From assembly GCF_030503875.2 (NCBI RefSeq), contig NZ_CP129968.2:3436001-3500000 (forward strand): a stretch of 64,000 bases of DNA, in the 5' to 3' direction. Source of the DNA: Marivirga arenosa (GTDB lineage: Bacteria; Bacteroidota; Bacteroidia; Cytophagales; Cyclobacteriaceae). A program made the translations under genes and the position numbers. Below, piece after piece: positions 1 through 64,000 of this stretch. The notes beneath the pieces were generated by a model. It did not search any database. It saw only the letters and a program-made list of their open reading frames with translations, and was not told where the DNA came from. Positions within the stretch are counted from its first letter, which is position 1, and every line of letters starts with the position of its first letter.

Positions 1-1090
1 ATAATGGACCTTTCAATTCATCAAAGTCTGCAGAAAACATTTTAGCTTGATTTCTAAGATAATCTTCAAATTTCTCAGCTTCTTCTTTAGAATAGTAATC
101 TGAAAAACGATTTTCAAACAACCAGTCATATGCGATGAAGTTATTAGGCCATAGCTTATAATTTTTATGAATTCGTTCATCAATCAAATCCGCTAATGCC
201 TGCATTTGATCATTTTTATTCTTGATCTCTCTTATTTCTTGAAGTTTCTCATCCACTATTTTACCAATGGAAATATGAACTCTTCCTTTAACACCAGTTA
301 TACCTGCAATCATGCTTTGTAAATCATCCTCAGGAGTTTTTTCTATGGGTTGTCCTGCCAATTTGGAAGCAATTTCTCTTGCCTTTAAAACATCACAAGG
401 ATCATATTCATAAGAAATAGCCATTGGGGCAATTCTTAATGGAGCATAATTTTCATAAAAATCTTTCCCTCCACTTAAACCTATCATTTTCAATAAGCCC
501 TGTTGAGTTTGATCATCTCCATCTTTTGTTCTACCCTCTCTTTGAGCAATCCAAATCGAGGTTTTTGCCTCTAAAATAGTATAGCGAATGTAGGAAGATA
601 AAGTCTGTGAATAGGAATACATCTCCCTTGGAGCTACATTTCTATTCACAATAAAGTTTTTATTAAGTTTAGCTAAATCGGTCACCCATTGATTCACTAG
701 TAAATTATTTCCAATGGCAACCTCTGTCGTATCTATGCCTAATTCAAATAGTAATACATTCAGAATGGTCGAGTCCAATACAATATCTCTGTGATTAGAT
801 ATAAACAGGTAGGCATTTTCAGGGTTTATTCTATCGAATCCATCATTAGTAATTCCTTCTGAACTACTATCTAATACTCTTCTAGCAGTAGGATACATCA
901 TTACCTTCTGGAAATCTTTAACTGAACTCACCTCAGATAAAGACTTTTTTAATTCATCAATTGATTTTTCAGGAAATAATCTATTGGTAACCTGATCAAA
1001 AAAAGGATGCTGAATGAAACGCTTAACCGCTTCATTAACTTCAGAATCTTTATAAGGTCTAATCGAATCAAATACTTCCAAATACTCCAT
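1..1090 (-). CDS. Glycerol-3-phosphate/1-acylglycerol-type acyltransferase, 3' end cut by window
   Basis: The open frame runs from the ATG at 1090 to the window edge without a stop, giving at least 363 residues, so the C-terminus is missing. The acyltransferase block is NHRDIVLDS (His100 to Asp106). A second block, REGRTKDGDD, corresponds to the glycerol-phosphate-binding EGxR region. No N-terminal membrane segment is visible, which resembles PlsB/DHAPAT-like acyltransferases of Bacteroidota rather than the membrane-anchored PlsC encoded at 38235-38957. By family it would transfer an acyl chain to a glycerophosphate backbone in phospholipid synthesis. The His-Asp spacing is one residue longer than the classical HX4D. 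The general acyltransferase call is firm; the exact substrate is not. Confidence 0.8.
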   Translation of the reverse strand, partial: MEYLEVFDSIRPYKDSEVNEAVKRFIQHPFFDQVTNRLFPEKSIDELKKSLSEVSSVKDFQKVMMYPTARRVLDSSSEGITNDGFDRINPENAYLFISNHRDIVLDSTILNVLLFELGIDTTEVAIGNNLLVNQWVTDLAKLNKNFIVNRNVAPREMYSYSQTLSSYIRYTILEAKTSIWIAQREGRTKDGDDQTQQGLLKMIGLSGGKDFYENYAPLRIAPMAISYEYDPCDVLKAREIASKLAGQPIEKTPEDDLQSMIAGITGVKGRVHISIGKIVDEKLQEIREIKNKNDQMQALADLIDERIHKNYKLWPNNFIAYDWLFENRFSDYYSKEEAEKFEDYLRNQAKMFSADFDELKGPL

Positions 1091-1240
1091 AAATCAAAAA
1101 ATAGAAACACGAAATAAATGATTTTTACGTTAAAATCCCGAAAATAGATAGGAAATTCCCTATTGACACTCAAATTATCACTCTGGGAAAACTTCATATT
1201 CATTTAACAAGCACTTAATAATAAGTCGGTTACAAAATTG

Positions 1241-1248
1241 TAGCTTTG
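1241..1248 (+). promoter_or_regulatory. Possible -7 box TAGCTTTG upstream of the 75-residue ORF
   Basis: TAGCTTTG matches the Bacteroidota sigma-A -7 consensus TAnnTTTG and lies 22 bases before the ATG at 1271. No TTG -33 box is found at the right distance, so this is a weak call. The rest of the 1091-1270 gap is AT-rich with nothing recognisable. Confidence 0.3.
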
Positions 1249-1270
1249 TATAAATTCAAAAGTATCAACC

Positions 1271-1498
1271 ATGCATAAAGTCACTCCAAATTTTTACGCG
1301 GGTGTTAATTTCATCCAGATTTCTTGTTTACCTCAAGAGCAACAAGAACTTTTTAGCAATTGGATTCATAAAAGTTCTGTTATGGAAATGGAAATTAATA
1401 ATATCAAATTAAATGATTGTGTAGATTATCAGGAATATACGTATTGGTTTGATTTTCAAAATCAGAATCAAAATTCATACTTAGATTCCAGTATTTAA
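1271..1498 (+). CDS. Small protein of unknown function (75 aa)
   Basis: I do not recognise this protein. It is 75 residues, soluble-looking, with no signal peptide or membrane segment, and has an Asn/Gln-rich C-terminal third (QNQNQNS). It sits 34 bases upstream of another small unknown gene on the same strand, with a TAGCTTTG promoter-like box in front. Position, strand and an ATG start suggest it opens the small operon ending with map. Its coding status rests on context and codon use similar to its neighbours, so it is less certain than the genes that follow. Confidence 0.5.
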   Translation: MHKVTPNFYAGVNFIQISCLPQEQQELFSNWIHKSSVMEMEINNIKLNDCVDYQEYTYWFDFQNQNQNSYLDSSI

Positions 1499-1532
1499 TA
1501 TATCTTATTAGATTTGTGGTAAACCTACATCT

Positions 1533-1835
1533 ATGGATTACCAAAAAGAATTAGTTGTTGTTTCACAAAAATTAATTCCTGATTTTGAATTTAATCAGCA
1601 GACCATCTCTGATAAAAATGGCTTTGTTAAGTCGATTAGTCCTTACCTTTCTCACCTATTAGATAATGACTTTCAGAAATTAGTACAGATAATGTACCGT
1701 ATAGATGTGTCAGAAAAAGAATTTGCCTTAACTTTGCAAGCTGGAAATGAGAATATAGCTGAAAAGCTGGCGGAATTGATTTATAACCGCCTTTGCTTAA
1801 AAGCTAAAATAAGAGCAAAATACAAAGCAAAGTAA
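1533..1835 (+). CDS. Conserved-looking hypothetical protein (100 aa)
   Basis: This 100-residue, probably cytosolic protein is predicted mostly helical and ends in a strongly basic tail (KAKIRAKYKAK), which may contact nucleic acid or phospholipid; that is inference from charge only. It has no recognisable domain. It lies 3 bases upstream of the HAD hydrolase gene, so the two are surely co-transcribed. Nothing in the sequence points to an enzymatic role. Confidence 0.7.
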   Translation: MDYQKELVVVSQKLIPDFEFNQQTISDKNGFVKSISPYLSHLLDNDFQKLVQIMYRIDVSEKEFALTLQAGNENIAEKLAELIYNRLCLKAKIRAKYKAK

Positions 1836-1838
1836 TTT

Positions 1839-2240
1839 ATGCTAAAAATAGCAGTTGATTTTGATGGCACTATAGTTGAAGATCGATACCCAAATATTGG
1901 CAAACCTCAATTATTTGCTTTTGAAACTTTAAAAGCCCTTCAATCTCAGCAACACTTGTTAATATTATGGACGGTACGCGAGGGCAGAGCTTTAAAGGAA
2001 GCTATTGAATTTTGTAAAAAGCATGGTGTTGAGTTTTATGCAGTAAATAAAAACTTTCCAGAAGAAGAATTAGAAGAAGGGCAAAGTAGGAAATTAAATG
2101 TTGACTACTTTATAGACGATAGAAATATAGGTGGCTTTTTAGGTTGGAGTAAAACATGGGAACTATTAGGTAATTCACCTGTTGATTACTCATTACCAAA
2201 AAGATCATTTTGGGATAAATTAAAAGACTTGTTTAGATGA
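1839..2240 (+). CDS. BT0820-like HAD-superfamily hydrolase
   Basis: The N-terminal DFDGT motif supplies the nucleophile Asp7 and the general acid Asp9 of the HAD fold. Thr45 (WTVREG) is motif II, Lys85 motif III, and DDRN at 93-96 the Mg2+-binding motif IV. At 133 residues it is a capless small HAD, close in layout to the Bacteroides BT0820 family, whose members are phosphatases of uncertain physiological substrate. Its stop overlaps the map start by 4 bases (ATGA), indicating translational coupling. A phosphatase activity is well supported by motifs; the substrate cannot be read from sequence. Confidence 0.88.
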   Translation: MLKIAVDFDGTIVEDRYPNIGKPQLFAFETLKALQSQQHLLILWTVREGRALKEAIEFCKKHGVEFYAVNKNFPEEELEEGQSRKLNVDYFIDDRNIGGFLGWSKTWELLGNSPVDYSLPKRSFWDKLKDLFR

Positions 2241-3028
2241 TTCACTTGAAGACAAAAGAAGAAATAGAATTAATTCGTAAAAGTGCATTGCTAGTTTCTA
2301 AAACACTCGGCTTAATGGCCGAATTACTTGAACCAGGAATCACTACTTTAGAATTAGATAAAAAAGCTGAAGAATTTATCCGAGATAATGGTGGTGAACC
2401 AGGTTTCTTAGGTCTTTATGATTTTCCTAACACCCTATGCATGAGCCCGAACGAACAAGTTGTTCATGGCTTCCCAAACAAAACGCCATTAAAAGAAGGT
2501 GATATTATTTCTATTGATTGTGGAGTTAAAATGAATGGTTTTTATGGAGATCATGCCTATACATTTGCTGTAGGGGAAGTAAAACCTGAAATTGAGCAAT
2601 TATTAAAAGTCACTAAAGAATCATTGTATTTAGGTATTGAAGAATGTAAAGCGGGCAATAGAATAGGTGATATTGGATTTGCCATTCAACATCATGCTGA
2701 AAAACATGGCTATGGCGTAGTGCGTGAATTAGTAGGTCATGGATTAGGTAGAAAGATGCATGAATCTCCTGAAGTACCTAATTATGGTAAAAGAGGTAGA
2801 GGTGCCAAGCTGAAAGACGGCTTAGTCTTAGCAATTGAACCCATGATCAACTTAGGTGGTAGAAGTATTAAGCAATTAGCTGATGGATGGTCAATCGTTA
2901 CTGCTGATGGAAGATATTCTGCTCATTTTGAACATGATGTTGCAATAGTAGATGGAAAGCCCGACATTTTATCAACATTTGATTTTGTTGAAGAAGCATT
3001 AAAGAAAAAAGGGTTAGCTATTTACTAA
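2237..3028 (+). CDS. map: Type I methionine aminopeptidase
   Basis: This enzyme removes the initiator methionine from nascent proteins in the cytosol. All dinuclear metal ligands are present: Asp94 (SIDCG), Asp105 (GDHAY), His168 (GHGLG), Glu201 (AIEPM) and Glu232 (FEHD), with the substrate-binding His78 (VVHGF). The length of 263 residues fits type I enzymes without an N-terminal zinc extension. The gene overlaps the upstream HAD hydrolase by 4 bases and is followed 15 bases later by a convergent gene, so it closes the small operon beginning near 1271 or 1533. Confidence 0.97.
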   Translation: MIHLKTKEEIELIRKSALLVSKTLGLMAELLEPGITTLELDKKAEEFIRDNGGEPGFLGLYDFPNTLCMSPNEQVVHGFPNKTPLKEGDIISIDCGVKMNGFYGDHAYTFAVGEVKPEIEQLLKVTKESLYLGIEECKAGNRIGDIGFAIQHHAEKHGYGVVRELVGHGLGRKMHESPEVPNYGKRGRGAKLKDGLVLAIEPMINLGGRSIKQLADGWSIVTADGRYSAHFEHDVAIVDGKPDILSTFDFVEEALKKKGLAIY

Positions 3029-3043
3029 CCCATATTAATAATA

Positions 3044-3439
3044 TTAAACCTTTTCCCATAAGCCAGTGGGAACAATTTCTAATACATGGCCAATTGGGTC
3101 CTCAAAATAGGCAGAGAATTTCCCATTAGGCCATTTATGCTCGTAGGTTACCTCAATTCCTTTTTGCTTTAGTTCTTCTTTGGCTGATTCATAATTCTTA
3201 GCAGGAACCTCAAATGCTATATGTTGCTTTCCTCTTGCAAAATGAGGAGGTGGAACATCTTGATGTTCACTAAAATCTGGATTAAAACATAATAATACAG
3301 AGGTACCTGATCTAAAAAAAATAAGCTTTTCTGGAACGTAAGTCATGATAGGTAATCCTAACTTACCATTATAAAATTCTTTAGCTTTTTCTAAGTCTTT
3401 AATGTAAAGACATACTTCTTTAATTTGATTGATCTGCAT
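3044..3439 (-). CDS. VOC-family (glyoxalase/dioxygenase fold) protein
   Basis: The 131-residue sequence is a single vicinal-oxygen-chelate unit made of two beta-alpha-beta-beta-beta modules: a first module starting IKEVCLYIKDLEKAKEFY and a second starting HIAFEVPAKNY and ending FEDPIGHVLEIVP. The DPxGH.LE pattern near the C-terminus is typical of metal-binding VOC proteins, with the terminal Glu as a likely ligand. Members include glyoxalase I, fosfomycin-resistance enzymes and dioxygenases, and the sequence alone does not choose among them. It is transcribed separately from the membrane protein upstream, with a 36-base gap. Confidence 0.85.
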   Translation of the reverse strand: MQINQIKEVCLYIKDLEKAKEFYNGKLGLPIMTYVPEKLIFFRSGTSVLLCFNPDFSEHQDVPPPHFARGKQHIAFEVPAKNYESAKEELKQKGIEVTYEHKWPNGKFSAYFEDPIGHVLEIVPTGLWEKV

Positions 3440-3475
3440 ATCATCAAATTAGCAAAAAGCCTAGAATTATAAAAC

Positions 3476-4525
3476 TTAATGTTTTTTCTTGAAGACTTTA
3501 GCAATCCAACGTGGCAAAACAATTGCTCCTAAGAAAAGATACGGATAGTAAGTCATTAATCTCCAGAAAATATTCGTGATAAATGTAACTGAGCCTAAAT
3601 CTTCTTTAAAAAATTGTGTAAAAATGAATTCCGCAGTCCCGCTACTTCCTGGTGTTGGAGATACTAACATGGTAATCCATATCACTACGTGACGAGCAAA
3701 TATTACAATATGATCGAAAAAGCTCTGATCAGTAAAGGCTTCTATCACACAATTAAGCATAGCATAACGAGCAGACCAGATAAATAAAGTAGATAACGAG
3801 ATCTTTAGCCAATACGTAAAGCTTCTTCCTCTCAATTCTTTAGAAGCCATCATAATTTCAGAACCTTGCTCATAGGCTCCCTGTCTCCACCTTCTTAAGA
3901 AACCTATAGAGGTAATTTTTAATAAAATCCATCTGAACCACCGTGGATTTACTAATACTGCAAAAGCCATCACAAAGGTGTAAACCGCAATTAATGAATA
4001 ACTTATAATAAAAAGTGCTGGTAAGCTTCTTCCCAACTGACTTTCTACCATTGTATTTTGAGGAAAAATATAGCCCGATGCAATTAAATAAACGATTGGA
4101 GCCATCACTACAAAGTAAAGGTTGTCAAAAATGGCCGTAATCATGGTATAAGCCAAGGCTTTACCTAATTTCAAGCCTTCTTTCATGAGTATAAAAACAG
4201 CCACTGCTGTACCTCCAACTACTGAAGGTGTAACCGCTGAAGCAAATTCCCATAATATAATCACATAAATACTACTCTTCCATGACAGCCTTTCACCAGT
4301 TATCATTCTGATTCTGTAGACGTAACCAAGATCACGAGCAAATAAAACAAAAAAGGCTAAAGCAACAGGAAATATCTCAGCCTCAAATATTTTTGTTAGG
4401 TTTTCAACCGTTACAGAATCGTCTTGATAAAAAAGAAATGCGACTATAGAAACACCTAATAAAACGGGAATCCAAACCTTATTAGGATTTAAGGTTTTAA
4501 ATACTTTCTCTTTCTCTAATTTCAT
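3476..4525 (-). CDS. YbhN/UPF0104-type integral membrane protein (flippase-like LPG synthase TM domain)
   Basis: This 349-residue polytopic protein has about eight hydrophobic segments and the family landmarks LWEFASAVTPSVVGG (about 91-105) and MLVSPTPGSSGTAE (about 289-302), with their Pro/Gly-Ser turns. These are typical of the transmembrane half of lysylphosphatidylglycerol synthases and of stand-alone YbhN proteins. The cytosolic tRNA-dependent synthase domain is absent, so an aminoacyl-lipid synthase role is unlikely; a lipid-flipping role is an inference from the family. The start overlaps the stop of scpA by 4 bases, so translation is coupled to scpA. Confidence 0.85.
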   Translation of the reverse strand: MKLEKEKVFKTLNPNKVWIPVLLGVSIVAFLFYQDDSVTVENLTKIFEAEIFPVALAFFVLFARDLGYVYRIRMITGERLSWKSSIYVIILWEFASAVTPSVVGGTAVAVFILMKEGLKLGKALAYTMITAIFDNLYFVVMAPIVYLIASGYIFPQNTMVESQLGRSLPALFIISYSLIAVYTFVMAFAVLVNPRWFRWILLKITSIGFLRRWRQGAYEQGSEIMMASKELRGRSFTYWLKISLSTLFIWSARYAMLNCVIEAFTDQSFFDHIVIFARHVVIWITMLVSPTPGSSGTAEFIFTQFFKEDLGSVTFITNIFWRLMTYYPYLFLGAIVLPRWIAKVFKKKH

Positions 4526-5268
4526 TCAGCGACTTTTTCAATTTTCTCAAGCCAAAAATTATTGAATCCCTCCCCTACTGTGATGGTAATAAGTGAACTT
4601 TGTAATAATTCTAGAATAGCTAAAAAATTAAATATTACTGCGATTTTTTCTGGCTTCTCCTCAATAAAACTTGTAAAGGCCATCCGTCCATCTAATTCTA
4701 ATCTACCAAGGATATGAGTTTTCTGTCCTTCAATAGTATAAGGATATTGGACCACTTTATGCGAAGGTTTATTTTTCTCCAACTCATAGCGAGCCATTAC
4801 ATCCCTAAAAACACGTAACAATTTATACAGGTCTACATTCTGAAGTTCAGCTTCTACATTTATAGTTTCAGATAATGATCGAACCTCTTTCTTAACATTA
4901 CCTCTTTTTTCTTTTTCCTGCATTTTGCCTTCCATTTCGGAAAGTTCCTGCAAAACAGATTTATATTTTTTGTACTCTAATAAATGTCGAACAAGTTCCT
5001 CTCGAGGGTCTATCTCATTTCCTTCTTCATCCATTTGAGGTCTGGGAAGCAGCATTTTAGCTTTTATTCTCATCAAAGTAGAGGCCACAAGGATAAATTC
5101 ACTTGCCACTTCGATATTCATCTGCTCTAAATGCTTCAAATAATCAAGGAAATCATTCGTGATTTTAGAAATAGGAATATCATAAATATCCAACTCATCC
5201 CTTTCAATGAAGAAAAGAAGCAAATCGAATGGCCCCTCAAAAAGTGGTAATTTTATTTCAAAGCTCAA
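4522..5268 (-). CDS. scpA: Segregation and condensation protein A (kleisin)
   Basis: ScpA is the kleisin that bridges SMC heads, together with ScpB, in chromosome condensation. The N-terminal signature FEGPFDLLLFFIERDELDIY is intact, and the helical C-terminal winged-helix region follows an acidic, Lys-rich linker. The length (248 aa) is usual. The only start compatible with the family N-terminus (SFEIKLPLFEGP) is TTG at 5268, because no ATG occurs in frame before the upstream stop. A TATCTTTG box at 5300-5307 on this strand could be its -7 element. It is coupled to the downstream YbhN-like gene by a 4-base overlap. Confidence 0.95.
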   Translation of the reverse strand: MSFEIKLPLFEGPFDLLLFFIERDELDIYDIPISKITNDFLDYLKHLEQMNIEVASEFILVASTLMRIKAKMLLPRPQMDEEGNEIDPREELVRHLLEYKKYKSVLQELSEMEGKMQEKEKRGNVKKEVRSLSETINVEAELQNVDLYKLLRVFRDVMARYELEKNKPSHKVVQYPYTIEGQKTHILGRLELDGRMAFTSFIEEKPEKIAVIFNFLAILELLQSSLITITVGEGFNNFWLEKIEKVAE

Positions 5269-5299
5269 TGTAGATGAATATTTAGTCGTTCTAGATTTT

Positions 5300-5307
5300 C
5301 AAAGATA
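5300..5307 (-). promoter_or_regulatory. Candidate -7 box TATCTTTG for scpA
   Basis: The minus strand carries TATCTTTG, a full match to TAnnTTTG, 31 bases ahead of the TTG start at 5268. No TTG -33 partner is seen at a standard distance. The remainder of the 5269-5447 divergent region holds no box I can assign to dxs. Confidence 0.35.
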
Positions 5308-5447
5308 ATTGAATTTGAAAATATTGTAGGTTTATAAAAGGATTTTATCAAATAATTAGCTTTTTTAACGCAAAAAATTCGGTAATTTGTAAGTTGAAAA
5401 ACATTTACGAGTAGTTTTTGTTTTTTGCATTAAACATTTGAAAACTT

Positions 5448-7373
5448 ATGCTTATTCAACCCGGAGAACTTTTATCTAAAATAGATAGCCCTGCTCAACT
5501 TAGGGAGTTAAATCAATCACAATTAGTACAGCTAAGCCAAGAATTAAGACAATTCATTATTGATAACGTATCAATTTATGGGGGTCATTTTGGCGCTAGT
5601 CTTGGTGTTGTAGAATTAACTACTGCACTTCATTATGTATTTAATACTCCAGAAGATCAAATTATTTGGGACGTAGGACATCAAGCTTACGGTCATAAAA
5701 TCTTAACTGGTAGAAAAGAAAAATTTCATACCAATAGAGTGTACAAGGGAATTTCGGGTTTCCCTAAAAGAAAGGAAAGTGAGTACGATGCTTTTGGTGT
5801 AGGACATTCTTCTACTTCTATTTCTGCTGCTTTAGGTATGGCTTTAGCCTCTAATTTAAAAGGAGATTTACAAAAGCAACACATTGCTGTTATCGGTGAT
5901 GGCGCTATGACAGGCGGGATGGCATTTGAAGGAATGAACCACGCAGGTGCTTCTGATGCTAATATGATTATTATTTTAAATGATAATTGTATGTCAATTG
6001 ATCCTAATGTTGGAGCTTTAAAAGAATATTTGACTGACATCACAACCTCTCACACTTATAATAAAATGCGTGATGATGTATGGAAGTTATTAGGAAAAGT
6101 ATCTGGTTTTGGGAAAAGTGCACAGGAGGTAGTTGGCAAATTAGAAAACAGCATTAAATCATTCCTTTTAAAGCAAAGCAATTTATTCGAATCGTTAAAC
6201 TTAAGATATTTTGGTCCAGTTGATGGGCATGATGTAAATCATTTAGTTCACGTTTTAAGAGACTTAAAAGATATTCCTGGACCTAAAGTATTACACTGTG
6301 TAACTACTAAAGGTAAAGGATTTGGCCCTGCTGAAAAAGATCAAACTAAATGGCATGCTCCAGGTAAGTTTGATAAAATAACTGGTGAAATACAAAAGAA
6401 ACCTGTAACAAAACCTTCAGCGCCAAAATATCAAGAAGTATTCGGACATACTATTGTTGAATTAGCAGAGCAAAATGAAAAAATTGTGGGGGTTACACCA
6501 GCAATGCCTTCAGGTTCTTCATTAAATATTATGATGAAGGCCATGCCTGACAGAGCATTTGATGTTGGGATTGCGGAACAACATGCCGTTACCTTTTCTG
6601 CAGGTTTAGCAGCACAAGGATTGGTTCCATTCTGTAACATTTACAGTACTTTCATGCAACGTGGTTATGATCAGGTTATTCATGATGTTTGTATACAAGA
6701 TCTTCCAGTCAATTTCTTTTTAGATAGAGCTGGATTTGCGGGAGCTGACGGTCCAACACACCATGGTAATTACGATATTGCCTACATGCGTTGTATTCCA
6801 AATATGATTGTTGCTTCACCAATGAATGAGGCAGAATTAAGAAATATGATGTATACCTCTCAACTTCCAAGAGAAGGGAAAGCATTTACTATTCGTTACC
6901 CAAGAGGTAAAGGAGTTATGCCAGAATGGAAAACTCCAATGGAAGAAATGGAGATTGGTACTGGAAGACAAGTAAGAGATGGAAAAGACATTGCTATTTT
7001 AAGTATAGGTCATATTGGAAATTATGCTTTAGAGGCTGCTGACAAACTAGCTGAAGAAGGTGTTGAAGCAGGTGTTTTCGATATGAGATTTGTTAAACCT
7101 TTAGATGAAAAACTTCTCCATGAGGTATTTTCCCAATATAAAAAGGTAATTACCGTAGAAGATGGGTGCCTTATGGGAGGATTTGGTAGTGCAATACTTG
7201 AATTTATGGCAGAAAATGATTATTCTTCACAAGTGAAACGTTTGGGTATTCCGGATAGAATAGTTGAGCATGGTGAGCAAGCTGAACTACATGCAGAATG
7301 TAACTTCGATCCGGAAGGCATTTTTACCACAGCGCTTCAAATGGTTGAACAATCTGTACATGCTAAACTATGA
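5448..7373 (+). CDS. dxs: 1-deoxy-D-xylulose-5-phosphate synthase
   Basis: This ThDP enzyme condenses pyruvate and glyceraldehyde-3-phosphate, the first and usually flux-controlling step of the MEP isoprenoid pathway. The 641 residues show the family order: an N-terminal domain with VGHQAYGHKILTGR, the ThDP/Mg2+ motif GDGAMTGG (about 150-157) with a downstream Asn-Asp-Asn, the central pyrimidine domain with catalytic Glu377 (GIAEQHAV), and the C-terminal transketolase domain. It overlaps the following hydrolase gene by 4 bases. With ispH at 15227-16072 it supplies precursors to the carotenoid genes in this window and to quinones and undecaprenyl phosphate. Confidence 0.97.
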   Translation: MLIQPGELLSKIDSPAQLRELNQSQLVQLSQELRQFIIDNVSIYGGHFGASLGVVELTTALHYVFNTPEDQIIWDVGHQAYGHKILTGRKEKFHTNRVYKGISGFPKRKESEYDAFGVGHSSTSISAALGMALASNLKGDLQKQHIAVIGDGAMTGGMAFEGMNHAGASDANMIIILNDNCMSIDPNVGALKEYLTDITTSHTYNKMRDDVWKLLGKVSGFGKSAQEVVGKLENSIKSFLLKQSNLFESLNLRYFGPVDGHDVNHLVHVLRDLKDIPGPKVLHCVTTKGKGFGPAEKDQTKWHAPGKFDKITGEIQKKPVTKPSAPKYQEVFGHTIVELAEQNEKIVGVTPAMPSGSSLNIMMKAMPDRAFDVGIAEQHAVTFSAGLAAQGLVPFCNIYSTFMQRGYDQVIHDVCIQDLPVNFFLDRAGFAGADGPTHHGNYDIAYMRCIPNMIVASPMNEAELRNMMYTSQLPREGKAFTIRYPRGKGVMPEWKTPMEEMEIGTGRQVRDGKDIAILSIGHIGNYALEAADKLAEEGVEAGVFDMRFVKPLDEKLLHEVFSQYKKVITVEDGCLMGGFGSAILEFMAENDYSSQVKRLGIPDRIVEHGEQAELHAECNFDPEGIFTTALQMVEQSVHAKL

Positions 7374-8143
7374 GCATTCACTTTGAAGTATCCGGAAAAG
7401 GTTATCCGGTAGTTTTTTTACACGGTTATGGCGAAACACATGCCATTTGGGATCACTATAGAGAGAGATTATCTTCAAAATATAAGGTAATCACTCCTGA
7501 TTTGCCTGGTTTCGGTAAAAGTGATAGCTTACCATATGAGCATAGTCTTGACATGGTAGCAAATTCCGTTTACGATTGTTTAAAAAGACAAAACGTTTCT
7601 GAATGTATCATCATGGGACATTCTTTAGGCGGTTATGTTACTTTAGAAATTGCTAAGAGATTTCCCAATATTGTTTCTCATATAGGATTAATACACTCTA
7701 CTGCACTTTCTGATACAGAGGAAAAAAAAGAAGGCAGAGTAAAATCTATTGAATTTATACAGAAATACGGTGTAGCTAAATTCATCGAGAGTTTCGTCCC
7801 AATGCTTTTTCATGAAAATCACAGGGAAAGACTTAAAGATACTATTCAAACCATAGTTGAAGAAGGTAGTAAAATACCAGAGAAAACTTTAACGGATTAC
7901 ATGTTATCGATGAGGGATCGTCCTGATAGCATTGAATTTATTAAGGAATTTGAAGGCTCTATTTTATTCATCTATGGTGAAGAAGATGCCAGTATTCCTG
8001 TTGCCTTAAGTAAATCTCAAATAAAATTCATGAAACATCCCTATCTGAAAAACTTACCTAAGACAGGTCATATGGGAATGTTCGAGCAAGAGGAAGAAGT
8101 ATATCAAGCTATCTCAAAGTTTATTGAAGTAACTCATAAATAA
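7370..8143 (+). CDS. Alpha/beta-fold hydrolase
   Basis: The nucleophile elbow GHSLGG places Ser85. The acid is probably Asp near 206 (GEEDASIP) and the base His near 233 (TGHMGMFE), completing the triad. An early HGYGETH segment forms the oxyanion region. At 257 residues it resembles the BioH/haloperoxidase-like esterase group, and there is no signal peptide. It is translationally coupled to dxs by an ATGA overlap, but no known isoprenoid step needs such an enzyme, so the link may be only operonic. The substrate is unknown. Confidence 0.88.
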   Translation: MSIHFEVSGKGYPVVFLHGYGETHAIWDHYRERLSSKYKVITPDLPGFGKSDSLPYEHSLDMVANSVYDCLKRQNVSECIIMGHSLGGYVTLEIAKRFPNIVSHIGLIHSTALSDTEEKKEGRVKSIEFIQKYGVAKFIESFVPMLFHENHRERLKDTIQTIVEEGSKIPEKTLTDYMLSMRDRPDSIEFIKEFEGSILFIYGEEDASIPVALSKSQIKFMKHPYLKNLPKTGHMGMFEQEEEVYQAISKFIEVTHK

Positions 8144-8145
8144 AA

Positions 8146-9171
8146 TTAGCTTTCTTTAGCTAAGGCTTGCTCCCAATCCCAAGCAGACTTCAGCATCTCT
8201 TCTAAACCTCTTTTGGTTTTAAATCCTAGTTCGGTTTCAGATTTTGTCGTATCAGCATATACTGCTTCAACATCTCCTGGTCTTCTCTCAACTATTTCAT
8301 AAGGAATTTTAATGCAAGTAGCTTTCTCAAAGCTATTTACCATGTCAAGTACTGAATAACCATTACCTGATCCAATATTGAATACGTTAAATGAATTTTC
8401 GGATTGTTTATTAGCAAACTCCATCGCACCGATATGGGCATCTGCTACATCAGATACATGTATATAATCTCTAATACAAGTTCCATCAGCAGTATTCCAA
8501 TCCCCACCAAAAATGTTGAGTTTATCCCTTTTCCCACTTGCTGTTTCAGTAATATAAGGAACCAAATGATGAGGTGGTCCTGACTGAAACTCTCCTATTA
8601 ATGATGATTCATGAGCTCCAATTGGATTAAAGTACCTTAATGAGACTACCTTAATGGGATGTGCGACACTTGCATCTCTTAAAATATCTTCACATATTTT
8701 TTTTGTATTTCCATATGGAGAAACAGCTGGTTTTATTGGAGCCTCTTCAGAAACAGGTAAATTATCAGGATTACCGTATACAGTGCATGAGGATGAAAAA
8801 ACAATAGAATGCACATCAAATTCATTCATACACTCCAATAAGTTAATAGTTGAAGTTAGGTTATTATAATAATAATGTAAGGGTTGTTCAACTGATTCTC
8901 CGACTAATAATACAGCCGCAAAATGAATAACCCCTATAATCTGGTTGTTATTACTCCAAAAGACTTCTTGTAACTGCTCCTTATCCCTCATTTCTACTTG
9001 TTGAAATGAGGGGCGCTTTCCAGTAATTTTTTCGATTCTTTCTAAAACAGAAACATCACTGTTAGAAAGATTATCAATTATCAAGGGGTCGTATCCTTGA
9101 TTTATCAATTCTACAACCGTATGAGAACCTATATACCCTAAACCACCCGTAACTAATACCTTATTTGCCAT
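8146..9171 (-). CDS. galE: UDP-glucose 4-epimerase
   Basis: This extended SDR enzyme has the NAD-binding TGGLGYIG motif at 8-15, active-site Ser126-128 (FSSSCTVYG) and the YxxxK pair Tyr153/Lys157 (SPYGNTK). Conserved SLRYFNPIGAH and the downstream GDWNTADGTCIRDYIHV segment identify GalE specifically rather than a generic SDR. It interconverts UDP-glucose and UDP-galactose (sometimes UDP-GlcNAc/GalNAc) for exopolysaccharide or lipopolysaccharide. It is the last gene of ugd-uxs-galE and overlaps uxs by one base (TAATG). Confidence 0.96.
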   Translation of the reverse strand: MANKVLVTGGLGYIGSHTVVELINQGYDPLIIDNLSNSDVSVLERIEKITGKRPSFQQVEMRDKEQLQEVFWSNNNQIIGVIHFAAVLLVGESVEQPLHYYYNNLTSTINLLECMNEFDVHSIVFSSSCTVYGNPDNLPVSEEAPIKPAVSPYGNTKKICEDILRDASVAHPIKVVSLRYFNPIGAHESSLIGEFQSGPPHHLVPYITETASGKRDKLNIFGGDWNTADGTCIRDYIHVSDVADAHIGAMEFANKQSENSFNVFNIGSGNGYSVLDMVNSFEKATCIKIPYEIVERRPGDVEAVYADTTKSETELGFKTKRGLEEMLKSAWDWEQALAKES

Positions 9172-10163
9172 TACTTCACTATGTATTTATCAAATTCTTT
9201 ATGCTCCTTTTGGAATAACTTTTCTTTATCAAGTGACTTAAAATAATCATAAGTTATTTTCAAACCTTCTTTTCTATTCACTTTTGGTTCCCAACTTAAT
9301 AATTCTTTCGCTTTAGTAATATCTGGTTGTCTTTGCTTAGGATCGTCTTTAGGAAGATCTTTATAGACCACCTTTTGTTTAGTACCGGTAAGCTTGATAA
9401 TTTCCTCTGCAAATTCTGATATTGTAATCTCATCAGGGTTACCAATATTTACTGGGTATGCATGATCACTCAAAAGTAAACGATAGATTCCTTCTACTAA
9501 ATCATCAACATAACAGAAAGATCGAGTTTGAGAACCATCTCCAAAAACAGTCAAGTCCTCCCCTCTTAGGGCTTGCCCAATAAATGCTGGCAATACTCTT
9601 CCATCATTTAATCTCATGCGTGGCCCGTATGTATTAAATATCCTTACGATTCTAGTTTCTAATTGATGGTAGGTATGGTAAGCCATTGTAATAGATTCCA
9701 TGAATCTTTTAGCTTCATCATAAACACCTCTAGGGCCTATTGGATTTACATTTCCATAATAATCTTCCGTTTGAGGATGGACCATAGGATCTCCGTAAAC
9801 CTCAGAAGTTGAAGCCACTAATATTCTAGCTTTTTTCTCCTTTGCTAAACCTAATAAGTTATGAGTTCCGTGAGCTCCTACTTTTAGAGTTTGAATCGGG
9901 ATTTTCAGGTAATCAATGGGACTTGCTGGTGAGGCGAAGTGAAGTATATATTTTAGTTCACCCGAGACATGAACATATTTACTCACATCATGGTGATAAA
10001 ATTCAAAATATTCATTTCCCATTAAATGGGAAATATTATCCATAGAGCCTGTAATAAGATTATCCATTCCAATTACGTGATAACCTTCTTTAATGAATCT
10101 ATCACAAAGATGAGACCCTAAAAAACCTGCTGCTCCAGTGATTAATACTCTTTCCTTTCCCAT
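9171..10163 (-). CDS. uxs: UDP-glucuronate decarboxylase (UDP-xylose synthase)
   Basis: This SDR enzyme oxidises, decarboxylates and reduces UDP-glucuronate to UDP-xylose. The motifs are GAAGFLGS (10-17), the catalytic stretch STSEVYGDP with Glu121, Tyr148/Lys152 (GVYDEAK), and [17 protein letters not shown], which is diagnostic for UXS-type decarboxylases. The 330-residue size matches soluble bacterial forms without the membrane anchor of eukaryotic UXS. It lies 3 bases after ugd, which makes its substrate, and one base overlaps galE, so the trio forms one nucleotide-sugar operon. A close alternative is a dTDP-glucose dehydratase-like SDR, but the UXS signature is strong. Confidence 0.93.
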
Positions 10164-10166
10164 GAC

Positions 10167-11465
10167 TTATCGTCCTATACTAAAATATGTAAATCCTAAT
10201 TCCTGCATCTGATCTACTTCATACAAATTCCTTCCGTCAAGGATTAAAGGCTCCGAAAGTTCTTCCTGAATAACATCAAAATCGGGTGTTCTGAAAACAG
10301 GCCACTCTGTCATGATCATTAAAGCATCTGCTCCTTTCAATGCTTCATAAGGATTTTCAGCATAAGTGATTTTATCACCTATCTGCCCTTTTACATTCTC
10401 CATTGCTTCCGGATCATAAGCCTGAACTTTAGCACCTGCACTAATTAAGGCTTCTATATTGTATAAGGCAGGGGCTTCTCTAACATCATCTGTATTCGGT
10501 TTAAAAGCCAATCCCCACATAGCGATGGTTTTTCCTTCTAAATTATTTTTGAAATACCCATTCAAATTATCCATTAAACGTGTTTTTTGTGTGGTATTTA
10601 CATCCATCACAGCATTTAATATTTTGAAATCATATTGGGCATCTTTAGCCGATTTTGCTAATGCCTGCACATCTTTAGGGAAACAACTTCCTCCATATCC
10701 TATACCTGCAAATAAAAACCTTTTACCTATTCTGGTATCCGTACCAATTCCTTTTCTTACCATATCTACATTAGCACCTAAGCGTTCACATAGATTGGCA
10801 ATTTCATTCATAAAGGTAATTTTAGTTGCAAGGAATGAGTTAGCAGCATATTTAGTTAATTCTGCAGATCTTTCATCCATGAAAATAATAGGATTACCCT
10901 GACGCACTAATGGGGCATATAAACGCTCCATGATTTTTTTCGCCTTATCAGACTGAGTTCCTATCACTACTCTGTCGGGTTTCATGAAATCATCTACTGC
11001 AACACCTTCTCTTAAGAATTCAGGATTAGACACAACATCAAATTCAACCTTTGCATTTTTCACAATAGCGTTGTGAACCTTATCAGCTGTACCTACAGGT
11101 ACAGTGCTTTTATCAACTATTACAGCATATTTATCTAGAATATGTCCTAGATCATCCGCTACTTTTAATACATATTGCAGATCAGCTGCACCATCACCGC
11201 CTGGAGGGGTTGGCAAAGCTAGGAATATTACTTCAGCATCCTTAACACCTTCCTTAAGATCAGTGGTAAAATCTAATCTTTTTTGCTTTATATTTCTTTC
11301 AAAAATGGCTTCTAAGCCAGGCTCATAAATCGTTACTTTTCCTGATTGAAGCTTTTGAACTTTTACTTCATCTATATCAACACAAGTTACATGATTACCT
11401 GTTTCAGCGAAACATGTTCCTGTCACTAAGCCCACATAGCCTGTTCCAATTACTGCTATCTTCAT
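10167..11465 (-). CDS. ugd: UDP-glucose 6-dehydrogenase
   Basis: Ugd oxidises UDP-glucose twice to UDP-glucuronate. The sequence has the N-terminal NAD-binding GTGYVGLVTG (7-16), the NPEFLREG segment, catalytic Cys261 in GYGGSCFPKD, and the C-terminal UDP-binding domain containing WGLAFKPNTDDVREAP. At 432 residues it is the standard bacterial length. It heads the ugd-uxs-galE operon. Its leader begins just past the terminator hairpin of the TonB receptor gene at 11500-11525, and I find no clear TAnnTTTG box in the short remaining leader. Confidence 0.97.
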   Translation of the reverse strand: MKIAVIGTGYVGLVTGTCFAETGNHVTCVDIDEVKVQKLQSGKVTIYEPGLEAIFERNIKQKRLDFTTDLKEGVKDAEVIFLALPTPPGGDGAADLQYVLKVADDLGHILDKYAVIVDKSTVPVGTADKVHNAIVKNAKVEFDVVSNPEFLREGVAVDDFMKPDRVVIGTQSDKAKKIMERLYAPLVRQGNPIIFMDERSAELTKYAANSFLATKITFMNEIANLCERLGANVDMVRKGIGTDTRIGKRFLFAGIGYGGSCFPKDVQALAKSAKDAQYDFKILNAVMDVNTTQKTRLMDNLNGYFKNNLEGKTIAMWGLAFKPNTDDVREAPALYNIEALISAGAKVQAYDPEAMENVKGQIGDKITYAENPYEALKGADALMIMTEWPVFRTPDFDVIQEELSEPLILDGRNLYEVDQMQELGFTYFSIGR

Positions 11466-11499
11466 TTATATAGTAAAATTTTAATCCCGTGATTTAAAC

Positions 11500-11525
11500 A
11501 AAGGATTGGTTAAATCCAATCCTTT
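11500..11525 (-). terminator. Intrinsic terminator after the TonB-dependent receptor
   Basis: A perfect 10-bp stem (AAAGGATTGG / CCAATCCTTT) with a 6-base loop lies 70 bases beyond the receptor stop codon. On the minus strand it is followed by a T-rich stretch (GTTTAAATC), weak as a U-tract but consistent with termination before ugd. Confidence 0.7.
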
Positions 11526-11594
11526 ATATTTTGATTCAAAATTAAACTATAATTTGATAGAAATTAAAATATTCTGGGATTTATGAGTACTAAT

Positions 11595-13982
11595 TTAAAA
11601 ATCTATAACTACTCCTAAATTCGGGAGTAATGAACTATTGCTTACGTCTTCAATCCTTACTAATTCCCTAGGTTGAATAATATCTCCCATATCATCTCTT
11701 CTCAAGCCAAAGCTAGGTTCTGACGGTAAGTCTTGAACAAATGCATTTTGTACTTCAAAAAATATGTTGAAAGTCCAATTGTCAAAGTTCCATTTTTTAT
11801 CAATTCTAATATCGGTTTGGTTAAATGGATCTAGTAATAAATCACCTTGTCTTGAATAATCTCTTACAATAGAAGGATAAGCTCTAAGCGTTGCTTCCTG
11901 ATCGACTGGTGCTAGTGGAGTTCTACCTAAGTATCTGACTCTTGCACTTAATTCCCAATTATTCCCAAACTTATAGCCCCCAGTAAATGTGATTAGGTTT
12001 TGATTATCCCATGTCGATCTTAAATATTCATCCTTATCAAAGCCTGTAAACTCACTTCTATAAAGCGTATAAGCTAAAATCGCATAAAAATCTTTTGTTA
12101 ATTTACGTTGGTATAAAAATTCCATTCCATAGGTTCTTCCCAATCCAACGCTTTCAATTTCTTCATTACCTAAGACTGAAAAGCCTCCTCCTAAATTGGC
12201 AAGTGAAACACTGTCTATAACAGAAACTGGATAGTTATCATATCTTTTATAAAACCCTTCAATACTAAATCTAGAAGAAGGGGTTACTAAATATTCAATT
12301 CCAGCAACTAAATGATCACTTTGAATATATTCAGCATCACGATTTAAAAACTCTCCATTTTCATTTGCGAATCCTAAAATGGTATATGGAGGGATTTTAT
12401 AATACCTACCAGCTGATGCATTTATAGTCCATTTTCGCTTTTCATCCAACGTATAAGAAATTGACGCTCTCGGACTGAAGGTTTTATAAATTTCATTTCC
12501 ACTTTCCGTAAATGTGTTCCCATCAAACCTAAAACCTGCAGATAAACCTAATCTATCATTTAGAAAATTCCTAGAAGCTTGAGCATTTGCTCCATATCGG
12601 GTAAAATTGAAGTTATTTTCATAACTAAATCCTCTTCTGTCGCCTGCAAAATCAGTGCTATTTGTATAAATAGCTTCTTGAACAATAAAACCGCTATTGA
12701 TAGTCCAATCTTCCAAGAATTTAGTGTAATTATATCTCAATTTTATTTCTTGCTCTTGGGAATTATTGCTGAACACTAAGCCTTCTTGGTTTACATTATC
12801 TTGAAATTGCTCAAATTGATTATTTAAAATATTAGTGCTTAGTGCAGTTGTCATAAAGCCTGAATTATCTTTAAACCTTCGTTTCCAACTAAGACCAGAT
12901 GTGGTACTCCATTGCTTAATTACAGGTATTTGGTCTAATACTGCTTGTTGTTCAGGACTAAAATCATCTGGCGCATTAATAGTTAAATCATCTATTGAAC
13001 CTACACCTGTAAAAATTAACTCATTGTAATCATCAATTTTATGAGAAAGCTTGTATTGATAATCCCAGTAATCGGGTAAAAAAGGTAAATCAATCGCTTG
13101 AAACAGTAATTGCAAATATGATCTTCTTACTGATGCTATAAACGAAGTATTACTTCTTTCTTCATCTTCCTTCTTAAATAACGGACCTTCAGTTGTGATA
13201 GCCGCCTCACTACTACTTAAGCGAAAATTATTTCTAAATTCTCGTCTATTCCCATCTCTTTGGTCAAATTGTAGCACGCCTGACAAAACATTATCATATT
13301 GACTTGCAAAAGCACTTGAAGAAAGTGTAACTCCTTCAAAAAAAGAAACATTTAATAAGCCAACAGGTCCTCCTGCACTACCTTGCGTACTAAAATGATT
13401 GATATTTGGGATTTCAATACCATCAAGATAGTAAACGTTTTCATTTGGAGCACCTCCTCTAATAATGATATCATTCCTAAATCCTCCTACAGAGCCACTC
13501 ACTCCAGGTAATGATTGCGCTACTTTCGCTATATCATTATTTCCACCAGGATAAGTAGCTATTTCTTCAGGAGATAATTTCTGTATTGATAAAGGTGTCT
13601 CTTCATTCTTTATAAAGGGATTAGCTCGCACTGTAACGCCTTCTAATGTTTCCACATCTTGACTTAATTCGAAATTAACGTTTGGAATACCCCCTGATCT
13701 TACTGTTACATTAAACCTAGAGCTCTTTTGATAACCAACATATGAGGCCGTAACTGTATAGGACTGAGGTTCAATATTTTTAATTTCATAATAACCATCA
13801 ATATTTGTAACAGCACCTAACTGAGTTCCTTCAATTATTACACTAGCACCAATCAGAGGTTCTTCAGTTTTGGCATCCCTTACATATCCTCCGAAACTAG
13901 CCTTAGTCTGCCCGAATGATTCAAATGATGTTGTAAAAACAATTAATATTGTAATAACTAAGCTAAAAATGTAGCGTTTCAT
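11595..13982 (-). CDS. TonB-dependent outer-membrane receptor with carboxypeptidase-regulatory-like domain
   Basis: A signal peptide ending at SFG-QT precedes a CarboxypepD_reg-like beta-sandwich (about 28-115, containing GYVRDAKTEEPLIGASV), then a plug domain (about 130-240, NDIIIRGGAPNENVYYLDGI) and a long barrel of alternating aromatic strands to the C-terminus. The 795-residue length is moderate for this class. No SusD partner follows, so it is not an obvious SusCD glycan importer; the ligand is unknown. The gene stands alone, flanked by the MarR gene upstream and a terminator downstream. Its ATG is preceded at 2 bases by the 12-mer AAACTTAAACAA, identical in sequence and offset to that of the ECF sigma gene. 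Confidence 0.93.
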   Translation of the reverse strand: MKRYIFSLVITILIVFTTSFESFGQTKASFGGYVRDAKTEEPLIGASVIIEGTQLGAVTNIDGYYEIKNIEPQSYTVTASYVGYQKSSRFNVTVRSGGIPNVNFELSQDVETLEGVTVRANPFIKNEETPLSIQKLSPEEIATYPGGNNDIAKVAQSLPGVSGSVGGFRNDIIIRGGAPNENVYYLDGIEIPNINHFSTQGSAGGPVGLLNVSFFEGVTLSSSAFASQYDNVLSGVLQFDQRDGNRREFRNNFRLSSSEAAITTEGPLFKKEDEERSNTSFIASVRRSYLQLLFQAIDLPFLPDYWDYQYKLSHKIDDYNELIFTGVGSIDDLTINAPDDFSPEQQAVLDQIPVIKQWSTTSGLSWKRRFKDNSGFMTTALSTNILNNQFEQFQDNVNQEGLVFSNNSQEQEIKLRYNYTKFLEDWTINSGFIVQEAIYTNSTDFAGDRRGFSYENNFNFTRYGANAQASRNFLNDRLGLSAGFRFDGNTFTESGNEIYKTFSPRASISYTLDEKRKWTINASAGRYYKIPPYTILGFANENGEFLNRDAEYIQSDHLVAGIEYLVTPSSRFSIEGFYKRYDNYPVSVIDSVSLANLGGGFSVLGNEEIESVGLGRTYGMEFLYQRKLTKDFYAILAYTLYRSEFTGFDKDEYLRSTWDNQNLITFTGGYKFGNNWELSARVRYLGRTPLAPVDQEATLRAYPSIVRDYSRQGDLLLDPFNQTDIRIDKKWNFDNWTFNIFFEVQNAFVQDLPSEPSFGLRRDDMGDIIQPRELVRIEDVSNSSLLPNLGVVIDF

Positions 13983-13984
13983 TT

Positions 13985-13996
13985 TTGTTTAAGTTT
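13985..13996 (-). promoter_or_regulatory. Leader 12-mer AAACTTAAACAA two bases before the TonB receptor start
   Basis: It is identical in sequence and position to the element before the ECF sigma gene at 18929-18940. It could be an A-rich translation-initiation element or a shared regulatory site. The rest of the 13983-14073 gap holds no TAnnTTTG box on either strand. Confidence 0.35.
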
Positions 13997-14073
13997 TAAA
14001 TTTATTTTTATTACAAAACCATAACTTTTTTATTACAATGTTGTTTCAATATCGATAAAAATATTTTCAAAAA

Positions 14074-14727
14074 ATGTTAGATAACGGAATTAAGCTTCTC
14101 CAACTTTATCAAAATTTCCTAAAAAAGAATCCAAATGCTAGTCTTAGTGACTTTGGGAAAAGTCTAGCATCATCTGATAAAAGTGAAATTCATGAGGATG
14201 AGATTGAAGAAATGAGTAAAAAAATGCCATTTCCATTTCCCGCTAAATCAGCAGATGAATATATAGGTTGGGCTTGGGGAAGATTAATGAATTTCAGTCA
14301 AATATGGGAGAAAAAAGCATTTGCTAATCAACCCATTCATAATTTAACTGAATTTGGAGTAGCTCTTTATGTATTAAGCCATGAAAACTGTAGTAAATCA
14401 GAAGTTGCAAATCATTCCTTACAAGAAAAGACCACCATTTTTGAAACTATAAAAAGATTGGTCAGAAATGGTATTATTAATGAGAAGGAGAATCTTAAAG
14501 ATAAAAGAAGCAAACAACTATCCATATCTAAAAAAGGACAAATCGCTTGTTTTAGTGTTATGGGCACTGCAAATGATATCAGTAAACACCTGGTAGGAAA
14601 TTTAAGTAAAGAGGAGAAAATCAATTTATTTGATTACCTTATCAAATTAGATGAATACCATCAATACTGTTATGATAATTATAAAGATGAAAACTGGGAG
14701 AAACTGAAAGAGGAGATGATAGGCTAG
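14074..14727 (+). CDS. MarR-family winged-helix transcriptional regulator
   Basis: The C-terminal 140 residues form a MarR-like winged helix: the recognition region SKSEVANHSLQEKTTIFETIKRLVRNGIINEKENLKDKRSKQLSISKKGQ (given here as a description of residues about 109-160) has the helix-turn-helix and the basic D-KRSKQ wing. The first about 60 residues are an acidic helical extension beyond a minimal MarR protein. It lies divergent from the TonB receptor and its stop overlaps the crtZ stop by 4 bases in convergent orientation. It could control either neighbour, but no operator can be assigned from sequence. The effector is unknown. Confidence 0.8.
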   Translation: MLDNGIKLLQLYQNFLKKNPNASLSDFGKSLASSDKSEIHEDEIEEMSKKMPFPFPAKSADEYIGWAWGRLMNFSQIWEKKAFANQPIHNLTEFGVALYVLSHENCSKSEVANHSLQEKTTIFETIKRLVRNGIINEKENLKDKRSKQLSISKKGQIACFSVMGTANDISKHLVGNLSKEEKINLFDYLIKLDEYHQYCYDNYKDENWEKLKEEMIG

Positions 14728-15209
14728 GCTTTTGCTCTACTTTTATTTTCTTTTACCTCATACTTCTTAGGTGCATATAGAAACCCAAAAGCTTCAGCAC
14801 CTTCCTTTGTATGGACTTCATGATGTATATAGTGTGCACGAATCATTCTTCTTAAATATGAATTTTTCGCTTTAAACTTAATTTTAACTCTTCTATGTAC
14901 TAATATATCATGAAATAAAACATAGAAAACCCCATAGCATGCTACTCCTATTCCAACAAAAAGCAACCATCTAACTTCTGGAAACTCAATACCTGCCATT
15001 ATTAAAGAAGCTGAGGGAATACTAAAAACCACTGCAAATAAATCATTTCTTTCTAAAGCATGGTTATGCACTTTATGATGAGATCTATGCCAAGTCCATA
15101 AAAATCCATGCATTATATATTTGTGGGTAAACCACGCTACCCCCTCCATGAAAAGAAATGTACCTACAACTAGAAAAGCGTAGAATAAAATGGTTAATAC
15201 TTCTGACAT
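14724..15209 (-). CDS. crtZ: Beta-carotene 3-hydroxylase (CrtZ, fatty-acid hydroxylase superfamily)
   Basis: This di-iron membrane enzyme adds 3-hydroxyl groups to beta-ionone rings, giving zeaxanthin-type carotenoids. All His clusters are present: His29/His34 (HKYIMH), His41/44/45 (HRSHH), His100/His105 (HDILVH) and His126/129/130 (HYIHH). Hydrophobic segments lie at about 5-25 and 58-97. At 161 residues it matches bacterial CrtZ rather than longer sterol desaturases. It is the last gene of the carotenoid operon, 17 bases after ispH. No lycopene cyclase gene accompanies it, so the ring substrate must be made by an enzyme encoded elsewhere. Confidence 0.93.
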   Translation of the reverse strand: MSEVLTILFYAFLVVGTFLFMEGVAWFTHKYIMHGFLWTWHRSHHKVHNHALERNDLFAVVFSIPSASLIMAGIEFPEVRWLLFVGIGVACYGVFYVLFHDILVHRRVKIKFKAKNSYLRRMIRAHYIHHEVHTKEGAEAFGFLYAPKKYEVKENKSRAKA

Positions 15210-15226
15210 ATTTCTACAATAACACT

Positions 15227-16072
15227 TTAATATTTTAATAATTCATCTCTCACTTGCTCCATTAACCACATTGGAGTAGAAGTAGCTCCACAGATTCCTA
15301 CAGAGTCGTTATTTGAAAACCATTCTTTGTTTAGTTCAGATATATTGGAGATGAAATAAGTATTTGGATTTTTATCTTTACAAACATTATAAAGCACCTT
15401 ACCATTAGAGGATTTAGTGCCTGAAACAAAAATAACCTTGTCAAATTCTCCAGCAAAAGAACGTAATTCTTTATCTCTGTTAGATACCTGACGACAGATA
15501 GTATCATTTGCATTTACACTAATTCCTGCTTCAGTGAGTATCTCTTTAATTTTGTAAAAGTTATCCGTACTCTTTGTAGTTTGGCTATATAAAGTTAATT
15601 CTTTAGGTAAGGTCGCAATATCCAGTTCATTTATATCCTGAAAAACAACTGCTTCCTGATTTGTTTGTCCTAAAAGGCCTTCCACTTCAGCATGCCCATG
15701 TTTACCATAAATATAGATCTGCTCTTTCTTATCAAAGGAATTCTTAATTCTATTTTGTAGTTTTAAAACAACAGGACAAGAGGCGTCAACTAAAGTTAGA
15801 TTATTCTCAATTGCTAATTTATAGGTTGAAGGAGGCTCTCCGTGTGCGCGGATTAATACCTTTTCATCTTTTAAATTTTTTAAAACCTCTCTATCAATTA
15901 TTCTAAGTCCTTTTGCTTCTAATCTTTTTACTTCTTCATCATTATGAACAATATCACCTAAACAATATAGGTAGCCCTGTTCTTCAAGCATATCTTCTGC
16001 CATTTCAATGGCATAAACTACTCCAAAGCAAAAGCCTGAACTATTATCGATTTTTACATTTAGGTTCATCAT
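15227..16072 (-). CDS. ispH: 4-hydroxy-3-methylbut-2-enyl diphosphate reductase
   Basis: IspH is the [4Fe-4S] enzyme that makes IPP and DMAPP in the last MEP step. The three cluster cysteines are present: Cys15 (SGFCFGV), Cys99 (DASCPV) and the one in NDTICRQVSNR. His residues in RAHGEP and GKHGHAEV are the usual substrate-binding ones. I chose the ATG at 16072 (the next codon is also ATG) over an in-frame TTG at 16078. It sits between crtB (8 bases upstream) and crtZ (17 bases downstream), so this housekeeping enzyme is transcribed with the carotenoid genes, which should raise precursor supply when pigments are made. Confidence 0.95.
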   Translation of the reverse strand: MMNLNVKIDNSSGFCFGVVYAIEMAEDMLEEQGYLYCLGDIVHNDEEVKRLEAKGLRIIDREVLKNLKDEKVLIRAHGEPPSTYKLAIENNLTLVDASCPVVLKLQNRIKNSFDKKEQIYIYGKHGHAEVEGLLGQTNQEAVVFQDINELDIATLPKELTLYSQTTKSTDNFYKIKEILTEAGISVNANDTICRQVSNRDKELRSFAGEFDKVIFVSGTKSSNGKVLYNVCKDKNPNTYFISNISELNKEWFSNNDSVGICGATSTPMWLMEQVRDELLKY

Positions 16073-16080
16073 GGGCAAAT

Positions 16081-16923
16081 TTAAAGAGTGTTCAACTGAT
16101 GTTTTACATAACTACCCAATAACAGAAATAGTTTTTTTGAATCTGGAACTCTTACTCTTTGTTCCATTATTTTATTTGGTGAAAACCGCTTAATCTTATC
16201 AAATAATTTCAAATAATAAGTATAGGCTAAATAAACACCCCATCTGGCACCTCTTGGTAATTCAACTATACCTTTGTAGGCATGATCGAAATCCTTTTGA
16301 ATATCTGCTTCTATTTTTTCTTTGTGAGATACGGAGAAATCATTAAAATCTACTCCTGGAAAATAAACTCTACCTCTTTCATAATAATCTGATTTAATAT
16401 CTCTAAGGAAGTTTACCTTTTGAAAAGCAGACCCTAGGCTTTTTGCGAAGGGTAATAATCTTTGATATTCCTTTTCATCACCATCGCAAAAAACTTTTAA
16501 ACACATTAAGCCCACTACTTCAGCAGAACCATAAATGTATTCCTCATAAGATTCCTGCTGATAATCAATATCTAGCAAATCCATTTCCATACTATGTAGG
16601 AAAGCTTCAATTAAAGCATGATCAATTTGGTATTGATTCACTACCATTTGAAAGCAATGTAAAACAGGATTTAAACTAATTTCATCTTTAATAGCAGTAT
16701 AAGTATTACTTTTAAACTCTCTTAATAAGGACGCTTTATCCTTTTCATGAAAAGTATCTACGATTTCATCTGCATATCTCACGAAGCCATAAATTGCATA
16801 AATAGGATAATGAAATTTCTTATCTAGGCTTTTAATTCCTAAACTGAATGAAGTGCTATATCGATTAGTAATAAGCTTACTACACTCAAAAGTGGTCTGA
16901 TTAAAAAGTTCTTTAGCATCCAT
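16081..16923 (-). CDS. crtB: Phytoene synthase
   Basis: CrtB condenses two geranylgeranyl diphosphates into phytoene, the first committed carotenoid step. Both aspartate-rich motifs are visible: DEIVD at 52-56 and the DIKSDYYERGR stretch near 180. The remaining sequence is all-alpha, of the squalene/phytoene synthase fold, and 280 residues is a normal bacterial length. It lies 12 bases after crtI. A squalene-synthase-like alternative is disfavoured by the crtI neighbour. Confidence 0.95.
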   Translation of the reverse strand: MDAKELFNQTTFECSKLITNRYSTSFSLGIKSLDKKFHYPIYAIYGFVRYADEIVDTFHEKDKASLLREFKSNTYTAIKDEISLNPVLHCFQMVVNQYQIDHALIEAFLHSMEMDLLDIDYQQESYEEYIYGSAEVVGLMCLKVFCDGDEKEYQRLLPFAKSLGSAFQKVNFLRDIKSDYYERGRVYFPGVDFNDFSVSHKEKIEADIQKDFDHAYKGIVELPRGARWGVYLAYTYYLKLFDKIKRFSPNKIMEQRVRVPDSKKLFLLLGSYVKHQLNTL

Positions 16924-16935
16924 AAGCTTTTATTT

Positions 16936-18411
16936 CTAACTTATATCTTTCATTACTTCTTTTCCAACCACTTGCCCTGAAATCAATGAAGGTGGTACTC
17001 CTGGGCCAGGAACTGTGAGTTGACCAGCGTAATAAAAGTTTTTAAGCTTTTTATTCTTTAATGATGGTTTTAAAATAGCCGTTTGTTTTAAGGTATTAGC
17101 TAAGCCATAAGCATTTCCTTTAAACGAATGATATTCATTAATAAAATCCTTATGGGCAAAACTTCTCTTATAAATTACATGATCTTTTATGTTTTCTCCT
17201 AATATTTTCTCCATTCTATCTAAAATTAACGAAAAATATTTTTCCCTAATCTCCTCAGTATCCTCAAGTCCAGGGGCTACTGGCATTAAGATAAAGATAT
17301 TCTCCTTTCCCTCTGGAGCTACCGAATCATCAGTTTTTGAAGGAGCACTCACATAAAATAAAGGCTCGTCAGGCCATTTAGGATTTTCATATATTTGTTT
17401 GGCATGAGGACCAAAATCATGATCAAAAAATAAATTATGATGAACCAATCCTTCAACTTTTTTATCTAATCCTAAGTAAAAAATCAGTGAAGAAGGAGCC
17501 ATTGTTCTATTTTCCCAATAATTTGAAGTATAGTTTCTGAACTCCATTGGCAAAATCGACTGATCGGTGTGCTCATAATCAGCTGAAGAAACTACAATAT
17601 CAGCATCATAGGAATCCGTTTTAGTAATAACCTTTTTAGCTTTATTGCCTTCGCATTCAACCGAAACTACTTCTTGCTCTGTAATAAATTTAACCCCTTT
17701 CTCTTCCGCTAGTTTTACCATCCCCTCTACTATTTTATGCATCCCTCCATCTGGATACCAAGTACCCAAACTAATGTCCGCATAATTCATTAAACTGTAT
17801 AAAGCGGGGGTGTTTTCAGGCAATGCTCCAAGAAATAAAATTGGGAATTCCATAAGCCTAATAATGCGCTCATTTTTAAAGAACTTTCTAACGTGGCTGT
17901 AAATGGATGAAAAAATGTCCATTCTTACCATATCAAAAAGTAATTTGAGACTCATAAACTCTGTTAATGATCTGCCAGGTTTATATACCAGGTCATTAAT
18001 TCCTTTCTCATATTTATATGCAGCTTGTTTTAAGAATTCATCCAAATTAGGACCACTTCCGGGCTCAAGCCCCTCTAGCATGTTTTTGAATTCTTGAAGA
18101 TTTGCAGGAACCTTTAAAACATCATTTTTCCCAAAAACAACATGATAAGAAGGATCGAGTCTTTTTAAATTATAATAGTCCGAAACATTTTTACCAAAGG
18201 TTTGGAAATACTTTTCAAAAACATCGGGCATCCAATACCAACTTGGCCCCATATCAAAAGTAAAGCCCTCAGCTTTAAACTGACGGGCTCTTCCTCCTAG
18301 GTCTTTATTCTTTTCAAGAACTGTTACATCTAATCCTTTATCGGCTAGGTATGTTGCAGTAGATAAACCTGCAAAACCTGCTCCAATAACTACTACTTTA
18401 TTTTTTGCCAT
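16936..18411 (-). CDS. crtI: Phytoene desaturase
   Basis: This FAD-dependent enzyme converts phytoene to lycopene (or a related polyene). It has the N-terminal dinucleotide motif VIGAGFAGLSTATYLADKG (8-26) and the ERR-like RARQF segment. At the C-terminus is the carotenoid-desaturase signature FYYAGQLTVPGPGVPPSLISG, described here in two parts: FYYAGQ near 459 and VPGPGVPPS near 468. The 491-residue length is typical. It is the second gene of the operon, 11 bases downstream of the ECF sigma gene and 12 bases upstream of crtB. The sequence does not show whether it performs three or four desaturations. Confidence 0.95.
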   Translation of the reverse strand: MAKNKVVVIGAGFAGLSTATYLADKGLDVTVLEKNKDLGGRARQFKAEGFTFDMGPSWYWMPDVFEKYFQTFGKNVSDYYNLKRLDPSYHVVFGKNDVLKVPANLQEFKNMLEGLEPGSGPNLDEFLKQAAYKYEKGINDLVYKPGRSLTEFMSLKLLFDMVRMDIFSSIYSHVRKFFKNERIIRLMEFPILFLGALPENTPALYSLMNYADISLGTWYPDGGMHKIVEGMVKLAEEKGVKFITEQEVVSVECEGNKAKKVITKTDSYDADIVVSSADYEHTDQSILPMEFRNYTSNYWENRTMAPSSLIFYLGLDKKVEGLVHHNLFFDHDFGPHAKQIYENPKWPDEPLFYVSAPSKTDDSVAPEGKENIFILMPVAPGLEDTEEIREKYFSLILDRMEKILGENIKDHVIYKRSFAHKDFINEYHSFKGNAYGLANTLKQTAILKPSLKNKKLKNFYYAGQLTVPGPGVPPSLISGQVVGKEVMKDIS

Positions 18412-18422
18412 TAAATTTTTAA

Positions 18423-18926
18423 TTAAGCATAAATCTTTAGAGCACTTTTCAACTCTTTTCTGGCAATATGTATTCTATTTTTTACAGTTCCAATTGGTAT
18501 CTCTAATTTTTCAGCTATCTCATGATATTTAAATCCTCTGAAATGCATCATGAAAGGTTCTTTATAAACATCATCCAATTTTGCAATCTGTTTCACAATA
18601 TCAGCCATCGCAAAAGAACCATAAGCTGAGTTTTGAGCAATATTTTCTGTTGAATTGATAAAGTGTAAATTTTCTGTAGTATCAATGAAAGTTTTTCTTC
18701 TTACCATTCTTTGATAATTGGTAATAAAAGTATTTTTCATGATAGTAAACAACCAAGCTTTAAGATTTGTGCCTTCCGAAAATTTTTCACGGTTAGAAAA
18801 TGCTTTCAGCACTGTTTCTTGAATCAAATCGTTTGCCTGCTCCATATCTTTCGTCAACCTCAATGCAAACGGTTTCATAGATTTTGTCATATTGTTAATC
18901 GCGTAACCAAATTCTAATGCTGTCAT
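18423..18926 (-). CDS. ECF-type RNA polymerase sigma factor heading the carotenoid operon
   Basis: At 167 residues it contains only sigma regions 2 and 4. Region 2 spans about 22-80 (ANDLIQETVLKAF and NLKAWLFTIMKNTF), and region 4 about 115-160 (YHEIAEKLEIPIGTVKNRIH) is the helix-turn-helix. No anti-sigma factor gene is adjacent, so control is probably transcriptional. It is the promoter-proximal gene of ECF-crtI-crtB-ispH-crtZ. In front of it lie a TTG-N20-TAGATTTG promoter and a set of inverted repeats, and the CarH-like repressor gene is immediately upstream. By analogy with CarQ of Myxococcus it may extend a light response to unlinked genes; that analogy is inference. Confidence 0.92.
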   Translation of the reverse strand: MTALEFGYAINNMTKSMKPFALRLTKDMEQANDLIQETVLKAFSNREKFSEGTNLKAWLFTIMKNTFITNYQRMVRRKTFIDTTENLHFINSTENIAQNSAYGSFAMADIVKQIAKLDDVYKEPFMMHFRGFKYHEIAEKLEIPIGTVKNRIHIARKELKSALKIYA

Positions 18927-18928
18927 GA

Positions 18929-18940
18929 TTGTTTAAGTTT
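18929..18940 (-). promoter_or_regulatory. Leader 12-mer AAACTTAAACAA two bases before the ECF sigma start
   Basis: On the minus strand AAACTTAAACAA is followed by TC and then ATG. The identical 12-mer occurs at the same offset before the TonB-dependent receptor (13985-13996, followed by AA and ATG). It contains the same TTAAACAA core as the operator repeats upstream. Confidence 0.4.
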
Positions 18941-18944
18941 GATG

Positions 18945-18976
18945 TTGTTTAACAAATCTACTTTTTAATTAAACAA
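18945..18976. promoter_or_regulatory. Proximal inverted repeat TTGTTTAA-N16-TTAAACAA (candidate operator)
   Basis: The half-sites TTGTTTAA (18945-18952) and TTAAACAA (18969-18976) are perfect inverse complements separated by 16 bases. The -7 box TAGATTTG of the ECF-crt promoter lies between the half-sites, and the -33 box is 5 bases beyond the distal one. With the CarH-like MerR gene next door, this is a plausible operator for that protein; the assignment is inference. Confidence 0.6.
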
Positions 18977-18983
18977 CTTCCAA
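18953..18983 (-). promoter_or_regulatory. Predicted sigma-A promoter of the ECF-crt operon
   Basis: On the minus strand a TTG (18983-18981, within TTTG) is followed by 20 bases and TAGATTTG (18960-18953). This is a full match to the Bacteroidota TTG / TAnnTTTG promoter with normal spacing. The -7 box lies about 27 bases upstream of the ECF ATG. The promoter is embedded in the proximal inverted repeat at 18945-18976, as expected for an operator that blocks or remodels polymerase binding. Confidence 0.65.
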
Positions 18984-18988
18984 ATTTT

Positions 18989-19020
18989 TTGTTTAGTTTT
19001 TTAATTATTCTATTAAACAA
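18989..19020. promoter_or_regulatory. Distal inverted repeat TTGTTTAG-N16-TTAAACAA (candidate operator)
   Basis: It has the same architecture and the same 16-base spacer as the proximal repeat, with one mismatch (final A to G in the left half). It starts 44 bases from the proximal copy, about four helical turns, so proteins bound at both would lie on roughly the same DNA face. A further lone TTGTTTAA is at 19119-19126. Confidence 0.55.
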
Positions 19021-19168
19021 AGTAGCGATAATCGAAAGCATATATTTTAAAAAGGCTATTTAGAACAGCTTAAGGCACGTTTTTATATGTACATACATAG
19101 ATATATTAAAAATCATTATTGTTTAACTAAAAAATTTTTATGCTAAAGTTTTATTAAGGTAAATAAAA

Positions 19169-19190
19169 AAAGCCGCTTAATTGCGGCTTT
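19169..19190 (-). terminator. Intrinsic terminator of the CarH-like regulator gene
   Basis: The stem AAAGCCGC / GCGGCTTT closes a 6-base loop, and on the minus strand it is followed by TTTTTTATTT. It begins 28 bases beyond the regulator stop codon and separates it from the ECF-crt promoter region. Confidence 0.85.
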
Positions 19191-19217
19191 GTTATTATCA
19201 TTATATAAATACTAATA

Positions 19218-20153
19218 CTATTCGTATTTCATATTTTTATTTGCTTCAGGTCTTTGGGGTGATAATTCAATATCTTTTTCATTAATAAAATCAATTAAAT
19301 CTTCCATTTTCATAATGAACTCAACATTTTTCTTTCTTTTGATGTCTTGCCCAATCACCTGAAAACCACCTACAAATAAAGTGGCGCTATTAAATAGTTC
19401 AGCTATCTCATCAATATATCCTTGTACCTCTGACTTTCTTGGGGCTGCAGTACAAATGGTTAAGACATAATCAGGAGTATGGATATCCTTTACAGAATAA
19501 AGATCAGATTTAGGAAGATTTTGACCTAAGTAAATCACCTTAAATTTCCTTGCTCTTAGTAGGTAAGAAGCAAACATTAAAGACAACTCGTGTAACTCTC
19601 CTTCTGGAAGAAACAGTAACCACTTCCCTTTTGATTCACTTTCAGTCACATATTGTCCATCAATAGCAACTGTCATTTTCTGACGAATTAAATTAGATAT
19701 AAAATGCTCCTGAGCTGGAAGAATACTTCCAGTTTGCCATAGCATCCCTATTTTTGCTAAAAATGGATAAATAACATTCAGCATGGTTCGTTCAAAACCA
19801 TACTTTAATATATTGTTATTTAAAATGTTTTCAAATCTATCTTCATCCATATCAATCATACTCAATGTTAATGAGTTTATTTGATCTGGAAATCTTAGAT
19901 TCGTTTCTGCAATTTTAAGAACCTCCTTATTAAGCTCATCTTCACTCATCTTAGCAATTTTGGATATTTTATATCCATTTTCTTTGAGTGTAGAGATGTT
20001 CAGTACTAATTTCAAGTCCTCATCGCTATAATATCTGATGTTTGTATCAGTCCGCTTGGGTTCAATGAAATTATACCTCTGCTCCCATATCCTTAGTGTA
20101 TGGGCTTTAATTCCTGATAAGTGTTCTAAATCTTTAATTGAATAACTGCTCAC
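19218..20153 (-). CDS. CarH/LitR-like MerR regulator with cobalamin-binding domain
   Basis: Residues 1-70 are a MerR DNA-binding domain (HTLRIWEQRYNFIEPKRT). Residues about 90-165 are the four-helix cap with the Wx9EH motif (Trp139, Glu149-His150), which in CarH shields adenosylcobalamin. Residues about 175-290 are a Rossmann-like B12 domain with Glu186-x-His188, the lower-ligand motif ExHxxG, here ExHxxS because position 191 is Ser. The family represses carotenoid genes in the dark and releases DNA when light breaks the Co-C bond. The ECF-crt operon is directly downstream. The start is GTG at 20153, supported by AAAGGAGG at 20160-20167; no in-frame ATG fits the family N-terminus. Confidence 0.9.
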   Translation of the reverse strand: MSSYSIKDLEHLSGIKAHTLRIWEQRYNFIEPKRTDTNIRYYSDEDLKLVLNISTLKENGYKISKIAKMSEDELNKEVLKIAETNLRFPDQINSLTLSMIDMDEDRFENILNNNILKYGFERTMLNVIYPFLAKIGMLWQTGSILPAQEHFISNLIRQKMTVAIDGQYVTESESKGKWLLFLPEGELHELSLMFASYLLRARKFKVIYLGQNLPKSDLYSVKDIHTPDYVLTICTAAPRKSEVQGYIDEIAELFNSATLFVGGFQVIGQDIKRKKNVEFIMKMEDLIDFINEKDIELSPQRPEANKNMKYE

Positions 20154-20159
20154 AATGCT

Positions 20160-20167
20160 CCTCCTTT
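20160..20167 (-). promoter_or_regulatory. Strong Shine-Dalgarno sequence deciding the GTG start
   Basis: AAAGGAGG lies 6 bases before the GTG at 20153. Such a full Shine-Dalgarno match is rare in Bacteroidota, and I saw none comparable before other genes in this window. Confidence 0.75.
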
Positions 20168-20310
20168 CGACTTACCTTTTAAGAATAAAAGTTTATTTCA
20201 TTAGCTTAAAAAAACGGGTTGATAAGTAAAAAAATAACCACGTTTGTCTAAAAATGTTTTAAAAAGATTAAACTTAAAGTCAAATTTGTAAAAAAAAAAT
20301 TTAAAATGCT

Positions 20311-20613
20311 ATGATAATTTATAATGTGACCGTAAATGTTGAGAAAGATATAGAAGAAAGTTGGGTTAAATGGATGAAAGAAAAGCATATACCTGATATT
20401 TTGGCAACAGGCTTTTTCAATGATCATAGAATGTTGAGACTCTTAAATGAAACGGAAGGAGATGGCGAAACATACGCTATTCAATACTTTACGGACGAAT
20501 TAGACAACTTAGAAAGGTATATGATGGATGAGGCTCCCAGACTAAGAGATGAGCATATCAAGAAATTTCAGGATAAATGTGTTTCATTTAGAACTTTCCT
20601 GGAAACGGTTTAA
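20311..20613 (+). CDS. DUF4286 family protein
   Basis: The 100-residue protein begins MIIYNVTVNVEKDIEESW and contains WMKEKHIPDILATGFF, which match the Bacteroidota DUF4286 family as I know it. The family has a small ferredoxin-like alpha/beta fold with no assigned function. There is no signal peptide. It diverges from the CarH-like regulator gene (157-base gap) and converges on the rhodanese/thioredoxin operon, ending at a shared bidirectional terminator. It appears to be a single-gene transcript. Confidence 0.85.
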   Translation: MIIYNVTVNVEKDIEESWVKWMKEKHIPDILATGFFNDHRMLRLLNETEGDGETYAIQYFTDELDNLERYMMDEAPRLRDEHIKKFQDKCVSFRTFLETV

Positions 20614-20651
20614 TTAAATTTATTTATTTTAAACATTAAATATTTTAATCA

Positions 20652-20689
20652 AAAAAAATACAACCTATGAATTTAGGTTGTATTTTTTT
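20652..20689. terminator. Bidirectional terminator between DUF4286 and the thioredoxin operon
   Basis: ACAACCTA / TAGGTTGT form an 8-bp stem with a 6-base loop, extended on both sides by A7-T / A-T7 pairing. That leaves a U-run in either direction. It serves the two convergent transcripts. Confidence 0.88.
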
Positions 20690-20708
20690 ATCATTTTGAT
20701 CACAAAAA

Positions 20709-20927
20709 CTATTTAAACTTCTTAACTGCTATAGAAATCAAAGTATATATTAGATAAACCCATGGTGCACCATGAAGAACTAAATCAAAATAATCCATAC
20801 CTCCCATTCCTTCAGCTCCACCCAATACCCATTTTACTTTTCCAAAAAAGTGTGGTTCAGGCACATAAGGAGCTAAACCCAATGTAAGCACTGCTAATAT
20901 TGGGTAAAACAAATTGTTCTTTTTCAT
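20709..20927 (-). CDS. Small integral membrane protein (72 aa)
   Basis: Two hydrophobic helices are visible (about 5-22 and 48-68), separated by a Gly-rich loop with PEPHFFGKVKW. I do not recognise a functional family. It lies one base after the thioredoxin gene and is the last gene of the rhodanese-HMA-thioredoxin operon, so it is probably an accessory of whatever sulfur or metal chemistry that operon performs. It could anchor or transport a partner, but nothing in the sequence decides this. Confidence 0.72.
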   Translation of the reverse strand: MKKNNLFYPILAVLTLGLAPYVPEPHFFGKVKWVLGGAEGMGGMDYFDLVLHGAPWVYLIYTLISIAVKKFK

Positions 20928-20928
20928 A

Positions 20929-21228
20929 TCACTTCGCTACCTGATTAATTTGATTCATTATGGTATTTGGGTCAACCACTCCTGCCTGACGCCATTTAAT
21001 TTGACCATTCTGAAATAGAATTAAAGTAGGTATGCTTTGTACTTGATATTTCATTGATGCCTGCTGATTTCTGTCTACATCAACTTTAATAACTTTTACT
21101 TTCCCTTTCATTTTTTGAGCCACCTCTTCTAGATAGGGTGCCATCATTTTGCAAGGGCCACACCAATCAGCATAAAAATCGACCAAAACAGGTGTTTCGC
21201 TTTTAATTAAATCGCCAAAACTCGCCAT
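20929..21228 (-). CDS. trxA: Thioredoxin
   Basis: This is a 99-residue single-domain thioredoxin with the canonical WCGPC active site (Cys23, Cys26) and the cis-proline segment SIPTLILF. With no signal peptide it is cytosolic. It reduces protein disulfides and, in this setting, may reduce persulfides carried by the rhodanese two genes upstream. It lies 6 bases after the HMA gene and 1 base before the small membrane protein gene. It may be one of several thioredoxins in the genome rather than the main housekeeping copy. Confidence 0.93.
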   Translation of the reverse strand: MASFGDLIKSETPVLVDFYADWCGPCKMMAPYLEEVAQKMKGKVKVIKVDVDRNQQASMKYQVQSIPTLILFQNGQIKWRQAGVVDPNTIMNQINQVAK

Positions 21229-21234
21229 AGCTTA

Positions 21235-21432
21235 TTATTTTGCAGGATAACCTAAATTATCCAGTTTTGCTTTTACGTCTTCAAGAGAGGTTTCACCCTT
21301 TGAATCAAAATCTAACTTACCTGTAGGTATATCAACATTGTTTACTTGAATACCTTTTAAATCAGATAATCCATTCTTTATAGCTTCTACGCAACCTCCA
21401 CACTTTACATTTTGTAGCTCTAATGATTCCAT
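21235..21432 (-). CDS. Heavy-metal-associated (HMA) domain protein
   Basis: The protein is 65 residues, essentially one ferredoxin-like HMA domain. The metal-binding CxxC is at Cys11/Cys14 (VKCGGC), in place of the usual MxCxxC, followed by a helix VEAIKNGL and a C-terminal LGYPAK. Related proteins are CopZ-like copper chaperones, but the family also binds other soft metals. Its position between rhodanese (9 bases upstream) and thioredoxin (6 bases downstream) suggests a thiol or metal handling role in the same pathway. Confidence 0.87.
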   Translation of the reverse strand: MESLELQNVKCGGCVEAIKNGLSDLKGIQVNNVDIPTGKLDFDSKGETSLEDVKAKLDNLGYPAK

Positions 21433-21441
21433 AATTATAAA

Positions 21442-21753
21442 TTAAGAATTAGCGTATTGATTCCACGCATTAATTCCACCGTCTAAATTATATAATTTAT
21501 CAAAGCCATTACTTGCCATAAAACCACATGCAGTACCGCTTCTGTTTCCGCTTCTACAGTACACTAAATATGTTTTATCTTTATCTAATGCATTTATTTC
21601 GTTGGCAAAATCAGGCCCCATTATATTGATCATTTTAGCGCCTTCAATAAACCCTTCCTCCTTTTCTGCTGGAGTTCTTACATCAATTATTTCTGTATTA
21701 GGCTCTTTTGATAGCTTATCAAATTCCTCTGGACCTATATTTTTATGGTTCAT
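21442..21753 (-). CDS. Single-domain rhodanese-like sulfurtransferase
   Basis: The 103-residue rhodanese domain carries the catalytic Cys66 in the loop CRSGNRS and the conserved IIDVRTPAE near 22-30. No signal peptide is seen, so it works in the cytosol. Such proteins pass sulfane sulfur through a Cys persulfide. It heads the operon rhodanese-HMA-thioredoxin-membrane protein. The gene is preceded by a TATCTTTG -7 box and, in place of a -33 box, a perfect palindrome typical of Crp/Fnr regulators. Confidence 0.92.
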   Translation of the reverse strand: MNHKNIGPEEFDKLSKEPNTEIIDVRTPAEKEEGFIEGAKMINIMGPDFANEINALDKDKTYLVYCRSGNRSGTACGFMASNGFDKLYNLDGGINAWNQYANS

Positions 21754-21786
21754 AATAAAATTTTATTTATTAAACATTATTTCTAT

Positions 21787-21794
21787 CAAAGATA
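21787..21794 (-). promoter_or_regulatory. -7 box TATCTTTG of the rhodanese operon
   Basis: It is a full match to TAnnTTTG on the minus strand, 33 bases ahead of the rhodanese ATG. No TTG occurs at -33; the place is taken by the palindrome at 21815-21834. Confidence 0.5.
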
Positions 21795-21814
21795 CGTTTT
21801 TTATGAGGGCATTG

Positions 21815-21834
21815 TTTGTAACTGGTGTTACAAA
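21815..21834. promoter_or_regulatory. Perfect Crp/Fnr-type palindrome TTTGTAAC-TGGT-GTTACAAA
   Basis: Two perfect 8-base arms flank a 4-base centre, the geometry of Crp/Fnr-family operators. If transcription starts about 4 bases after the TATCTTTG box, the palindrome centre is at about -41.5, the class II activation position. The divergent lipoprotein gene starts 67 bases on the other side and could also be affected. Confidence 0.6.
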
Positions 21835-21901
21835 TTACCAAATTGGATATAAAAAATGCACACTAGGCTAATTAAAATTAATAAATCAAAATCCCATTAA
21901 A

Positions 21902-22243
21902 ATGAAATATTATTTAATCATATTACTGTTTACCTCCATTTTTGTAAGTTGTAATGAAAACCCAGATGAAGAATTGGATTCAGAAATAATTAAGGTAGAA
22001 TTATCCGGTACGGAAAAGTATTCTTTTACATTAAGGAAGGCAATTCCTGTTGAGGGTGGATTTGAAATAAGGGAACAAGCTAAAAACTTTCAAATCAGTA
22101 ATGTTCAATTTGGAAAGTTTACTTATCAGGCTAAAGAAGGTTTTAAAGGAGATGAAATTATTGAGATTGTAGAAGTTGGCAGCATAGGTGATGATAATTT
22201 CACCGACTATTATAAATGGGTATTTAAAATAAAAGTGAAATAG
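21902..22243 (+). CDS. Small lipoprotein of unknown function
   Basis: The N-terminus is a lipoprotein signal with the lipobox FVSC (Cys17) followed by an acidic NENPDEELD stretch. The remaining about 85 residues look all-beta and contain no domain I recognise. It is expected to be anchored in the periplasm or outer membrane. It stands alone between the rhodanese operon promoter region and the convergent M28 peptidase gene. Confidence 0.78.
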   Translation: MKYYLIILLFTSIFVSCNENPDEELDSEIIKVELSGTEKYSFTLRKAIPVEGGFEIREQAKNFQISNVQFGKFTYQAKEGFKGDEIIEIVEVGSIGDDNFTDYYKWVFKIKVK

Positions 22244-22267
22244 CCCTCTACCGGTAATAAAGGGCTA
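22241..22267. terminator. Weak hairpin between convergent lipoprotein and M28 genes
   Basis: TAGCCCT / AGGGCTA form a 7-bp stem with a 13-base loop; the left arm includes the lipoprotein stop codon. It lacks a strong U-run, so termination activity is uncertain. Confidence 0.4.
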
Positions 22268-22280
22268 TAGAATTTATATT

Positions 22281-23762
22281 TTAATCTTCATAAAGCATTT
22301 TTCCTGCTTCATAGTATTTATCACCTTCTACCCAAAATGGTGTTTCTTCGTCATTTGCAATTAGGCGAGCTGATAATACAAAAGCTCTAAAAAACTTCTC
22401 CATATAATCGTAATCTATGCTTTCCGGATTATCAGATTGCTGGTGATAATACTTCCCTATCTCTGCATCAAATGCAGTAAATCCCAAACTAAAAGTTGGT
22501 GCAGGAATACCTTTTCTAGCAAAATTCACATTATCACTTCTATCAAATAAGCCTTGCTCACCAGCAGGATCGTCTATTGCTTTTAATCCAAAAGCTTTAG
22601 AAGCAGTTTTTATATGTTTACCAGCGGTAGTTCTTTCCAACCCAATAATTGTAGTTAAACTCGTATCATTATATCCTCCATTATCACTGTTGAAACAGTA
22701 AACCATATCTTCCAAAGGCAATAATGGATTTTCGACATAATATCTACTCCCCAATAATCCTTTCTCTTCAGCTGTAAATAAAATAAATAAGGCTGACCGC
22801 TTAGTTGGATTTTTAGCAATGCTTTCAGCGGCACTCATAACGGTAACCACTCCTACAGCATTATCTCGAGCACCATTATAGATTGAATCTCCCTCAGAAT
22901 TTGCTTTTCCTATCCCTAAATGGTCATAATGAGCAGAATATATGATAAACTCATCTTTTAACTCAGGATCAGTCCCTTCAACCATGCCCACTACATTTTT
23001 TGAAGGCATTGGTAAGGCCATTGCTTCAGAAATTGAAACTTCAATATTCTTTCTGTTTCTTGCCATATAGGTTTTTAACCATTCTTCTTTAAAATCTTTA
23101 ATCCATAATCTAAAGAAACTATTAGCTTCCTCTTTATCAGCAAAACCAATACCGCTTCTCCCCATAAAACCTTTAAATCGATCCCAATTTTTAGATTCCT
23201 CTGTATGAAGTTCAATTAAACCTAAAGCTCCAGCATCTTTGGCATAAACAGATTTTTTAGCACTTAATTGATAAACAAAATTTAGATCTTGATTATCCTC
23301 AGAACCTGCTTTAGCAACCGCTATTTTCCCTTTTAAATCTTTTCCAGTAAAATCCTCCTCTGAACCGTAGTCAACAAAAACATATTGATCAGTCGTTAAA
23401 TCAACATCGGAACCTTCCGCCCTAATTAAATCTTCTGGAGCTACTTGCTTGCCACCTATTTGTAGAGCATAGGCTTCTGGAGCTACATTTTTTACTAAAG
23501 GAACTTCTTGAAAATATCCTTCAGTAGCCCCTGGCACTGGAGATACTCCATATCTTTGAAATGTGGTAGCGATATAACGAGCAGCTACATCTATTCCAGG
23601 AGTTCCAGTTTCTCTTCCTGCTAATTCATCGGAAGCCAGGAAATAAATATGACCTTTAATAGTATTTTTCTTTATAGTATTTCTTACTAATTCTTCATCT
23701 GATTGGGCAAATATGACAAAGCTCATCAGCATGAAGACTGATAAAATTGATAATTTCTTCAT
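22281..23762 (-). CDS. Secreted M28-family zinc aminopeptidase
   Basis: A signal peptide ending in FAQ-SD leads to a PA-domain-like insert (about 80-200). The M28 catalytic core follows: SAHYDHLG (zinc His, Asp), GARDNAVG (bridging Asp), TAEEKGLLGS (catalytic Glu-Glu) and SDNGGYND. The length of 493 residues fits secreted bacterial M28 peptidases, which trim N-terminal residues from peptides in the periplasm or outside. It lies 18 bases after the bile-acid-type transporter gene and may share its transcript. Substrate preference is not visible. Confidence 0.93.
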   Translation of the reverse strand: MKKLSILSVFMLMSFVIFAQSDEELVRNTIKKNTIKGHIYFLASDELAGRETGTPGIDVAARYIATTFQRYGVSPVPGATEGYFQEVPLVKNVAPEAYALQIGGKQVAPEDLIRAEGSDVDLTTDQYVFVDYGSEEDFTGKDLKGKIAVAKAGSEDNQDLNFVYQLSAKKSVYAKDAGALGLIELHTEESKNWDRFKGFMGRSGIGFADKEEANSFFRLWIKDFKEEWLKTYMARNRKNIEVSISEAMALPMPSKNVVGMVEGTDPELKDEFIIYSAHYDHLGIGKANSEGDSIYNGARDNAVGVVTVMSAAESIAKNPTKRSALFILFTAEEKGLLGSRYYVENPLLPLEDMVYCFNSDNGGYNDTSLTTIIGLERTTAGKHIKTASKAFGLKAIDDPAGEQGLFDRSDNVNFARKGIPAPTFSLGFTAFDAEIGKYYHQQSDNPESIDYDYMEKFFRAFVLSARLIANDEETPFWVEGDKYYEAGKMLYED

Positions 23763-23780
23763 TATAGTTTTGTTATTTAT

Positions 23781-24677
23781 TTAAGATAAAGATAATTCTT
23801 TTAATGCTTCTGTAGCATTTTGTTTTTTAGAGATCGCAATAACTACAGCAGCGGTAATAAACATCAATAAACTATAGATAGCAGCAGGAATTGCCATCTC
23901 TGTATTATTTAAAATTGCGGGACTTAGTGCCAATGCAATGGCAAGCGTACCATTCTGTATACCCGTTTCTATTGCAATCGAACTTCTTTGTCTTTTATTC
24001 AGTCCAAACAATTTCCCTAAGGCAAATCCCATTACCAATGCAGTTAGATTTAAAATTATAGCTGCTACTCCTGCCTGTTCGAAGTAAGGTATAATATTCG
24101 CTCTTTCCTTTAAAATTGCGGCTACTAAAATCAGAACAAAAAATACTGTAGAAATAATATTCATTGCCTTTTCAGATTTCAGAGCAAAGCGAGGCCTTTT
24201 TTGTTTAATAATCATACCGATTGCTACTGGAAAAATTGTAACTAAAAATATCTGAATAAAGGTTTTAAAAAAAGGCAAAGAAATGGCTTTTTCACCTGTC
24301 ATATAGTGCGCTAAGGCGATGTTCAAAAGTATTGGAATGCTAAAATTAGTAACAATACTACTAATTGCTGTTAAGCTTATGGATAAGGCTAAATCTGCTT
24401 TTGCTAAATGTGAAATCAGATTTGAAGTTGCTCCTCCTGGACATAATGCAATTAATATTAAACCTACTGCCAACTCAGGGACCGTGAATAATAAGGCAGC
24501 CAATCCGAATCCAATAAGTGGAAGTAATAGTAATTGACTAACTAATCCTATAATTGCAGCTTTTGGATAAAGAGCAACTTTCTTAAAATCATTAACGGTT
24601 AATGTCATTCCCATTCCTAGCATGATTATTCCTAAAGCCAGAGGGAGAAAAATGGCAGTTACAGCACTTTGTTCCAT
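23781..24677 (-). CDS. Bile acid:sodium symporter family (BASS-type) transporter
   Basis: This 298-residue protein has about nine to ten transmembrane helices. Family landmarks are the LCPGGATSNLISHLAKAD segment near 78-95 and the second crossover region with IAIETGIQNGTLAIALA near 236-252; together these are the sodium-binding crossover helices of the ASBT/BASS fold. Bacterial members carry pantoate, pyruvate or other organic anions rather than bile acids, and the substrate here is open. It is followed by the M28 peptidase gene on the same strand. Confidence 0.9.
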   Translation of the reverse strand: MEQSAVTAIFLPLALGIIMLGMGMTLTVNDFKKVALYPKAAIIGLVSQLLLLPLIGFGLAALLFTVPELAVGLILIALCPGGATSNLISHLAKADLALSISLTAISSIVTNFSIPILLNIALAHYMTGEKAISLPFFKTFIQIFLVTIFPVAIGMIIKQKRPRFALKSEKAMNIISTVFFVLILVAAILKERANIIPYFEQAGVAAIILNLTALVMGFALGKLFGLNKRQRSSIAIETGIQNGTLAIALALSPAILNNTEMAIPAAIYSLLMFITAAVVIAISKKQNATEALKELSLS

Positions 24678-24747
24678 AGTTTAATTTTTTCTATGTAAAA
24701 TGCTCAATTTAATCTTAATCTGCAATTCATGATTAAACTTTTGAATA

Positions 24748-25779
24748 CTAAGCTTTTAGAATTGCCTTATTAATCTCCTTTATTAATGAAGGGCCCTCGT
24801 ATATAAAACCGCTATATAATTGAAGAAGACTTGCTCCTGCCTCAAGCTTTTCAATTGCATCTTCTTTTGACATTATTCCGCCTACTCCTATAATGGGAAA
24901 TGATGCGTTTGAATTAACATGCAAATATTTGATAACTTCTGTAGATCGGTTCCTTAAAGGTTTTCCACTCAATCCACCATTTCCAATACTTTTTACTCTT
25001 GTTTCATCAGTACTTAAATCATCTCTGCTAATAGTAGTATTAGTTGCTATTACCCCATCAATTTTTGTTTCGTTAACTATCTCAATTATATCATCTAATT
25101 GCTGATTAGTTAAATCAGGTGCTATTTTTAATAAAATAGGTTTAGCCTTTTCTTGTTTTTTATTTAGAGCCATTAAGTGATTAAGTAGTTTCATTAGAGG
25201 CTCTTTTTCTTGTAGATCACGCAAACCAGGAGTATTTGGAGAGCTTACATTTACCACAAAATAATCTACAAAAGGAAATAATTGCAGAAAACATTTTTCA
25301 TAATCGTTAAAAGCTTCCTCATTAGGAGTCATTTTGTTTTTACCAATATTACCCCCTATAATCACTTTACTTTTCCTGTTTTTTAATCTTTGGATGGCAG
25401 CATCTAAGCCTTCATTATTGAATCCCATTCGATTAATAATTCCGTTATCTTCTTTTAATCTGAATAAACGTGGCTGAGGGTTACCAGGCTGAGCTTTTGG
25501 AGTAGTGGTTCCTATTTCAATAAATCCAAAACCTAAAGATGCAAGTTCATCTATTAACTTAGCATCTTTATCAAAACCTGCCGCTAGTCCAACGGGATTT
25601 GGAAAAGTTAGTCCAAAAAGTTCCCTTTCAAGTTTAGGGGATTTTAACTGAAAAAGGCTTTTATTAATAAATTTTGCACCCGGTAGGTTAAAAAAGAATT
25701 TTGTTAATGAAAATGCTAGATGATGAGCTTTTTCAGCTGAAAATAGAAATAGAAATGGTCTTATTAATGCTTTATACAT
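24748..25779 (-). CDS. pyrD: Dihydroorotate dehydrogenase (quinone), class 2
   Basis: The enzyme oxidises dihydroorotate to orotate at the membrane, passing electrons to quinone through FMN. The N-terminal amphipathic extension (about 1-45) is the membrane-association domain of class 2 enzymes. [14 protein letters not shown] holds the class 2 catalytic serine. FMN-binding segments [23 protein letters not shown] and [12 protein letters not shown] are intact. At 343 residues it is full length. Upstream lies the terminator of the PUR-domain gene. Confidence 0.96.
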
Positions 25780-25883
25780 CAGAAATATGTTGAGACTTTA
25801 GAATTGGTTCCAAAGTTCTAATATTGATTTAATAAAACCTTAAATTTGGTTAAAAATGTATAGGAGGAATTTAGAATAATTAA

Positions 25884-25920
25884 ATAATATAGCCTCTAAC
25901 AGAGGTAGAAGCTATATTAT
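25884..25920 (-). terminator. Stem-loop after the PUR-domain gene
   Basis: The outer stem ATAATATAGC / GCTATATTAT encloses an inner CCTCT / AGAGG hairpin. On the minus strand it is followed by a TTTAATTATT run. It lies between the PUR-domain gene and pyrD. Confidence 0.65.
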
Positions 25921-25958
25921 ATATTAAAAATTCCATATAAAAAGCAATAAGCACGAGA

Positions 25959-26261
25959 TTAATCCCAACTCAGGTCATCTTCGTCTTCTCTGTCAAATTG
26001 AGTAAAGTCAAAGTCGGGCATTAATTCCGTTTTGATATGATCAACGCTCTCATTTAATGCATTTACAAATTTATTGAAGTCTTCTTTGTATAAGAATATT
26101 TTGTGTTTCTCAAAAGTGAAGCCATCATCTTTTGGTTTTCTTTTACTTTCAGTGATGGTTAAATAATAATCATTCGCCTTGGTTGTTCTTACATCAAAAA
26201 AATAGGTTCTCTTTCCCGCCCTTACTCTTTTCGAAAATAATTCTTCCTGTTCTCTTTCCAT
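25959..26261 (-). CDS. PUR-family DNA/RNA-binding protein (DUF3276)
   Basis: The 100-residue protein matches the Bacteroidota PUR-alpha-like DUF3276 family: VRAGKRTYFFDVRTTKANDYYLTITE is described here as the strand-rich core at about 12-37, followed by HKIFLYKEDFNKFVNAL and an acidic tail. A PUR repeat is a whirly-like fold binding single-stranded nucleic acid. I prefer the ATG at 26261 to the GTG at 26273, because homologues as I know them begin ME-RE-EE-. It is a single-gene unit ended by the hairpin at 25884-25920. Confidence 0.88.
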   Translation of the reverse strand: MEREQEELFSKRVRAGKRTYFFDVRTTKANDYYLTITESKRKPKDDGFTFEKHKIFLYKEDFNKFVNALNESVDHIKTELMPDFDFTQFDREDEDDLSWD

Positions 26262-26395
26262 ATACTCTTTCACTACTCTTACTAATATTGTTTTAAATTA
26301 TTTGGGTTAAATATAGTATAAACCCTGACACTTTTGCAAATTGGAAATATTAAATTGCCATAACATCAAATTTAATAACGAAGTATTTAATACTA

Positions 26396-27301
26396 ATGGA
26401 TATTAATTTAGAAAATCTACCACAAATACCCTCTCTTGACCTATTAGCAAAGCAGCTAGTGGAGGGGTTTATTACTGGAATGCATAAATCTCCATTTCAT
26501 GGCTTTTCGGTAGAATTTGCTGAGCATAGGTTATACAATCCAGGCGAAAGTACTCGACATATAGACTGGAAAGTGTTTGCTAAAACTGACCGACTATATA
26601 CTAAAAGGTATGATGAAGAAACTAACTTAAGAGCTTATATATTATTAGATAATAGTTCCTCCATGTATTATCCGGTTGATAATAATGGGAAGATTCGATT
26701 TAGTATTTTAGCAGCTGCTAGTTTAGCTTATTTACTGCAAAGACAAAGAGATGCGGTAGGACTAATTAGCTTTTCTGATACTGTTGATGTTTTCACGGAA
26801 GCAAAATCCACACGCACTCATTTACAAAATATCTTTATTCATTTACAAAAACTTTTAACACAAAATCAACAGCATAAGAGTACGGATATAAGTCAGTGCT
26901 TACATATAGTAGCAGAAAAAATTCATAAAAGATCGCTTGTAATTATTTTCAGCGACTTAATGACTAAGCCTGAACAATTAGATGATTTATTTAAATCTAT
27001 TCAGCATATAAAACACAGAAAGCATGAAGTTCTATTTTTTCAAGTGAACGAACCCATTACAGAGCTTTCATTTGAACTCGAGGATAGACCTTATATAGTT
27101 GAAGATTTAGAAAGTGGAAATAAAGTAAAACTTAACCCAACTGAAATTAGGGATTCTTATCATAAGAAAATTGAAGAGTATTATAATCAAATTTCAATGA
27201 AATGTCATCAATACAAAATTGATCTTACCAGAGTTAACATCAATGAGGATATTCAAAAAGTATTAGCTGAATTTCTTATTAAAAGAAATAAGATGAATTA
27301 A
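26396..27301 (+). CDS. DUF58 domain protein
   Basis: The hallmark segment RLYNPGESTRHIDWKVFAKTD lies near 46-66; in two parts it is YNPGE and RHIDWKVFAKT. It precedes a von Willebrand A-like region (LLDNSSSMYY, the DxSxS metal site). DUF58 proteins usually work with MoxR ATPases and VWA proteins in envelope or metalloprotein maturation. Here no MoxR gene is adjacent, so the partner must be elsewhere. It is soluble, 301 residues, and heads a plus-strand group with riboflavin synthase and a LytTR regulator. Confidence 0.9.
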   Translation: MDINLENLPQIPSLDLLAKQLVEGFITGMHKSPFHGFSVEFAEHRLYNPGESTRHIDWKVFAKTDRLYTKRYDEETNLRAYILLDNSSSMYYPVDNNGKIRFSILAAASLAYLLQRQRDAVGLISFSDTVDVFTEAKSTRTHLQNIFIHLQKLLTQNQQHKSTDISQCLHIVAEKIHKRSLVIIFSDLMTKPEQLDDLFKSIQHIKHRKHEVLFFQVNEPITELSFELEDRPYIVEDLESGNKVKLNPTEIRDSYHKKIEEYYNQISMKCHQYKIDLTRVNINEDIQKVLAEFLIKRNKMN

Positions 27302-27384
27302 TTTTAAATATTCTTATTTTTAATCAACAGCAAACCATTTGCCATTAATGCTGTTTGCCAAGTCAAAATAATATTAAAAGAATC

Positions 27385-27972
27385 ATGTTTACTGGTATAA
27401 TTGAATCACTAGGAGAAGTCATTTCTGCAAAAAAAGAAAATACAAATCTTATTTTAACGATTAAGAGTGATATTTCTGAAGAATTAAAAATAGATCAAAG
27501 CGTATCGCATAATGGTGTTTGTTTAACCGTTACCGAATTGCATCCTAATGCACATACTGTTGTTGCTGTAAAGGAAACATTAACTAAATCCTCTATTGGT
27601 GGGCTTGCCGATGGAGATTTAATTAATTTAGAAAGATGCATGCAAATGAATGGTCGTTTAGATGGCCACATAGTTCAGGGGCATGTTGACGGTAAAGGTA
27701 AGTGCCTATCTATCAAAGACGAAGAAGGAAGCTGGATTTTTGAGTTTTCGTATGATTCAACTGACAATGTATTGGTTGAAAAAGGTTCAATCTGTATAAA
27801 TGGAGTGAGTTTAACCTGTTTTGAAGTTACAGACAGCAGTTTTAAAGTGGCCATAATTCCCTACACATATGAACACACAAATTTCAAAAAAATGAAAAAA
27901 AACGATGAAGTAAACTTAGAATTCGATATAATTGGGAAATATGTACATAAACTCGTTAAAAGGACTAATTAA
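27385..27972 (+). CDS. ribE: Riboflavin synthase, alpha subunit
   Basis: Two lumazine-binding repeats are present, the first opening with the invariant MFTGIIE and the second with the NGRLDGHIVQGHVDG region near 90-104. The protein dismutates two 6,7-dimethyl-8-ribityllumazines into riboflavin. I set the start at the ATG at 27385 because MFTGIIE is the universal N-terminus; an upstream in-frame TTG at 27355 would add ten unrelated residues. It is 195 residues long. The other riboflavin gene in the window, ribD, is 3 kb away on the opposite strand, so the pathway is dispersed. No FMN riboswitch is seen in the 83-base leader. Confidence 0.96.
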   Translation: MFTGIIESLGEVISAKKENTNLILTIKSDISEELKIDQSVSHNGVCLTVTELHPNAHTVVAVKETLTKSSIGGLADGDLINLERCMQMNGRLDGHIVQGHVDGKGKCLSIKDEEGSWIFEFSYDSTDNVLVEKGSICINGVSLTCFEVTDSSFKVAIIPYTYEHTNFKKMKKNDEVNLEFDIIGKYVHKLVKRTN

Positions 27973-27983
27973 AAATTAACACT

Positions 27984-28682
27984 ATGGCTTCAGAATTAAA
28001 TTGTATGATTGTGGATGACGATCCAATATTCAGACAATACATAGCGAAACAGATTAAAGAAACGAATGGCTTAAAATTAGTTACCGAAGCTGACAGTGCT
28101 GCTAATGCCTTAGGTCTGTTAGAGGAAAATGAAATAGATATTATTTTCCTTGATGTTCAGATGCCAGAAATGACAGGTATTGAATTAGTGCAAAGACTTA
28201 ATAATGGTTATGAAGTAATATTAGTTACTGCTAATGATAGCTATGCAGTTGATGCATTTGAACAGAAAGTAACAGATTACTTAGTTAAGCCATTTGAGTA
28301 TGACCGTTTTTCGCAGGCTATTACAAAAGCAAGAACTAATATTGAAGCTTTCCGCAAGAAAAAGAATATCATTGAGCATATTTTCATCAAAAGTGACGGA
28401 AAGATAGTTCATTTAAGACTACAAGATATTTTATTTGTTGAGGCCTTGGCAGACTATGTGGTAATAAACACTGATGCCAAAAAATATATCGTACATCACA
28501 CTATGAAAGGAGTTGAAAAGAAATTGCCAACTCATCGATTTGTTAGAGTACACAGATCCTTCATTGTTAACATTGAAAAAATCGATTTCATCGAGGATTT
28601 AACTGTGCATATTAAAGCTAAATCAATTCCAATTGGGGCTTCTTACAAAGAGGCTTTATACAATACTATGAATTTTCTCTAA
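27984..28682 (+). CDS. LytTR-family response regulator
   Basis: An N-terminal receiver domain has the acidic pair Asp11/Asp12, phospho-acceptor Asp57 (FLDVQMPEMTG) and the Lys of VKPFEY. The C-terminal LytTR DNA-binding domain (about 130-230) shows the FVRVHRSFIVNIEKI signature. LytTR regulators bind direct repeats and often control envelope functions. No sensor kinase is adjacent, so it is an orphan. The last 27 bases overlap the convergent PAP2 gene, and its start is 11 bases after ribE. Confidence 0.94.
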   Translation: MASELNCMIVDDDPIFRQYIAKQIKETNGLKLVTEADSAANALGLLEENEIDIIFLDVQMPEMTGIELVQRLNNGYEVILVTANDSYAVDAFEQKVTDYLVKPFEYDRFSQAITKARTNIEAFRKKKNIIEHIFIKSDGKIVHLRLQDILFVEALADYVVINTDAKKYIVHHTMKGVEKKLPTHRFVRVHRSFIVNIEKIDFIEDLTVHIKAKSIPIGASYKEALYNTMNFL

Positions 28683-29231
28683 GTGATTAGGGAAAATTCT
28701 TTTATATAAATTATAAGTAATAATTGCAGCAAGAATACCTAAAATAGCTCCCATTATAATATCTCCAGGATAATGAACTCCAACATAAATTCTGGAATAT
28801 GAAACTACAATGGCCCACACGATCATCATTTTAGCGTAAACATTTCTATAAATAAGCCATAAAAAAGTAGCTAAAGCTATAGTATTGGAAGCATGGCTTG
28901 AAGCAAAACCAAACTTACCACCGCAACCTTTTACCATATGAACCATAGCTTGAATTGAGGGTTCATGACATGGTCTTAATCTTTCAAAAAATGGCTTAAA
29001 AAAACCTGAAGCCGCTTGGTCAGCTAAAGTGATTAGCACTGCAAAAGCGATTAACATAGACCAACTTTGCCATCTTAATTGTTTGATAACAAAGAATAGG
29101 ATTAATGCATATAGGGGAATCCAAGGATTTCTCTTCGTAATGAATAGCATAATTGGATCCAACCAATCGGCATGGAATCCATTTAACCATAAAAATAATT
29201 GTTGATCAAATTCAATTAAAGACTCTAACAT
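28656..29231 (-). CDS. PAP2-family membrane phosphatase
   Basis: The three PAP2 motifs are visible: KxxxxxxRP as KPFFERLRP, the PSGH-equivalent SSHAS, and SRxxxxxHxxxD as SRIYVGVHYPGD. There are about five membrane helices. Such proteins dephosphorylate lipid phosphates such as undecaprenyl pyrophosphate or phosphatidate on the periplasmic side. At 191 residues it resembles the short Bacteroidota form. It is the last gene of ribD-msrC-hemF-PAP2, 33 bases beyond hemF, and its 3' end overlaps the LytTR gene tail to tail. Confidence 0.92.
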   Translation of the reverse strand: MLESLIEFDQQLFLWLNGFHADWLDPIMLFITKRNPWIPLYALILFFVIKQLRWQSWSMLIAFAVLITLADQAASGFFKPFFERLRPCHEPSIQAMVHMVKGCGGKFGFASSHASNTIALATFLWLIYRNVYAKMMIVWAIVVSYSRIYVGVHYPGDIIMGAILGILAAIITYNLYKRIFPNHLEKIHSIV

Positions 29232-29264
29232 TAATCAAGGTTTAAATATAAAATCTAGTGGGTA

Positions 29265-30182
29265 TTAATTGTTATTTACCCAATCAATTTCCTTTTTCAG
29301 TAATGAAACGGTTTCTTTCTCAAAATCCTTTTCAGGAGTATAATCATAAGCCCAATTAGCTTGCGGAGGCATACTCATCAGAATTGATTCAGTTCTTCCA
29401 TTTGTCTGTAAACCAAATTTGGTTCCTCTATCCCAAACTAAATTGAATTCAACATACCTTCCTCTTCTTAGAAGTTGCCATTTCTTATGCTCCTCTTCAA
29501 AACTTTCATTTTGGTTTAGCTTCATCAAATGACTGTATACAGGAGCAAATAATTCTCCTACACTTTGAACAAAAGCAAAAATATCCTCTTTTGAATGATT
29601 TTCGTCTTCCGACAATCGATCAAAAAATATACCTCCTATTCCCCTAGTCTCTTTTCTGTGAGGTAAGTAAAAATAATCATCCGCCCATTTTTTGAATTTA
29701 GGATAATATTTGACATCATGTTTATCACAAACCTTCTTTAATTCTTGATGAAAAAATTGTGCTTGAGCCTTATTAATAATATGAGGGGTTAAATCTATCC
29801 CTCCACCAAACCAATAAGTACCGTTGCTTAATTCAAAATAACGGACATTCATATGAATAATCGGTACCATGGGGCTGAATGGATGCATTACAATAGAGAC
29901 CCCTGTAGCAAAGAAATTGAGTTCATTAGATCCATCATCTTTTATCTCCAAAGTTTTCAATAAACCTTCAGGTGCTGGTCCTTCAACTGCTGAAAAATTA
30001 ACGCCTGCCTTCTCAAGTATATTCCCGTTTTGTAATAATCGAGACTTACCTCCTCCACCTTTGGCATGATCCCATTCATCTATTTCAAATTGACCTTTTC
30101 CATCAGTTTCAGAAATCACATTACAGATGTTAGACTGAAGACCTTTAAACCAGTTACTAATACTAATTTTATCAGTATTCAT
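29265..30182 (-). CDS. hemF: Oxygen-dependent coproporphyrinogen III oxidase
   Basis: HemF decarboxylates two propionates of coproporphyrinogen III using O2, a late heme step. Recognisable segments are NVRYFELSNGTYWFGGGIDL (residues about 114-133), the active-site HxEFNLVWDRGTKFGLQT-like region written here as EFNLVWDRGTKFGL, and the RRGRYVEFN stretch. The 305-residue length is standard. It points to an aerobic or facultatively aerobic lifestyle. The gene lies 3 bases after msrC and probably shares its transcript. Confidence 0.96.
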   Translation of the reverse strand: MNTDKISISNWFKGLQSNICNVISETDGKGQFEIDEWDHAKGGGGKSRLLQNGNILEKAGVNFSAVEGPAPEGLLKTLEIKDDGSNELNFFATGVSIVMHPFSPMVPIIHMNVRYFELSNGTYWFGGGIDLTPHIINKAQAQFFHQELKKVCDKHDVKYYPKFKKWADDYFYLPHRKETRGIGGIFFDRLSEDENHSKEDIFAFVQSVGELFAPVYSHLMKLNQNESFEEEHKKWQLLRRGRYVEFNLVWDRGTKFGLQTNGRTESILMSMPPQANWAYDYTPEKDFEKETVSLLKKEIDWVNNN

Positions 30183-30185
30183 TCT

Positions 30186-30668
30186 TTATAAAAATTTAGA
30201 AATGATGGTCATTAACTCTTCCAGATATTTTTGATCAACTTCATCAAATGTATTAAGTTGATCGCTATCAATATCAAGAACAAGTGCAACCTCACCATCC
30301 TTAAAAGCCGGTAATACAATTTCTGATTTTGAAGCAGAGCTACATGCTATATGCCCTGGAAAGGCTTCAACATCTGGGACCACAATTGTTTTTTCATCTG
30401 CCCAAACTGAACCGCAAACTCCTTTTCCTTTCTGAATTCTAGTACATGCAATAGGACCCTGAAATGGTCCTAATACCAATTGATCATTTTTCACGATGTA
30501 AAACCCAATCCAGAAATAACCAAAAGTTTCTTTTAAAGCTGCAGTGATATTGGAAAGATTAGCTACTACATCCTCCTCGCCCTCAACTAAGGCTGATATT
30601 TGTGGAATTAATGCTTTATACTTTTCCTCTTTTGATGCATTAACATCAATTAATAATGATTCAGACAT
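30186..30668 (-). CDS. msrC: Free methionine-(R)-sulfoxide reductase (GAF-domain fRMsr)
   Basis: A single GAF domain carries Cys75, Cys85 and Cys109. Their spacing of 10 and 24 residues equals that of the catalytic triad Cys84/94/118 of the E. coli enzyme as known to me. Conserved WIGFY, LGPFQGPIAC and GVCGSVW fit the family. It reduces free Met-R-sulfoxide in the cytosol using thioredoxin. It is co-transcribed with ribD (7 bases upstream) and hemF (3 bases downstream), an oxidative-metabolism grouping. Confidence 0.93.
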   Translation of the reverse strand: MSESLLIDVNASKEEKYKALIPQISALVEGEEDVVANLSNITAALKETFGYFWIGFYIVKNDQLVLGPFQGPIACTRIQKGKGVCGSVWADEKTIVVPDVEAFPGHIACSSASKSEIVLPAFKDGEVALVLDIDSDQLNTFDEVDQKYLEELMTIISKFL

Positions 30669-30675
30669 TCTTTAA

Positions 30676-31731
30676 TTAATTTTTATTATTCTGGTAAATA
30701 AACAATTTATCTACCTGATTATGATCTTTAGTGTTTTGCTGTGAAACGAGCACGCCATCTTTAAGTTGAGGTGATTTAATACCACTACCAAATCGATTCG
30801 ATGATTTAAACACTCTTGCCTCATCCCAAAGTTCAGCCTTTATAAAGCTTTCTAAAGTTTGTGCACCACCTTCAACTAGAACTGATTGAATTTTATTTTG
30901 GTATAGATATCCTAAAAGGTCAGATAGAAATTCCTTTTGACTTAATTGAATGAATTTACAAGATTGTGAATCCATAATTTCCTTTTCAGATGAATGGAAA
31001 CAAATAGTGTTAAGACCATCTGAATACAAGAATTTTTCTTGGTCAACTTCAAGTTTATGACCAATTACAATTCTGATAGGATTCTTACCTGGCCAATCTC
31101 TAGCATTCAATTTAGGATTATCATAAATCACAGTATTCTTCCCTACTAAAATAGAATCTAATTCCGTTCTCCACTTATGTACCAATTGCCTTGATAAGCC
31201 ATTACTGATCCATTTAGAATCAAAATTTTCTCTTGCTACAAAACCGTCAGCTGTTTCCGCCCATTTCAATACTATATAAGGTCGCTTCTTTTGAAAAAAG
31301 GTAAAGAACTGCTTATTAATATTGAGGCTTTCCTCTTTTAAAACATCACAAACGACTTCAATTCCTGCATCTTCCAGTATTTTGACTCCTTTTCCGGAAA
31401 CTAAGGGATTAGGGTCCAGACAACCAATCACCACCTTTTTCAATTGCTTTTCAACTAGAAGTTCAGCACAAGGTGGCGTTTTACCATAGTGAGCACAGGG
31501 TTCAAGCGTAACATAGGCGGTTGCTCTTTTTAATAATTCATGATCTTTAACATTTCGTATTGCCAAAACTTCAGCATGAGGCTCACCCGCTTTTTGATGC
31601 CAACCTTCCCCGATAATTTTGCCCTCTAAAACAATCACACAACCTACCATAGGGTTAGGCGATACGGTTGGCCTTCCATAAGAGGCCAATTGTAAAGCTC
31701 GTTGCATGAAAATTTCATCTTGTTTACTCAT
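30676..31731 (-). CDS. ribD: Bifunctional riboflavin deaminase/reductase
   Basis: The N-terminal zinc deaminase domain has HAEVLAI and PCAHYGKTPPC as zinc ligands and catalytic Glu. The C-terminal domain from about 145 (RPYIVLKWAETADGF) is the NADPH-dependent pyrimidine reductase with VEGGAQTLESFI. It carries out steps two and three of riboflavin synthesis. I place the start at ATG 31731 (MSKQDEIFM); a frame-extending start at 31776 would leave 6 bases to the divergent prmC. A TAGTTTTG box at 31738-31745 lies directly before the start, which would give an almost leaderless mRNA if used. Confidence 0.95.
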   Translation of the reverse strand: MSKQDEIFMQRALQLASYGRPTVSPNPMVGCVIVLEGKIIGEGWHQKAGEPHAEVLAIRNVKDHELLKRATAYVTLEPCAHYGKTPPCAELLVEKQLKKVVIGCLDPNPLVSGKGVKILEDAGIEVVCDVLKEESLNINKQFFTFFQKKRPYIVLKWAETADGFVARENFDSKWISNGLSRQLVHKWRTELDSILVGKNTVIYDNPKLNARDWPGKNPIRIVIGHKLEVDQEKFLYSDGLNTICFHSSEKEIMDSQSCKFIQLSQKEFLSDLLGYLYQNKIQSVLVEGGAQTLESFIKAELWDEARVFKSSNRFGSGIKSPQLKDGVLVSQQNTKDHNQVDKLFIYQNNKN

Positions 31732-31737
31732 CATTGG

Positions 31738-31771
31738 CAAAACTAAATAAAAAATCATGAACTTTGAGCAA
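31738..31771 (-). promoter_or_regulatory. Possible ribD promoter (TTG-N23-TAGTTTTG)
   Basis: On the minus strand, TTG at 31771-31769 and TAGTTTTG at 31745-31738 are 23 bases apart, at the upper end of allowed spacing. If active, transcription would begin within a few bases of the ribD ATG. Confidence 0.3.
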
Positions 31772-31782
31772 AGCATTATGAA

Positions 31783-32637
31783 ATGAACAGCAAAGCACTT
31801 TTTGATAAAATAAAGTCAGAACTAATAAAATTTGAAGCAGAAGCTGAAGCTGAAGCCATCAGTTATTTAATTCTAGAGAATATCTACCAAATATCACGAA
31901 TGGATATTTTGATAGGAAAAGAAGTTGATGAAAACAGTGAATACTCAAAAAAATTAGAATCTTATTTAATGGAGCTTAAATCAGGAAAGCCCATTCAACA
32001 TATTATGGGTAGAGTCGAATTTTATGGCCGCCAGTTTTTAGTAAATTCTAATGTATTAATTCCACGAAGAGAGACCGAGGAACTTGTGCATTTAATACTA
32101 GAACAAAATCCAGATTTATCAGAAAAAACTATAATTGATATTGGAACAGGAAGTGGAATTATTCCGATTACAATTGCTAAGGAAAGAAAAGAATCAATTT
32201 TATATGCGGTTGATATAAGTTCCGCAGCAATCGCCACTGCGAAAAGAAATGCCCAATTAAATCGTGCTGAAATTCAATTCATACATTCTGACATTTTAAG
32301 CGAAGATCTAAGCATACCAAAGTGCAGCATTTGGATTAGCAACCCTCCTTATGTAAGGGATATAGAAAAAAATGAAATGCACACGAAGGTACTGGATTAT
32401 GAGCCTGATTTAGCTCTTTTTGTTGAAGACAACTCCCCACTTATCTTTTATAAAAGAATCACAAAAATGGCATTTGATAATTTATTAAATCATGGAAAGC
32501 TATATTTTGAAATTAATGAAGCATTTGGGTCTGAAGTGCAAGAAATATTGCATAATGCAGGATTTGGGGATGTAATTATAAAAAAAGATATGCAGGGTAA
32601 AGATCGATTTGTTTATGGAACAAAATCGATTGCATAA
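31783..32637 (+). CDS. prmC: Release factor glutamine methyltransferase
   Basis: PrmC methylates the GGQ glutamine of RF1 and RF2. SAM-binding IIDIGTGSGIIPITIAKE is at about 119-136, and the catalytic NPPYV follows near 187-191, inside the Rossmann methyltransferase domain. The N-terminal helical domain holds an unusual run of four Glu-Ala pairs encoded by four tandem GAAGCN hexamers at 31834-31857. It is 284 residues long, as expected, and diverges from ribD with only about 50 bases between starts. Confidence 0.95.
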   Translation: MNSKALFDKIKSELIKFEAEAEAEAISYLILENIYQISRMDILIGKEVDENSEYSKKLESYLMELKSGKPIQHIMGRVEFYGRQFLVNSNVLIPRRETEELVHLILEQNPDLSEKTIIDIGTGSGIIPITIAKERKESILYAVDISSAAIATAKRNAQLNRAEIQFIHSDILSEDLSIPKCSIWISNPPYVRDIEKNEMHTKVLDYEPDLALFVEDNSPLIFYKRITKMAFDNLLNHGKLYFEINEAFGSEVQEILHNAGFGDVIIKKDMQGKDRFVYGTKSIA

Positions 32638-32727
32638 AACAATCAGGCAAGTTCATTACTTTTTTCCTAATAAAAATTAACTTTAAGAAGATCTCTCAAT
32701 ACTATCATTCTAAAAAAAATATACACT

Positions 32728-33480
32728 ATGAAAAAAACAGCTTTTATCACGGGCGCAACTTCAGGTATAGGGCAAGCTACAGCAATACTTTTAGGTAAAA
32801 ATGGTTTTAATATAATTGCCACTGGAAGAAGACAAGAAAGATTAGATGAGTTAAAGAAGGAATTAGAAAAACATACAGAAATCCATACATTAAATTTTGA
32901 TGTAAGAAAACAGAAAGCTGTTTTAGAGGCAATTGATAGTTTACCAAAAGAATGGAACCAAATTGATGTACTAATTAATAATGCTGGTAATGCTCATGGC
33001 TTAGCTTCTATTGAAGATGGTGACATGAAAGATTGGGAAGCCATGATTGATATAAATGTGAAAGGATTATTATATGTTTCACAACCTATTATTCAAAAAA
33101 TGATTAAACAAGGTGAGGGCCATATTATAAATATTGGTTCAGTTGCAGGAAAAGAAGCATATCCAAATGGAAATGTGTATTGTGCTTCCAAGCATGCAGT
33201 AGATGCATTGAACAGCTCAATGAGAATGGATCTAAACAAATATGGTATAAAAGTATCGCAAGTGGCACCAGGTTTGGTTGAAACCGAATTTTCATTAGTG
33301 AGATTTAAAGGAGATGAAGAAAGATCTCAATCAGTATATGAAGGCTTCGATGCTTTAAAGGCGGAAGATATTGCTGATTTAATTTTATATATGGCTACTC
33401 GACCAAAACATGTAAATCTCGCTGATGTATTGATTTTCCCTAATGCTCAAGCTTCATCCACTATGGTCAAAAAGTCTTAA
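32728..33480 (+). CDS. SDR-family oxidoreductase (YdfG-like)
   Basis: This classical short-chain dehydrogenase has TGATSGIG (8-15), NNAGNAHG and the catalytic YCASKHA (Tyr/Lys), followed by APGLVETEFS. A downstream Arg in TGRRQER suggests NADP(H) preference. YdfG-type enzymes oxidise serine/3-hydroxy acids or reduce malonic semialdehyde, but SDR specificity is hard to read. At 250 residues it is full length. It stands alone, 90 bases after prmC. Confidence 0.9.
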   Translation: MKKTAFITGATSGIGQATAILLGKNGFNIIATGRRQERLDELKKELEKHTEIHTLNFDVRKQKAVLEAIDSLPKEWNQIDVLINNAGNAHGLASIEDGDMKDWEAMIDINVKGLLYVSQPIIQKMIKQGEGHIINIGSVAGKEAYPNGNVYCASKHAVDALNSSMRMDLNKYGIKVSQVAPGLVETEFSLVRFKGDEERSQSVYEGFDALKAEDIADLILYMATRPKHVNLADVLIFPNAQASSTMVKKS

Positions 33481-33503
33481 TGCAATTTCTATGAAAAGCA
33501 AGA

Positions 33504-34478
33504 TCAAAGCTTACCCTTCTGTGCAATAATCTCATTGATCTTGTTTTTCAATTCTTCCTTTTGTTCCCAGCTTAAAATACTTCCATCTGAAAGTTGAGTA
33601 CTCATGAGTCTAATAATTTCATCTAATTCTCCACAAGAGGTAAATAGTTTATTCATCAGATCTACTGTAATAGGGTCAGTACTTTCCCTTCTTATTATAT
33701 CTGTTAATCCTAAAATCCTGGCTAGAGGAGCCCTTAATAAGTGTGAATTGATAAAAGCATATTCCGTTAGCTGATAGTTCCTTTCTTCTAATTCTGCAGT
33801 GCGGTTTTTCACCATTAAATCCAAACCGTTATTCATCGATGACAATTCTTCATTAGCATTGTGTAATTCCTCTACCGTTAACCTTAATTCTTCAGTTCTT
33901 TCATTTACAAGCTCCTCCAAGCTTGCTGAATACTTCTTCAATCTCCTGCTGTAATTTAACTGTACTAAAAAAAGAGTAACCACCAAAACAGAAGTAGTCA
34001 ATTCAAAGTACAATGCCTGAGATAATGATGCATAAGAATTTGTAAAGGATAAATCAGTTAATCCTAGAAACTTATTCGAAACAACAAAAATTGGCATTAG
34101 AAAAATGTAGTAATACACTACAATACCAACTGCACAGTATGCAATACTTTTTAATACTTTTTCAGGAAAATGCTTTAACAATAAATGATAATAGATACCA
34201 AAAAAGGCTAATCCTCCTGCATGCATTAAAATAGTTGAATAAACCGACCCTTGTTCTGGAGTAGTAAGGCTAGAAATAATAACGGTAATAATCAAATAAA
34301 ATGGGTTTACTATATAAAATACGCTAATTAGCAGAGGTATTTCATTTAAACTACTGATCGCACCGGAAAATCCAGGAATCTCAAATTGAACTAAACTTAA
34401 AAGTGCTGATAGCAGCCCGAAAATCACACTTAATATGATATCTTTAAATTCTTTGTTATTTAGTAATTCTTTTATCAA
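33504..34478 (-). CDS. Membrane histidine-kinase-like protein lacking an ATPase domain
   Basis: About six hydrophobic segments (15-175) form a membrane sensor region. A long coiled coil (about 180-235, ERTEEL repeats) follows, then a HisKA-like helix with His246 in NSHLLRAPLARILGLTD. The protein ends at residue 324 after a second helix; there is no HATPase_c domain with N, G1 or G2 boxes. It therefore cannot autophosphorylate alone. It may receive phosphate from another kinase or act as a scaffold, or it may be a natural truncation. No downstream frame supplies the missing domain: the next gene on that side is the SDR on the opposite strand. Confidence 0.82.
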   Translation of the reverse strand: MIKELLNNKEFKDIILSVIFGLLSALLSLVQFEIPGFSGAISSLNEIPLLISVFYIVNPFYLIITVIISSLTTPEQGSVYSTILMHAGGLAFFGIYYHLLLKHFPEKVLKSIAYCAVGIVVYYYIFLMPIFVVSNKFLGLTDLSFTNSYASLSQALYFELTTSVLVVTLFLVQLNYSRRLKKYSASLEELVNERTEELRLTVEELHNANEELSSMNNGLDLMVKNRTAELEERNYQLTEYAFINSHLLRAPLARILGLTDIIRRESTDPITVDLMNKLFTSCGELDEIIRLMSTQLSDGSILSWEQKEELKNKINEIIAQKGKL

Positions 34479-34728
34479 GCTGCTTAAATGTTAGGATAAT
34501 GATTTTAAATTCAAGATATAATTTCTTACTCTTTAACGTATTCTATCGATACTAATTTATTTAATAAATATAACCTTAATAATTAAAATGTATAACTCAT
34601 CTAATTTATGTACAAATATTAAGCTTATGAAATATAAGGAATTTTAAAATATTCTTGATAATAAGTGGATGAAACTAATGAAATAAGACTTAAACTTTGA
34701 AAAACTATTGAGGGTATCCTCTTGAAAA

Positions 34729-36045
34729 ATGAACATAGTGGTTAAAAACAGATCAGAAATTTTATCAAAACTTAGAATTAAAAGACTGAATTCACTTCAA
34801 GAAGAAGTACTTAAAGTTTTCAATGTCTCTGAAGATATTCTAATTCTATCTCCTACTGGAACAGGCAAAACATTAGCCTATTTATTACCTATTTTGGAAT
34901 CCTTAAATCCAAATTGCAAATATATTCAAGCACTAGTGGTCGTTCCCAGCAGAGAACTTGCCATTCAAATAGAACAAGTTTTTAGAACTATGGGAACTGG
35001 ATATAAGGCTATTGCAATATATGGTGGTCGTTCTGGTAAAAAGGATACAATAGATTTACAACATCCTCCAGCCTTATTAATCGGTACTCCCGGAAGAATA
35101 GCAGATCATATCGAAAGAGAAAGCTTTTCTGTTCAAAACATCAGTATGTTAGTATTAGATGAATTTGACAAATCATTAGAAATAGGTTTTGAATACGAAA
35201 TGAAATCCATCATTTGGGAACTGCCGCATATTGATAAAAAAATATTGACTTCAGCCACGCATTTAGATAATATACCTGAATTTGTAGGCTTTAGAGATCC
35301 ATTTATCATTAATCACCTTCATCAAAACAAGCCTGAGATATCTATTAAAGTAATCAATACCCAAAAATCCGAAAAACTTACCGCTTTAATTGATTTAGTA
35401 CAAAAATTAAGAAATCAAAAAGGTGTCATATTTTGTAATTTCAAAGAAAGCATCTCTTCAGTAAGTGAATACTTATCTAATGAAAATATATCTCACGAGG
35501 TCTTTTATGGAGGATTAGAACAAAAAGATAGAGAAAGAGCCCTAATTAAATTTAGAAATGGAAGTAATAACTTATTGCTTGCAACTGATCTGGCAGCAAG
35601 AGGAATAGATATAGATGATATCAACTTTATAATTCATCTGGAATTACCTTTAAAAGAACAGGAGTTTATTCATAGAAATGGACGAACAGCCAGAATGAAT
35701 GAAAAAGGAGTTGTGTATATCCTCCATTCTGAAGAGCTCTATTTACCTGATTTTATTCCCTCCAACTACATTAGCCTTGAAGAAATAAAGGTGGAAAATT
35801 CAGAATCTAAAAACTTTACTACCTTATTCATTTCTGGTGGTAGAAGAGATAAAATTTCAAAAGGAGATATTGTAGGTTTATTCCTAAAAGAAGGAAAACT
35901 GAGTCAAGATGATTTAGGCTTAATTGAATTAAAACAAGATTGCGCATTTGTAGCCGTAGCTCAAGCTAAAGCTGAAAAACTAGCTAAACTGCTCAACAAC
36001 TCTAAACTGAAAAAGAAAAAGGTTAGAATTAAGGTATTAGAATAA
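34729..36045 (+). CDS. DEAD-box-like RNA helicase with DEFD motif II
   Basis: Motifs in order: Q-like LNSLQEEVL, I SPTGTGKT (41-48), Ia PSRELA, Ib TPGR, II DEFD (144-147), III SAT, IV GVIFCNF, V ATDLAARGIDI, VI HRNGRTARM. Motif II has Phe in place of Ala, while both acids for Mg2+-ATP are kept, so activity is expected. The C-terminal about 80 residues form an RRM-like region (GGRRDKISKGDIVGLF) as in DbpA-type helicases, which suggests ribosome assembly work. It is 438 residues, a single gene, ending at a strong bidirectional terminator. Confidence 0.92.
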   Translation: MNIVVKNRSEILSKLRIKRLNSLQEEVLKVFNVSEDILILSPTGTGKTLAYLLPILESLNPNCKYIQALVVVPSRELAIQIEQVFRTMGTGYKAIAIYGGRSGKKDTIDLQHPPALLIGTPGRIADHIERESFSVQNISMLVLDEFDKSLEIGFEYEMKSIIWELPHIDKKILTSATHLDNIPEFVGFRDPFIINHLHQNKPEISIKVINTQKSEKLTALIDLVQKLRNQKGVIFCNFKESISSVSEYLSNENISHEVFYGGLEQKDRERALIKFRNGSNNLLLATDLAARGIDIDDINFIIHLELPLKEQEFIHRNGRTARMNEKGVVYILHSEELYLPDFIPSNYISLEEIKVENSESKNFTTLFISGGRRDKISKGDIVGLFLKEGKLSQDDLGLIELKQDCAFVAVAQAKAEKLAKLLNNSKLKKKKVRIKVLE

Positions 36046-36046
36046 A

Positions 36047-36082
36047 AAAAGCCTCAAAATCATTTTGATATTTGAGGCTTTT
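36047..36082. terminator. Bidirectional terminator between helicase and M24 peptidase genes
   Basis: AAAAGCCTCAAA / TTTGAGGCTTTT is a 12-bp perfect stem with a 12-base loop between two convergent genes, with A/T runs on both sides. Confidence 0.88.
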
Positions 36083-36088
36083 ACTTGT

Positions 36089-37429
36089 TTACCGTTGCCT
36101 TGGTATTTGATAAATTTCTTCTTGTCTTCCATCAATATAATAGATTTCTTCCCCATCGAAAAAGGCTTCTTCTTCCAACATGATACGAATTTCTTTGTTC
36201 CATTCTTCAATAAATACCGCTGCATTTAATTCAATTGAATAAGCAGTGTTAGGATATAATGGATAATCGCCACTGCCAGGCACTCCTCCTTGTGAATCCC
36301 ACATACCGATGGTTGGCCCTGCAGCATGACCGTGATATCCTATGGGATGGGTATAAATAGTAGGCTTTAGTCCATCTGCTTTCGCATCTTTTAAAGCACC
36401 TAACAATAATTCATTTCCAGTTTTACCGGTTTTAAATTGATTTGTCAAATGATCTTGTACACGATTCCCTTCTTCAAATGCCTTTACTAAATAATTAGGA
36501 ATCCCTAATTCTCCTGGTTTTAACACATAAGCATGTTGCTGTGTATCTGTATTCAATCTTAAATATGTAATCCCAAAATCCACATGTAATAAATCACCAG
36601 GTCGAATAATTTGCAAATCAGGTCTTTTGCTAAAACTTCTTAAATGATCAAAATTTTCAGGATCAGCTCTTTGAATATCTACTGTAGGATGAAACCAAGT
36701 CTTTAATCCTAGTTTATTGATTTCCTGTCTGTACCACCAAACTAAATCATCAGTAGTGCTTACTCCTGGAGTAATTGCTTCTAAGGAAAAGCCTTTCGCG
36801 ATTATTTTATGCGCTATATTACACAATTGCTCATAGATAATTCTTTCCCGCTCCGTACGTGTTTCAAGCCAACCTACTGCCAGCTTTTCTGCTGAAACCA
36901 CTTTCTTTTGCTGGTCTTTAGACAGTGATTCCATTAATAAATCATATTCGGATTTCACTAATCCATCCGCATGAGAAAAATCATTTGAAATATTTATGCC
37001 TATCTTTTGCGGGTTTCTTTCTTCGATGATTTCAGCTAATCTTTTCCATTGATTGTCCTGGGTATCTGGATTCCATGCTCTTTTAAAAGCTTCACCCACA
37101 TCATATCTGGCGACCGCTAATGTTTCTAATTCAGCACCTTCTTCAGGCTGATAAATTACTAGCATGGTAGTCCTTCTGGCAGCCATCCAGGTTGACGGCA
37201 ACATGGTTTTAATCACAGGATCTTCATTATATTCACTTGAAATAACCAACCACATGTCAATCCCTGTTCTTTCCATTATAGCAGGCAGTACGGTTTCAAA
37301 TCGCTCTTTTAATATTTCATCTTCTAATTTTGCCTGCTCCTCAAGGCTTAATATTTCAGGATATTGCGCCTTTACAGCCATTGAACACAGTAAGGTGATG
37401 GCTAGTAGTACTAATCTTGATTTCTTCAT
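36089..37429 (-). CDS. Secreted M24-family metallopeptidase (aminopeptidase P-like)
   Basis: A signal peptide ending VKAQ-YPE precedes an N-terminal creatinase-like domain (about 30-180) and the pita-bread catalytic domain. Metal-ligand regions are LLHVDFG (Asp), NTDTQQHAYVL (Asp), THPIGYHGHAAGP (His), SIELNAAV and the C-terminal EIRIMLEEEAFF (Glu). The family removes N-terminal residues before proline. At 446 residues it is the usual size for exported Bacteroidota members. The upstream TapB-like gene is 30 bases away on the same strand, so the two may be co-transcribed. Confidence 0.92.
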   Translation of the reverse strand: MKKSRLVLLAITLLCSMAVKAQYPEILSLEEQAKLEDEILKERFETVLPAIMERTGIDMWLVISSEYNEDPVIKTMLPSTWMAARRTTMLVIYQPEEGAELETLAVARYDVGEAFKRAWNPDTQDNQWKRLAEIIEERNPQKIGINISNDFSHADGLVKSEYDLLMESLSKDQQKKVVSAEKLAVGWLETRTERERIIYEQLCNIAHKIIAKGFSLEAITPGVSTTDDLVWWYRQEINKLGLKTWFHPTVDIQRADPENFDHLRSFSKRPDLQIIRPGDLLHVDFGITYLRLNTDTQQHAYVLKPGELGIPNYLVKAFEEGNRVQDHLTNQFKTGKTGNELLLGALKDAKADGLKPTIYTHPIGYHGHAAGPTIGMWDSQGGVPGSGDYPLYPNTAYSIELNAAVFIEEWNKEIRIMLEEEAFFDGEEIYYIDGRQEEIYQIPRQR

Positions 37430-37459
37430 ATATATATGTTTTAAAACTTTATTTAATAT

Positions 37460-38149
37460 TTATTCTATTTCAGTTAAAACCGTATAGCCACTTAACTTCC
37501 CTTTTTTATCATATTGCTCACTTCTCACCACACCAACTTTTTCAGCCACCCAATCAACCGTTTTAGTTTCTCGAGTCATCATGGCTTCAAATTTCACTAT
37601 TGAATTAATTTTAAAAGCCTCATAGGAACCAGCTGGCACTTCAATTTTTTCTTTTGCCATCACTTTTCTGTCCTGTATTTTCACTGACATTTTAATCGGA
37701 ATTGGACCATTTACCTTCATATCAATTCCACCGTCTTCTAAATATTGACCCACTTCTAATTCTTCAGGAATAGTAACCGCATCAAATTCGATTTCCACAT
37801 CCATTTCTTTGAAGCTTTCCATGGTTTCTTGAGGCATATATTTTGTCATATCCATTTGTAAAACACCATCTTTACAAACAAACTCAACCTCCTCCTCCAG
37901 TACTATTTCATCTTTTTTATCGTAAGAGGTAAGCATCATTTTGGCTACTAACTTACCGCTTTCTTCTGAAACTTCTAATACCTCGTAATGCTGTTTACCT
38001 TGATATTTATCCTTCGCATTATAATTTGCAGTAGTCCATTTCCTTCCTTCTTCTAATAAATAATATGGATTACAATCTGACTGGGCAAAGTTTTTTAATG
38101 GCATTAGTATAATAAATGCCATAAGAGCGATTTGTATAAAGTTTTTCAT
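37460..38149 (-). CDS. Secreted TapB/DUF3108-like protein
   Basis: The 229-residue protein has a signal peptide ending in NFAQ-SD, then a beta-rich body including the pattern KIEVPAGSYEAFKI near 167-180 and ETKTVDWVAEKVGVVRSEQYDKKG, which is described here by its core WVAEKVGVVRSE. This pattern resembles DUF3108/TapB-family periplasmic proteins of Bacteroidota. No catalytic residues stand out, and the function is unknown. It lies upstream of the secreted M24 peptidase in the same direction. Confidence 0.75.
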   Translation of the reverse strand: MKNFIQIALMAFIILMPLKNFAQSDCNPYYLLEEGRKWTTANYNAKDKYQGKQHYEVLEVSEESGKLVAKMMLTSYDKKDEIVLEEEVEFVCKDGVLQMDMTKYMPQETMESFKEMDVEIEFDAVTIPEELEVGQYLEDGGIDMKVNGPIPIKMSVKIQDRKVMAKEKIEVPAGSYEAFKINSIVKFEAMMTRETKTVDWVAEKVGVVRSEQYDKKGKLSGYTVLTEIE

Positions 38150-38234
38150 TTTTAGGTATTTTAGTTCATACCCAAATTACAACTTTATCTTTATTTGAAC
38201 AATGGATATATGAAATGCAAGAAAAAGCATTCAA

Positions 38235-38957
38235 TCAATTCAATATTTCTTTCTGCATTTGATCTACTATTTTCGATTTTAATTCTGGTAAATCTTTCTG
38301 GCTTAAGCCTTCGGTAGATACAGGAGAAAGTACTTTTACGTGAATTTTACCAGGTCGCATTACAAAACTGCTTGGCTTCATTAATTTAGCCGCTCCTTTA
38401 ATTACTACTGGCAGAATAGGTGCCTGAGCATCTATTGCAATTCTGAAAGCACCATCATAGAAATTTTGTAAAGGCTTGTCGGTTCTATTCATTGTTCCTT
38501 CCGGAAAAACCAGAATAGAATTTTCATTCTTCAATACCTCATTCAATCTATTTTTACTTTTTTGCCTACTTGCTGGATTTGATCGGTCTACCACTTCGGT
38601 TATCATTTTTAGCAAGAATCCGAATACAGGAATTTTTGTTAATTCCTTTTTTGCCAAAGCTTTAAAAGGCGCATCGATAGCTTGTGGAATAGCTGGAGTA
38701 TCAAGAAATGAAGTGTGGTTTGAGATAATCACGTAGTTTTGTCCCCTTTTAAAATGTGATTTTCCTTCAACTTTATAAATAATACGATTAAAAAAGCTGA
38801 AAAGAAATGACCACAACCGAATTGCTTTAAAACTAATCCAAGTACCTTTTTTTGAAATTAGTGATGGTATGATAAAAACAGGAAAAAGGATAATCATAAA
38901 AACATGGAACACAATAAGTGCCCAAGCGGTGTAGATGAATTGGAAAAATTTCAACAT
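38235..38957 (-). CDS. plsC: 1-acyl-sn-glycerol-3-phosphate acyltransferase (PlsC)
   Basis: Two N-terminal hydrophobic helices (about 8-35) anchor the protein. The acyltransferase motifs are NHTSFLD (a perfect HX4D) near 80-86, the KKELTKIPVFG region, and FPEGTMNR, the phosphate-binding EGT. It acylates lysophosphatidate to phosphatidate. At 240 residues it matches bacterial PlsC. It differs clearly from the soluble acyltransferase at the left window edge. A TATTTTTG box at 38995-39002 on this strand may be its -7 element, without a clear -33 box. Confidence 0.93.
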   Translation of the reverse strand: MLKFFQFIYTAWALIVFHVFMIILFPVFIIPSLISKKGTWISFKAIRLWSFLFSFFNRIIYKVEGKSHFKRGQNYVIISNHTSFLDTPAIPQAIDAPFKALAKKELTKIPVFGFLLKMITEVVDRSNPASRQKSKNRLNEVLKNENSILVFPEGTMNRTDKPLQNFYDGAFRIAIDAQAPILPVVIKGAAKLMKPSSFVMRPGKIHVKVLSPVSTEGLSQKDLPELKSKIVDQMQKEILN

Positions 38958-39086
38958 TGAATCAATAAAATCTTTTCGATGAATGCAAAGATGCCAAAAA
39001 TAATAGAATCAAGTCTCTTTTATAGTAATTTAAGCTTTTTACACAAAAAAAAGTTACTACTTTCAATTTTAAACTAATACCTTAAA

Positions 39087-39722
39087 ATGAAAAACATCTA
39101 CCTATTAATTTTACTCACAATTGCTACAATCGATTTTGCTGTTTCTCAAAATCAGAATAAAGAAACTATTTTAAAAGAATGGGAAAGGTTTTCTAATTCG
39201 GAAGCAGATCAGATTTTAAAAGAGGGATTAAATCTCAAACCCTATTTATACAAAGGCACTAATCTAAATCGCCAATCCATCAATAATTTTGAAGACTACC
39301 CTCAAAAAATCATATTTTACTGGACATCAGAATGCAGGTACTGTAAAAAAGAACTAGATGATTTAGAAAAAATCATTAGCGAGCAGCCTTATTTAAAAGA
39401 TTCCATCCTTGTTGTCATGCGAGTTGATAAACAAAATAAAGAATGGAGTATTCAAAAAGGCAATGATTTTTATACTCTTTACAAAGAAAAGAAAGATTTT
39501 ATGACGTTATCAATTCCAATCTTATTTGTATCAGAGAAGATTCTAGATGAATCTTCTCTGAAATCAGCCCCTAATACTTTATTCTTAGATGATAATCAGA
39601 AGATAGTATCTATGAAATCGGGTTACATTGTTACCACAAGAAAGTCCGAATTTGATGAAATGAATTATGAATTCTTAAAATGGAAAATAAATAAGCATCT
39701 TGATTCAAGAGATTCCGGATAA
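39087..39722 (+). CDS. Exported thioredoxin-fold (TlpA-like) protein
   Basis: After a signal peptide ending AVSQ-NQN, a thioredoxin-like domain begins near 65 with KIIFYWTSECRYCKKELDDL, whose CRYC is the redox pair, and continues to a cis-Pro-like SAPNTLFLDD. The protein is 211 residues and likely periplasmic. It resembles TlpA/ResA-like thiol oxidoreductases with a variant CxxC. It is a single gene between plsC (divergent) and the CHAT protein gene (convergent), so its partner is not apparent. Confidence 0.83.
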   Translation: MKNIYLLILLTIATIDFAVSQNQNKETILKEWERFSNSEADQILKEGLNLKPYLYKGTNLNRQSINNFEDYPQKIIFYWTSECRYCKKELDDLEKIISEQPYLKDSILVVMRVDKQNKEWSIQKGNDFYTLYKEKKDFMTLSIPILFVSEKILDESSLKSAPNTLFLDDNQKIVSMKSGYIVTTRKSEFDEMNYEFLKWKINKHLDSRDSG

Positions 39723-39758
39723 TTTTATTCAAGCCCTATTAGTAGTTTCAATGCAATT

Positions 39759-42593
39759 TCACTTACTAAACATAATAAATGCACCCCAATAGTAGGGGTG
39801 TTTGTATTCATTCAACATCGCTAATTGAGCCGTTCTAAATGCGTCTGGGATGGCTTTCCCGTTTACATTTTCTTTATAAAAACTCGACATGAGCTTTTGA
39901 GTAGCAGCATCATCTACTTTCCATAAACTCATGACTAAAGACTGGGCGCCTGCTACAATAAATGCTCTTTGCAAACCATAAACGCCTTCCCCAGCTTTAA
40001 CATCTCCTTTACCGGTTTCACATGCAGAAAGCACTACCATTTCAGTATTATTAAGATTTAAATTGATGGCTTCATAGGCTGAAAAGAATCCGTTATCACT
40101 TTGATTAAAGGATTGACTTGCTTCAGAATTTTCATCATTACCTATGCCAGATAGAATTAAACCTGATCGTAATAATGGATTCTGCCTAATGTATTGAAGT
40201 TGTACACCGAATAAATTATTGGAAGCCTTTTCATCCTGCAAAAAGTAACCATGACTCGCTAAATGCAAATATTTAGGTGATTTAACCTTCTTCAAATTCG
40301 ATTCATTTGCCTCCTTATTGAGATATTTCTCCATTTTCATCTGATTTGAAAGGTATTTTGAAATATTCTCAATTTCTTGTCGGGTCCCAGGAAGTTGTGC
40401 AATGCTTGCACTATTAAAATCAGGATCTCCCATTAAAAAGGCAGTACTTTTAGTTTTTCCAGTTGATTTTTCTACCAATATATCATTAGGATGCCCTATA
40501 TATCTGATGTCATAATCCTGTATTAAGTATCTCCCATTATTTTGTTTAAGAGTATTCATATTTATCTGATTATAAATACCATCAGGTGAAATATAAATGC
40601 GGTTAGCATCGCTAGTCTCTTTATTAACCAATTCCCAATATTGAGCAAAAGAATATTGGTCTTCCATTTTTTGGTTGATAACATTATTGTAATAGGCATA
40701 ATATCTATTCTCTAGCAAATCCCCATCTTCATTTACTAATATTTCAGGTCTCTCATCTTTCTTGAAAATGATATAGGCATAAGCATTATTAGAAGTTAGT
40801 TTTTTATCAAAAATAGGATATTGAATAACTTCAACTAAAACTTGTCCATTTTCAAGTCTCTCTAAAATTGTTTTATAATCTGTATTTCTATCTTTATATA
40901 CTGTCGAAAATGCATCTGACTTCAAAGACAATTCCTTTTCAGTTTGATTTGCGACATTTTGAAGTGAATCGATATTGATAGATTGTTCATCTATTTCCTC
41001 ATCACTTAAAGTGTAAGCATTAGTCAGTTGCTGCTTTTGATCCAGCCATTGTTCGTATAGCTTTTCCAATTCAGGATCATTTTGATTATAAATTGAATTT
41101 CTTAGCGCTGTTGAGGCCGTTAATAATATCCCTTTAGTAGCCAATCTATATTTTATTAGATTATCCAATAATTCTGGATATTCATAATAATTTTCTAGTG
41201 CGTAATTATAATAGCGGAAGAATCTAGGCTTCAATTGTTCCCAGTATTTTGTCTTTTCTGCTTCACTTAAAGCAGGAAAATAATCTTTGACAAACTCAAG
41301 ACTCGTATCCATAACTTTACCAAAGTAATTATTTGCTTGTTTTATTTGGCCCTTAGCCCAAAACCATAAAGCCATATCTTCCTGACTTTTAATTACTTTA
41401 GGATGGGTTTTAGATAAATTTCTTTCTCTGGTGTAAAGTGCGGATTGTAATAGTGGTTCAGCTTTATCCAACTCTCCAAGGTATCGGTATAGATTCCCTA
41501 AATCAGCTTGAGTTCCCGCTGTGGTCAGATGTTCAGCACCAAGCTCATCTTTATATATTTCTAATGCTAGTATAAGAGCCTCCTCTGCCTTATCTAATTC
41601 TCCTTTCTCAACATATAAAGCTGCTATATTTGATTTCATATGAGCATAATCAGGATCATTTTTAGCATTTAGCTTAAATCTACTTTCCTGTAAGTCTAAA
41701 ACATTTTGAAAGGTGTTTTCTGCGCTTTCCAAATCACCATTTTCTTGTTCTAATATGGCCTTATTTGTTAGAAATTGTAAATAAGTACTGTTTTTATCGG
41801 TAAGGCTTTCTTTAGCAATTTCAACACATTGTTCCATTAAATCCAAAGCTTTATCCTTTCTTCCCATATATTGATTTAAAATCGCATGATTATTCAAGAA
41901 TATTGCATAAGGTAATTTTTCATTCTCTAAATCAGTTTTCAACTTTCCCCCAAGTTTTTGAATTATACTCTCTGCCTCTAAATAATTACCTAGGTTCATT
42001 AGAAGAACCGCATAATTATTCAGTTCTGCCAAATAACCGACACTTTCTTTTCCTTGTATTTCTTCCCAACCATCTAAAGCAGTTAGAGTAAATTCTTCCG
42101 CTTTATTATATCTACCCATATCATCATAAAGTAAACCTAATAAACCAATAGATTTAAGGTAATTGGGTTCTGAAGTAGCAGATAGTTGTTCATACTTAAG
42201 CTTTGCAATTTTAAGATTAGCTTCTGCCATGAAATCATTTCCATTATTATAATTTAAGCGGCCAAAGTCATAAATATCTCTTGCTGCCTCTAATTCAGTT
42301 TGAGGATCACCATCACGCAACATAAAATTAGCGGTTTTAACTAAGCGCTCCCCTTTCTGTTGATTTTCGAAAGATTCGGTTTTGTCCAAAAAAGCAATTG
42401 CATAATTAAAAGAAAGAGTATCATAACTATCCCTTTTTTCCTCCGTTTTCTCTTTAAGTTTATCTTTTACTAATTCTTCAGCTCTTTTTTTTAAAGCATT
42501 ACCTATACCGAACTGTGCTGAAGCAGAAAAGCTAAAACAAAACACAAATACTATGAAAGTAGAAAAGGTCAATTTGATTAATCGAAAAAACAT
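39759..42593 (-). CDS. Exported TPR-CHAT protein (putative caspase-like cysteine protease)
   Basis: A signal peptide ending ASAQ-FG is followed by about ten tetratricopeptide repeats (about 110-430), a helical linker (450-600) and a C-terminal CHAT domain (about 650-944). Catalytic His781 (HLASHGYF) and Cys858 (LSACETGKGD) are both present. CHAT domains are caspase/separase relatives, and cytosolic ones act in defence systems with gasdermins or CRISPR. This one is exported and has no gasdermin, TIR or other effector gene beside it, so defence is not supported. It stands alone on its strand. Confidence 0.92.
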   Translation of the reverse strand: MFFRLIKLTFSTFIVFVFCFSFSASAQFGIGNALKKRAEELVKDKLKEKTEEKRDSYDTLSFNYAIAFLDKTESFENQQKGERLVKTANFMLRDGDPQTELEAARDIYDFGRLNYNNGNDFMAEANLKIAKLKYEQLSATSEPNYLKSIGLLGLLYDDMGRYNKAEEFTLTALDGWEEIQGKESVGYLAELNNYAVLLMNLGNYLEAESIIQKLGGKLKTDLENEKLPYAIFLNNHAILNQYMGRKDKALDLMEQCVEIAKESLTDKNSTYLQFLTNKAILEQENGDLESAENTFQNVLDLQESRFKLNAKNDPDYAHMKSNIAALYVEKGELDKAEEALILALEIYKDELGAEHLTTAGTQADLGNLYRYLGELDKAEPLLQSALYTRERNLSKTHPKVIKSQEDMALWFWAKGQIKQANNYFGKVMDTSLEFVKDYFPALSEAEKTKYWEQLKPRFFRYYNYALENYYEYPELLDNLIKYRLATKGILLTASTALRNSIYNQNDPELEKLYEQWLDQKQQLTNAYTLSDEEIDEQSINIDSLQNVANQTEKELSLKSDAFSTVYKDRNTDYKTILERLENGQVLVEVIQYPIFDKKLTSNNAYAYIIFKKDERPEILVNEDGDLLENRYYAYYNNVINQKMEDQYSFAQYWELVNKETSDANRIYISPDGIYNQINMNTLKQNNGRYLIQDYDIRYIGHPNDILVEKSTGKTKSTAFLMGDPDFNSASIAQLPGTRQEIENISKYLSNQMKMEKYLNKEANESNLKKVKSPKYLHLASHGYFLQDEKASNNLFGVQLQYIRQNPLLRSGLILSGIGNDENSEASQSFNQSDNGFFSAYEAINLNLNNTEMVVLSACETGKGDVKAGEGVYGLQRAFIVAGAQSLVMSLWKVDDAATQKLMSSFYKENVNGKAIPDAFRTAQLAMLNEYKHPYYWGAFIMFSK

Positions 42594-42719
42594 AACGACA
42601 AGTATTATTGATATTTAAAAGCTAAAATAAAAGAACAATTTTCATAAAAATAAGTAAAATAATTAGTGATATATCAATAAAATATTTCAGCTAATATAAA
42701 TTTTGTCAATTTTTAATGT

Positions 42720-43058
42720 ATGAGAAAAATTAAAATTCCTAAGATAGTTCCCGATTATAAAAATAAAGAGAAAATTATCTTAAGAGACTTTTTAGCCTTA
42801 GAAAGAACTTCGTTAGCAAACGAAAGAACTCTTTTCTCTTATATCAGGACGAGTTTGTATTTAATATTAGGAGGGATTGGTTTAATTCAATTAGAAAGTT
42901 TTGTAACAATTCACTGGTTAGGCTATTTATCATTTGCAATAAGCTTAATCATGATTTTTTATGGATTAATCCGCTATTTCAAGCTCAAAAGAAAACTTCA
43001 AAAATTCTATGATGAAGATCAAATCAGAAGTTTTGAGGAAGAAGCAGACAAGGAATAG
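42720..43058 (+). CDS. DUF202 (YidH-like) membrane protein
   Basis: The 112-residue protein contains the family signature LERTSLANERTLFSYIRTSL, which lies at residues about 27-46, followed by two transmembrane helices (about 47-65 and 72-90) and a charged, acidic tail. DUF202 proteins are small inner-membrane proteins of unknown function. It lies 93 bases upstream of the universal stress protein gene on the same strand and may belong to a stress-related group. Confidence 0.88.
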   Translation: MRKIKIPKIVPDYKNKEKIILRDFLALERTSLANERTLFSYIRTSLYLILGGIGLIQLESFVTIHWLGYLSFAISLIMIFYGLIRYFKLKRKLQKFYDEDQIRSFEEEADKE

Positions 43059-43151
43059 GAAAAATTAAATCATAATGATATTTTATCTCATTTTTAATTA
43101 GTTTGGAATTTTACGTTTGTACATTTGTAACCGAATTCAGATTTAATCTTT

Positions 43152-44075
43152 ATGTATCCAATCAGAAAAGTAATAATAGGATTAGACTTAAGTGAACTTG
43201 ATAAAACTATGGTTGAATTTGCTGACTTTTTGTCGAGAACTTCAGCCGTAGAAGATGTATATTTTGTGAATGTGATTAAGAACCTTCACATTCCTAAAGA
43301 TGTACTTAAAGAGTTTCCTGATATGGTAGAAAATGCCATCACGGAAAGAAAAACCCAAATGGAAAAGCAGTTTGAAAAGTTCAGATCTGGTGAAGATAAG
43401 GCTAATTTCCATTTCCAAGTATTGACAGGTAAAATAGCAGACAATATCTTAAAATATAGTAAAGAAAAAGATATTGATTTGATCGTAATGGGTAGGCGAG
43501 AAAAGGCTGAACAAAGTGGGGCTCTTTCTCAAAGATTAGCTAGAAGAGCAGCATGTAGCTTATTAATTATACCAGAAGGCACAAGCCCAAAGATGGATCA
43601 AATATTAGTACCTAGTGATTTTTCTCAATATTCTAAATTAGCATTAGAGGAAGCTATTAACATAGCACGATCGAATCAAAATGCTACAGAAATTACAATT
43701 CAAAACGTTTATACGGTTCCTACAGGATATCATTATACAGGTAAAACCTTTGAAGAATTTTCTGAAGTAATGAAAAAGAATGCTGAGAAAAACTATAAAA
43801 AATTCATCAGCAAAATAGATACAAAAGATGTTAAGCTGAAGGTTGAGTATTCCCAAGATACAAATGAGGATGTTACTACTGACATGATTGACAAAGCACA
43901 TGAAATGAATGCTAATGCAATCATCGTGGGAGCCAAAGGAAGAACAGCCACAACTGCCTTTTTCTTGGGAAGTATTGCAGAAAGATTAATTCAGCTAGAT
44001 AATGACATCCCTTTAATGATTGTTAGACCGAAAGGAAAAAATGCTGGTTTCATTGAATTCCTAAAAGAATTATAA
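43152..44075 (+). CDS. Tandem-domain universal stress protein
   Basis: Two UspA domains are fused in 307 residues, the first about 1-145 and the second about 150-300. The nucleotide-binding pattern G-x2-G-x9-G-S is clearest in the second (VGAKGRTATTAFFLGSIAERL, residues 273-293, core GAKGRT and GSIAE); the first has GRREKAEQSGALSQ. Such proteins bind ATP and respond to stress or energy shortage. TACGTTTG and TACATTTG boxes at 43112-43127 could serve as -7 elements, but the -33 spacing is poor. It overlaps the next small ORF by one base (TAATG). Confidence 0.93.
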   Translation: MYPIRKVIIGLDLSELDKTMVEFADFLSRTSAVEDVYFVNVIKNLHIPKDVLKEFPDMVENAITERKTQMEKQFEKFRSGEDKANFHFQVLTGKIADNILKYSKEKDIDLIVMGRREKAEQSGALSQRLARRAACSLLIIPEGTSPKMDQILVPSDFSQYSKLALEEAINIARSNQNATEITIQNVYTVPTGYHYTGKTFEEFSEVMKKNAEKNYKKFISKIDTKDVKLKVEYSQDTNEDVTTDMIDKAHEMNANAIIVGAKGRTATTAFFLGSIAERLIQLDNDIPLMIVRPKGKNAGFIEFLKEL

Positions 44076-44248
44076 TGCGTAAAACCATAGAAAAATTCTA
44101 CGATTGGCTTTTTGCAGATAAGGAAACTGAGGAAGAAGTTCCTTATGCAAATAAGAGATTTATGTTCTGGTTTTCGATCATCAGCTTTGCAGTCGTTTTA
44201 TTTTTTATCATTAAAGACGTGGTTAAAAACATTCAAAACCTGCAATAG
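44075..44248 (+). CDS. 57-residue single-pass membrane protein
   Basis: The frame starts at an ATG that overlaps the USP stop by one base (TAATG) and ends 2 bases before the xseA ATG. The sequence is MRKTIEKFYDWLFADK, then an acidic stretch, then a single transmembrane helix (about 30-48, FMFWFSIISFAVVLFFII) and a Lys/Asn tail. The exact fit between two genes on the same strand is the main support for coding. It is not XseB, which is soluble and coiled-coil. The function is unknown; coupling to the USP suggests a membrane partner or tether for it. Confidence 0.7.
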   Translation: MRKTIEKFYDWLFADKETEEEVPYANKRFMFWFSIISFAVVLFFIIKDVVKNIQNLQ

Positions 44249-44250
44249 TA

Positions 44251-45498
44251 ATGCAGCATATTTCTCTAACAGACCTCAATTTATTAATTAAGGAAACCTT
44301 AAATACTCAATTAGAACCTTCTTATTGGGTGGTGGCAGAAATTGGCGAGTTGAGAGAAGCCAGAAACGGCCATTGCTATCTTGAGTTCATCGAAAAAGAT
44401 GAAGAAAGTAACCAATTACTTTCTAAAATTAGAGGTACTATTTGGTCTTACAGCTATCGTAACATCAGTGCATGGTTCCAATCTATTACTGGTGAAAATT
44501 TAAAAGCAGGGATGACTGTTTTGGCTAATGTTCAAATTCAATTCCACGAAGTGTATGGTTTAAGTTTGAATGTTAAAGACATAGACCCAAACTTTACTTT
44601 AGGAGAAAGGGCCAGAAAGAAACAAGAAATTATTCATCAATTACAAGAGGATGGTGTATTCGATATGAATAAAAGTCATCCTCTGCCTTTAGTCCCTCAA
44701 AGGATTGCTATTATCAGTGCTGAATCAGCCGCTGGCTACGGTGATTTTATGAATCAAATCTTGAGTAATGATTATCATTATCAATTACATGCCCAACTTT
44801 TTGTAGCCACCATGCAAGGTGATAAAGCTGCAAAAACAATTGTATCTGCGCTTCACCAAATCAATGAACAAATTGAGGATTTTGATGCCGTTATTATCAT
44901 TAGAGGCGGTGGTGCTCAAGTTGATTTGGATTGCTTTGATAATTATGAACTTGCTTCCCATGTCGCACAATTTCCTATTCCGGTATTTACAGGTATCGGG
45001 CATGAACGAGATGAAACCATTTGTGATTTGGTAGCACACACCAAATTAAAAACACCAACAGCCGTAGCTGAATTCCTAATTAGAGGTATGCGTATCTATG
45101 AGGAAAAACTGAATACTGCTACACAAAATATTTTGGCTAATCTGAGTCAAAAAGTTGAAAGAGAACAACACAAGCTAAACGATAGAAGGCATTCATTAAG
45201 GTATTCACTTAAAAAACACTTTAATAAAGCTGAAAATCAACTTTCTCATTATCAGCAAAAATTAAAGTTTGATATTAAAAGGAGTTTCTCAAAAGAAAAC
45301 CAAAAGCTAGATATTTATCAGAAAACCCTAGAACTAATTAATCCTGAGGCTGTATTTAAAAAAGGATATTCTTACACAAGTTTAAATGGGAAAAGCATTG
45401 TTGGCCAAAAAGTTAAAAAGGGGGACTTGTTAAAAACCACTACTGCCAATCAAGAAATACAAAGTACAGTTCAAGAGGTGAAAGAAAAGAAAAAATAA
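44251..45498 (+). CDS. xseA: Exodeoxyribonuclease VII large subunit
   Basis: XseA is the catalytic subunit of the single-strand exonuclease ExoVII. Seen are the N-terminal OB domain (about 10-100), the catalytic core with IAIISAESAAGYGDF, VIIIRGGGAQVDLDCFDNYELA (core RGGGAQVDLDCFD) and FTGIGHERDETICDLVAH, and a long coiled coil (about 275-360) that normally binds XseB. The coiled coil is shorter than in E. coli, with 415 residues overall. No xseB follows; the next 7 bases lead to a convergent gene, so the small subunit must be encoded elsewhere. Confidence 0.95.
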   Translation: MQHISLTDLNLLIKETLNTQLEPSYWVVAEIGELREARNGHCYLEFIEKDEESNQLLSKIRGTIWSYSYRNISAWFQSITGENLKAGMTVLANVQIQFHEVYGLSLNVKDIDPNFTLGERARKKQEIIHQLQEDGVFDMNKSHPLPLVPQRIAIISAESAAGYGDFMNQILSNDYHYQLHAQLFVATMQGDKAAKTIVSALHQINEQIEDFDAVIIIRGGGAQVDLDCFDNYELASHVAQFPIPVFTGIGHERDETICDLVAHTKLKTPTAVAEFLIRGMRIYEEKLNTATQNILANLSQKVEREQHKLNDRRHSLRYSLKKHFNKAENQLSHYQQKLKFDIKRSFSKENQKLDIYQKTLELINPEAVFKKGYSYTSLNGKSIVGQKVKKGDLLKTTTANQEIQSTVQEVKEKKK

Positions 45499-45505
45499 TG
45501 CGAAT

Positions 45506-46288
45506 TTATTTTCCAAAACCTTCCATTATTCCTAATCCAAAAAGTGCAAAATCATATTTCACAGGATCATTAGCATCAAAATCTTTAAGCGCATCAGTCA
45601 ATTCTTGAGCAGTTTGCCAATCGGTTTGCTTTCGTTGAATTAAGCCTAATTTTCTAGCTACTCTATCTACATGCAAATCACATGGACAGATTAAATCAGA
45701 CGTTTGAATTTTATTCCATATACCAAAATCAACTCCTCTTTGGTCATTTCTAACCATCCACCTCAAATACATATTTATTCGTTTACAAGCAGATTTTCGT
45801 TCTGGAGTCGCTATATGTTTTCTTGTTCTGTTTGGGGCAATATCAGATGAGAAGAAATAATGATGGAATGCTATCAGACTATTTTTCATGAATTCATCTT
45901 CCGACTTAGCTCCTAATAAAAATGCCTCTTCAAGGCTATCATGTTCTTGGTAGAAACTTTTAAAAAAATGAATGAAATAGAGCGTATCAGTATCATTGAA
46001 TGTCCGATGCTTAAATTTCATTAAGCTCTGTAAATCTGTCTCACTATGATTTAAAACAAACTCATGCGGACTATTCCCCATCATCGTCATTAACTCTTTA
46101 CATTTATTGATGATGGTTTTTCGTTGTCCCCAAGCTAATATTGAAGCAAAAAAACCTGCTATCTCAATATCTTGCTTTTTACTAAAAACATGTGGAATAC
46201 TGATCGGGTCTTCATCAATGAAATCAGGACGATTATACAAATCATACTTCTCATCAAGTAAAGATTTTACTTCCTCAATATTATTCAT
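45506..46288 (-). CDS. TIGR02757 family protein
   Basis: The 260-residue protein contains segments I associate with the Bacteroidota TIGR02757 family: DPISIPHVFSKKQDIEIAGF near 25-44, FASILAWGQRKTII, and RWMVRNDQRGVDFGIW. It is alpha-helical and cytosolic; by architecture (FxQP-like helices, ending DPVKYDFALFGLGIMEG) it may be related to helix-hairpin-helix DNA glycosylases, but this is uncertain. I chose ATG 46288, 2 bases after the LysM gene stop, over a TTG at 46294. Confidence 0.88.
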   Translation of the reverse strand: MNNIEEVKSLLDEKYDLYNRPDFIDEDPISIPHVFSKKQDIEIAGFFASILAWGQRKTIINKCKELMTMMGNSPHEFVLNHSETDLQSLMKFKHRTFNDTDTLYFIHFFKSFYQEHDSLEEAFLLGAKSEDEFMKNSLIAFHHYFFSSDIAPNRTRKHIATPERKSACKRINMYLRWMVRNDQRGVDFGIWNKIQTSDLICPCDLHVDRVARKLGLIQRKQTDWQTAQELTDALKDFDANDPVKYDFALFGLGIMEGFGK

Positions 46289-46290
46289 TA

Positions 46291-47772
46291 TCAATCCTTA
46301 AGAGGCAGATAACTTATTTCTACAGGGAATTTATAGTCAACTCCACCTAGCTTTTCGAAGGCTTTTTTAGAAATTCTAATGATAACTTTGTCATCCACTC
46401 CTGTATCGGGTAATTTACCCAATACTCTGACGAATACTATTTGATCATTTAAATCATTTCTGACCTGCATGATAGTTCCAATTTTAGCGGTGCGGTGTAA
46501 AGCCAAATATTTTTCAGTTCCTTCAGAACCTTCTATCACTTCAGCTACCCCTTTTTCTTTTACTTTATCAATTTTTGGAATATCATCTTCCTCAACTGTA
46601 AAAAAGGCTTTTGTATCTTTCTTTTGGGGATTTTCTACTATTACTTCCTTGTTTTCCGGCTCTTCTTTTTCAACTACTTTTTCCTCTTCTTCTTTTTTGT
46701 TTTCGGCAATCAAAGCATCTGGATTTTGAATATAGAGCTTTTGACCTAGGCTAAGTTGGTAATTTTCTAAACTATTCCATTTTCTTAATTCCTCTACTGT
46801 TACTCCATACTTTTCTGACAAACTATATAAGGTCTCTCCTGATTCAACCGTATGAATTCTGTTTTTATTTACTTCAGGGTCAGCAATAGTAACTTCTTCC
46901 TTTCTTAATTTTTCTTTCTCCACTTTAGGAGGAACGATTTTTATCACCTCACCACCAGCAAAAGGCTCTTTAAACTTATTCCATTTCTTTAAATCTGACT
47001 TATTCAGATTATACATCTTGGCAACACTACTGTAGGTCTCTCCTTTTTTAGCATTATGGAATGTTTGAAGTGTAATCTCTTGGTAATTATTATTTTTATC
47101 CTCCGCTTTTTCTGAGACTTTATTTTCTTTGATAATTAATTTTTGACCGACATCAATGTTATTATTCTCTAAACTATTCAGTTTAATGATTTGGCTTTGG
47201 GTAATATCATATTTTTTTGAAATACTATAAATGGTTTCTCCTAAGTCAACAATATGGATTACATTTTCGACATTGTCTTGTTTCACAGCTATATTTTCTG
47301 TTTCAGTGACTTTCTGTGAAGGCTCACTCACTATGAGCTCTTGACCGATATCTAATGTAGTTGAAGTCAAATTGTTCCATTCCATTATATCATCCTGAGA
47401 AATTTCATATTTTCTGGATATTGAATAAATGGTCTCACCAGCATTTACCTTATGCTTTTTAACATTAGCACTATTTTGAATCTTGCCATCAGATTCAAAC
47501 TCATTTGCTTTGAATGGAATCAATAATTCTCGTCCAATTTGATCAATTTTATAACCATCCTTTTCTTGTGGGTTTACATCTCTTATTTCTTGTATACTAA
47601 CATGATACCTTCTACCCAAAGAATAAAGGGTTTCCTTTGGCTCTAGTTTATGGATAATGAATTTCACTCCATCCACCTCTTTAATTCCTACAGAATCAAC
47701 AACAGCTGCTGATACCTTAAATGAGAAAAATCCAAAAATAAAAAAACAAATAAATAATATTTTAATCTTCAT
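46291..47772 (-). CDS. Five-LysM protein with C-terminal RlpA-like double-psi barrel
   Basis: A signal peptide (cut near VSA-AVV) is followed by five LysM repeats: about 37-85, 108-150, 172-215, 238-280 and 308-350, each with the ETxYSxxxxY core. A charged Lys/Glu linker (355-385) leads to a C-terminal domain (about 400-490) with LALHRTAKIGTIMQVRN and VFVRVLGKLPDTGVDDKVI, the RlpA-like double-psi beta-barrel pattern. The protein should bind peptidoglycan and may bind or cleave glycan strands through the barrel. The lytic Asp of true RlpA is not evident. It abuts the TIGR02757 gene. Confidence 0.9.
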   Translation of the reverse strand: MKIKILFICFFIFGFFSFKVSAAVVDSVGIKEVDGVKFIIHKLEPKETLYSLGRRYHVSIQEIRDVNPQEKDGYKIDQIGRELLIPFKANEFESDGKIQNSANVKKHKVNAGETIYSISRKYEISQDDIMEWNNLTSTTLDIGQELIVSEPSQKVTETENIAVKQDNVENVIHIVDLGETIYSISKKYDITQSQIIKLNSLENNNIDVGQKLIIKENKVSEKAEDKNNNYQEITLQTFHNAKKGETYSSVAKMYNLNKSDLKKWNKFKEPFAGGEVIKIVPPKVEKEKLRKEEVTIADPEVNKNRIHTVESGETLYSLSEKYGVTVEELRKWNSLENYQLSLGQKLYIQNPDALIAENKKEEEEKVVEKEEPENKEVIVENPQKKDTKAFFTVEEDDIPKIDKVKEKGVAEVIEGSEGTEKYLALHRTAKIGTIMQVRNDLNDQIVFVRVLGKLPDTGVDDKVIIRISKKAFEKLGGVDYKFPVEISYLPLKD

Positions 47773-48011
47773 GCTCCTGAGAAATACTAATGCTATACAA
47801 AAATGGTTATTCTGAAATGATAAGTAAAATAAAACTCAATATAATTCTTTCCACTGAAGTAAACGACCTAAAGTTATACGCATTATACTCTTGTGCTGTT
47901 TAATTAAATCGGAAATCAAAACTACTTAATAGAAAATTGATAAATTGCTACTGAATATAATTGTTGCTTAATTACGAATCGCTTAAATTGAAAAACTTAA
48001 TTTACACGTTA

Positions 48012-49358
48012 ATGAAAAGATCAACCTTAATTCTACTTTTTTGTTCTTTTGTTACTTTTTCATCTTTGGCTGATACCTTATCTCTTAAAAATGAAGTTTT
48101 CATTATGGAGATTAAAGATCAAATAGATGCTAGAACAAAACGCTATGTTGATCTTGCCCTAGCGGAAGCAAAGAGCCGAAACTCTAGTCATATTATAATT
48201 GAAATGAACACCTATGGAGGTGCCTTGTATGATGCTGATGAGATTCGATCTGCTTTGCTAAATTTAGAAATTCCTGTTTATGTTTTTATTGATAATAATG
48301 CCGCTTCAGCTGGAGCATTAATCTCAATAGCCTGTGATAGCATTTATATGGCGCCAGGTGGTAGTATAGGAGCTGCAACTGTAGTAAATCAAACTGGAGA
48401 AGCTGCTCCTGACAAATACCAATCCTATATGCGGTCTATCATGAGATCGACAGCAGAAGCGTCTGGAAGAAATCCTCAGATTGCAGAAGCAATGGTGGAT
48501 GAAAATATTGAAATTGACAGTATAAGCCCAGCAGGAGAAGTCATCACATTTTCAACTTCTGAAGCGATAAAATATGATTTTTGTGAAGGGGAATTTAATT
48601 CGACAGATGCATTATTAAATCATTTAAATTTAAACGATTACCAAATATATAGATTTGAAGTAAGCAACACGGAAGCTATTATTTCATTTTTTATAAACCC
48701 TTTTATTAGTGGGATTTTAATCTTAATCATAATAGGCGGCATTTACTTTGAGCTTCAAACTCCTGGTGTTGGTTTTCCAATCATAGCCTCCATTATTGCT
48801 TTGGTTTTATATCTCATTCCTTATTATTTAAATGGATTAGCAGAGAATTGGGAAATTCTAGCATTCATCATTGGCCTAATCCTAATTGCAGTAGAAGTAT
48901 TTGTAATACCAGGATTTGGTATTTTTGGAATTCTAGGTTTAATCATCACGCTAGGTTCATTAGTGTTTATGATGTTAAATAATGAAAATTTCGACTTCCA
49001 ATTTGTTCCTGCTGAAAATATAACCAGAGCATTGCTTACCACCTTAACAGGATTGCTGGGCAGTATTGTGCTGATGTTTATCGGAGGAATAAGATTAACA
49101 AATAGTAAGTTTTTTAAAAAAATTGCGTTACAAGGAGTACAGTCTAAAACAGAAGGTTATTCTTCAAGGTTTATCCAGTCTGGGCTTATTGATAAAGAAG
49201 GTACCGTATTTTCCGTTCTAAGACCAAGTGGAAAGGTAGATATTGAGGGTGAATTATACGATGCATACACTAGAGGAGAATATCTAGAACAAGGAGAAAA
49301 AATAATTGTGATTGAAGAAAGTGGGACTAGTTTGAAAGTTAAAAAAGCAGAAAATTAA
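48012..49358 (+). CDS. NfeD-family membrane serine protease
   Basis: The protein has a signal peptide (start ATG 48012, LADTLSL after cleavage), an N-terminal ClpP-like protease domain with nucleophile Ser99 (NNAASAGAL) and general base Lys135 (PDKYQSY), about four to five membrane helices (225-360) and a C-terminal NfeD OB-fold domain (GTVFSVLRPSGKVDIEG). Ser-Lys distance is close to that of archaeal PH1510. Related proteases cleave stomatin-family proteins; no stomatin gene is adjacent. I reject the upstream frame extension to 47961 because it places 17 residues before the signal peptide. Confidence 0.93.
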   Translation: MKRSTLILLFCSFVTFSSLADTLSLKNEVFIMEIKDQIDARTKRYVDLALAEAKSRNSSHIIIEMNTYGGALYDADEIRSALLNLEIPVYVFIDNNAASAGALISIACDSIYMAPGGSIGAATVVNQTGEAAPDKYQSYMRSIMRSTAEASGRNPQIAEAMVDENIEIDSISPAGEVITFSTSEAIKYDFCEGEFNSTDALLNHLNLNDYQIYRFEVSNTEAIISFFINPFISGILILIIIGGIYFELQTPGVGFPIIASIIALVLYLIPYYLNGLAENWEILAFIIGLILIAVEVFVIPGFGIFGILGLIITLGSLVFMMLNNENFDFQFVPAENITRALLTTLTGLLGSIVLMFIGGIRLTNSKFFKKIALQGVQSKTEGYSSRFIQSGLIDKEGTVFSVLRPSGKVDIEGELYDAYTRGEYLEQGEKIIVIEESGTSLKVKKAEN

Positions 49359-49363
49359 AAGTT

Positions 49364-50104
49364 ATGGATATAATTGGAATTATTCCTGCAAGGTATGCTT
49401 CCACCCGTTTCCCTGGAAAGCCGCTTGCCGATATTGGTGGAAAAACCATGATTCAACGTGTAATTGAGCAATGCAAAAAAAGTGAAGTCCTCAAAAAAGT
49501 AATAGTTGCTACTGACGATGAAAGAATTTTCAATCATGTAAAAGAGCTAGGTCATGATGTATACATGACAAGTGCTGATCACAAAAATGGAACTGAAAGA
49601 TGCCATGAAGCCTTAAAATTAGAAGGCGGCAGTTACGACTTCGTGATTAATATACAAGGTGATGAACCCTTCATTGAACCAGAGCAAATAAAGTTATTAG
49701 CCTCTATTCTCGATAGAAAAACTGAAATTGCGACTTTAATAAAATGTATAGATCATTTAGATGATCTTCAAAACCCTAATATCATAAAAGCTTTAAAAGC
49801 TGATAGCGGGTTAGCCCTTTATTTTTCGCGTTCACCAATTCCACATATGCGGAATATTCCAACTGAAGACTGGATGAAAAGTCATCAGCATTATAAACAT
49901 ATTGGGATGTATGCCTACAGAGTAGATATCCTAGCAAGATTGGTAACCTTATCCCCTACTCCATTAGAAATAGCTGAATCTTTAGAGCAATTACGCTGGA
50001 TAGAAAATGGCTACAGAATTAAAACTGCCATTACTCCAATTGAAACCATTGGAATTGATACGCCTGAGGATTTAGAAAAAGCTATGAAAGAGATGCCGTT
50101 ATGA
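49364..50104 (+). CDS. kdsB: 3-deoxy-manno-octulosonate cytidylyltransferase
   Basis: KdsB activates Kdo as CMP-Kdo for lipid A core assembly, so this organism makes Kdo-containing lipopolysaccharide. N-terminal PARYASTRFPGKPL (8-21), VATDDERI, and FVINIQGDEPFIEPEQ are diagnostic. The Mg2+ and CTP residues are in these segments. It has 246 residues, lies 5 bases after the NfeD gene and overlaps the nitroreductase gene by 4 bases. Confidence 0.97.
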   Translation: MDIIGIIPARYASTRFPGKPLADIGGKTMIQRVIEQCKKSEVLKKVIVATDDERIFNHVKELGHDVYMTSADHKNGTERCHEALKLEGGSYDFVINIQGDEPFIEPEQIKLLASILDRKTEIATLIKCIDHLDDLQNPNIIKALKADSGLALYFSRSPIPHMRNIPTEDWMKSHQHYKHIGMYAYRVDILARLVTLSPTPLEIAESLEQLRWIENGYRIKTAITPIETIGIDTPEDLEKAMKEMPL

Positions 50105-50778
50105 AAGAAAAGTTAATCAAGGGACATTCTCATATAAAAATTAATTATGAAAGGCTTGATAGTTCTGATCTTATAAAGAAAAGTCAGAATTATTATGAGC
50201 TGATGAACAAAAGAAGGTCAATCCGTGAATTTTCAGATCAAAGTATTCCAAAAGAGGTAATTGAAAATATTGTTAAAACTGCTTCAACTGCGCCTTCTGG
50301 TGCTCATAAGCAACCCTGGACATTTTGTATCATTTCTAATTCAGATATAAAGAAAAAAATTAGGGATGCTGCTGAAAAGGAGGAATATGAAAGCTACAAA
50401 AATAGAATGAGTGACCAATGGCTGAAAGACCTAGAGCCAATTGGTACCGATTGGGAAAAGCCATTTTTAGAAACCGTGCCCTACATAATAGTAGTTTTCA
50501 AAAAGATTTATGATGAGGAAGAAGGGCAAAAGAAAACCAATTATTACGTCAATGAATCTGTAGGAATTGCTTGTGGTTTTCTAATATCAGCCATTCATAA
50601 TGCGGGACTGGCTACTCTTACTCATACACCAAGCCCTATGAATTTTCTTTCTGAAATCTTAGAAAGACCCAAAAATGAAAGGCCTTATTTATTATTACCA
50701 GTTGGGTATCCGGCAGATGAATGTTACGTACCAAAATTAGATCGTAAGCCCTTAGAGAAAATCGCTAAATTTTTCTAA
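50101..50778 (+). CDS. Nitroreductase-family FMN oxidoreductase
   Basis: The pattern NKRRSIREFSDQSIPKEVIENIV near 36-58 (core RRSIREF) and STAPSGAHKQPWTF are the FMN phosphate-binding part of the nitroreductase fold. A C-terminal LLLPVGYPADECYVP closes the fold. Its 225-residue form is close to iodotyrosine-deiodinase-like members (BluB/IYD group) in the APSGAHKQPW segment, but the substrate cannot be fixed. It overlaps kdsB by 4 bases and converges with the lipoprotein genes 4 bases later. Confidence 0.9.
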   Translation: MKEKLIKGHSHIKINYERLDSSDLIKKSQNYYELMNKRRSIREFSDQSIPKEVIENIVKTASTAPSGAHKQPWTFCIISNSDIKKKIRDAAEKEEYESYKNRMSDQWLKDLEPIGTDWEKPFLETVPYIIVVFKKIYDEEEGQKKTNYYVNESVGIACGFLISAIHNAGLATLTHTPSPMNFLSEILERPKNERPYLLLPVGYPADECYVPKLDRKPLEKIAKFF

Positions 50779-50782
50779 GTCC

Positions 50783-51193
50783 TTATAACTCTATTTTCTG
50801 TTCACCTTTTATTAATTGGATATGGCAACAATCTTTACCAATTACTAAAGTATGCTCTACTACTTTCTCTCCATTTAGCAATCCGATAAAAGTAAGTTTA
50901 TCCCCTTCGAATGATACTTTATCCATTTCGCCATCAGAAGCAACAGGGTAAATCCCATTAGGGTTGCCTATTAAATCTTTGTCAACTATAATTTTTTTAT
51001 CTTCAATTTCAGTATAATATTCATCCAATTGCACAGGATTTCCTTCCGAATCAACGATCTCAAGTTTAATTACTTTAAACTCCATTGTGCAAATAATGGT
51101 AGGATCACAAGGATTTTCTTTAGTAGTTTTCTTTTGATTCTGGCAGGTAGCTGCTAAGGAAAAAAAGCAAAAAATGACAAATAATTTTTTCAT
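50783..51193 (-). CDS. Lipoprotein with CxxxxxC and CCH motifs, paralogue 2
   Basis: The signal ends in LAATC, a lipobox with Cys17. The mature part (about 119 residues, beta-rich) has a CDPTIICTMEF segment and a terminal DCCHIQLIKGEQK. It is a clear paralogue of the gene just upstream: shared blocks are ICT-x-EF, LEIVD-x2-G, NGxYPV, DGE/DAE, FxGxxxGKxVxEH and DCCH. The four conserved cysteines may form disulfides or bind metal. I do not recognise a family with known function. It overlaps its paralogue by 4 bases. Confidence 0.82.
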   Translation of the reverse strand: MKKLFVIFCFFSLAATCQNQKKTTKENPCDPTIICTMEFKVIKLEIVDSEGNPVQLDEYYTEIEDKKIIVDKDLIGNPNGIYPVASDGEMDKVSFEGDKLTFIGLLNGEKVVEHTLVIGKDCCHIQLIKGEQKIEL

Positions 51194-51615
51194 AAATTCT
51201 TTAAAATCAATTTAGTTTCTCCTTGAATCAACTCAACATGACAACAGTCATGACCGATTAGCATTTGATGTTCAATAACATTTTTACCCTCTATCTCACC
51301 TACGAAAACTAATACTGATCCTTCTTGATTTAATTCTTTCAACTCCGCATCCGTAATTACTGGATAGAGCCCATTTTCTTGCTGAAAAGTATTTCTTGAA
51401 AATTCGAACTTTTTCCTAGAATCAAAAAATGTATAAAAGTTATCCAGTTCTACATATTCTCCATTATCATCCACTATTTCCAATTCTACTGATCTAAACT
51501 CCTCTGTACATATTCTAGATTCTAAATTACAATCTTCAAGAGAATTAGACTCCTCTTCACAAGAAAAGAATAGGAAAGCTGAAATTAAGACAAATAAGTT
51601 GTAGTAAACTTTCAT
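51190..51615 (-). CDS. Lipoprotein with CxxxxxxC and CCH motifs, paralogue 1
   Basis: The signal ends at FFSC, a lipobox with Cys19, followed by an acidic spacer. The mature domain has CNLESRICTEEF (two Cys) and LIGHDCCHVELIQGE, matching paralogue 2 block by block at about 35-40 percent identity by eye. It lies 18 bases after hisIE, so it appears to be expressed with the histidine genes, but no functional link to histidine synthesis is evident. The protein should sit on a membrane facing the periplasm or outside. Confidence 0.82.
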   Translation of the reverse strand: MKVYYNLFVLISAFLFFSCEEESNSLEDCNLESRICTEEFRSVELEIVDDNGEYVELDNFYTFFDSRKKFEFSRNTFQQENGLYPVITDAELKELNQEGSVLVFVGEIEGKNVIEHQMLIGHDCCHVELIQGETKLILKNL

Positions 51616-51633
51616 TGATTTTCCATTTGTAAC

Positions 51634-52230
51634 TTAACGATGTCTGCCTTCTAATATTTTGATCACATCCTTTAGTTTGTATCCTTTGGCTTGTAAAAGA
51701 ATAAGATAATGAAATAATAAATCAGCTGATTCATTCAAGAATAATTCTTCATTATTATCTTTTGCTTCTATAACCACTTCAACAGCTTCCTCTCCGACCT
51801 TTTGTGCAACCTTATTTATACCTTTATCAAATAAACTTTTAACATATGATTTTTCATTATCTCCATTCTTTCTCCCCTCAATCACTTGTTCTAATTTATT
51901 AAGAAATCCGAATCCTTCATTCTTTTCATCCCAGCAGGTATCAGCACCAGTATGACATGTTGGTCCGTCAGGAATAGCTTTTATCAAAAAAGTATCTTGA
52001 TCACAATCAAGAGAGATCTCTACAAGATTTAAATAATTTTCTGAAGATTCACCTTTAGTCCAAAGTCTTTGTTTTGATCTACTAAAAAAGGTTACTTTAC
52101 CTGAAGATTGTGTTTTCGCAAGTGCTTCTTCATTCATATAGCCAAGCATCAATACTTTGCCTGTATTATCATCCTGAATAATGGCAGGTAGCAAACCATT
52201 TTCACCTTTTGAAAAATCGGGTTTTAACAT
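51634..52230 (-). CDS. hisIE: Bifunctional phosphoribosyl-AMP cyclohydrolase/phosphoribosyl-ATP pyrophosphatase
   Basis: The N-terminal HisI domain (about 1-105) holds the zinc and catalytic residues in LDCDQDTFLIKA and GPTCHTGADTCW. The C-terminal HisE domain (about 110-198) has VGEEAVEVVIEAKDN and the ESADLLFHYLILL helix. Together they carry out steps two and three of histidine synthesis. It is the fourth gene of hisH-hisA-hisF-hisIE on this strand, 24 bases after hisF. The two-domain fusion is the usual Bacteroidota form. Confidence 0.97.
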   Translation of the reverse strand: MLKPDFSKGENGLLPAIIQDDNTGKVLMLGYMNEEALAKTQSSGKVTFFSRSKQRLWTKGESSENYLNLVEISLDCDQDTFLIKAIPDGPTCHTGADTCWDEKNEGFGFLNKLEQVIEGRKNGDNEKSYVKSLFDKGINKVAQKVGEEAVEVVIEAKDNNEELFLNESADLLFHYLILLQAKGYKLKDVIKILEGRHR

Positions 52231-52254
52231 ATTAAATAGTATTTTATATAAGGA

Positions 52255-53010
52255 TTAAATCCTAGTAGGAATTTTTTTATTCGATAAATAGTTTTTTAGA
52301 TCTGGAATTCCAATCTCTTTAAAATGGAAAATACTGGCAGCTAATGCAGCATCAGACTTCCCTTTTGTAAAGGTATCATAAAAATGTTGCATATTTCCTG
52401 CACCACCAGAAGCAATGATAGGTACGTTTACCAAATCAGAAATTTTCGCGAGTAATTCATCTGCAAATCCTGCTTTGGTTCCATCATGATCCATTGAAGT
52501 TAGTAATATTTCTCCAGCCCCTAAATCAACTGCTTTTTTAATCCAATCTTCAGTTTTTAATTCGGTAGGTTTTGAGCCTCCATGGGTATGAACAATGTTT
52601 TCTCCATTTACATTTCTTGAATCAACAGCAACTACTATGCATTGTGATCCAAACTCATCAGCCATTTCTTTAATAATAGTTGGATTACGTACTGCTGCGG
52701 AATTGATAGAAACTTTATCGGCTCCTGCTGCAAGAAGTAATGAAACGTCTTCAACGGTACTAATCCCTCCTCCCACTGTAAAAGGAATATTGATTGCTTC
52801 TGCAACTTTCTCGACTAACTCAACAAGAGTTTTTCGTTTTTCATTTGTAGCTGTAATATCAAGAAAAACAAGTTCATCGGCACCTTCAGCTGCATAAATC
52901 TTAGCTAACTCAACTGGATCACCAGCATCTCTTAATTCAACAAAATTAACCCCTTTTACAGTTCTACCATCTTTAATGTCCAAACAAGGAATTATTCTTT
53001 TAGTCAGCAT
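52255..53010 (-). CDS. hisF: Imidazole glycerol phosphate synthase, cyclase subunit
   Basis: HisF is the (beta/alpha)8 subunit that uses ammonia from HisH to form IGP and AICAR. Catalytic Asp11 (CLDIKDG) and the second Asp in VVAVDSRNV are present, as are phosphate-binding loops VGGGIST and [10 protein letters not shown]. It is 251 residues long. It lies 3 bases after hisA and 24 bases before hisIE. Confidence 0.97.
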
Positions 53011-53013
53011 AAA

Positions 53014-53727
53014 TTAAAATGATTTGAAATCTGATAAATTAATCCTCTTTTCATAAATAGCCTTTCCTACTATAGCACCGTATAGATTCATCTCCTTCAA
53101 TATTTTGAGGTCATCTAGATTACTCACTCCTCCACTTGCAATCAATTTAATCTCAGGAAATCGTTTAATTATATTTTCATATAAATCATTAGCTGTACCT
53201 TGAAGTGCACCATCTTTTGAAACATCAGTACAAATTACATATTTCAAGCCTTTTGCTAAATAGTGATCAAGAAAATCAAAAATATGCTTATCAGAACTTT
53301 CTTGCCATCCATGAATCGCTATTTTTTCATCTTTGACATCAGCTCCTAAAATAATTTTCTCTCCACCAAACTCTTGAATCCATTCTGTAAATAAAGATTC
53401 ATTTTTAACTGCTATACTGCCCCCTGTAATTTGATTTGCTCCTGCCTCAAATACGGCATTGATATCCTCAGTACTTTGGACACCACCACCAAAATCTATG
53501 GTTAGATTCGTTTGATTGGAAATTGTTTTTAAAACGTCAAGGTTGACTACCTTTTTAGCTTTGGCTCCATCTAAATCTACTAAATGTAATCTCTTTAAAC
53601 CTGCTTGTTCAAATTCTTGTGCTACTTCAAGAGGATTACTATTATATTCTTTTTTTTGATTATAATCACCTTTTGTTAATCTAACACACTTTCCATCAAT
53701 TATATCTATAGCGGGTATTATATGCAT
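53014..53727 (-). CDS. hisA: Phosphoribosylformimino-5-aminoimidazole carboxamide ribotide isomerase
   Basis: HisA is the half-barrel isomerase preceding HisF. Catalytic Asp7 (IPAIDII) and the later Asp in VICTDVSKDG are present, with phosphate sites FGGGVQ and ASGGVSN. I use ATG at 53727 (MHIIPAIDI, the family N-terminus), which leaves a 4-base gap to hisH; a TTG at 53742 would extend it and overlap hisH by 11 bases. It has 237 residues. It resembles HisF but has the isomerase-specific RLTKGDY segment. Confidence 0.96.
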   Translation of the reverse strand: MHIIPAIDIIDGKCVRLTKGDYNQKKEYNSNPLEVAQEFEQAGLKRLHLVDLDGAKAKKVVNLDVLKTISNQTNLTIDFGGGVQSTEDINAVFEAGANQITGGSIAVKNESLFTEWIQEFGGEKIILGADVKDEKIAIHGWQESSDKHIFDFLDHYLAKGLKYVICTDVSKDGALQGTANDLYENIIKRFPEIKLIASGGVSNLDDLKILKEMNLYGAIVGKAIYEKRINLSDFKSF

Positions 53728-53731
53728 TGAT

Positions 53732-54316
53732 TTATATTTCAAATAAAAAATTTCTTAAAAACTGATCTCCGGCTTCAGCACTTTTTTCGGGATGTGGCTG
53801 AATAGCATAGTAATTATCCTTTTTCAACGCATTACTGAAAGGAACCATATAATTAGTTTCAGAAATGGTTTGATCACATACTTCCGCATAGTAGGAATGC
53901 ACGAAGTAAAAGTATGCAGGTGATGCAATTCCTTTAAATATTGGATCATCTGAAATACTAGCGGTATTCCAACCCATATGCGGAACTTTTAAATCCATTG
54001 GGAATTTCTTAACCTTTGCATCAAATATATTAAGACAAGCAGTATCTCCTTCTTCTGTATGGCTACATAGCAACTGCAAGCCTAAACAAATCCCTAAAAA
54101 TGGATTTTTGATAGACTTAATTACCTGATCAAGTTCTCTCTCCTTTAAATATTTCATAGCCGAAGAAGCTTCCCCCTGTCCAGGAAATATAACTCTATCC
54201 GCTGAAAGTATTTCTTCAGGATTATCTGTAAGATGGCCTTCTAACCCCATTCGTTTTAAGGCAAGCATAACCGATTTAATATTTCCGGCATTGTACTTAA
54301 TAACTGCTACCTTCAT
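53732..54316 (-). CDS. hisH: Imidazole glycerol phosphate synthase, glutamine amidotransferase subunit
   Basis: This class I glutaminase has nucleophile Cys77 (GICLGLQLL) and the His/Glu pair in QPHPEKS, and an N-terminal YNAGN. It supplies ammonia to HisF. The length is 194 residues. It is the first gene of the visible his operon. The other his genes (G, D, C, B) are not adjacent, so the pathway is split or begins elsewhere. A TAAATTTG box at 54387-54394 on this strand, 70 bases ahead of the ATG, may be the promoter -7 element. Confidence 0.97.
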   Translation of the reverse strand: MKVAVIKYNAGNIKSVMLALKRMGLEGHLTDNPEEILSADRVIFPGQGEASSAMKYLKERELDQVIKSIKNPFLGICLGLQLLCSHTEEGDTACLNIFDAKVKKFPMDLKVPHMGWNTASISDDPIFKGIASPAYFYFVHSYYAEVCDQTISETNYMVPFSNALKKDNYYAIQPHPEKSAEAGDQFLRNFLFEI

Positions 54317-54386
54317 CTAGTCTTAAATTTTCAGAAATTATAAAATTTGACAAATATGGTTATGTATAACTCATATTTTTAAAACA

Positions 54387-54394
54387 CAAATTTA
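54387..54394 (-). promoter_or_regulatory. Candidate -7 box TAAATTTG for the his operon
   Basis: It is a full TAnnTTTG match on the minus strand; no TTG is found at the -33 distance. The rest of the 54317-54511 gap shows no other feature. Confidence 0.35.
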
Positions 54395-54511
54395 GGCTTA
54401 TCTGTATAGTAAAAAACCTTTTTTAGTTTATTAATTTGAAGTGAAATATTTTAATCTAAAAATGAGTGGATTTTAGAATTAGGTTTTCGTAAATATTCTA
54501 ATAAAGAAAAA

Positions 54512-54527
54512 GGGCTTAAATAAGCCC
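54512..54527 (-). terminator. Intrinsic terminator after the DUF6089-like barrel gene
   Basis: GGGCTTA / TAAGCCC make a 7-bp stem with a 2-base nominal loop, followed on the minus strand by CTTTTTCTTT. It lies 15 bases beyond the stop codon. Confidence 0.8.
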
Positions 54528-54541
54528 AATGTATCATTGTA

Positions 54542-55504
54542 TTAATATCTTCTTCTTTTAAGAAAATTAAACATACCACCTCTTCCTCGATTTGGTTTTA
54601 TATTAAATTTCTTACCTCCGACACCAAAAACTTTATTTAAGAATTCACCTTGAATGTAAAACTCAGCTTTTACATTGAAAATCAAGTAATAATCGTTATC
54701 CTCAGGGTTCCCTCTTATTTCCCCCCTCCCTGTTGGATCTGATAATGCTAAAGCAGTTATGTCCTCAGGATTATTTAAATCAAATTGATCAAGACTTGGA
54801 TAGCCTCTTCCGTTTACTCCACTTACATCATCTAAGTAATCCGTGAAAGTTATACGATTACTTACCTGAGCGGTAATATCCATAAAGTCATTTACTTTCA
54901 CTCGAACTCCAGCTCCAACAGGTATCACAACTGCAAATCTTCCATAGGTATTAGGCCTTTCAGTTTGATATTGTCTTAAATACACCATTTCACCAGCTCT
55001 TGGAACAGTTCCTAGCGAATCAACAGGATCACCAGCTTGGTTTCTAACAAATTCAGGCACTTCTGCTTTAGGGGCATAAAATAAAACGCCTACACCTGCA
55101 AAAACAAAAGGATTAATCAATCTTCTTTGAGTAAATCTTGTGGCGGTAGGAAACAATGAAATTGAGGCTGTTGCAGTTAATTCCATATTATCAGAAACAA
55201 ATGACAAGCCTCTGCTTCTTGTATTTAATTCAGGATCAATATCTAAGTCGTTACCAGATAATTGAAAAGCCATATAATTAATACCTGCATGCACTCTATT
55301 GGAAAATCTGTAATGAATTCCTCCGATTACATTCAATTTGGTATCAAAATACGAACCAGGATTTGTTAAATCTCCTAAACCTCTAGCATAGCCCAAACCT
55401 CCAGAAGCTAGCCATTTTCTATTTATTCTATTAGAATAAAAGGCTTGTCCGTACAGCTCAGTACCAATAAATGCTAAAATCGATATTAGGAGTATCTTTT
55501 TCAT
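54542..55504 (-). CDS. Outer-membrane beta-barrel protein (DUF6089-like)
   Basis: A signal peptide ending LYGQ-AFY leads to an 8-to-10-strand barrel with alternating aromatic residues, and the sequence NRKWLASGGLGYARGLGDLTNPGSYF, whose core is GGLGYARGLGDL near 35-46, resembles Bacteroidota DUF6089 proteins. Residues 215-300 hold a long, Asp/Gly-rich loop, and the C-terminus is strongly basic (RGRGGMFNFLKRRRY). The function is unknown. It forms a single-gene unit ended by the terminator at 54512-54527, and diverges from the Ppx/GppA gene. Confidence 0.8.
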   Translation of the reverse strand: MKKILLISILAFIGTELYGQAFYSNRINRKWLASGGLGYARGLGDLTNPGSYFDTKLNVIGGIHYRFSNRVHAGINYMAFQLSGNDLDIDPELNTRSRGLSFVSDNMELTATASISLFPTATRFTQRRLINPFVFAGVGVLFYAPKAEVPEFVRNQAGDPVDSLGTVPRAGEMVYLRQYQTERPNTYGRFAVVIPVGAGVRVKVNDFMDITAQVSNRITFTDYLDDVSGVNGRGYPSLDQFDLNNPEDITALALSDPTGRGEIRGNPEDNDYYLIFNVKAEFYIQGEFLNKVFGVGGKKFNIKPNRGRGGMFNFLKRRRY

Positions 55505-55654
55505 AATATTCTACCAAGAACAAATATAAATATTTTTTTAGATAATACTTTAAGTGAATACTTTAATCCTTTAATAAATAATACATGAAAATTTATTTGT
55601 TGTGTTTTCCTGTATTAATAGATACAAATTAATCTATTTTTTGTTTTTTTGAAT

Positions 55655-56542
55655 ATGTTAAAATTAGCTGCTATTGACATTGGCTCAAATGCCATCAGAA
55701 TTCAACTATCAAGAGTAACAATATTTGAAGGAAACATAACTTTTAAAAGATTAGAATATGTACGTTTCCCTTTAAGACTAGGGCAAGATGTATTTACAAC
55801 TGGTAAAATAAGCCCTGATTCTGAAGCTAAATTTATAAAACTTATGCAGGCCTTTAAACTTCTGATTGATTTATATGAAGTAGATGATTATATGGGTTGT
55901 GCTACCTCTGCCATGAGAGAATCAGACAATGGTAGAGAAATCATTCAAAAGGTAAATGAAAGTTTAGATTTAGAGATTGATATTATTGATGGTGATCAGG
56001 AAGCTGAAATGATTAACAAAGCCATATTTCCTTATATGGATGACAAAGCATATTTACATATAGATGTTGGTGGTGGAAGTACAGAATTCAATTTTTATCA
56101 GAATAATCAAAAGTTACTTTCTCGCTCTTTTAAAATTGGCTCCGTCAGACATCTGGAAACAAACAGTGCCCATCATATGTGGGATGAAATGAAAAAATGG
56201 ATTGAACAAAAAGTAATTCAAAAATCTGTTAAAATTCAGGCCATTGGAACAGGAGGTAATATTAATAAAGTTCAAGACTTGACGGGTAAGAAGCCAGGAA
56301 AACCAATTAGCCTTAAGAAAGTAAAAGAAACCCAGGCTTATATTAAGGGCTTTAATATGGATGAGCGAATCAATAAACTACAATTTAATCCTGATCGAGC
56401 AGATGTAATTATTCCCGCATTAGATATTTACATAAACGCCATGATTTGGTCAAAGTCACAATCGATAATAGTGCCCGATAGTGGTTTAAAAGATGGTATT
56501 ATGCAGCTACTTTATGAAAGAAATAAAGAAAAACTGAATTGA
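55655..56542 (+). CDS. Ppx/GppA-family exopolyphosphatase
   Basis: The ASKHA fold begins AAIDIGSNAIRIQ (phosphate-1 loop) and includes HIDVGGGSTEFNFY (phosphate-2) and a GTGGNINKV segment. It would hydrolyse polyphosphate or pppGpp. I choose the ATG at 55655 (MLKLAAIDIG) over a TTG at 55649. At 295 residues it is the short form, lacking the C-terminal HD-like domain of E. coli Ppx. Its stop immediately abuts the convergent RidA gene. Confidence 0.92.
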   Translation: MLKLAAIDIGSNAIRIQLSRVTIFEGNITFKRLEYVRFPLRLGQDVFTTGKISPDSEAKFIKLMQAFKLLIDLYEVDDYMGCATSAMRESDNGREIIQKVNESLDLEIDIIDGDQEAEMINKAIFPYMDDKAYLHIDVGGGSTEFNFYQNNQKLLSRSFKIGSVRHLETNSAHHMWDEMKKWIEQKVIQKSVKIQAIGTGGNINKVQDLTGKKPGKPISLKKVKETQAYIKGFNMDERINKLQFNPDRADVIIPALDIYINAMIWSKSQSIIVPDSGLKDGIMQLLYERNKEKLN

Positions 56543-57031
56543 TTATTTAGCAGCTACAGCTTCTACCTCTACTAATAACTCAGGGCGAGCTAGTTTGTAA
56601 ACCCCGATAGTGGAACGGGCTACCTTATTAGGATTAATTTCATTATTAAAATATTCACCATAAGCTTTAAACCAAGCATCAAAGTCAACTTCACCTGTTG
56701 AATCTGGAGCAATATAAACTCTTAAAAAGAAAACATCTTTCATGGTATAGCCTTCCGCTTCAATAGTAGTTTTTATTCTCCTTAAAACCCCGATACTTTG
56801 CTCATAGGTATTACCATATTTAGACATATCGCCAGGCTTAGCATTTGGATTTTTGACTTCACTCACCAAACCGGATGTATAAAAAACATCTTTATTCGCA
56901 GGAAGATGTACTCCTTTTAATATACTTGATTCAGGGCGATCAACTCTTACAATTTCTTTATTTGCTTCTTGAGATTGACATGCAGCAAGAGAAAGTAATA
57001 TAAAACAACCTATATATAGATTAATCTTCAT
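56543..57031 (-). CDS. Lipid-anchored RidA-family protein
   Basis: The signal LLSLAAC is a lipobox with Cys18, followed by a Rid domain (about 38-160). The key Arg of active RidA is in VARSTIGV near 137-144, and VEVEAVA completes the trimer pocket, so deaminase chemistry on imines is possible. RidA is normally cytosolic, so the lipid anchor is unusual. It overlaps the upstream outer-membrane protein gene by 11 bases and abuts Ppx/GppA tail to tail. Confidence 0.88.
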   Translation of the reverse strand: MKINLYIGCFILLSLAACQSQEANKEIVRVDRPESSILKGVHLPANKDVFYTSGLVSEVKNPNAKPGDMSKYGNTYEQSIGVLRRIKTTIEAEGYTMKDVFFLRVYIAPDSTGEVDFDAWFKAYGEYFNNEINPNKVARSTIGVYKLARPELLVEVEAVAAK

Positions 57032-57698
57032 TTTTCGATATTTTAAAATTTAATTGCTTAAGAATTGACAACTGCAATATAAAAATATTGTCATTATTAT
57101 CAGGATTACCGAAAGCTGATATATTATCAAGATAATCAGTCTGTGGATTTATGAAACCGGTTCTAAGTTGAATACCAAATCCGTTCTCCAGGAAATAATA
57201 AGCATTAAGAGTAGTGGGTAAAATGAGTGAAAAATTAGCATACTCCTCTCCTTGCGACCTACTATCTAATTGATTTGCTAAATCGAAATTATTTTCATCG
57301 AAAACCGTAAACCTGCTAAAACCAAAACCCTGAGAAAGATAAATCGAGTAATTTGATTTCTTTATAAAATGAATACTGGGCTCTATATGAATTGATTGGT
57401 AGGTAGTTCTAGCAAAATCATTTATTTTAAATTCACTTTGATCAAAAAAACGAACTTGTCTGTTTTCAGCTTGAATCTCTCCCCCACTTATCCAAAATCC
57501 AACATTCAACCATCTGTTTTTATTAAAATGCATAAAAGCTGAGATTTGAAATCCAGGTTGAGAATACTCTGGTTCCAAATCAGTTTTAGGAATAGCAGTT
57601 CCAAAACTTAAACCTACAAATTTATTTTCTCCTTGCCCTAAGACAGAAAAAGCAAATAGAAAATTGAAGATTATCAATATCTCTATTTGCTTTCTCAT
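57021..57698 (-). CDS. Outer-membrane beta-barrel protein (porin-like)
   Basis: After a signal peptide ending VLGQ-GEN, about eight amphipathic strands with aromatic girdle residues follow (for example FVGLSFGT, WLNVGFWISGG, FGIQLRTGF). It is 225 residues, consistent with a small OmpW/OprF-type barrel without a recognisable periplasmic domain. The function is unknown. Its 3' end overlaps the lipid-anchored RidA gene by 11 bases, so the two may act in the same envelope compartment. Confidence 0.78.
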   Translation of the reverse strand: MRKQIEILIIFNFLFAFSVLGQGENKFVGLSFGTAIPKTDLEPEYSQPGFQISAFMHFNKNRWLNVGFWISGGEIQAENRQVRFFDQSEFKINDFARTTYQSIHIEPSIHFIKKSNYSIYLSQGFGFSRFTVFDENNFDLANQLDSRSQGEEYANFSLILPTTLNAYYFLENGFGIQLRTGFINPQTDYLDNISAFGNPDNNDNIFILQLSILKQLNFKISKNED

Positions 57699-57719
57699 AG
57701 TTATAGTATTTAAATTTTA

Positions 57720-59075
57720 TTACTTATTCTTCTTCAATTGTGTGAAGTCATAAGTTTCTAAAAATTTAGTTGTGAATTTACCTGATTTAAAGATTTCATT
57801 GTCCATCATTTCGATATGGAAAGGTATTGTGGTTTTAACGCCTTCAATTACAAATTCTTCCAATGCTCTCTTCATTCTAACCATTACTTCCTCTCTACTT
57901 TGCCCTGATACAATTAGTTTGGCGATCATTGAATCGTAAAAAGGAGGAATTGTATAGCCTGCATACACATGGCTGTCTACTCTTACGCCATGACCACCTG
58001 GTAAATGTAAATTTGTAATTTTTCCTGGACTTGGTCTAAAATCATTTGCAGGATCTTCCGCATTAATTCTACATTCCATCGCATATAGATGAGGGAAGTA
58101 ATTTTTACCTGAAATGGTTAAACCAGCAGCCACTTTAATTTGCTCTTTGATAAGATCAAAATCAGTAACTTCTTCTGTAATCGGGTGCTCAACCTGAATA
58201 CGTGTATTCATTTCCATGAAATAGAAGTTATTGTGCTTATCTAATAAGAATTCGATGGTTCCTGCACCTTCATAGCCAACTGCTTCAGCACCAGCTATAG
58301 CTGCTTTACCCATTTTTTCTCTAAGCTCATCTGTCATGACAGGACAAGGAGTTTCCTCAATCAATTTCTGGTGCCTTCTCTGAATAGAACAATCTCTCTC
58401 AGATAAATGGCATGCTTTACCATTTTTATCACCCACGATTTGAACCTCAACGTGACGTGGCTCCTCTACAAATTTTTCTAAATAAAGCCCTTCATTTCCA
58501 AAAGAGGCGCCTGCTTCCTGACGCGCAGAATCCCATGCTTTTTTGAATTCATCTTCCTTATTGACAATACGCATACCTTTACCTCCACCACCTGCTGTAG
58601 CTTTAAGAATTACGGGGTATCCCATATCTTTAGCAATCTTCTTACCTTCTTCAATGGACTCAAGTATGCCTTCTGAACCTGGGATTGTTGGAACACCTGC
58701 AGCCTTCATAGTAGCTTTAGCAGTGGCCTTATCTCCCATTTTGCTGATCATATCAGGATCTGCACCAATGAATTTTATTCCGTATTCAGCACAAATTTTT
58801 GAAAACTCAGCATTTTCAGATAAGAATCCATAACCAGGGTGAATAGCATCAGCATTTGTAATTTCGGCAGCTGAAATTATATTAGGTATATTTAAATAAG
58901 AATCTTTACTAGCTGCTGGCCCTATGCATACTGCCTCGTCAGCAAATCTCACGTGTAAACTATCTTTATCAGCCAGTGAATAAACTGCCACTGTACTAAT
59001 TCCCATTTCTTTGCAAGTTCTGATAATTCGCAAAGCAATTTCACCTCTATTGGCAATTAATATCTTTTTAAACAC
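57720..59075 (-). CDS. accC: Acetyl-CoA carboxylase, biotin carboxylase subunit
   Basis: AccC carboxylates the biotin of AccB in the first step of fatty-acid synthesis. The ATP-grasp domain has [14 protein letters not shown] (about 159-172), the family start [16 protein letters not shown], and [15 protein letters not shown] near 288-302 with the catalytic Arg-Gln-Val-Glu. The length is 451 residues. It lies 48 bases after accB. The linker accB-accC holds a short hairpin at 59105-59122 without a U-run. Confidence 0.97.
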
Positions 59076-59123
59076 AATATTTATTTTTTAATGAAACATT
59101 ATACTTCTCTTGATGAATTTTTA

Positions 59124-59612
59124 TCAAGAAGGATCCACTAAAAATAATGGCTGATCGTATTCAACTGGAGTGGCGTTGTCTACTAAGATTTTAACAATTT
59201 TACCTGAAATATCAGATTCGATTTCATTAAAAAGCTTCATAGCTTCTACTATACATACTGTATCCCCCGCTTTAACTGAATCACCAACATTAACAAATGC
59301 AGGAGAATCAGGATTAGGTGTTCTGTAGAAAGTTCCAATCATTGGAGATTTAATAGCAACATATTTATCATCATCAGAAGCTGCCGCTTTATCGCCACCA
59401 CCAGAACTTGGTGCAGGAGTTTCAACAGGAGCAGAAGCCGGTGCTGGTGCAGGAGCTGCAGCTGGTTGAGGTGCAGGTGCTGCTGCTTGAATCACTTTAG
59501 CTTCCGTATTCTTTTTAACTTTAATTTTAAATTCTTCTGTTTCAATATTTACTTCATCCAATCCGGACTTAGAAATAAAATCAATAAGGTCTTGAATCTC
59601 TTTCGCTTTCAT
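59124..59612 (-). CDS. accB: Biotin carboxyl carrier protein
   Basis: The C-terminal biotinyl domain carries the biotinylated Lys126 in EAMKLFNE. An N-terminal helix region (1-40) is followed by a Pro/Ala-rich flexible linker (about 42-70), of the type that lets biotin swing between active sites. It has 162 residues. It lies 39 bases after efp and before accC, the common efp-accB-accC order. Confidence 0.97.
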
Positions 59613-59651
59613 AGCAATTGGTTTAGTTAAAAGTCAAAATTTCTTAAATAA

Positions 59652-60218
59652 TTATTTTTTTACCCTCTCTGAATAAGAACGGGTTCTTGTATCTACTTTA
59701 ATAACTTCATCTTGATCGATGAATAAAGGCACTTTTACTTCAGCTCCTGTTTCTACTGTTGCAGGTTTAGTAGCATTTGTAGCGGTATCACCTTTGATGC
59801 CTGGCTCAGTATAAGTTACTTTCATTTCAACAAATGGAGGCAACTCACAACTTAATGGCTTTTCAGTTTCTGCATGAATTAAAATATCAACTTCTTGCCC
59901 TTCTTTATACAAATCAGAGTTTTCAATGTTCTCTTCAGGAATAGAAATCTGTTCGAAAGTTTCTGTATCCATGAAGTGCATTCCTATATCATCCTTGTAT
60001 AAGAATTGGTGAGGTCTTCTTTCAATTCTTGCAGTAGTTACTTTATGTCCTGAGGAAAATGTGTTATCTAAAACTTTCCCAGTTGTAAGACTTTTTAATT
60101 TAGTACGAACAAAAGCAGGCCCTTTTCCTGGCTTTACGTGTTGAAATTCTACTATTGTAAATAAGTCGTTATTATATTCAATGCAAAGACCATTTTTGAA
60201 ATCTGAAGTATCTGCCAT
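59652..60218 (-). CDS. efp: Elongation factor P
   Basis: EF-P relieves ribosome stalling at proline runs. The KOW-like N-terminal domain has [16 protein letters not shown], whose Lys in the PGKGP loop is the site that some bacteria modify. Two OB-fold domains follow, with the conserved C-terminal [25 protein letters not shown] (core [16 protein letters not shown] near 163-178). It has 188 residues. It lies between fabH (27 bases upstream) and accB (39 bases downstream). No modification genes (epmA, epmB) are nearby. Confidence 0.97.
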
Positions 60219-60245
60219 TTTAAAATAAAATTAAATTTAATGATA

Positions 60246-61244
60246 TTAATTTGAATCGTAAGCCCATTTTATATAAACGGAGCCCCATGTAAATCCTCCT
60301 CCAAATGCCGCAAGGATAATATTATCCCCTTTTTTCATTTGTTTTTCATATTCCCATAAACATAAAGGAATAGTACCACTGGTTGTATTACCAAATTTAT
60401 GAATATTGAGCATCACTTTGTCAGAATTGACCCCCATTCGGTTAGCAGTAGCATCTATAATTCTTTTGTTAGCTTGATGAGGAACTAACCAAGCTACATC
60501 TTCTGAAGTCAATTCATTTTTAGCCATAATTTCAGCAGCAACTTCTGCCATATTCGTTACAGCAAATTTAAATACTTGACTCCCTTCTTGATATACATAA
60601 TGTTCTTTAGCCGCTAAGGTCTCAGCAGACGCAGGTTTCCTGCTCCCTCCTGCTTTCATGTGTAAGAACTGTTCTCCAGAACCATCTGAATGAAGTATTG
60701 AGTCTTTTATCCCAAAACCTTCTTCATTAGGCTCTAATAAAATTGCTCCGCCACCATCACCAAAAATGATACAAGTCTGTCTATCTTCATAATCAATAAT
60801 GGAAGACATTTTATCAGCACCCACGACTATCACCTTTTTATACTTACCTGTTTCGATAAATTGAGATCCTGTAGCTAAAGCAAACAAAAAGCCTGAGCAA
60901 GCTGCTTGTATATCATAGCTGAAGGCATTAACTGCGCCTACATTGTTGCTAATAATATTTGCAGTAGCAGGGAAAAGCATATCTGGAGTAGTAGTAGCAC
61001 AAATCAATAAGTCAATATCCTCAGCTTTTGTACCTGTTTTTTCCAATAAACCTTTAACAGCCTCAGTACCAATTACTGAAGTACCTTGGTTTTCACCTTT
61101 AAGAATTCTTCTTTCTTTAATGCCAGTACGGGAAGTAATCCACTCATCATTAGTTTCGACCATAGTCTCTAACTCTTTGTTAGTCAACACATAGTCAGGA
61201 ACCCATCCATGAACTCCGGTAATAGCTGCAGTTATTTTAGTCAT
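60246..61244 (-). CDS. fabH: 3-oxoacyl-ACP synthase III
   Basis: FabH starts fatty-acid chains by condensing acetyl-CoA (or branched primers) with malonyl-ACP. The catalytic triad is Cys116 (QAACSGF), His in [10 protein letters not shown] and Asn in KFGNTTSG. At 332 residues it is full length. It heads fabH-efp-accB-accC and has its own promoter. No plsX precedes it, unlike in many bacteria; rpmF and DUF177 lie upstream instead, separated by a terminator. Confidence 0.97.
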
Positions 61245-61308
61245 TTGTTGATTGTAGTTTCTTTGGCTATTGAATTGCTAATATATATAATATTGAATTG
61301 AAGCCCGA

Positions 61309-61338
61309 CAAATTTAGGAGAAATGAATAGGTCAACAA
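61309..61338 (-). promoter_or_regulatory. Sigma-A promoter of the fabH operon (TTG-N19-TAAATTTG)
   Basis: On the minus strand, TTG at 61338-61336 is followed by exactly 19 bases and TAAATTTG at 61316-61309. It is one of the best matches to the Bacteroidota promoter consensus in this window. It lies 64 bases ahead of the fabH ATG and downstream of the rpmF terminator. Confidence 0.75.
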
Positions 61339-61428
61339 TCAATGATACCAGAAACAGGTAAGAATAATCAAATTTTAACCTCTAAGAATTATAAAACTCA
61401 ACTATTCAAAAAAGTATTGCCAATAAAA

Positions 61429-61454
61429 AAAGCTTTGCTTGAAAGCAAAGCTTT
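61429..61454 (-). terminator. Intrinsic terminator after rpmF
   Basis: AAAGCTTTGCTT / AAGCAAAGCTTT pair over 12 bp (the innermost pairs probably open into the loop). On the minus strand it is followed by TTTTTTATTG. It lies 20 bases beyond the rpmF stop and separates it from the fabH promoter. Confidence 0.85.
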
Positions 61455-61474
61455 ATATTTCATCTTGACTATAA

Positions 61475-61666
61475 TTAAGCCAATACTTCTTTTTCCATTA
61501 CTACATTACCTTTGTAGTAAAGTTTACCTTCGTGCCAGAAAGCTCTGTGTGGCAAATGCGCCTCGCCTGTAGTAGGACAAATCGCCAATAATTTTGCCGT
61601 TCCTTTTTTGTGAGTCCTTCTTTTATCTCTTCTGGTTCTAGATATTTTTCTCTTAGGATGCGCCAT
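61475..61666 (-). CDS. rpmF: Ribosomal protein bL32
   Basis: The 63-residue, highly basic protein begins [16 protein letters not shown], the L32 signature. The usual four-Cys zinc ribbon is largely lost: only one Cys remains (LLAICPTTG) and the later positions are His ([10 protein letters not shown]), as in zinc-free variants. It lies 20 bases after DUF177, the standard yceD-rpmF pair. Confidence 0.97.
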
Positions 61667-61686
61667 TTTATTCTAATTTTTAATTC

Positions 61687-62226
61687 TTATTTCTTTTTTT
61701 TCAAATCTTTTAATGCTGCCCATCGTGGGTCAATTTCTTCTTCACTTTTTTCCTCCTCACTCGGATTATCATCAGCATTATCTATGTAAACATATTCATT
61801 ATGCTCTTCATCTTCTCCTAACTCATCGGGGTGAAGCTTTTTTAATGGAATTTGCAAAGCAATAGTTTCATAAATGAAATGGCCTACATTAATCACTTGT
61901 GTGTTTTTTGTAATTACCATTACATCCTCTTCTAACTCTTTTTCCTCTTCTCCATATTTATACAGCAACTTTTTGCTGATATCTATCGGGTATTCAAATT
62001 CTTCTAAACTTCTATCGCTCACAAGATCAAGATATCCTGAAAAATCGAAAGTGAGCTCCATTAAATTATCTCTTTTATCCAATAAGAGATCAATTTTTAC
62101 TTCTCCACTATCAATCAAATCCCCTTCAAACTTGCTGAAAAAGTCTTTATCAACAGAAAACTTATATTCATGCAGCTTGTTTCCAAGCTTATATACTTGA
62201 ATGTCGAATTCTTTCAACTTTTCCAT
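61687..62226 (-). CDS. YceD/DUF177 family protein
   Basis: The protein is 179 residues, with an acidic C-terminus rich in Glu/Asp (DNADDNPSEEEKSEEEID). It is located directly before rpmF as in most bacteria, where YceD-like proteins are linked to 23S rRNA maturation. The beta-rich core with LTFDFSGYLDLVSDRSLEEF (about 73-92) fits DUF177, although the usual C-terminal cysteines are absent. A TATCTTTG box at 62246-62253 lies 19 bases before its start and may give an internal promoter. Confidence 0.85.
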   Translation of the reverse strand: MEKLKEFDIQVYKLGNKLHEYKFSVDKDFFSKFEGDLIDSGEVKIDLLLDKRDNLMELTFDFSGYLDLVSDRSLEEFEYPIDISKKLLYKYGEEEKELEEDVMVITKNTQVINVGHFIYETIALQIPLKKLHPDELGEDEEHNEYVYIDNADDNPSEEEKSEEEIDPRWAALKDLKKKK

Positions 62227-62245
62227 CCCACCTGAATTAAGAGCG

Positions 62246-62253
62246 CAAAGATA
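62246..62253 (-). promoter_or_regulatory. Possible -7 box TATCTTTG before DUF177-rpmF
   Basis: It matches TAnnTTTG in the 56-base gap after pdxA, without a TTG at -33 distance. It would allow rpmF to be expressed apart from pdxA. Confidence 0.3.
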
Positions 62254-62282
62254 AAAAGATTATTTGATATTACTAAATAGCT

Positions 62283-63293
62283 TTAAGAATATTCTTTTCT
62301 ATTCTTAATGATATCGGATGCCAAGAACAAGGCTTGTCGCATAGAAGTTTCATCCGCCTGACCTTTTCCTGTTAAGTCATAAGCTGTTCCATGGTCTGGT
62401 GAAGTACGTACAAAAGGTAAACCAGCAGTATAATTAACTCCATTTGAAAAGGCTAATGTTTTAAAAGGAATCAATCCTTGATCATGATACATAGCTAATA
62501 CAGCATCAAAGTTTTTATACTGTTGATTTCCAAAAAAGCCATCAGCTGGAAAAGGACCAAAAACTAATTTCCCTTTTTCTTTCCTCTTTTCAATTAATGG
62601 TTTGATAAAGTCTTCTTCCTCATTTCCGATAACTCCACCATCGCCCGCATGTGGATTTAACCCTAATACTGCTATTTTAGGTTTTTTGATTCCGAAATCC
62701 TGCTTTAAAGATTTTTCTAAAACATCTAATTTACTGTCAATTTTTTCTGCTGTAACCTTATTTGCTACATCTTGAATAGGAATATGCCCAGTTACCACCC
62801 CTACTCTCAAATCACCATCTACTAATAACATTAAACTGTCTTTAACTTCAGATTTCTGCGCTAAATACTCTGTATGTCCCGCAAAATTAAAATTATCGGA
62901 CTGAATATTATTTTTATTGATTGGAGCCGTAACAATAGCATCAACATTTCCTGCAAGAGCATCATCAACAGCTTTTTCTATGCTGATAAAAGCATATTTA
63001 CCTGCTTCCTCAGTAGATTGCCCCATGGTGATATTCACAGTTTCTTCCCATAAATTGAGAACATTCAATTTCTTGTCATTTAGTTCTTCCAATTTTTTTA
63101 ACTGAAAATAATTGAAATCACGAATGTTTAGAGCTTTTCTATAATAGGACAATATTTTACCTGAACCATACACCACTGGAGTCATCAATTTCAAAATTCT
63201 ATTGTCTTCTAAAGCTTTAATGATCACTTCAGGAGCAATACTATTTACATCTCCAATAGTAATAGCAATTGTGGGTTTATTATTTTCTTCCAT
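62283..63293 (-). CDS. pdxA: 4-hydroxythreonine-4-phosphate dehydrogenase
   Basis: PdxA is an NAD-dependent enzyme of the DXP-dependent pyridoxal phosphate pathway, which also uses the product of Dxs encoded at 5448-7373. The signatures are AITIGDVNSIAPEV, TAPINKNNI, FAGHTEYLA (metal His), GLNPHAGDGG (metal His) and MYHDQGLIPFK (metal His), and the C-terminal RTSPDHGTAYD. The length is 336 residues. It is divergent from rsmA, a neighbour pair also found in other bacteria. Confidence 0.97.
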   Translation of the reverse strand: MEENNKPTIAITIGDVNSIAPEVIIKALEDNRILKLMTPVVYGSGKILSYYRKALNIRDFNYFQLKKLEELNDKKLNVLNLWEETVNITMGQSTEEAGKYAFISIEKAVDDALAGNVDAIVTAPINKNNIQSDNFNFAGHTEYLAQKSEVKDSLMLLVDGDLRVGVVTGHIPIQDVANKVTAEKIDSKLDVLEKSLKQDFGIKKPKIAVLGLNPHAGDGGVIGNEEEDFIKPLIEKRKEKGKLVFGPFPADGFFGNQQYKNFDAVLAMYHDQGLIPFKTLAFSNGVNYTAGLPFVRTSPDHGTAYDLTGKGQADETSMRQALFLASDIIKNRKEYS

Positions 63294-63379
63294 ATCTTAA
63301 ATCAGAACTTGAAGCTGAATTTTGAAATAATTATGATTAAATTCTGTGCAATTTAGTTTTTTTTTATCTGCTTTGAAAA

Positions 63380-64000
63380 ATGAAGGGAGTTCGAGCGAAA
63401 AAACATCTAGGTCAACATTTCTTAAAAGACCAAAATATTGCCAACAAAATTGTGGATAGTTTAAGTGGTCATCAATCCTATAATAAATTATTAGAGATTG
63501 GTCCTGGCACGGGTGTTTTGAGTGATATTTTAATTCAACAAAATATTTATGATTTATTATTTATGGATGTTGATCAGGAATCCATTGATTATCTAAAAGT
63601 TCAACATCCTGATTATTCCGATCAATTCATTTTGGAAGATTTTTTAAGAATGGATGTATCAAAATACTTTAATGAGCCATTCGGAATAATTGGCAACTTT
63701 CCATATAATATTTCATCACAAATTTTCTTTAAAGTTTTAGAGTATAGAAATCAAATTCCTGAAGTGGTAGGAATGATTCAAAAAGAAGTGGGAGAAAGGA
63801 TAGCTGCAAAAGAGGGGAATAAAACTTATGGCATATTAAGCGTATTAATTCAAGCTTTTTATGATGTTGAATATTTATTTTCAGTACCTCCTAATGTATT
63901 TAATCCGCCTCCGAAGGTAACTTCAGCAGTATTAAGATTAAAAAGAAATGAAACTGAAACTTTAGATTGTGATGAAAAGTTGTTTTTCAGGGTTGTAAAG
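63380..64000 (+). CDS. rsmA: 16S rRNA (adenine1518/1519-N6) dimethyltransferase, 3' end cut by window
   Basis: The N-terminus RAKKHLGQHFLKDQNIANKI is the KsgA signature. SAM-binding IGPGTGVL (about 40-47) and the catalytic GNFPYNISSQIF (about 113-124) follow. The open frame covers 207 residues to the window edge; about 50 more would be expected. It methylates two adenines in helix 45 of 16S rRNA. It is the first plus-strand gene after the pdxA divergence, and no clear promoter box is visible in the 86-base gap. Confidence 0.97.
   Translation, partial: MKGVRAKKHLGQHFLKDQNIANKIVDSLSGHQSYNKLLEIGPGTGVLSDILIQQNIYDLLFMDVDQESIDYLKVQHPDYSDQFILEDFLRMDVSKYFNEPFGIIGNFPYNISSQIFFKVLEYRNQIPEVVGMIQKEVGERIAAKEGNKTYGILSVLIQAFYDVEYLFSVPPNVFNPPPKVTSAVLRLKRNETETLDCDEKLFFRVVK

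Follow-up and report, generated by a model that had tools for sequence, protein, structure and literature searches.

The operators closest to the array described here are those of CarH, a MerR-type, B12-binding repressor. In Thermus thermophilus, Bacillus megaterium and the myxobacteria they are large, lie over the -35 and -10 elements of carotenoid promoters and carry a TnnACA core, and most of them consist of three to four tandem 11-bp direct repeats (available excerpts of PMC8156234 and PMC9304148). The Myxococcus CarA operator was at first described as a pair of inverted repeats covering the -35 element and the stretch upstream of it, and in that respect it resembles our array; however, CarA has been argued to read direct repeats and is a B12-independent regulator (excerpt of PMC9304148). 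Spaced half-site pairs are also found with the class II LitR proteins of Pseudomonas (PplR1 and PmlR2), although their consensus is TGTACA-N12-TGTACA, light is sensed by a separate LOV protein, and neither a rhodopsin nor a FAS1 target was seen in the available part of the report (PMC9758184). The flavobacterial proteorhodopsin and carotenoid genes, as in Dokdonia and Sediminicola, belong to the same gene families as those treated below. In a proteorhodopsin-bearing flavobacterium a MerR gene stands in front of crtI, with no operator proposal seen in the accessible portion of that paper (PMC4732338), and the regulation of proteorhodopsin in flavobacteria has been called open (excerpt of PMC3587595). 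Among the matches listed from the open-licence literature, no CarH or MerR operator linked to proteorhodopsin was seen.

In the window, that is, the whole stretch of 64,000 nucleotides analysed, a CarH-like MerR gene lies upstream of an ECF sigma-crtI-crtB-ispH operon on the same strand, and a terminator-like hairpin sits 3' of the MerR gene, between this gene and the operon promoter (Table 1). The gene at 14724..15209 is presumed from context to encode a CrtZ-like product. The array overlaps the promoter predicted for the carotenoid operon from its consensus, a position typical of CarH-type operators. We consider it highly probable that the array is a double operator of the neighbouring CarH-like MerR protein, which would act as an AdoCbl-dependent repressor in the dark, be released by light and control a small light regulon including proteorhodopsin.

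Table 1. Features of the array and of the genes around it (window positions).
Feature	Position	Strand	Basis or remark
Probable beta-carotene hydroxylase (CrtZ-like)	14724..15209	-	no Pfam match
LytB/IspH	15227..16078	-	domain score
CrtB-type phytoene synthase (SQS_PSY)	16081..16923	-	domain score; named by context
CrtI-type phytoene desaturase (amine oxidoreductase family)	16936..18411	-	domain score; named by context
ECF-type sigma factor, first gene of carotenoid operon	18423..18926	-	domain score
Lone TTGTTTAA copy close to sigma-gene start	18929..18936	.	out of register across genus
Putative proximal operator TTGTTTAA-N16-TTAAACAA	18945..18976	-	covers -7 box; at least one N16/N17 site in 28/30 orthologous promoters
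-7 box TAGATTTG	18953..18960	-	inside proximal repeat, touching one half-site
12-bp inter-operator linker	18977..18988	-	contains -33 element; conserved length
-33 element TTTG	18981..18984 (18984-18981 read on minus strand)	-	in linker, 20 bp from -7 box
Putative distal operator TTGTTTAG-N16-TTAAACAA (minus-strand reading TTGTTTAA-N16-CTAAACAA)	18989..19020	-	upstream of -33 box
Lone TTGTTTAA copy, upstream	19119..19126	.	best N16 partner only 12/16; nearby TTAAAC-like letters in relatives, out of register
Terminator-like hairpin AGCCGC...GCGGCT + T run	19165..19188	-	by eye
CarH-like MerR regulator (MerR helix-turn-helix + B12-binding domains, W-x9-EH, E-x-H)	19218..20153	-	domains, motifs

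All six half-sites of the sequence-only reading were recovered, TTGTTTAA at 18929, 18945 and 19119, TTAAACAA at 18969 and 19013, and TTGTTTAG at 18989, and the two promoter boxes that it had placed are both present on the minus strand. The -7 box borders directly on the downstream half-site of the proximal operator (18952-18945, minus strand), which lies close to the transcription start expected from the consensus. The single 8-mer is not enriched across the whole window (12 found vs 10.1 expected), whereas the perfect pair occurs once in the window and in none of 100 window shuffles. The unusual feature of the array is the clustering together with the exact pair spacing, not the number of 8-mers. 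The lone copies, counted in that reading as members of the array, show no fixed register in the genus alignments and are rejected as operator parts. A second palindrome, ATGTA-NN-TACAT, lies at 19087-19098, upstream of the distal operator, and occurs in the genus loci L005-L012 as well; counted by eye in an alignment of nine genus-level promoters, it is exact in four and carries one change in another four.

The half-site contains the CarH core TnnACA in the form TAAACA. The classical tandem 11-bp repeats nnnnTnnACAn are absent from these sites, which are inverted pairs, and the class II LitR operator TGTACA-N12-TGTACA is absent from the sequence of the array. Instead of tandem repeats we find diverging half-sites at N16 or N17, often doubled over a 12-bp linker. 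Tandem direct repeats concealed next to the pairs were considered and rejected, there being a weak excess at +10 only, with a same-direction copy (at least 6/8) in 6/44 and 7/33 sites.

The 4.05-Mb genome of a Marivirga relative was searched for the pair with the reversed pattern as a control. The pattern TTGTTTAR-N16-YTAAACAA occurs at four places, two of which are the carotenoid promoter, and the reversed control at none; with 7-mer half-sites and a free spacer (N4-N34), four of ten matches fall at N18, equivalent to N16 between 8-mers, while the reversed control gives two over all spacings. Of the two remaining sites, one stands 44 bp upstream of a gene of the bacteriorhodopsin family, behind which comes a Blh-type beta-carotene dioxygenase gene; the other is 64 bp ahead of a fasciclin (FAS1) gene. 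The genome-wide search suggested as a check thus found the pair rare and positioned before genes. Near-matches with up to 2 mismatches (24 vs 14 in the control) are mostly noise. The form GTGTTTAA-N16-TTAAACAC precedes an SDR gene in the same genome. Half-sites at N27 (16 plus 11) precede a GAF-domain gene (L148, G000:C1:1211644-1211686) and may represent a longer-spaced operator. Across 59 genomes ranging from genus to order, for which we infer the family and order names, 91 exact sites stand against 6 of the reversed pattern (summed by hand), and in at least 23 of the 44 site-bearing genomes the distance from a site to the carH-like gene is 1 kb or less (counted by hand).

The same arrangement recurs in the orthologous sigma-gene promoters, read in the best 30 of 58 matching genomes. 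Inverted repeats at N16 or N17 matching at least 13/16 within 200 bp are present at least once in 28/30 promoters and twice in 24/30; the linker of these double sites, with the -33 box inside, measures 12 bp in 22/24 and 11 bp in 2/24, and it remains 12 where one site is N17 rather than N16. At 14/16 or better within 300 bp, N16 is found in 27/30 sigma promoters, the runner-up spacings being N5 (11) and N17 (10). In the genus alignments the half-sites and the -33 and -7 boxes are largely kept and the spacer letters drift. The predicted conservation of half-sites and of the N16/N12 spacings over drifting spacers is therefore borne out in homologous promoters, but the half-site spacing described as unusually wide is the rule among these relatives. 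A secondary peak of half-site pairs is seen at N26, in 8/23 rhodopsin and 8/30 sigma promoters at 14/16 or better (L005-L034, L064-L086).

A logo of 95 sites gives a nearly invariant TGTTTAA/TTAAACA, an invariance that stems in part from the selection of these sites at 14/16 or better, and T- and A-rich flanks, which were not selected. A perfect TANNTTTG box (TAnnTTTG), measured from the start of the left half-site, has an offset of 15 or 16 in 20/44 ECF sites, in 12/33 rhodopsin sites of a second family and in 0/18 genus-to-order rhodopsin sites, and an offset of -5, with TTTG overlapping the left half-site, in 4/44, 4/33 and 4/18, respectively; a perfect box is missing from many operator sites. 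In either register the -7 region would lie beneath a bound protein, which argues for repression.

The rhodopsin of the 4.05-Mb genome shows Asp, Thr and Glu in the alignment at what we take to be the proton-pump positions, and on account of these residues it is called a proteorhodopsin; among the contigs scanned, its closest named relative is that of Marivirga arenosa, 99% identical. A rhodopsin was found in 23/59 genomes from genus to order, 22 of which could be assessed for an N16 site within 300 bp (the gene of G011 lies at a contig end, and its row is still part of the spacing counts of 23). Eighteen have a site at 14/16 or better, 20 at 13 or better and 11 at 15 or better, whereas no other spacing between 0 and 40 exceeds 8 at the 14 or 11 at the 13 threshold; a site at 13 or better is missing from two, G017 with the regulator and G043 without it. 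In the second family (f25), which we infer to be Flavobacteriaceae and which was sampled as the best 30 plus 16 further of 52 matches, the best 30 give 23, 26 and 17 sites at N16 for the thresholds 14, 13 and 15, and the best other spacing gives 8 at 14 and 17 at 13. The 16 further, less similar rhodopsins are weaker at N16 (5 at 14 or better, 10 at 13 or better). The background at 13 or better is high, other spacings reaching up to 11/23 and 17/30. In 80 named rhodopsin loci (Hymenobacter, Belliella, Algoriphagus, Cecembia, Flexithrix, Pedobacter and many metagenome bins, four with less than 350 bp upstream) a site at 14 or better is found at N16 in 25, at N17 in 14 and at either spacing in 37, other spacings giving at most 7; over half of this broader set is thus without a clear site. 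In genome g61 a rhodopsin gene and a blh-like gene are divergent, with two operators between them that start 45 bp apart (L251:1500-1576).

The genes behind the motif were listed for 83 distinct exact sites, comprising most of the 91 places in the 59 genomes and a hand-picked few of 171 from a survey of 395 genomes. At 60/83 a gene of the listed target kinds starts within 260 bp, a descriptive figure with no control, since the target families were chosen from the same sites. They are ECF sigma (18 sites), FAS1 (11), rhodopsin (7, two with a divergent blh), CrtI (5), TetR_C_23 (5, one with DUF1731), SDR (3) and a protein without a Pfam match that we presume to be SRPBCC-like (1), with two sites each for flavin reductase, DASH cryptochrome, BLUF, CHRD and the CarH-like gene itself. 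Five of the 23 remaining sites lie 27-29 bp before a gene pair that we take to be queD-folE-like. The sites directly before the CarH-like gene (2/83) belong to two relatives; autoregulation of the MerR gene in the 4.05-Mb genome was considered unconvincing, the best N16 match upstream of 20153 reaching only 13/16. The Pseudomonas class II LitR regulon, in the excerpt available, also has photolyase/cryptochrome, SDR and folE targets (PMC9758184).

The regulator shows the MerR DNA-binding domain and the B12-binding four-helix and Rossmann domains of the CarH/LitR family, MerR_1 and PF02607 scoring above the Pfam cut-off and the Rossmann domain PF02310 below it (23.1 bits, cut-off 32.1). Its best structure matches are 3whp (E 7e-21) and CarH 5c8d (E 8e-21). 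The NCBIfam CarH equivalog NF052513 is its best match, at 105.8 bits against a cut-off of 400, and for this reason we name the protein CarH-like and not CarH. A cobalamin adenosyltransferase-family gene (PF01923) is present in the genome. The W-x9-EH adenosyl pocket and the lower-ligand His (E-x-H) are kept in 30/30 loci (best 30 of 54 matching genomes), and in these same loci the equivalent of TtCarH His132 is absent, the position being Gln in 27/30 and Met, Leu or Thr in the others.

In TtCarH, His132 is the upper ligand after photolysis, and in one study the H132A variant stays largely tetrameric in light, an earlier study cited in the same paper having reported its disassembly (excerpt of PMC10442372). 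The replacement of this His, together with the persistence of the H132A tetramer, suggests that light release here may take another route than in the T. thermophilus model. It is also the reason to weigh a protein that binds the array without a light response of its own, as a B12 sensor, a constitutive (CarA-like) repressor or a repressor relieved by a partner, in the way that class II LitR answers light through its LOV partner (excerpt of PMC9758184). This is unlikely, though the most probable of the alternatives: the loss of the His in 30/30 loci and the tetramer seen in one study speak for it, but the adenosyl pocket and the lower-ligand His are retained in all of them, several targets are light genes, and other cobalamin photoreceptors do without that His, one of them having Gln there (excerpt of PMC11796333). 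Since the position varies in other members of the family, we do not treat His132 as defining.

The link between the motif and the CarH-like protein was followed across the phylum in 395 genomes, E<1e-40 being the limit for a full-length CarH-like match and at most five CarH candidates being scored per genome. At class level, such a full-length protein is present in 70 genomes, which together have 150 exact sites vs 22 in the control, and the motif occurs in 52/70; the 28 genomes without the protein have 4 sites vs 3, and the motif occurs in 4/28 (Fisher 6e-8; by genus 26/39 vs 3/14, p 0.005). The exact motif is absent from 18/70 class-level genomes with the regulator gene. In the best-sampled genus the motif is present in 21/21 genomes with the gene (82 sites vs 17 in the control) and in 0/2 without it. 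Phylum members outside the class (n=297, including at least 2 with an E<1e-40 CarH-like match among the matches listed) show no excess, with 17 sites vs 19 in the control, counted by hand. By this co-occurrence, the proposal that the array is the operator of the CarH-like gene gains support.

At the rhodopsin promoters, N16 sites were compared between genomes with and without the regulator gene, leaving aside G552, which has a partial CarH-like match. Sites are present in 49/56 vs 3/8 at 13 or better (p 0.004) and in 41/56 vs 2/8 at 14 or better (p 0.012), two of the eight gene-lacking genomes, those with a strong site, being only 73% and 81% complete; at 15 or better there is no significant link (26/56 vs 2/8, p 0.45). 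Thus 7 of the 56 rhodopsins with the regulator gene in the genome have no N16 site at 13 or better, and 15 have none at 14 or better. All eight genomes of family f24, by guess Chryseobacterium-like, are without a full-length CarH-like match and without the motif. Light induction of carotenoids in the absence of a car/lit operon has been described for a Chryseobacterium (excerpt of PMC7064467), and together these observations suggest that another light regulator may exist there.

The co-occurrence also bears on the idea that the site serves a different regulator acting on this light regulon, for instance a TetR_C_23 or CRP-type protein, with the CarH-like gene as a mere neighbour. TetR proteins bind inverted repeats, and TetR_C_23 genes adjoin 5/83 sites. 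The published CarH sites differ in architecture from those found here, yet their TnnACA core fits the half-site (excerpts of PMC8156234 and PMC9304148), and the motif tracks the CarH-like gene, even within one genus, lying no more than 1 kb from it in at least 23/44 genomes; we hold this explanation to be improbable. That AT-rich chance repeats, or an RNA or DNA hairpin with no protein partner, account for the array is extremely improbable: single 8-mers are about as frequent in the window as chance predicts and the region is AT-rich, which may suffice for the two lone copies, but for the N16 pairs a chance origin is rejected on the reversed-pattern and alternative-spacing controls, and the comparative sequence data, with a spacing-specific recurrence and a conserved double site, refute this reading.

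Thus, we favour control by the CarH-like protein and propose a mechanism in which binding, dark repression, the dependence on AdoCbl and light and the oligomeric state are predicted. In the dark, the AdoCbl-bound protein would occupy the two N16 inverted repeats. Their starts are 44 bp apart, in agreement with the separation of about four helical turns claimed for the two copies, and two complexes would consequently share one face of the DNA. The bound protein would cover the -7 box with the proximal site and flank the -33 box with the distal site, blocking the sigma-A RNA polymerase. In light, the breaking of the Co-C bond would cause the complex to leave the DNA and allow transcription of the sigma/carotenoid operon. 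The same protein would control its regulon through this site, present either singly or twice, acting on proteorhodopsin-blh and FAS1 in the 4.05-Mb genome, and in relatives also on DASH cryptochrome, BLUF, queD-folE (pterin synthesis), flavin reductase, SDR, TetR_C_23 and carH itself.

The analysis suggests inverted repeats as a second operator architecture available to CarH-like proteins, and its simple pattern predicts further light-gene members, namely FAS1, queD-folE and TetR_C_23. For proteorhodopsin, the shared predicted operator points to a regulator, to a signal (green/blue light) and to a cofactor dependence (B12). Many such bacteria must scavenge B12. In Cytophagales, Flavobacteriaceae and some other Bacteroidota, a B12 photoreceptor probably switches on proteorhodopsin phototrophy, in that a CarH-like repressor with its own code, TTGTTTAA-N16/17-TTAAACAA, would command together the opsin, the synthesis of the retinal precursor, DASH cryptochrome, pterin, BLUF and FAS1 genes. 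The use of rhodopsin would then depend on light as well as on B12 supply.
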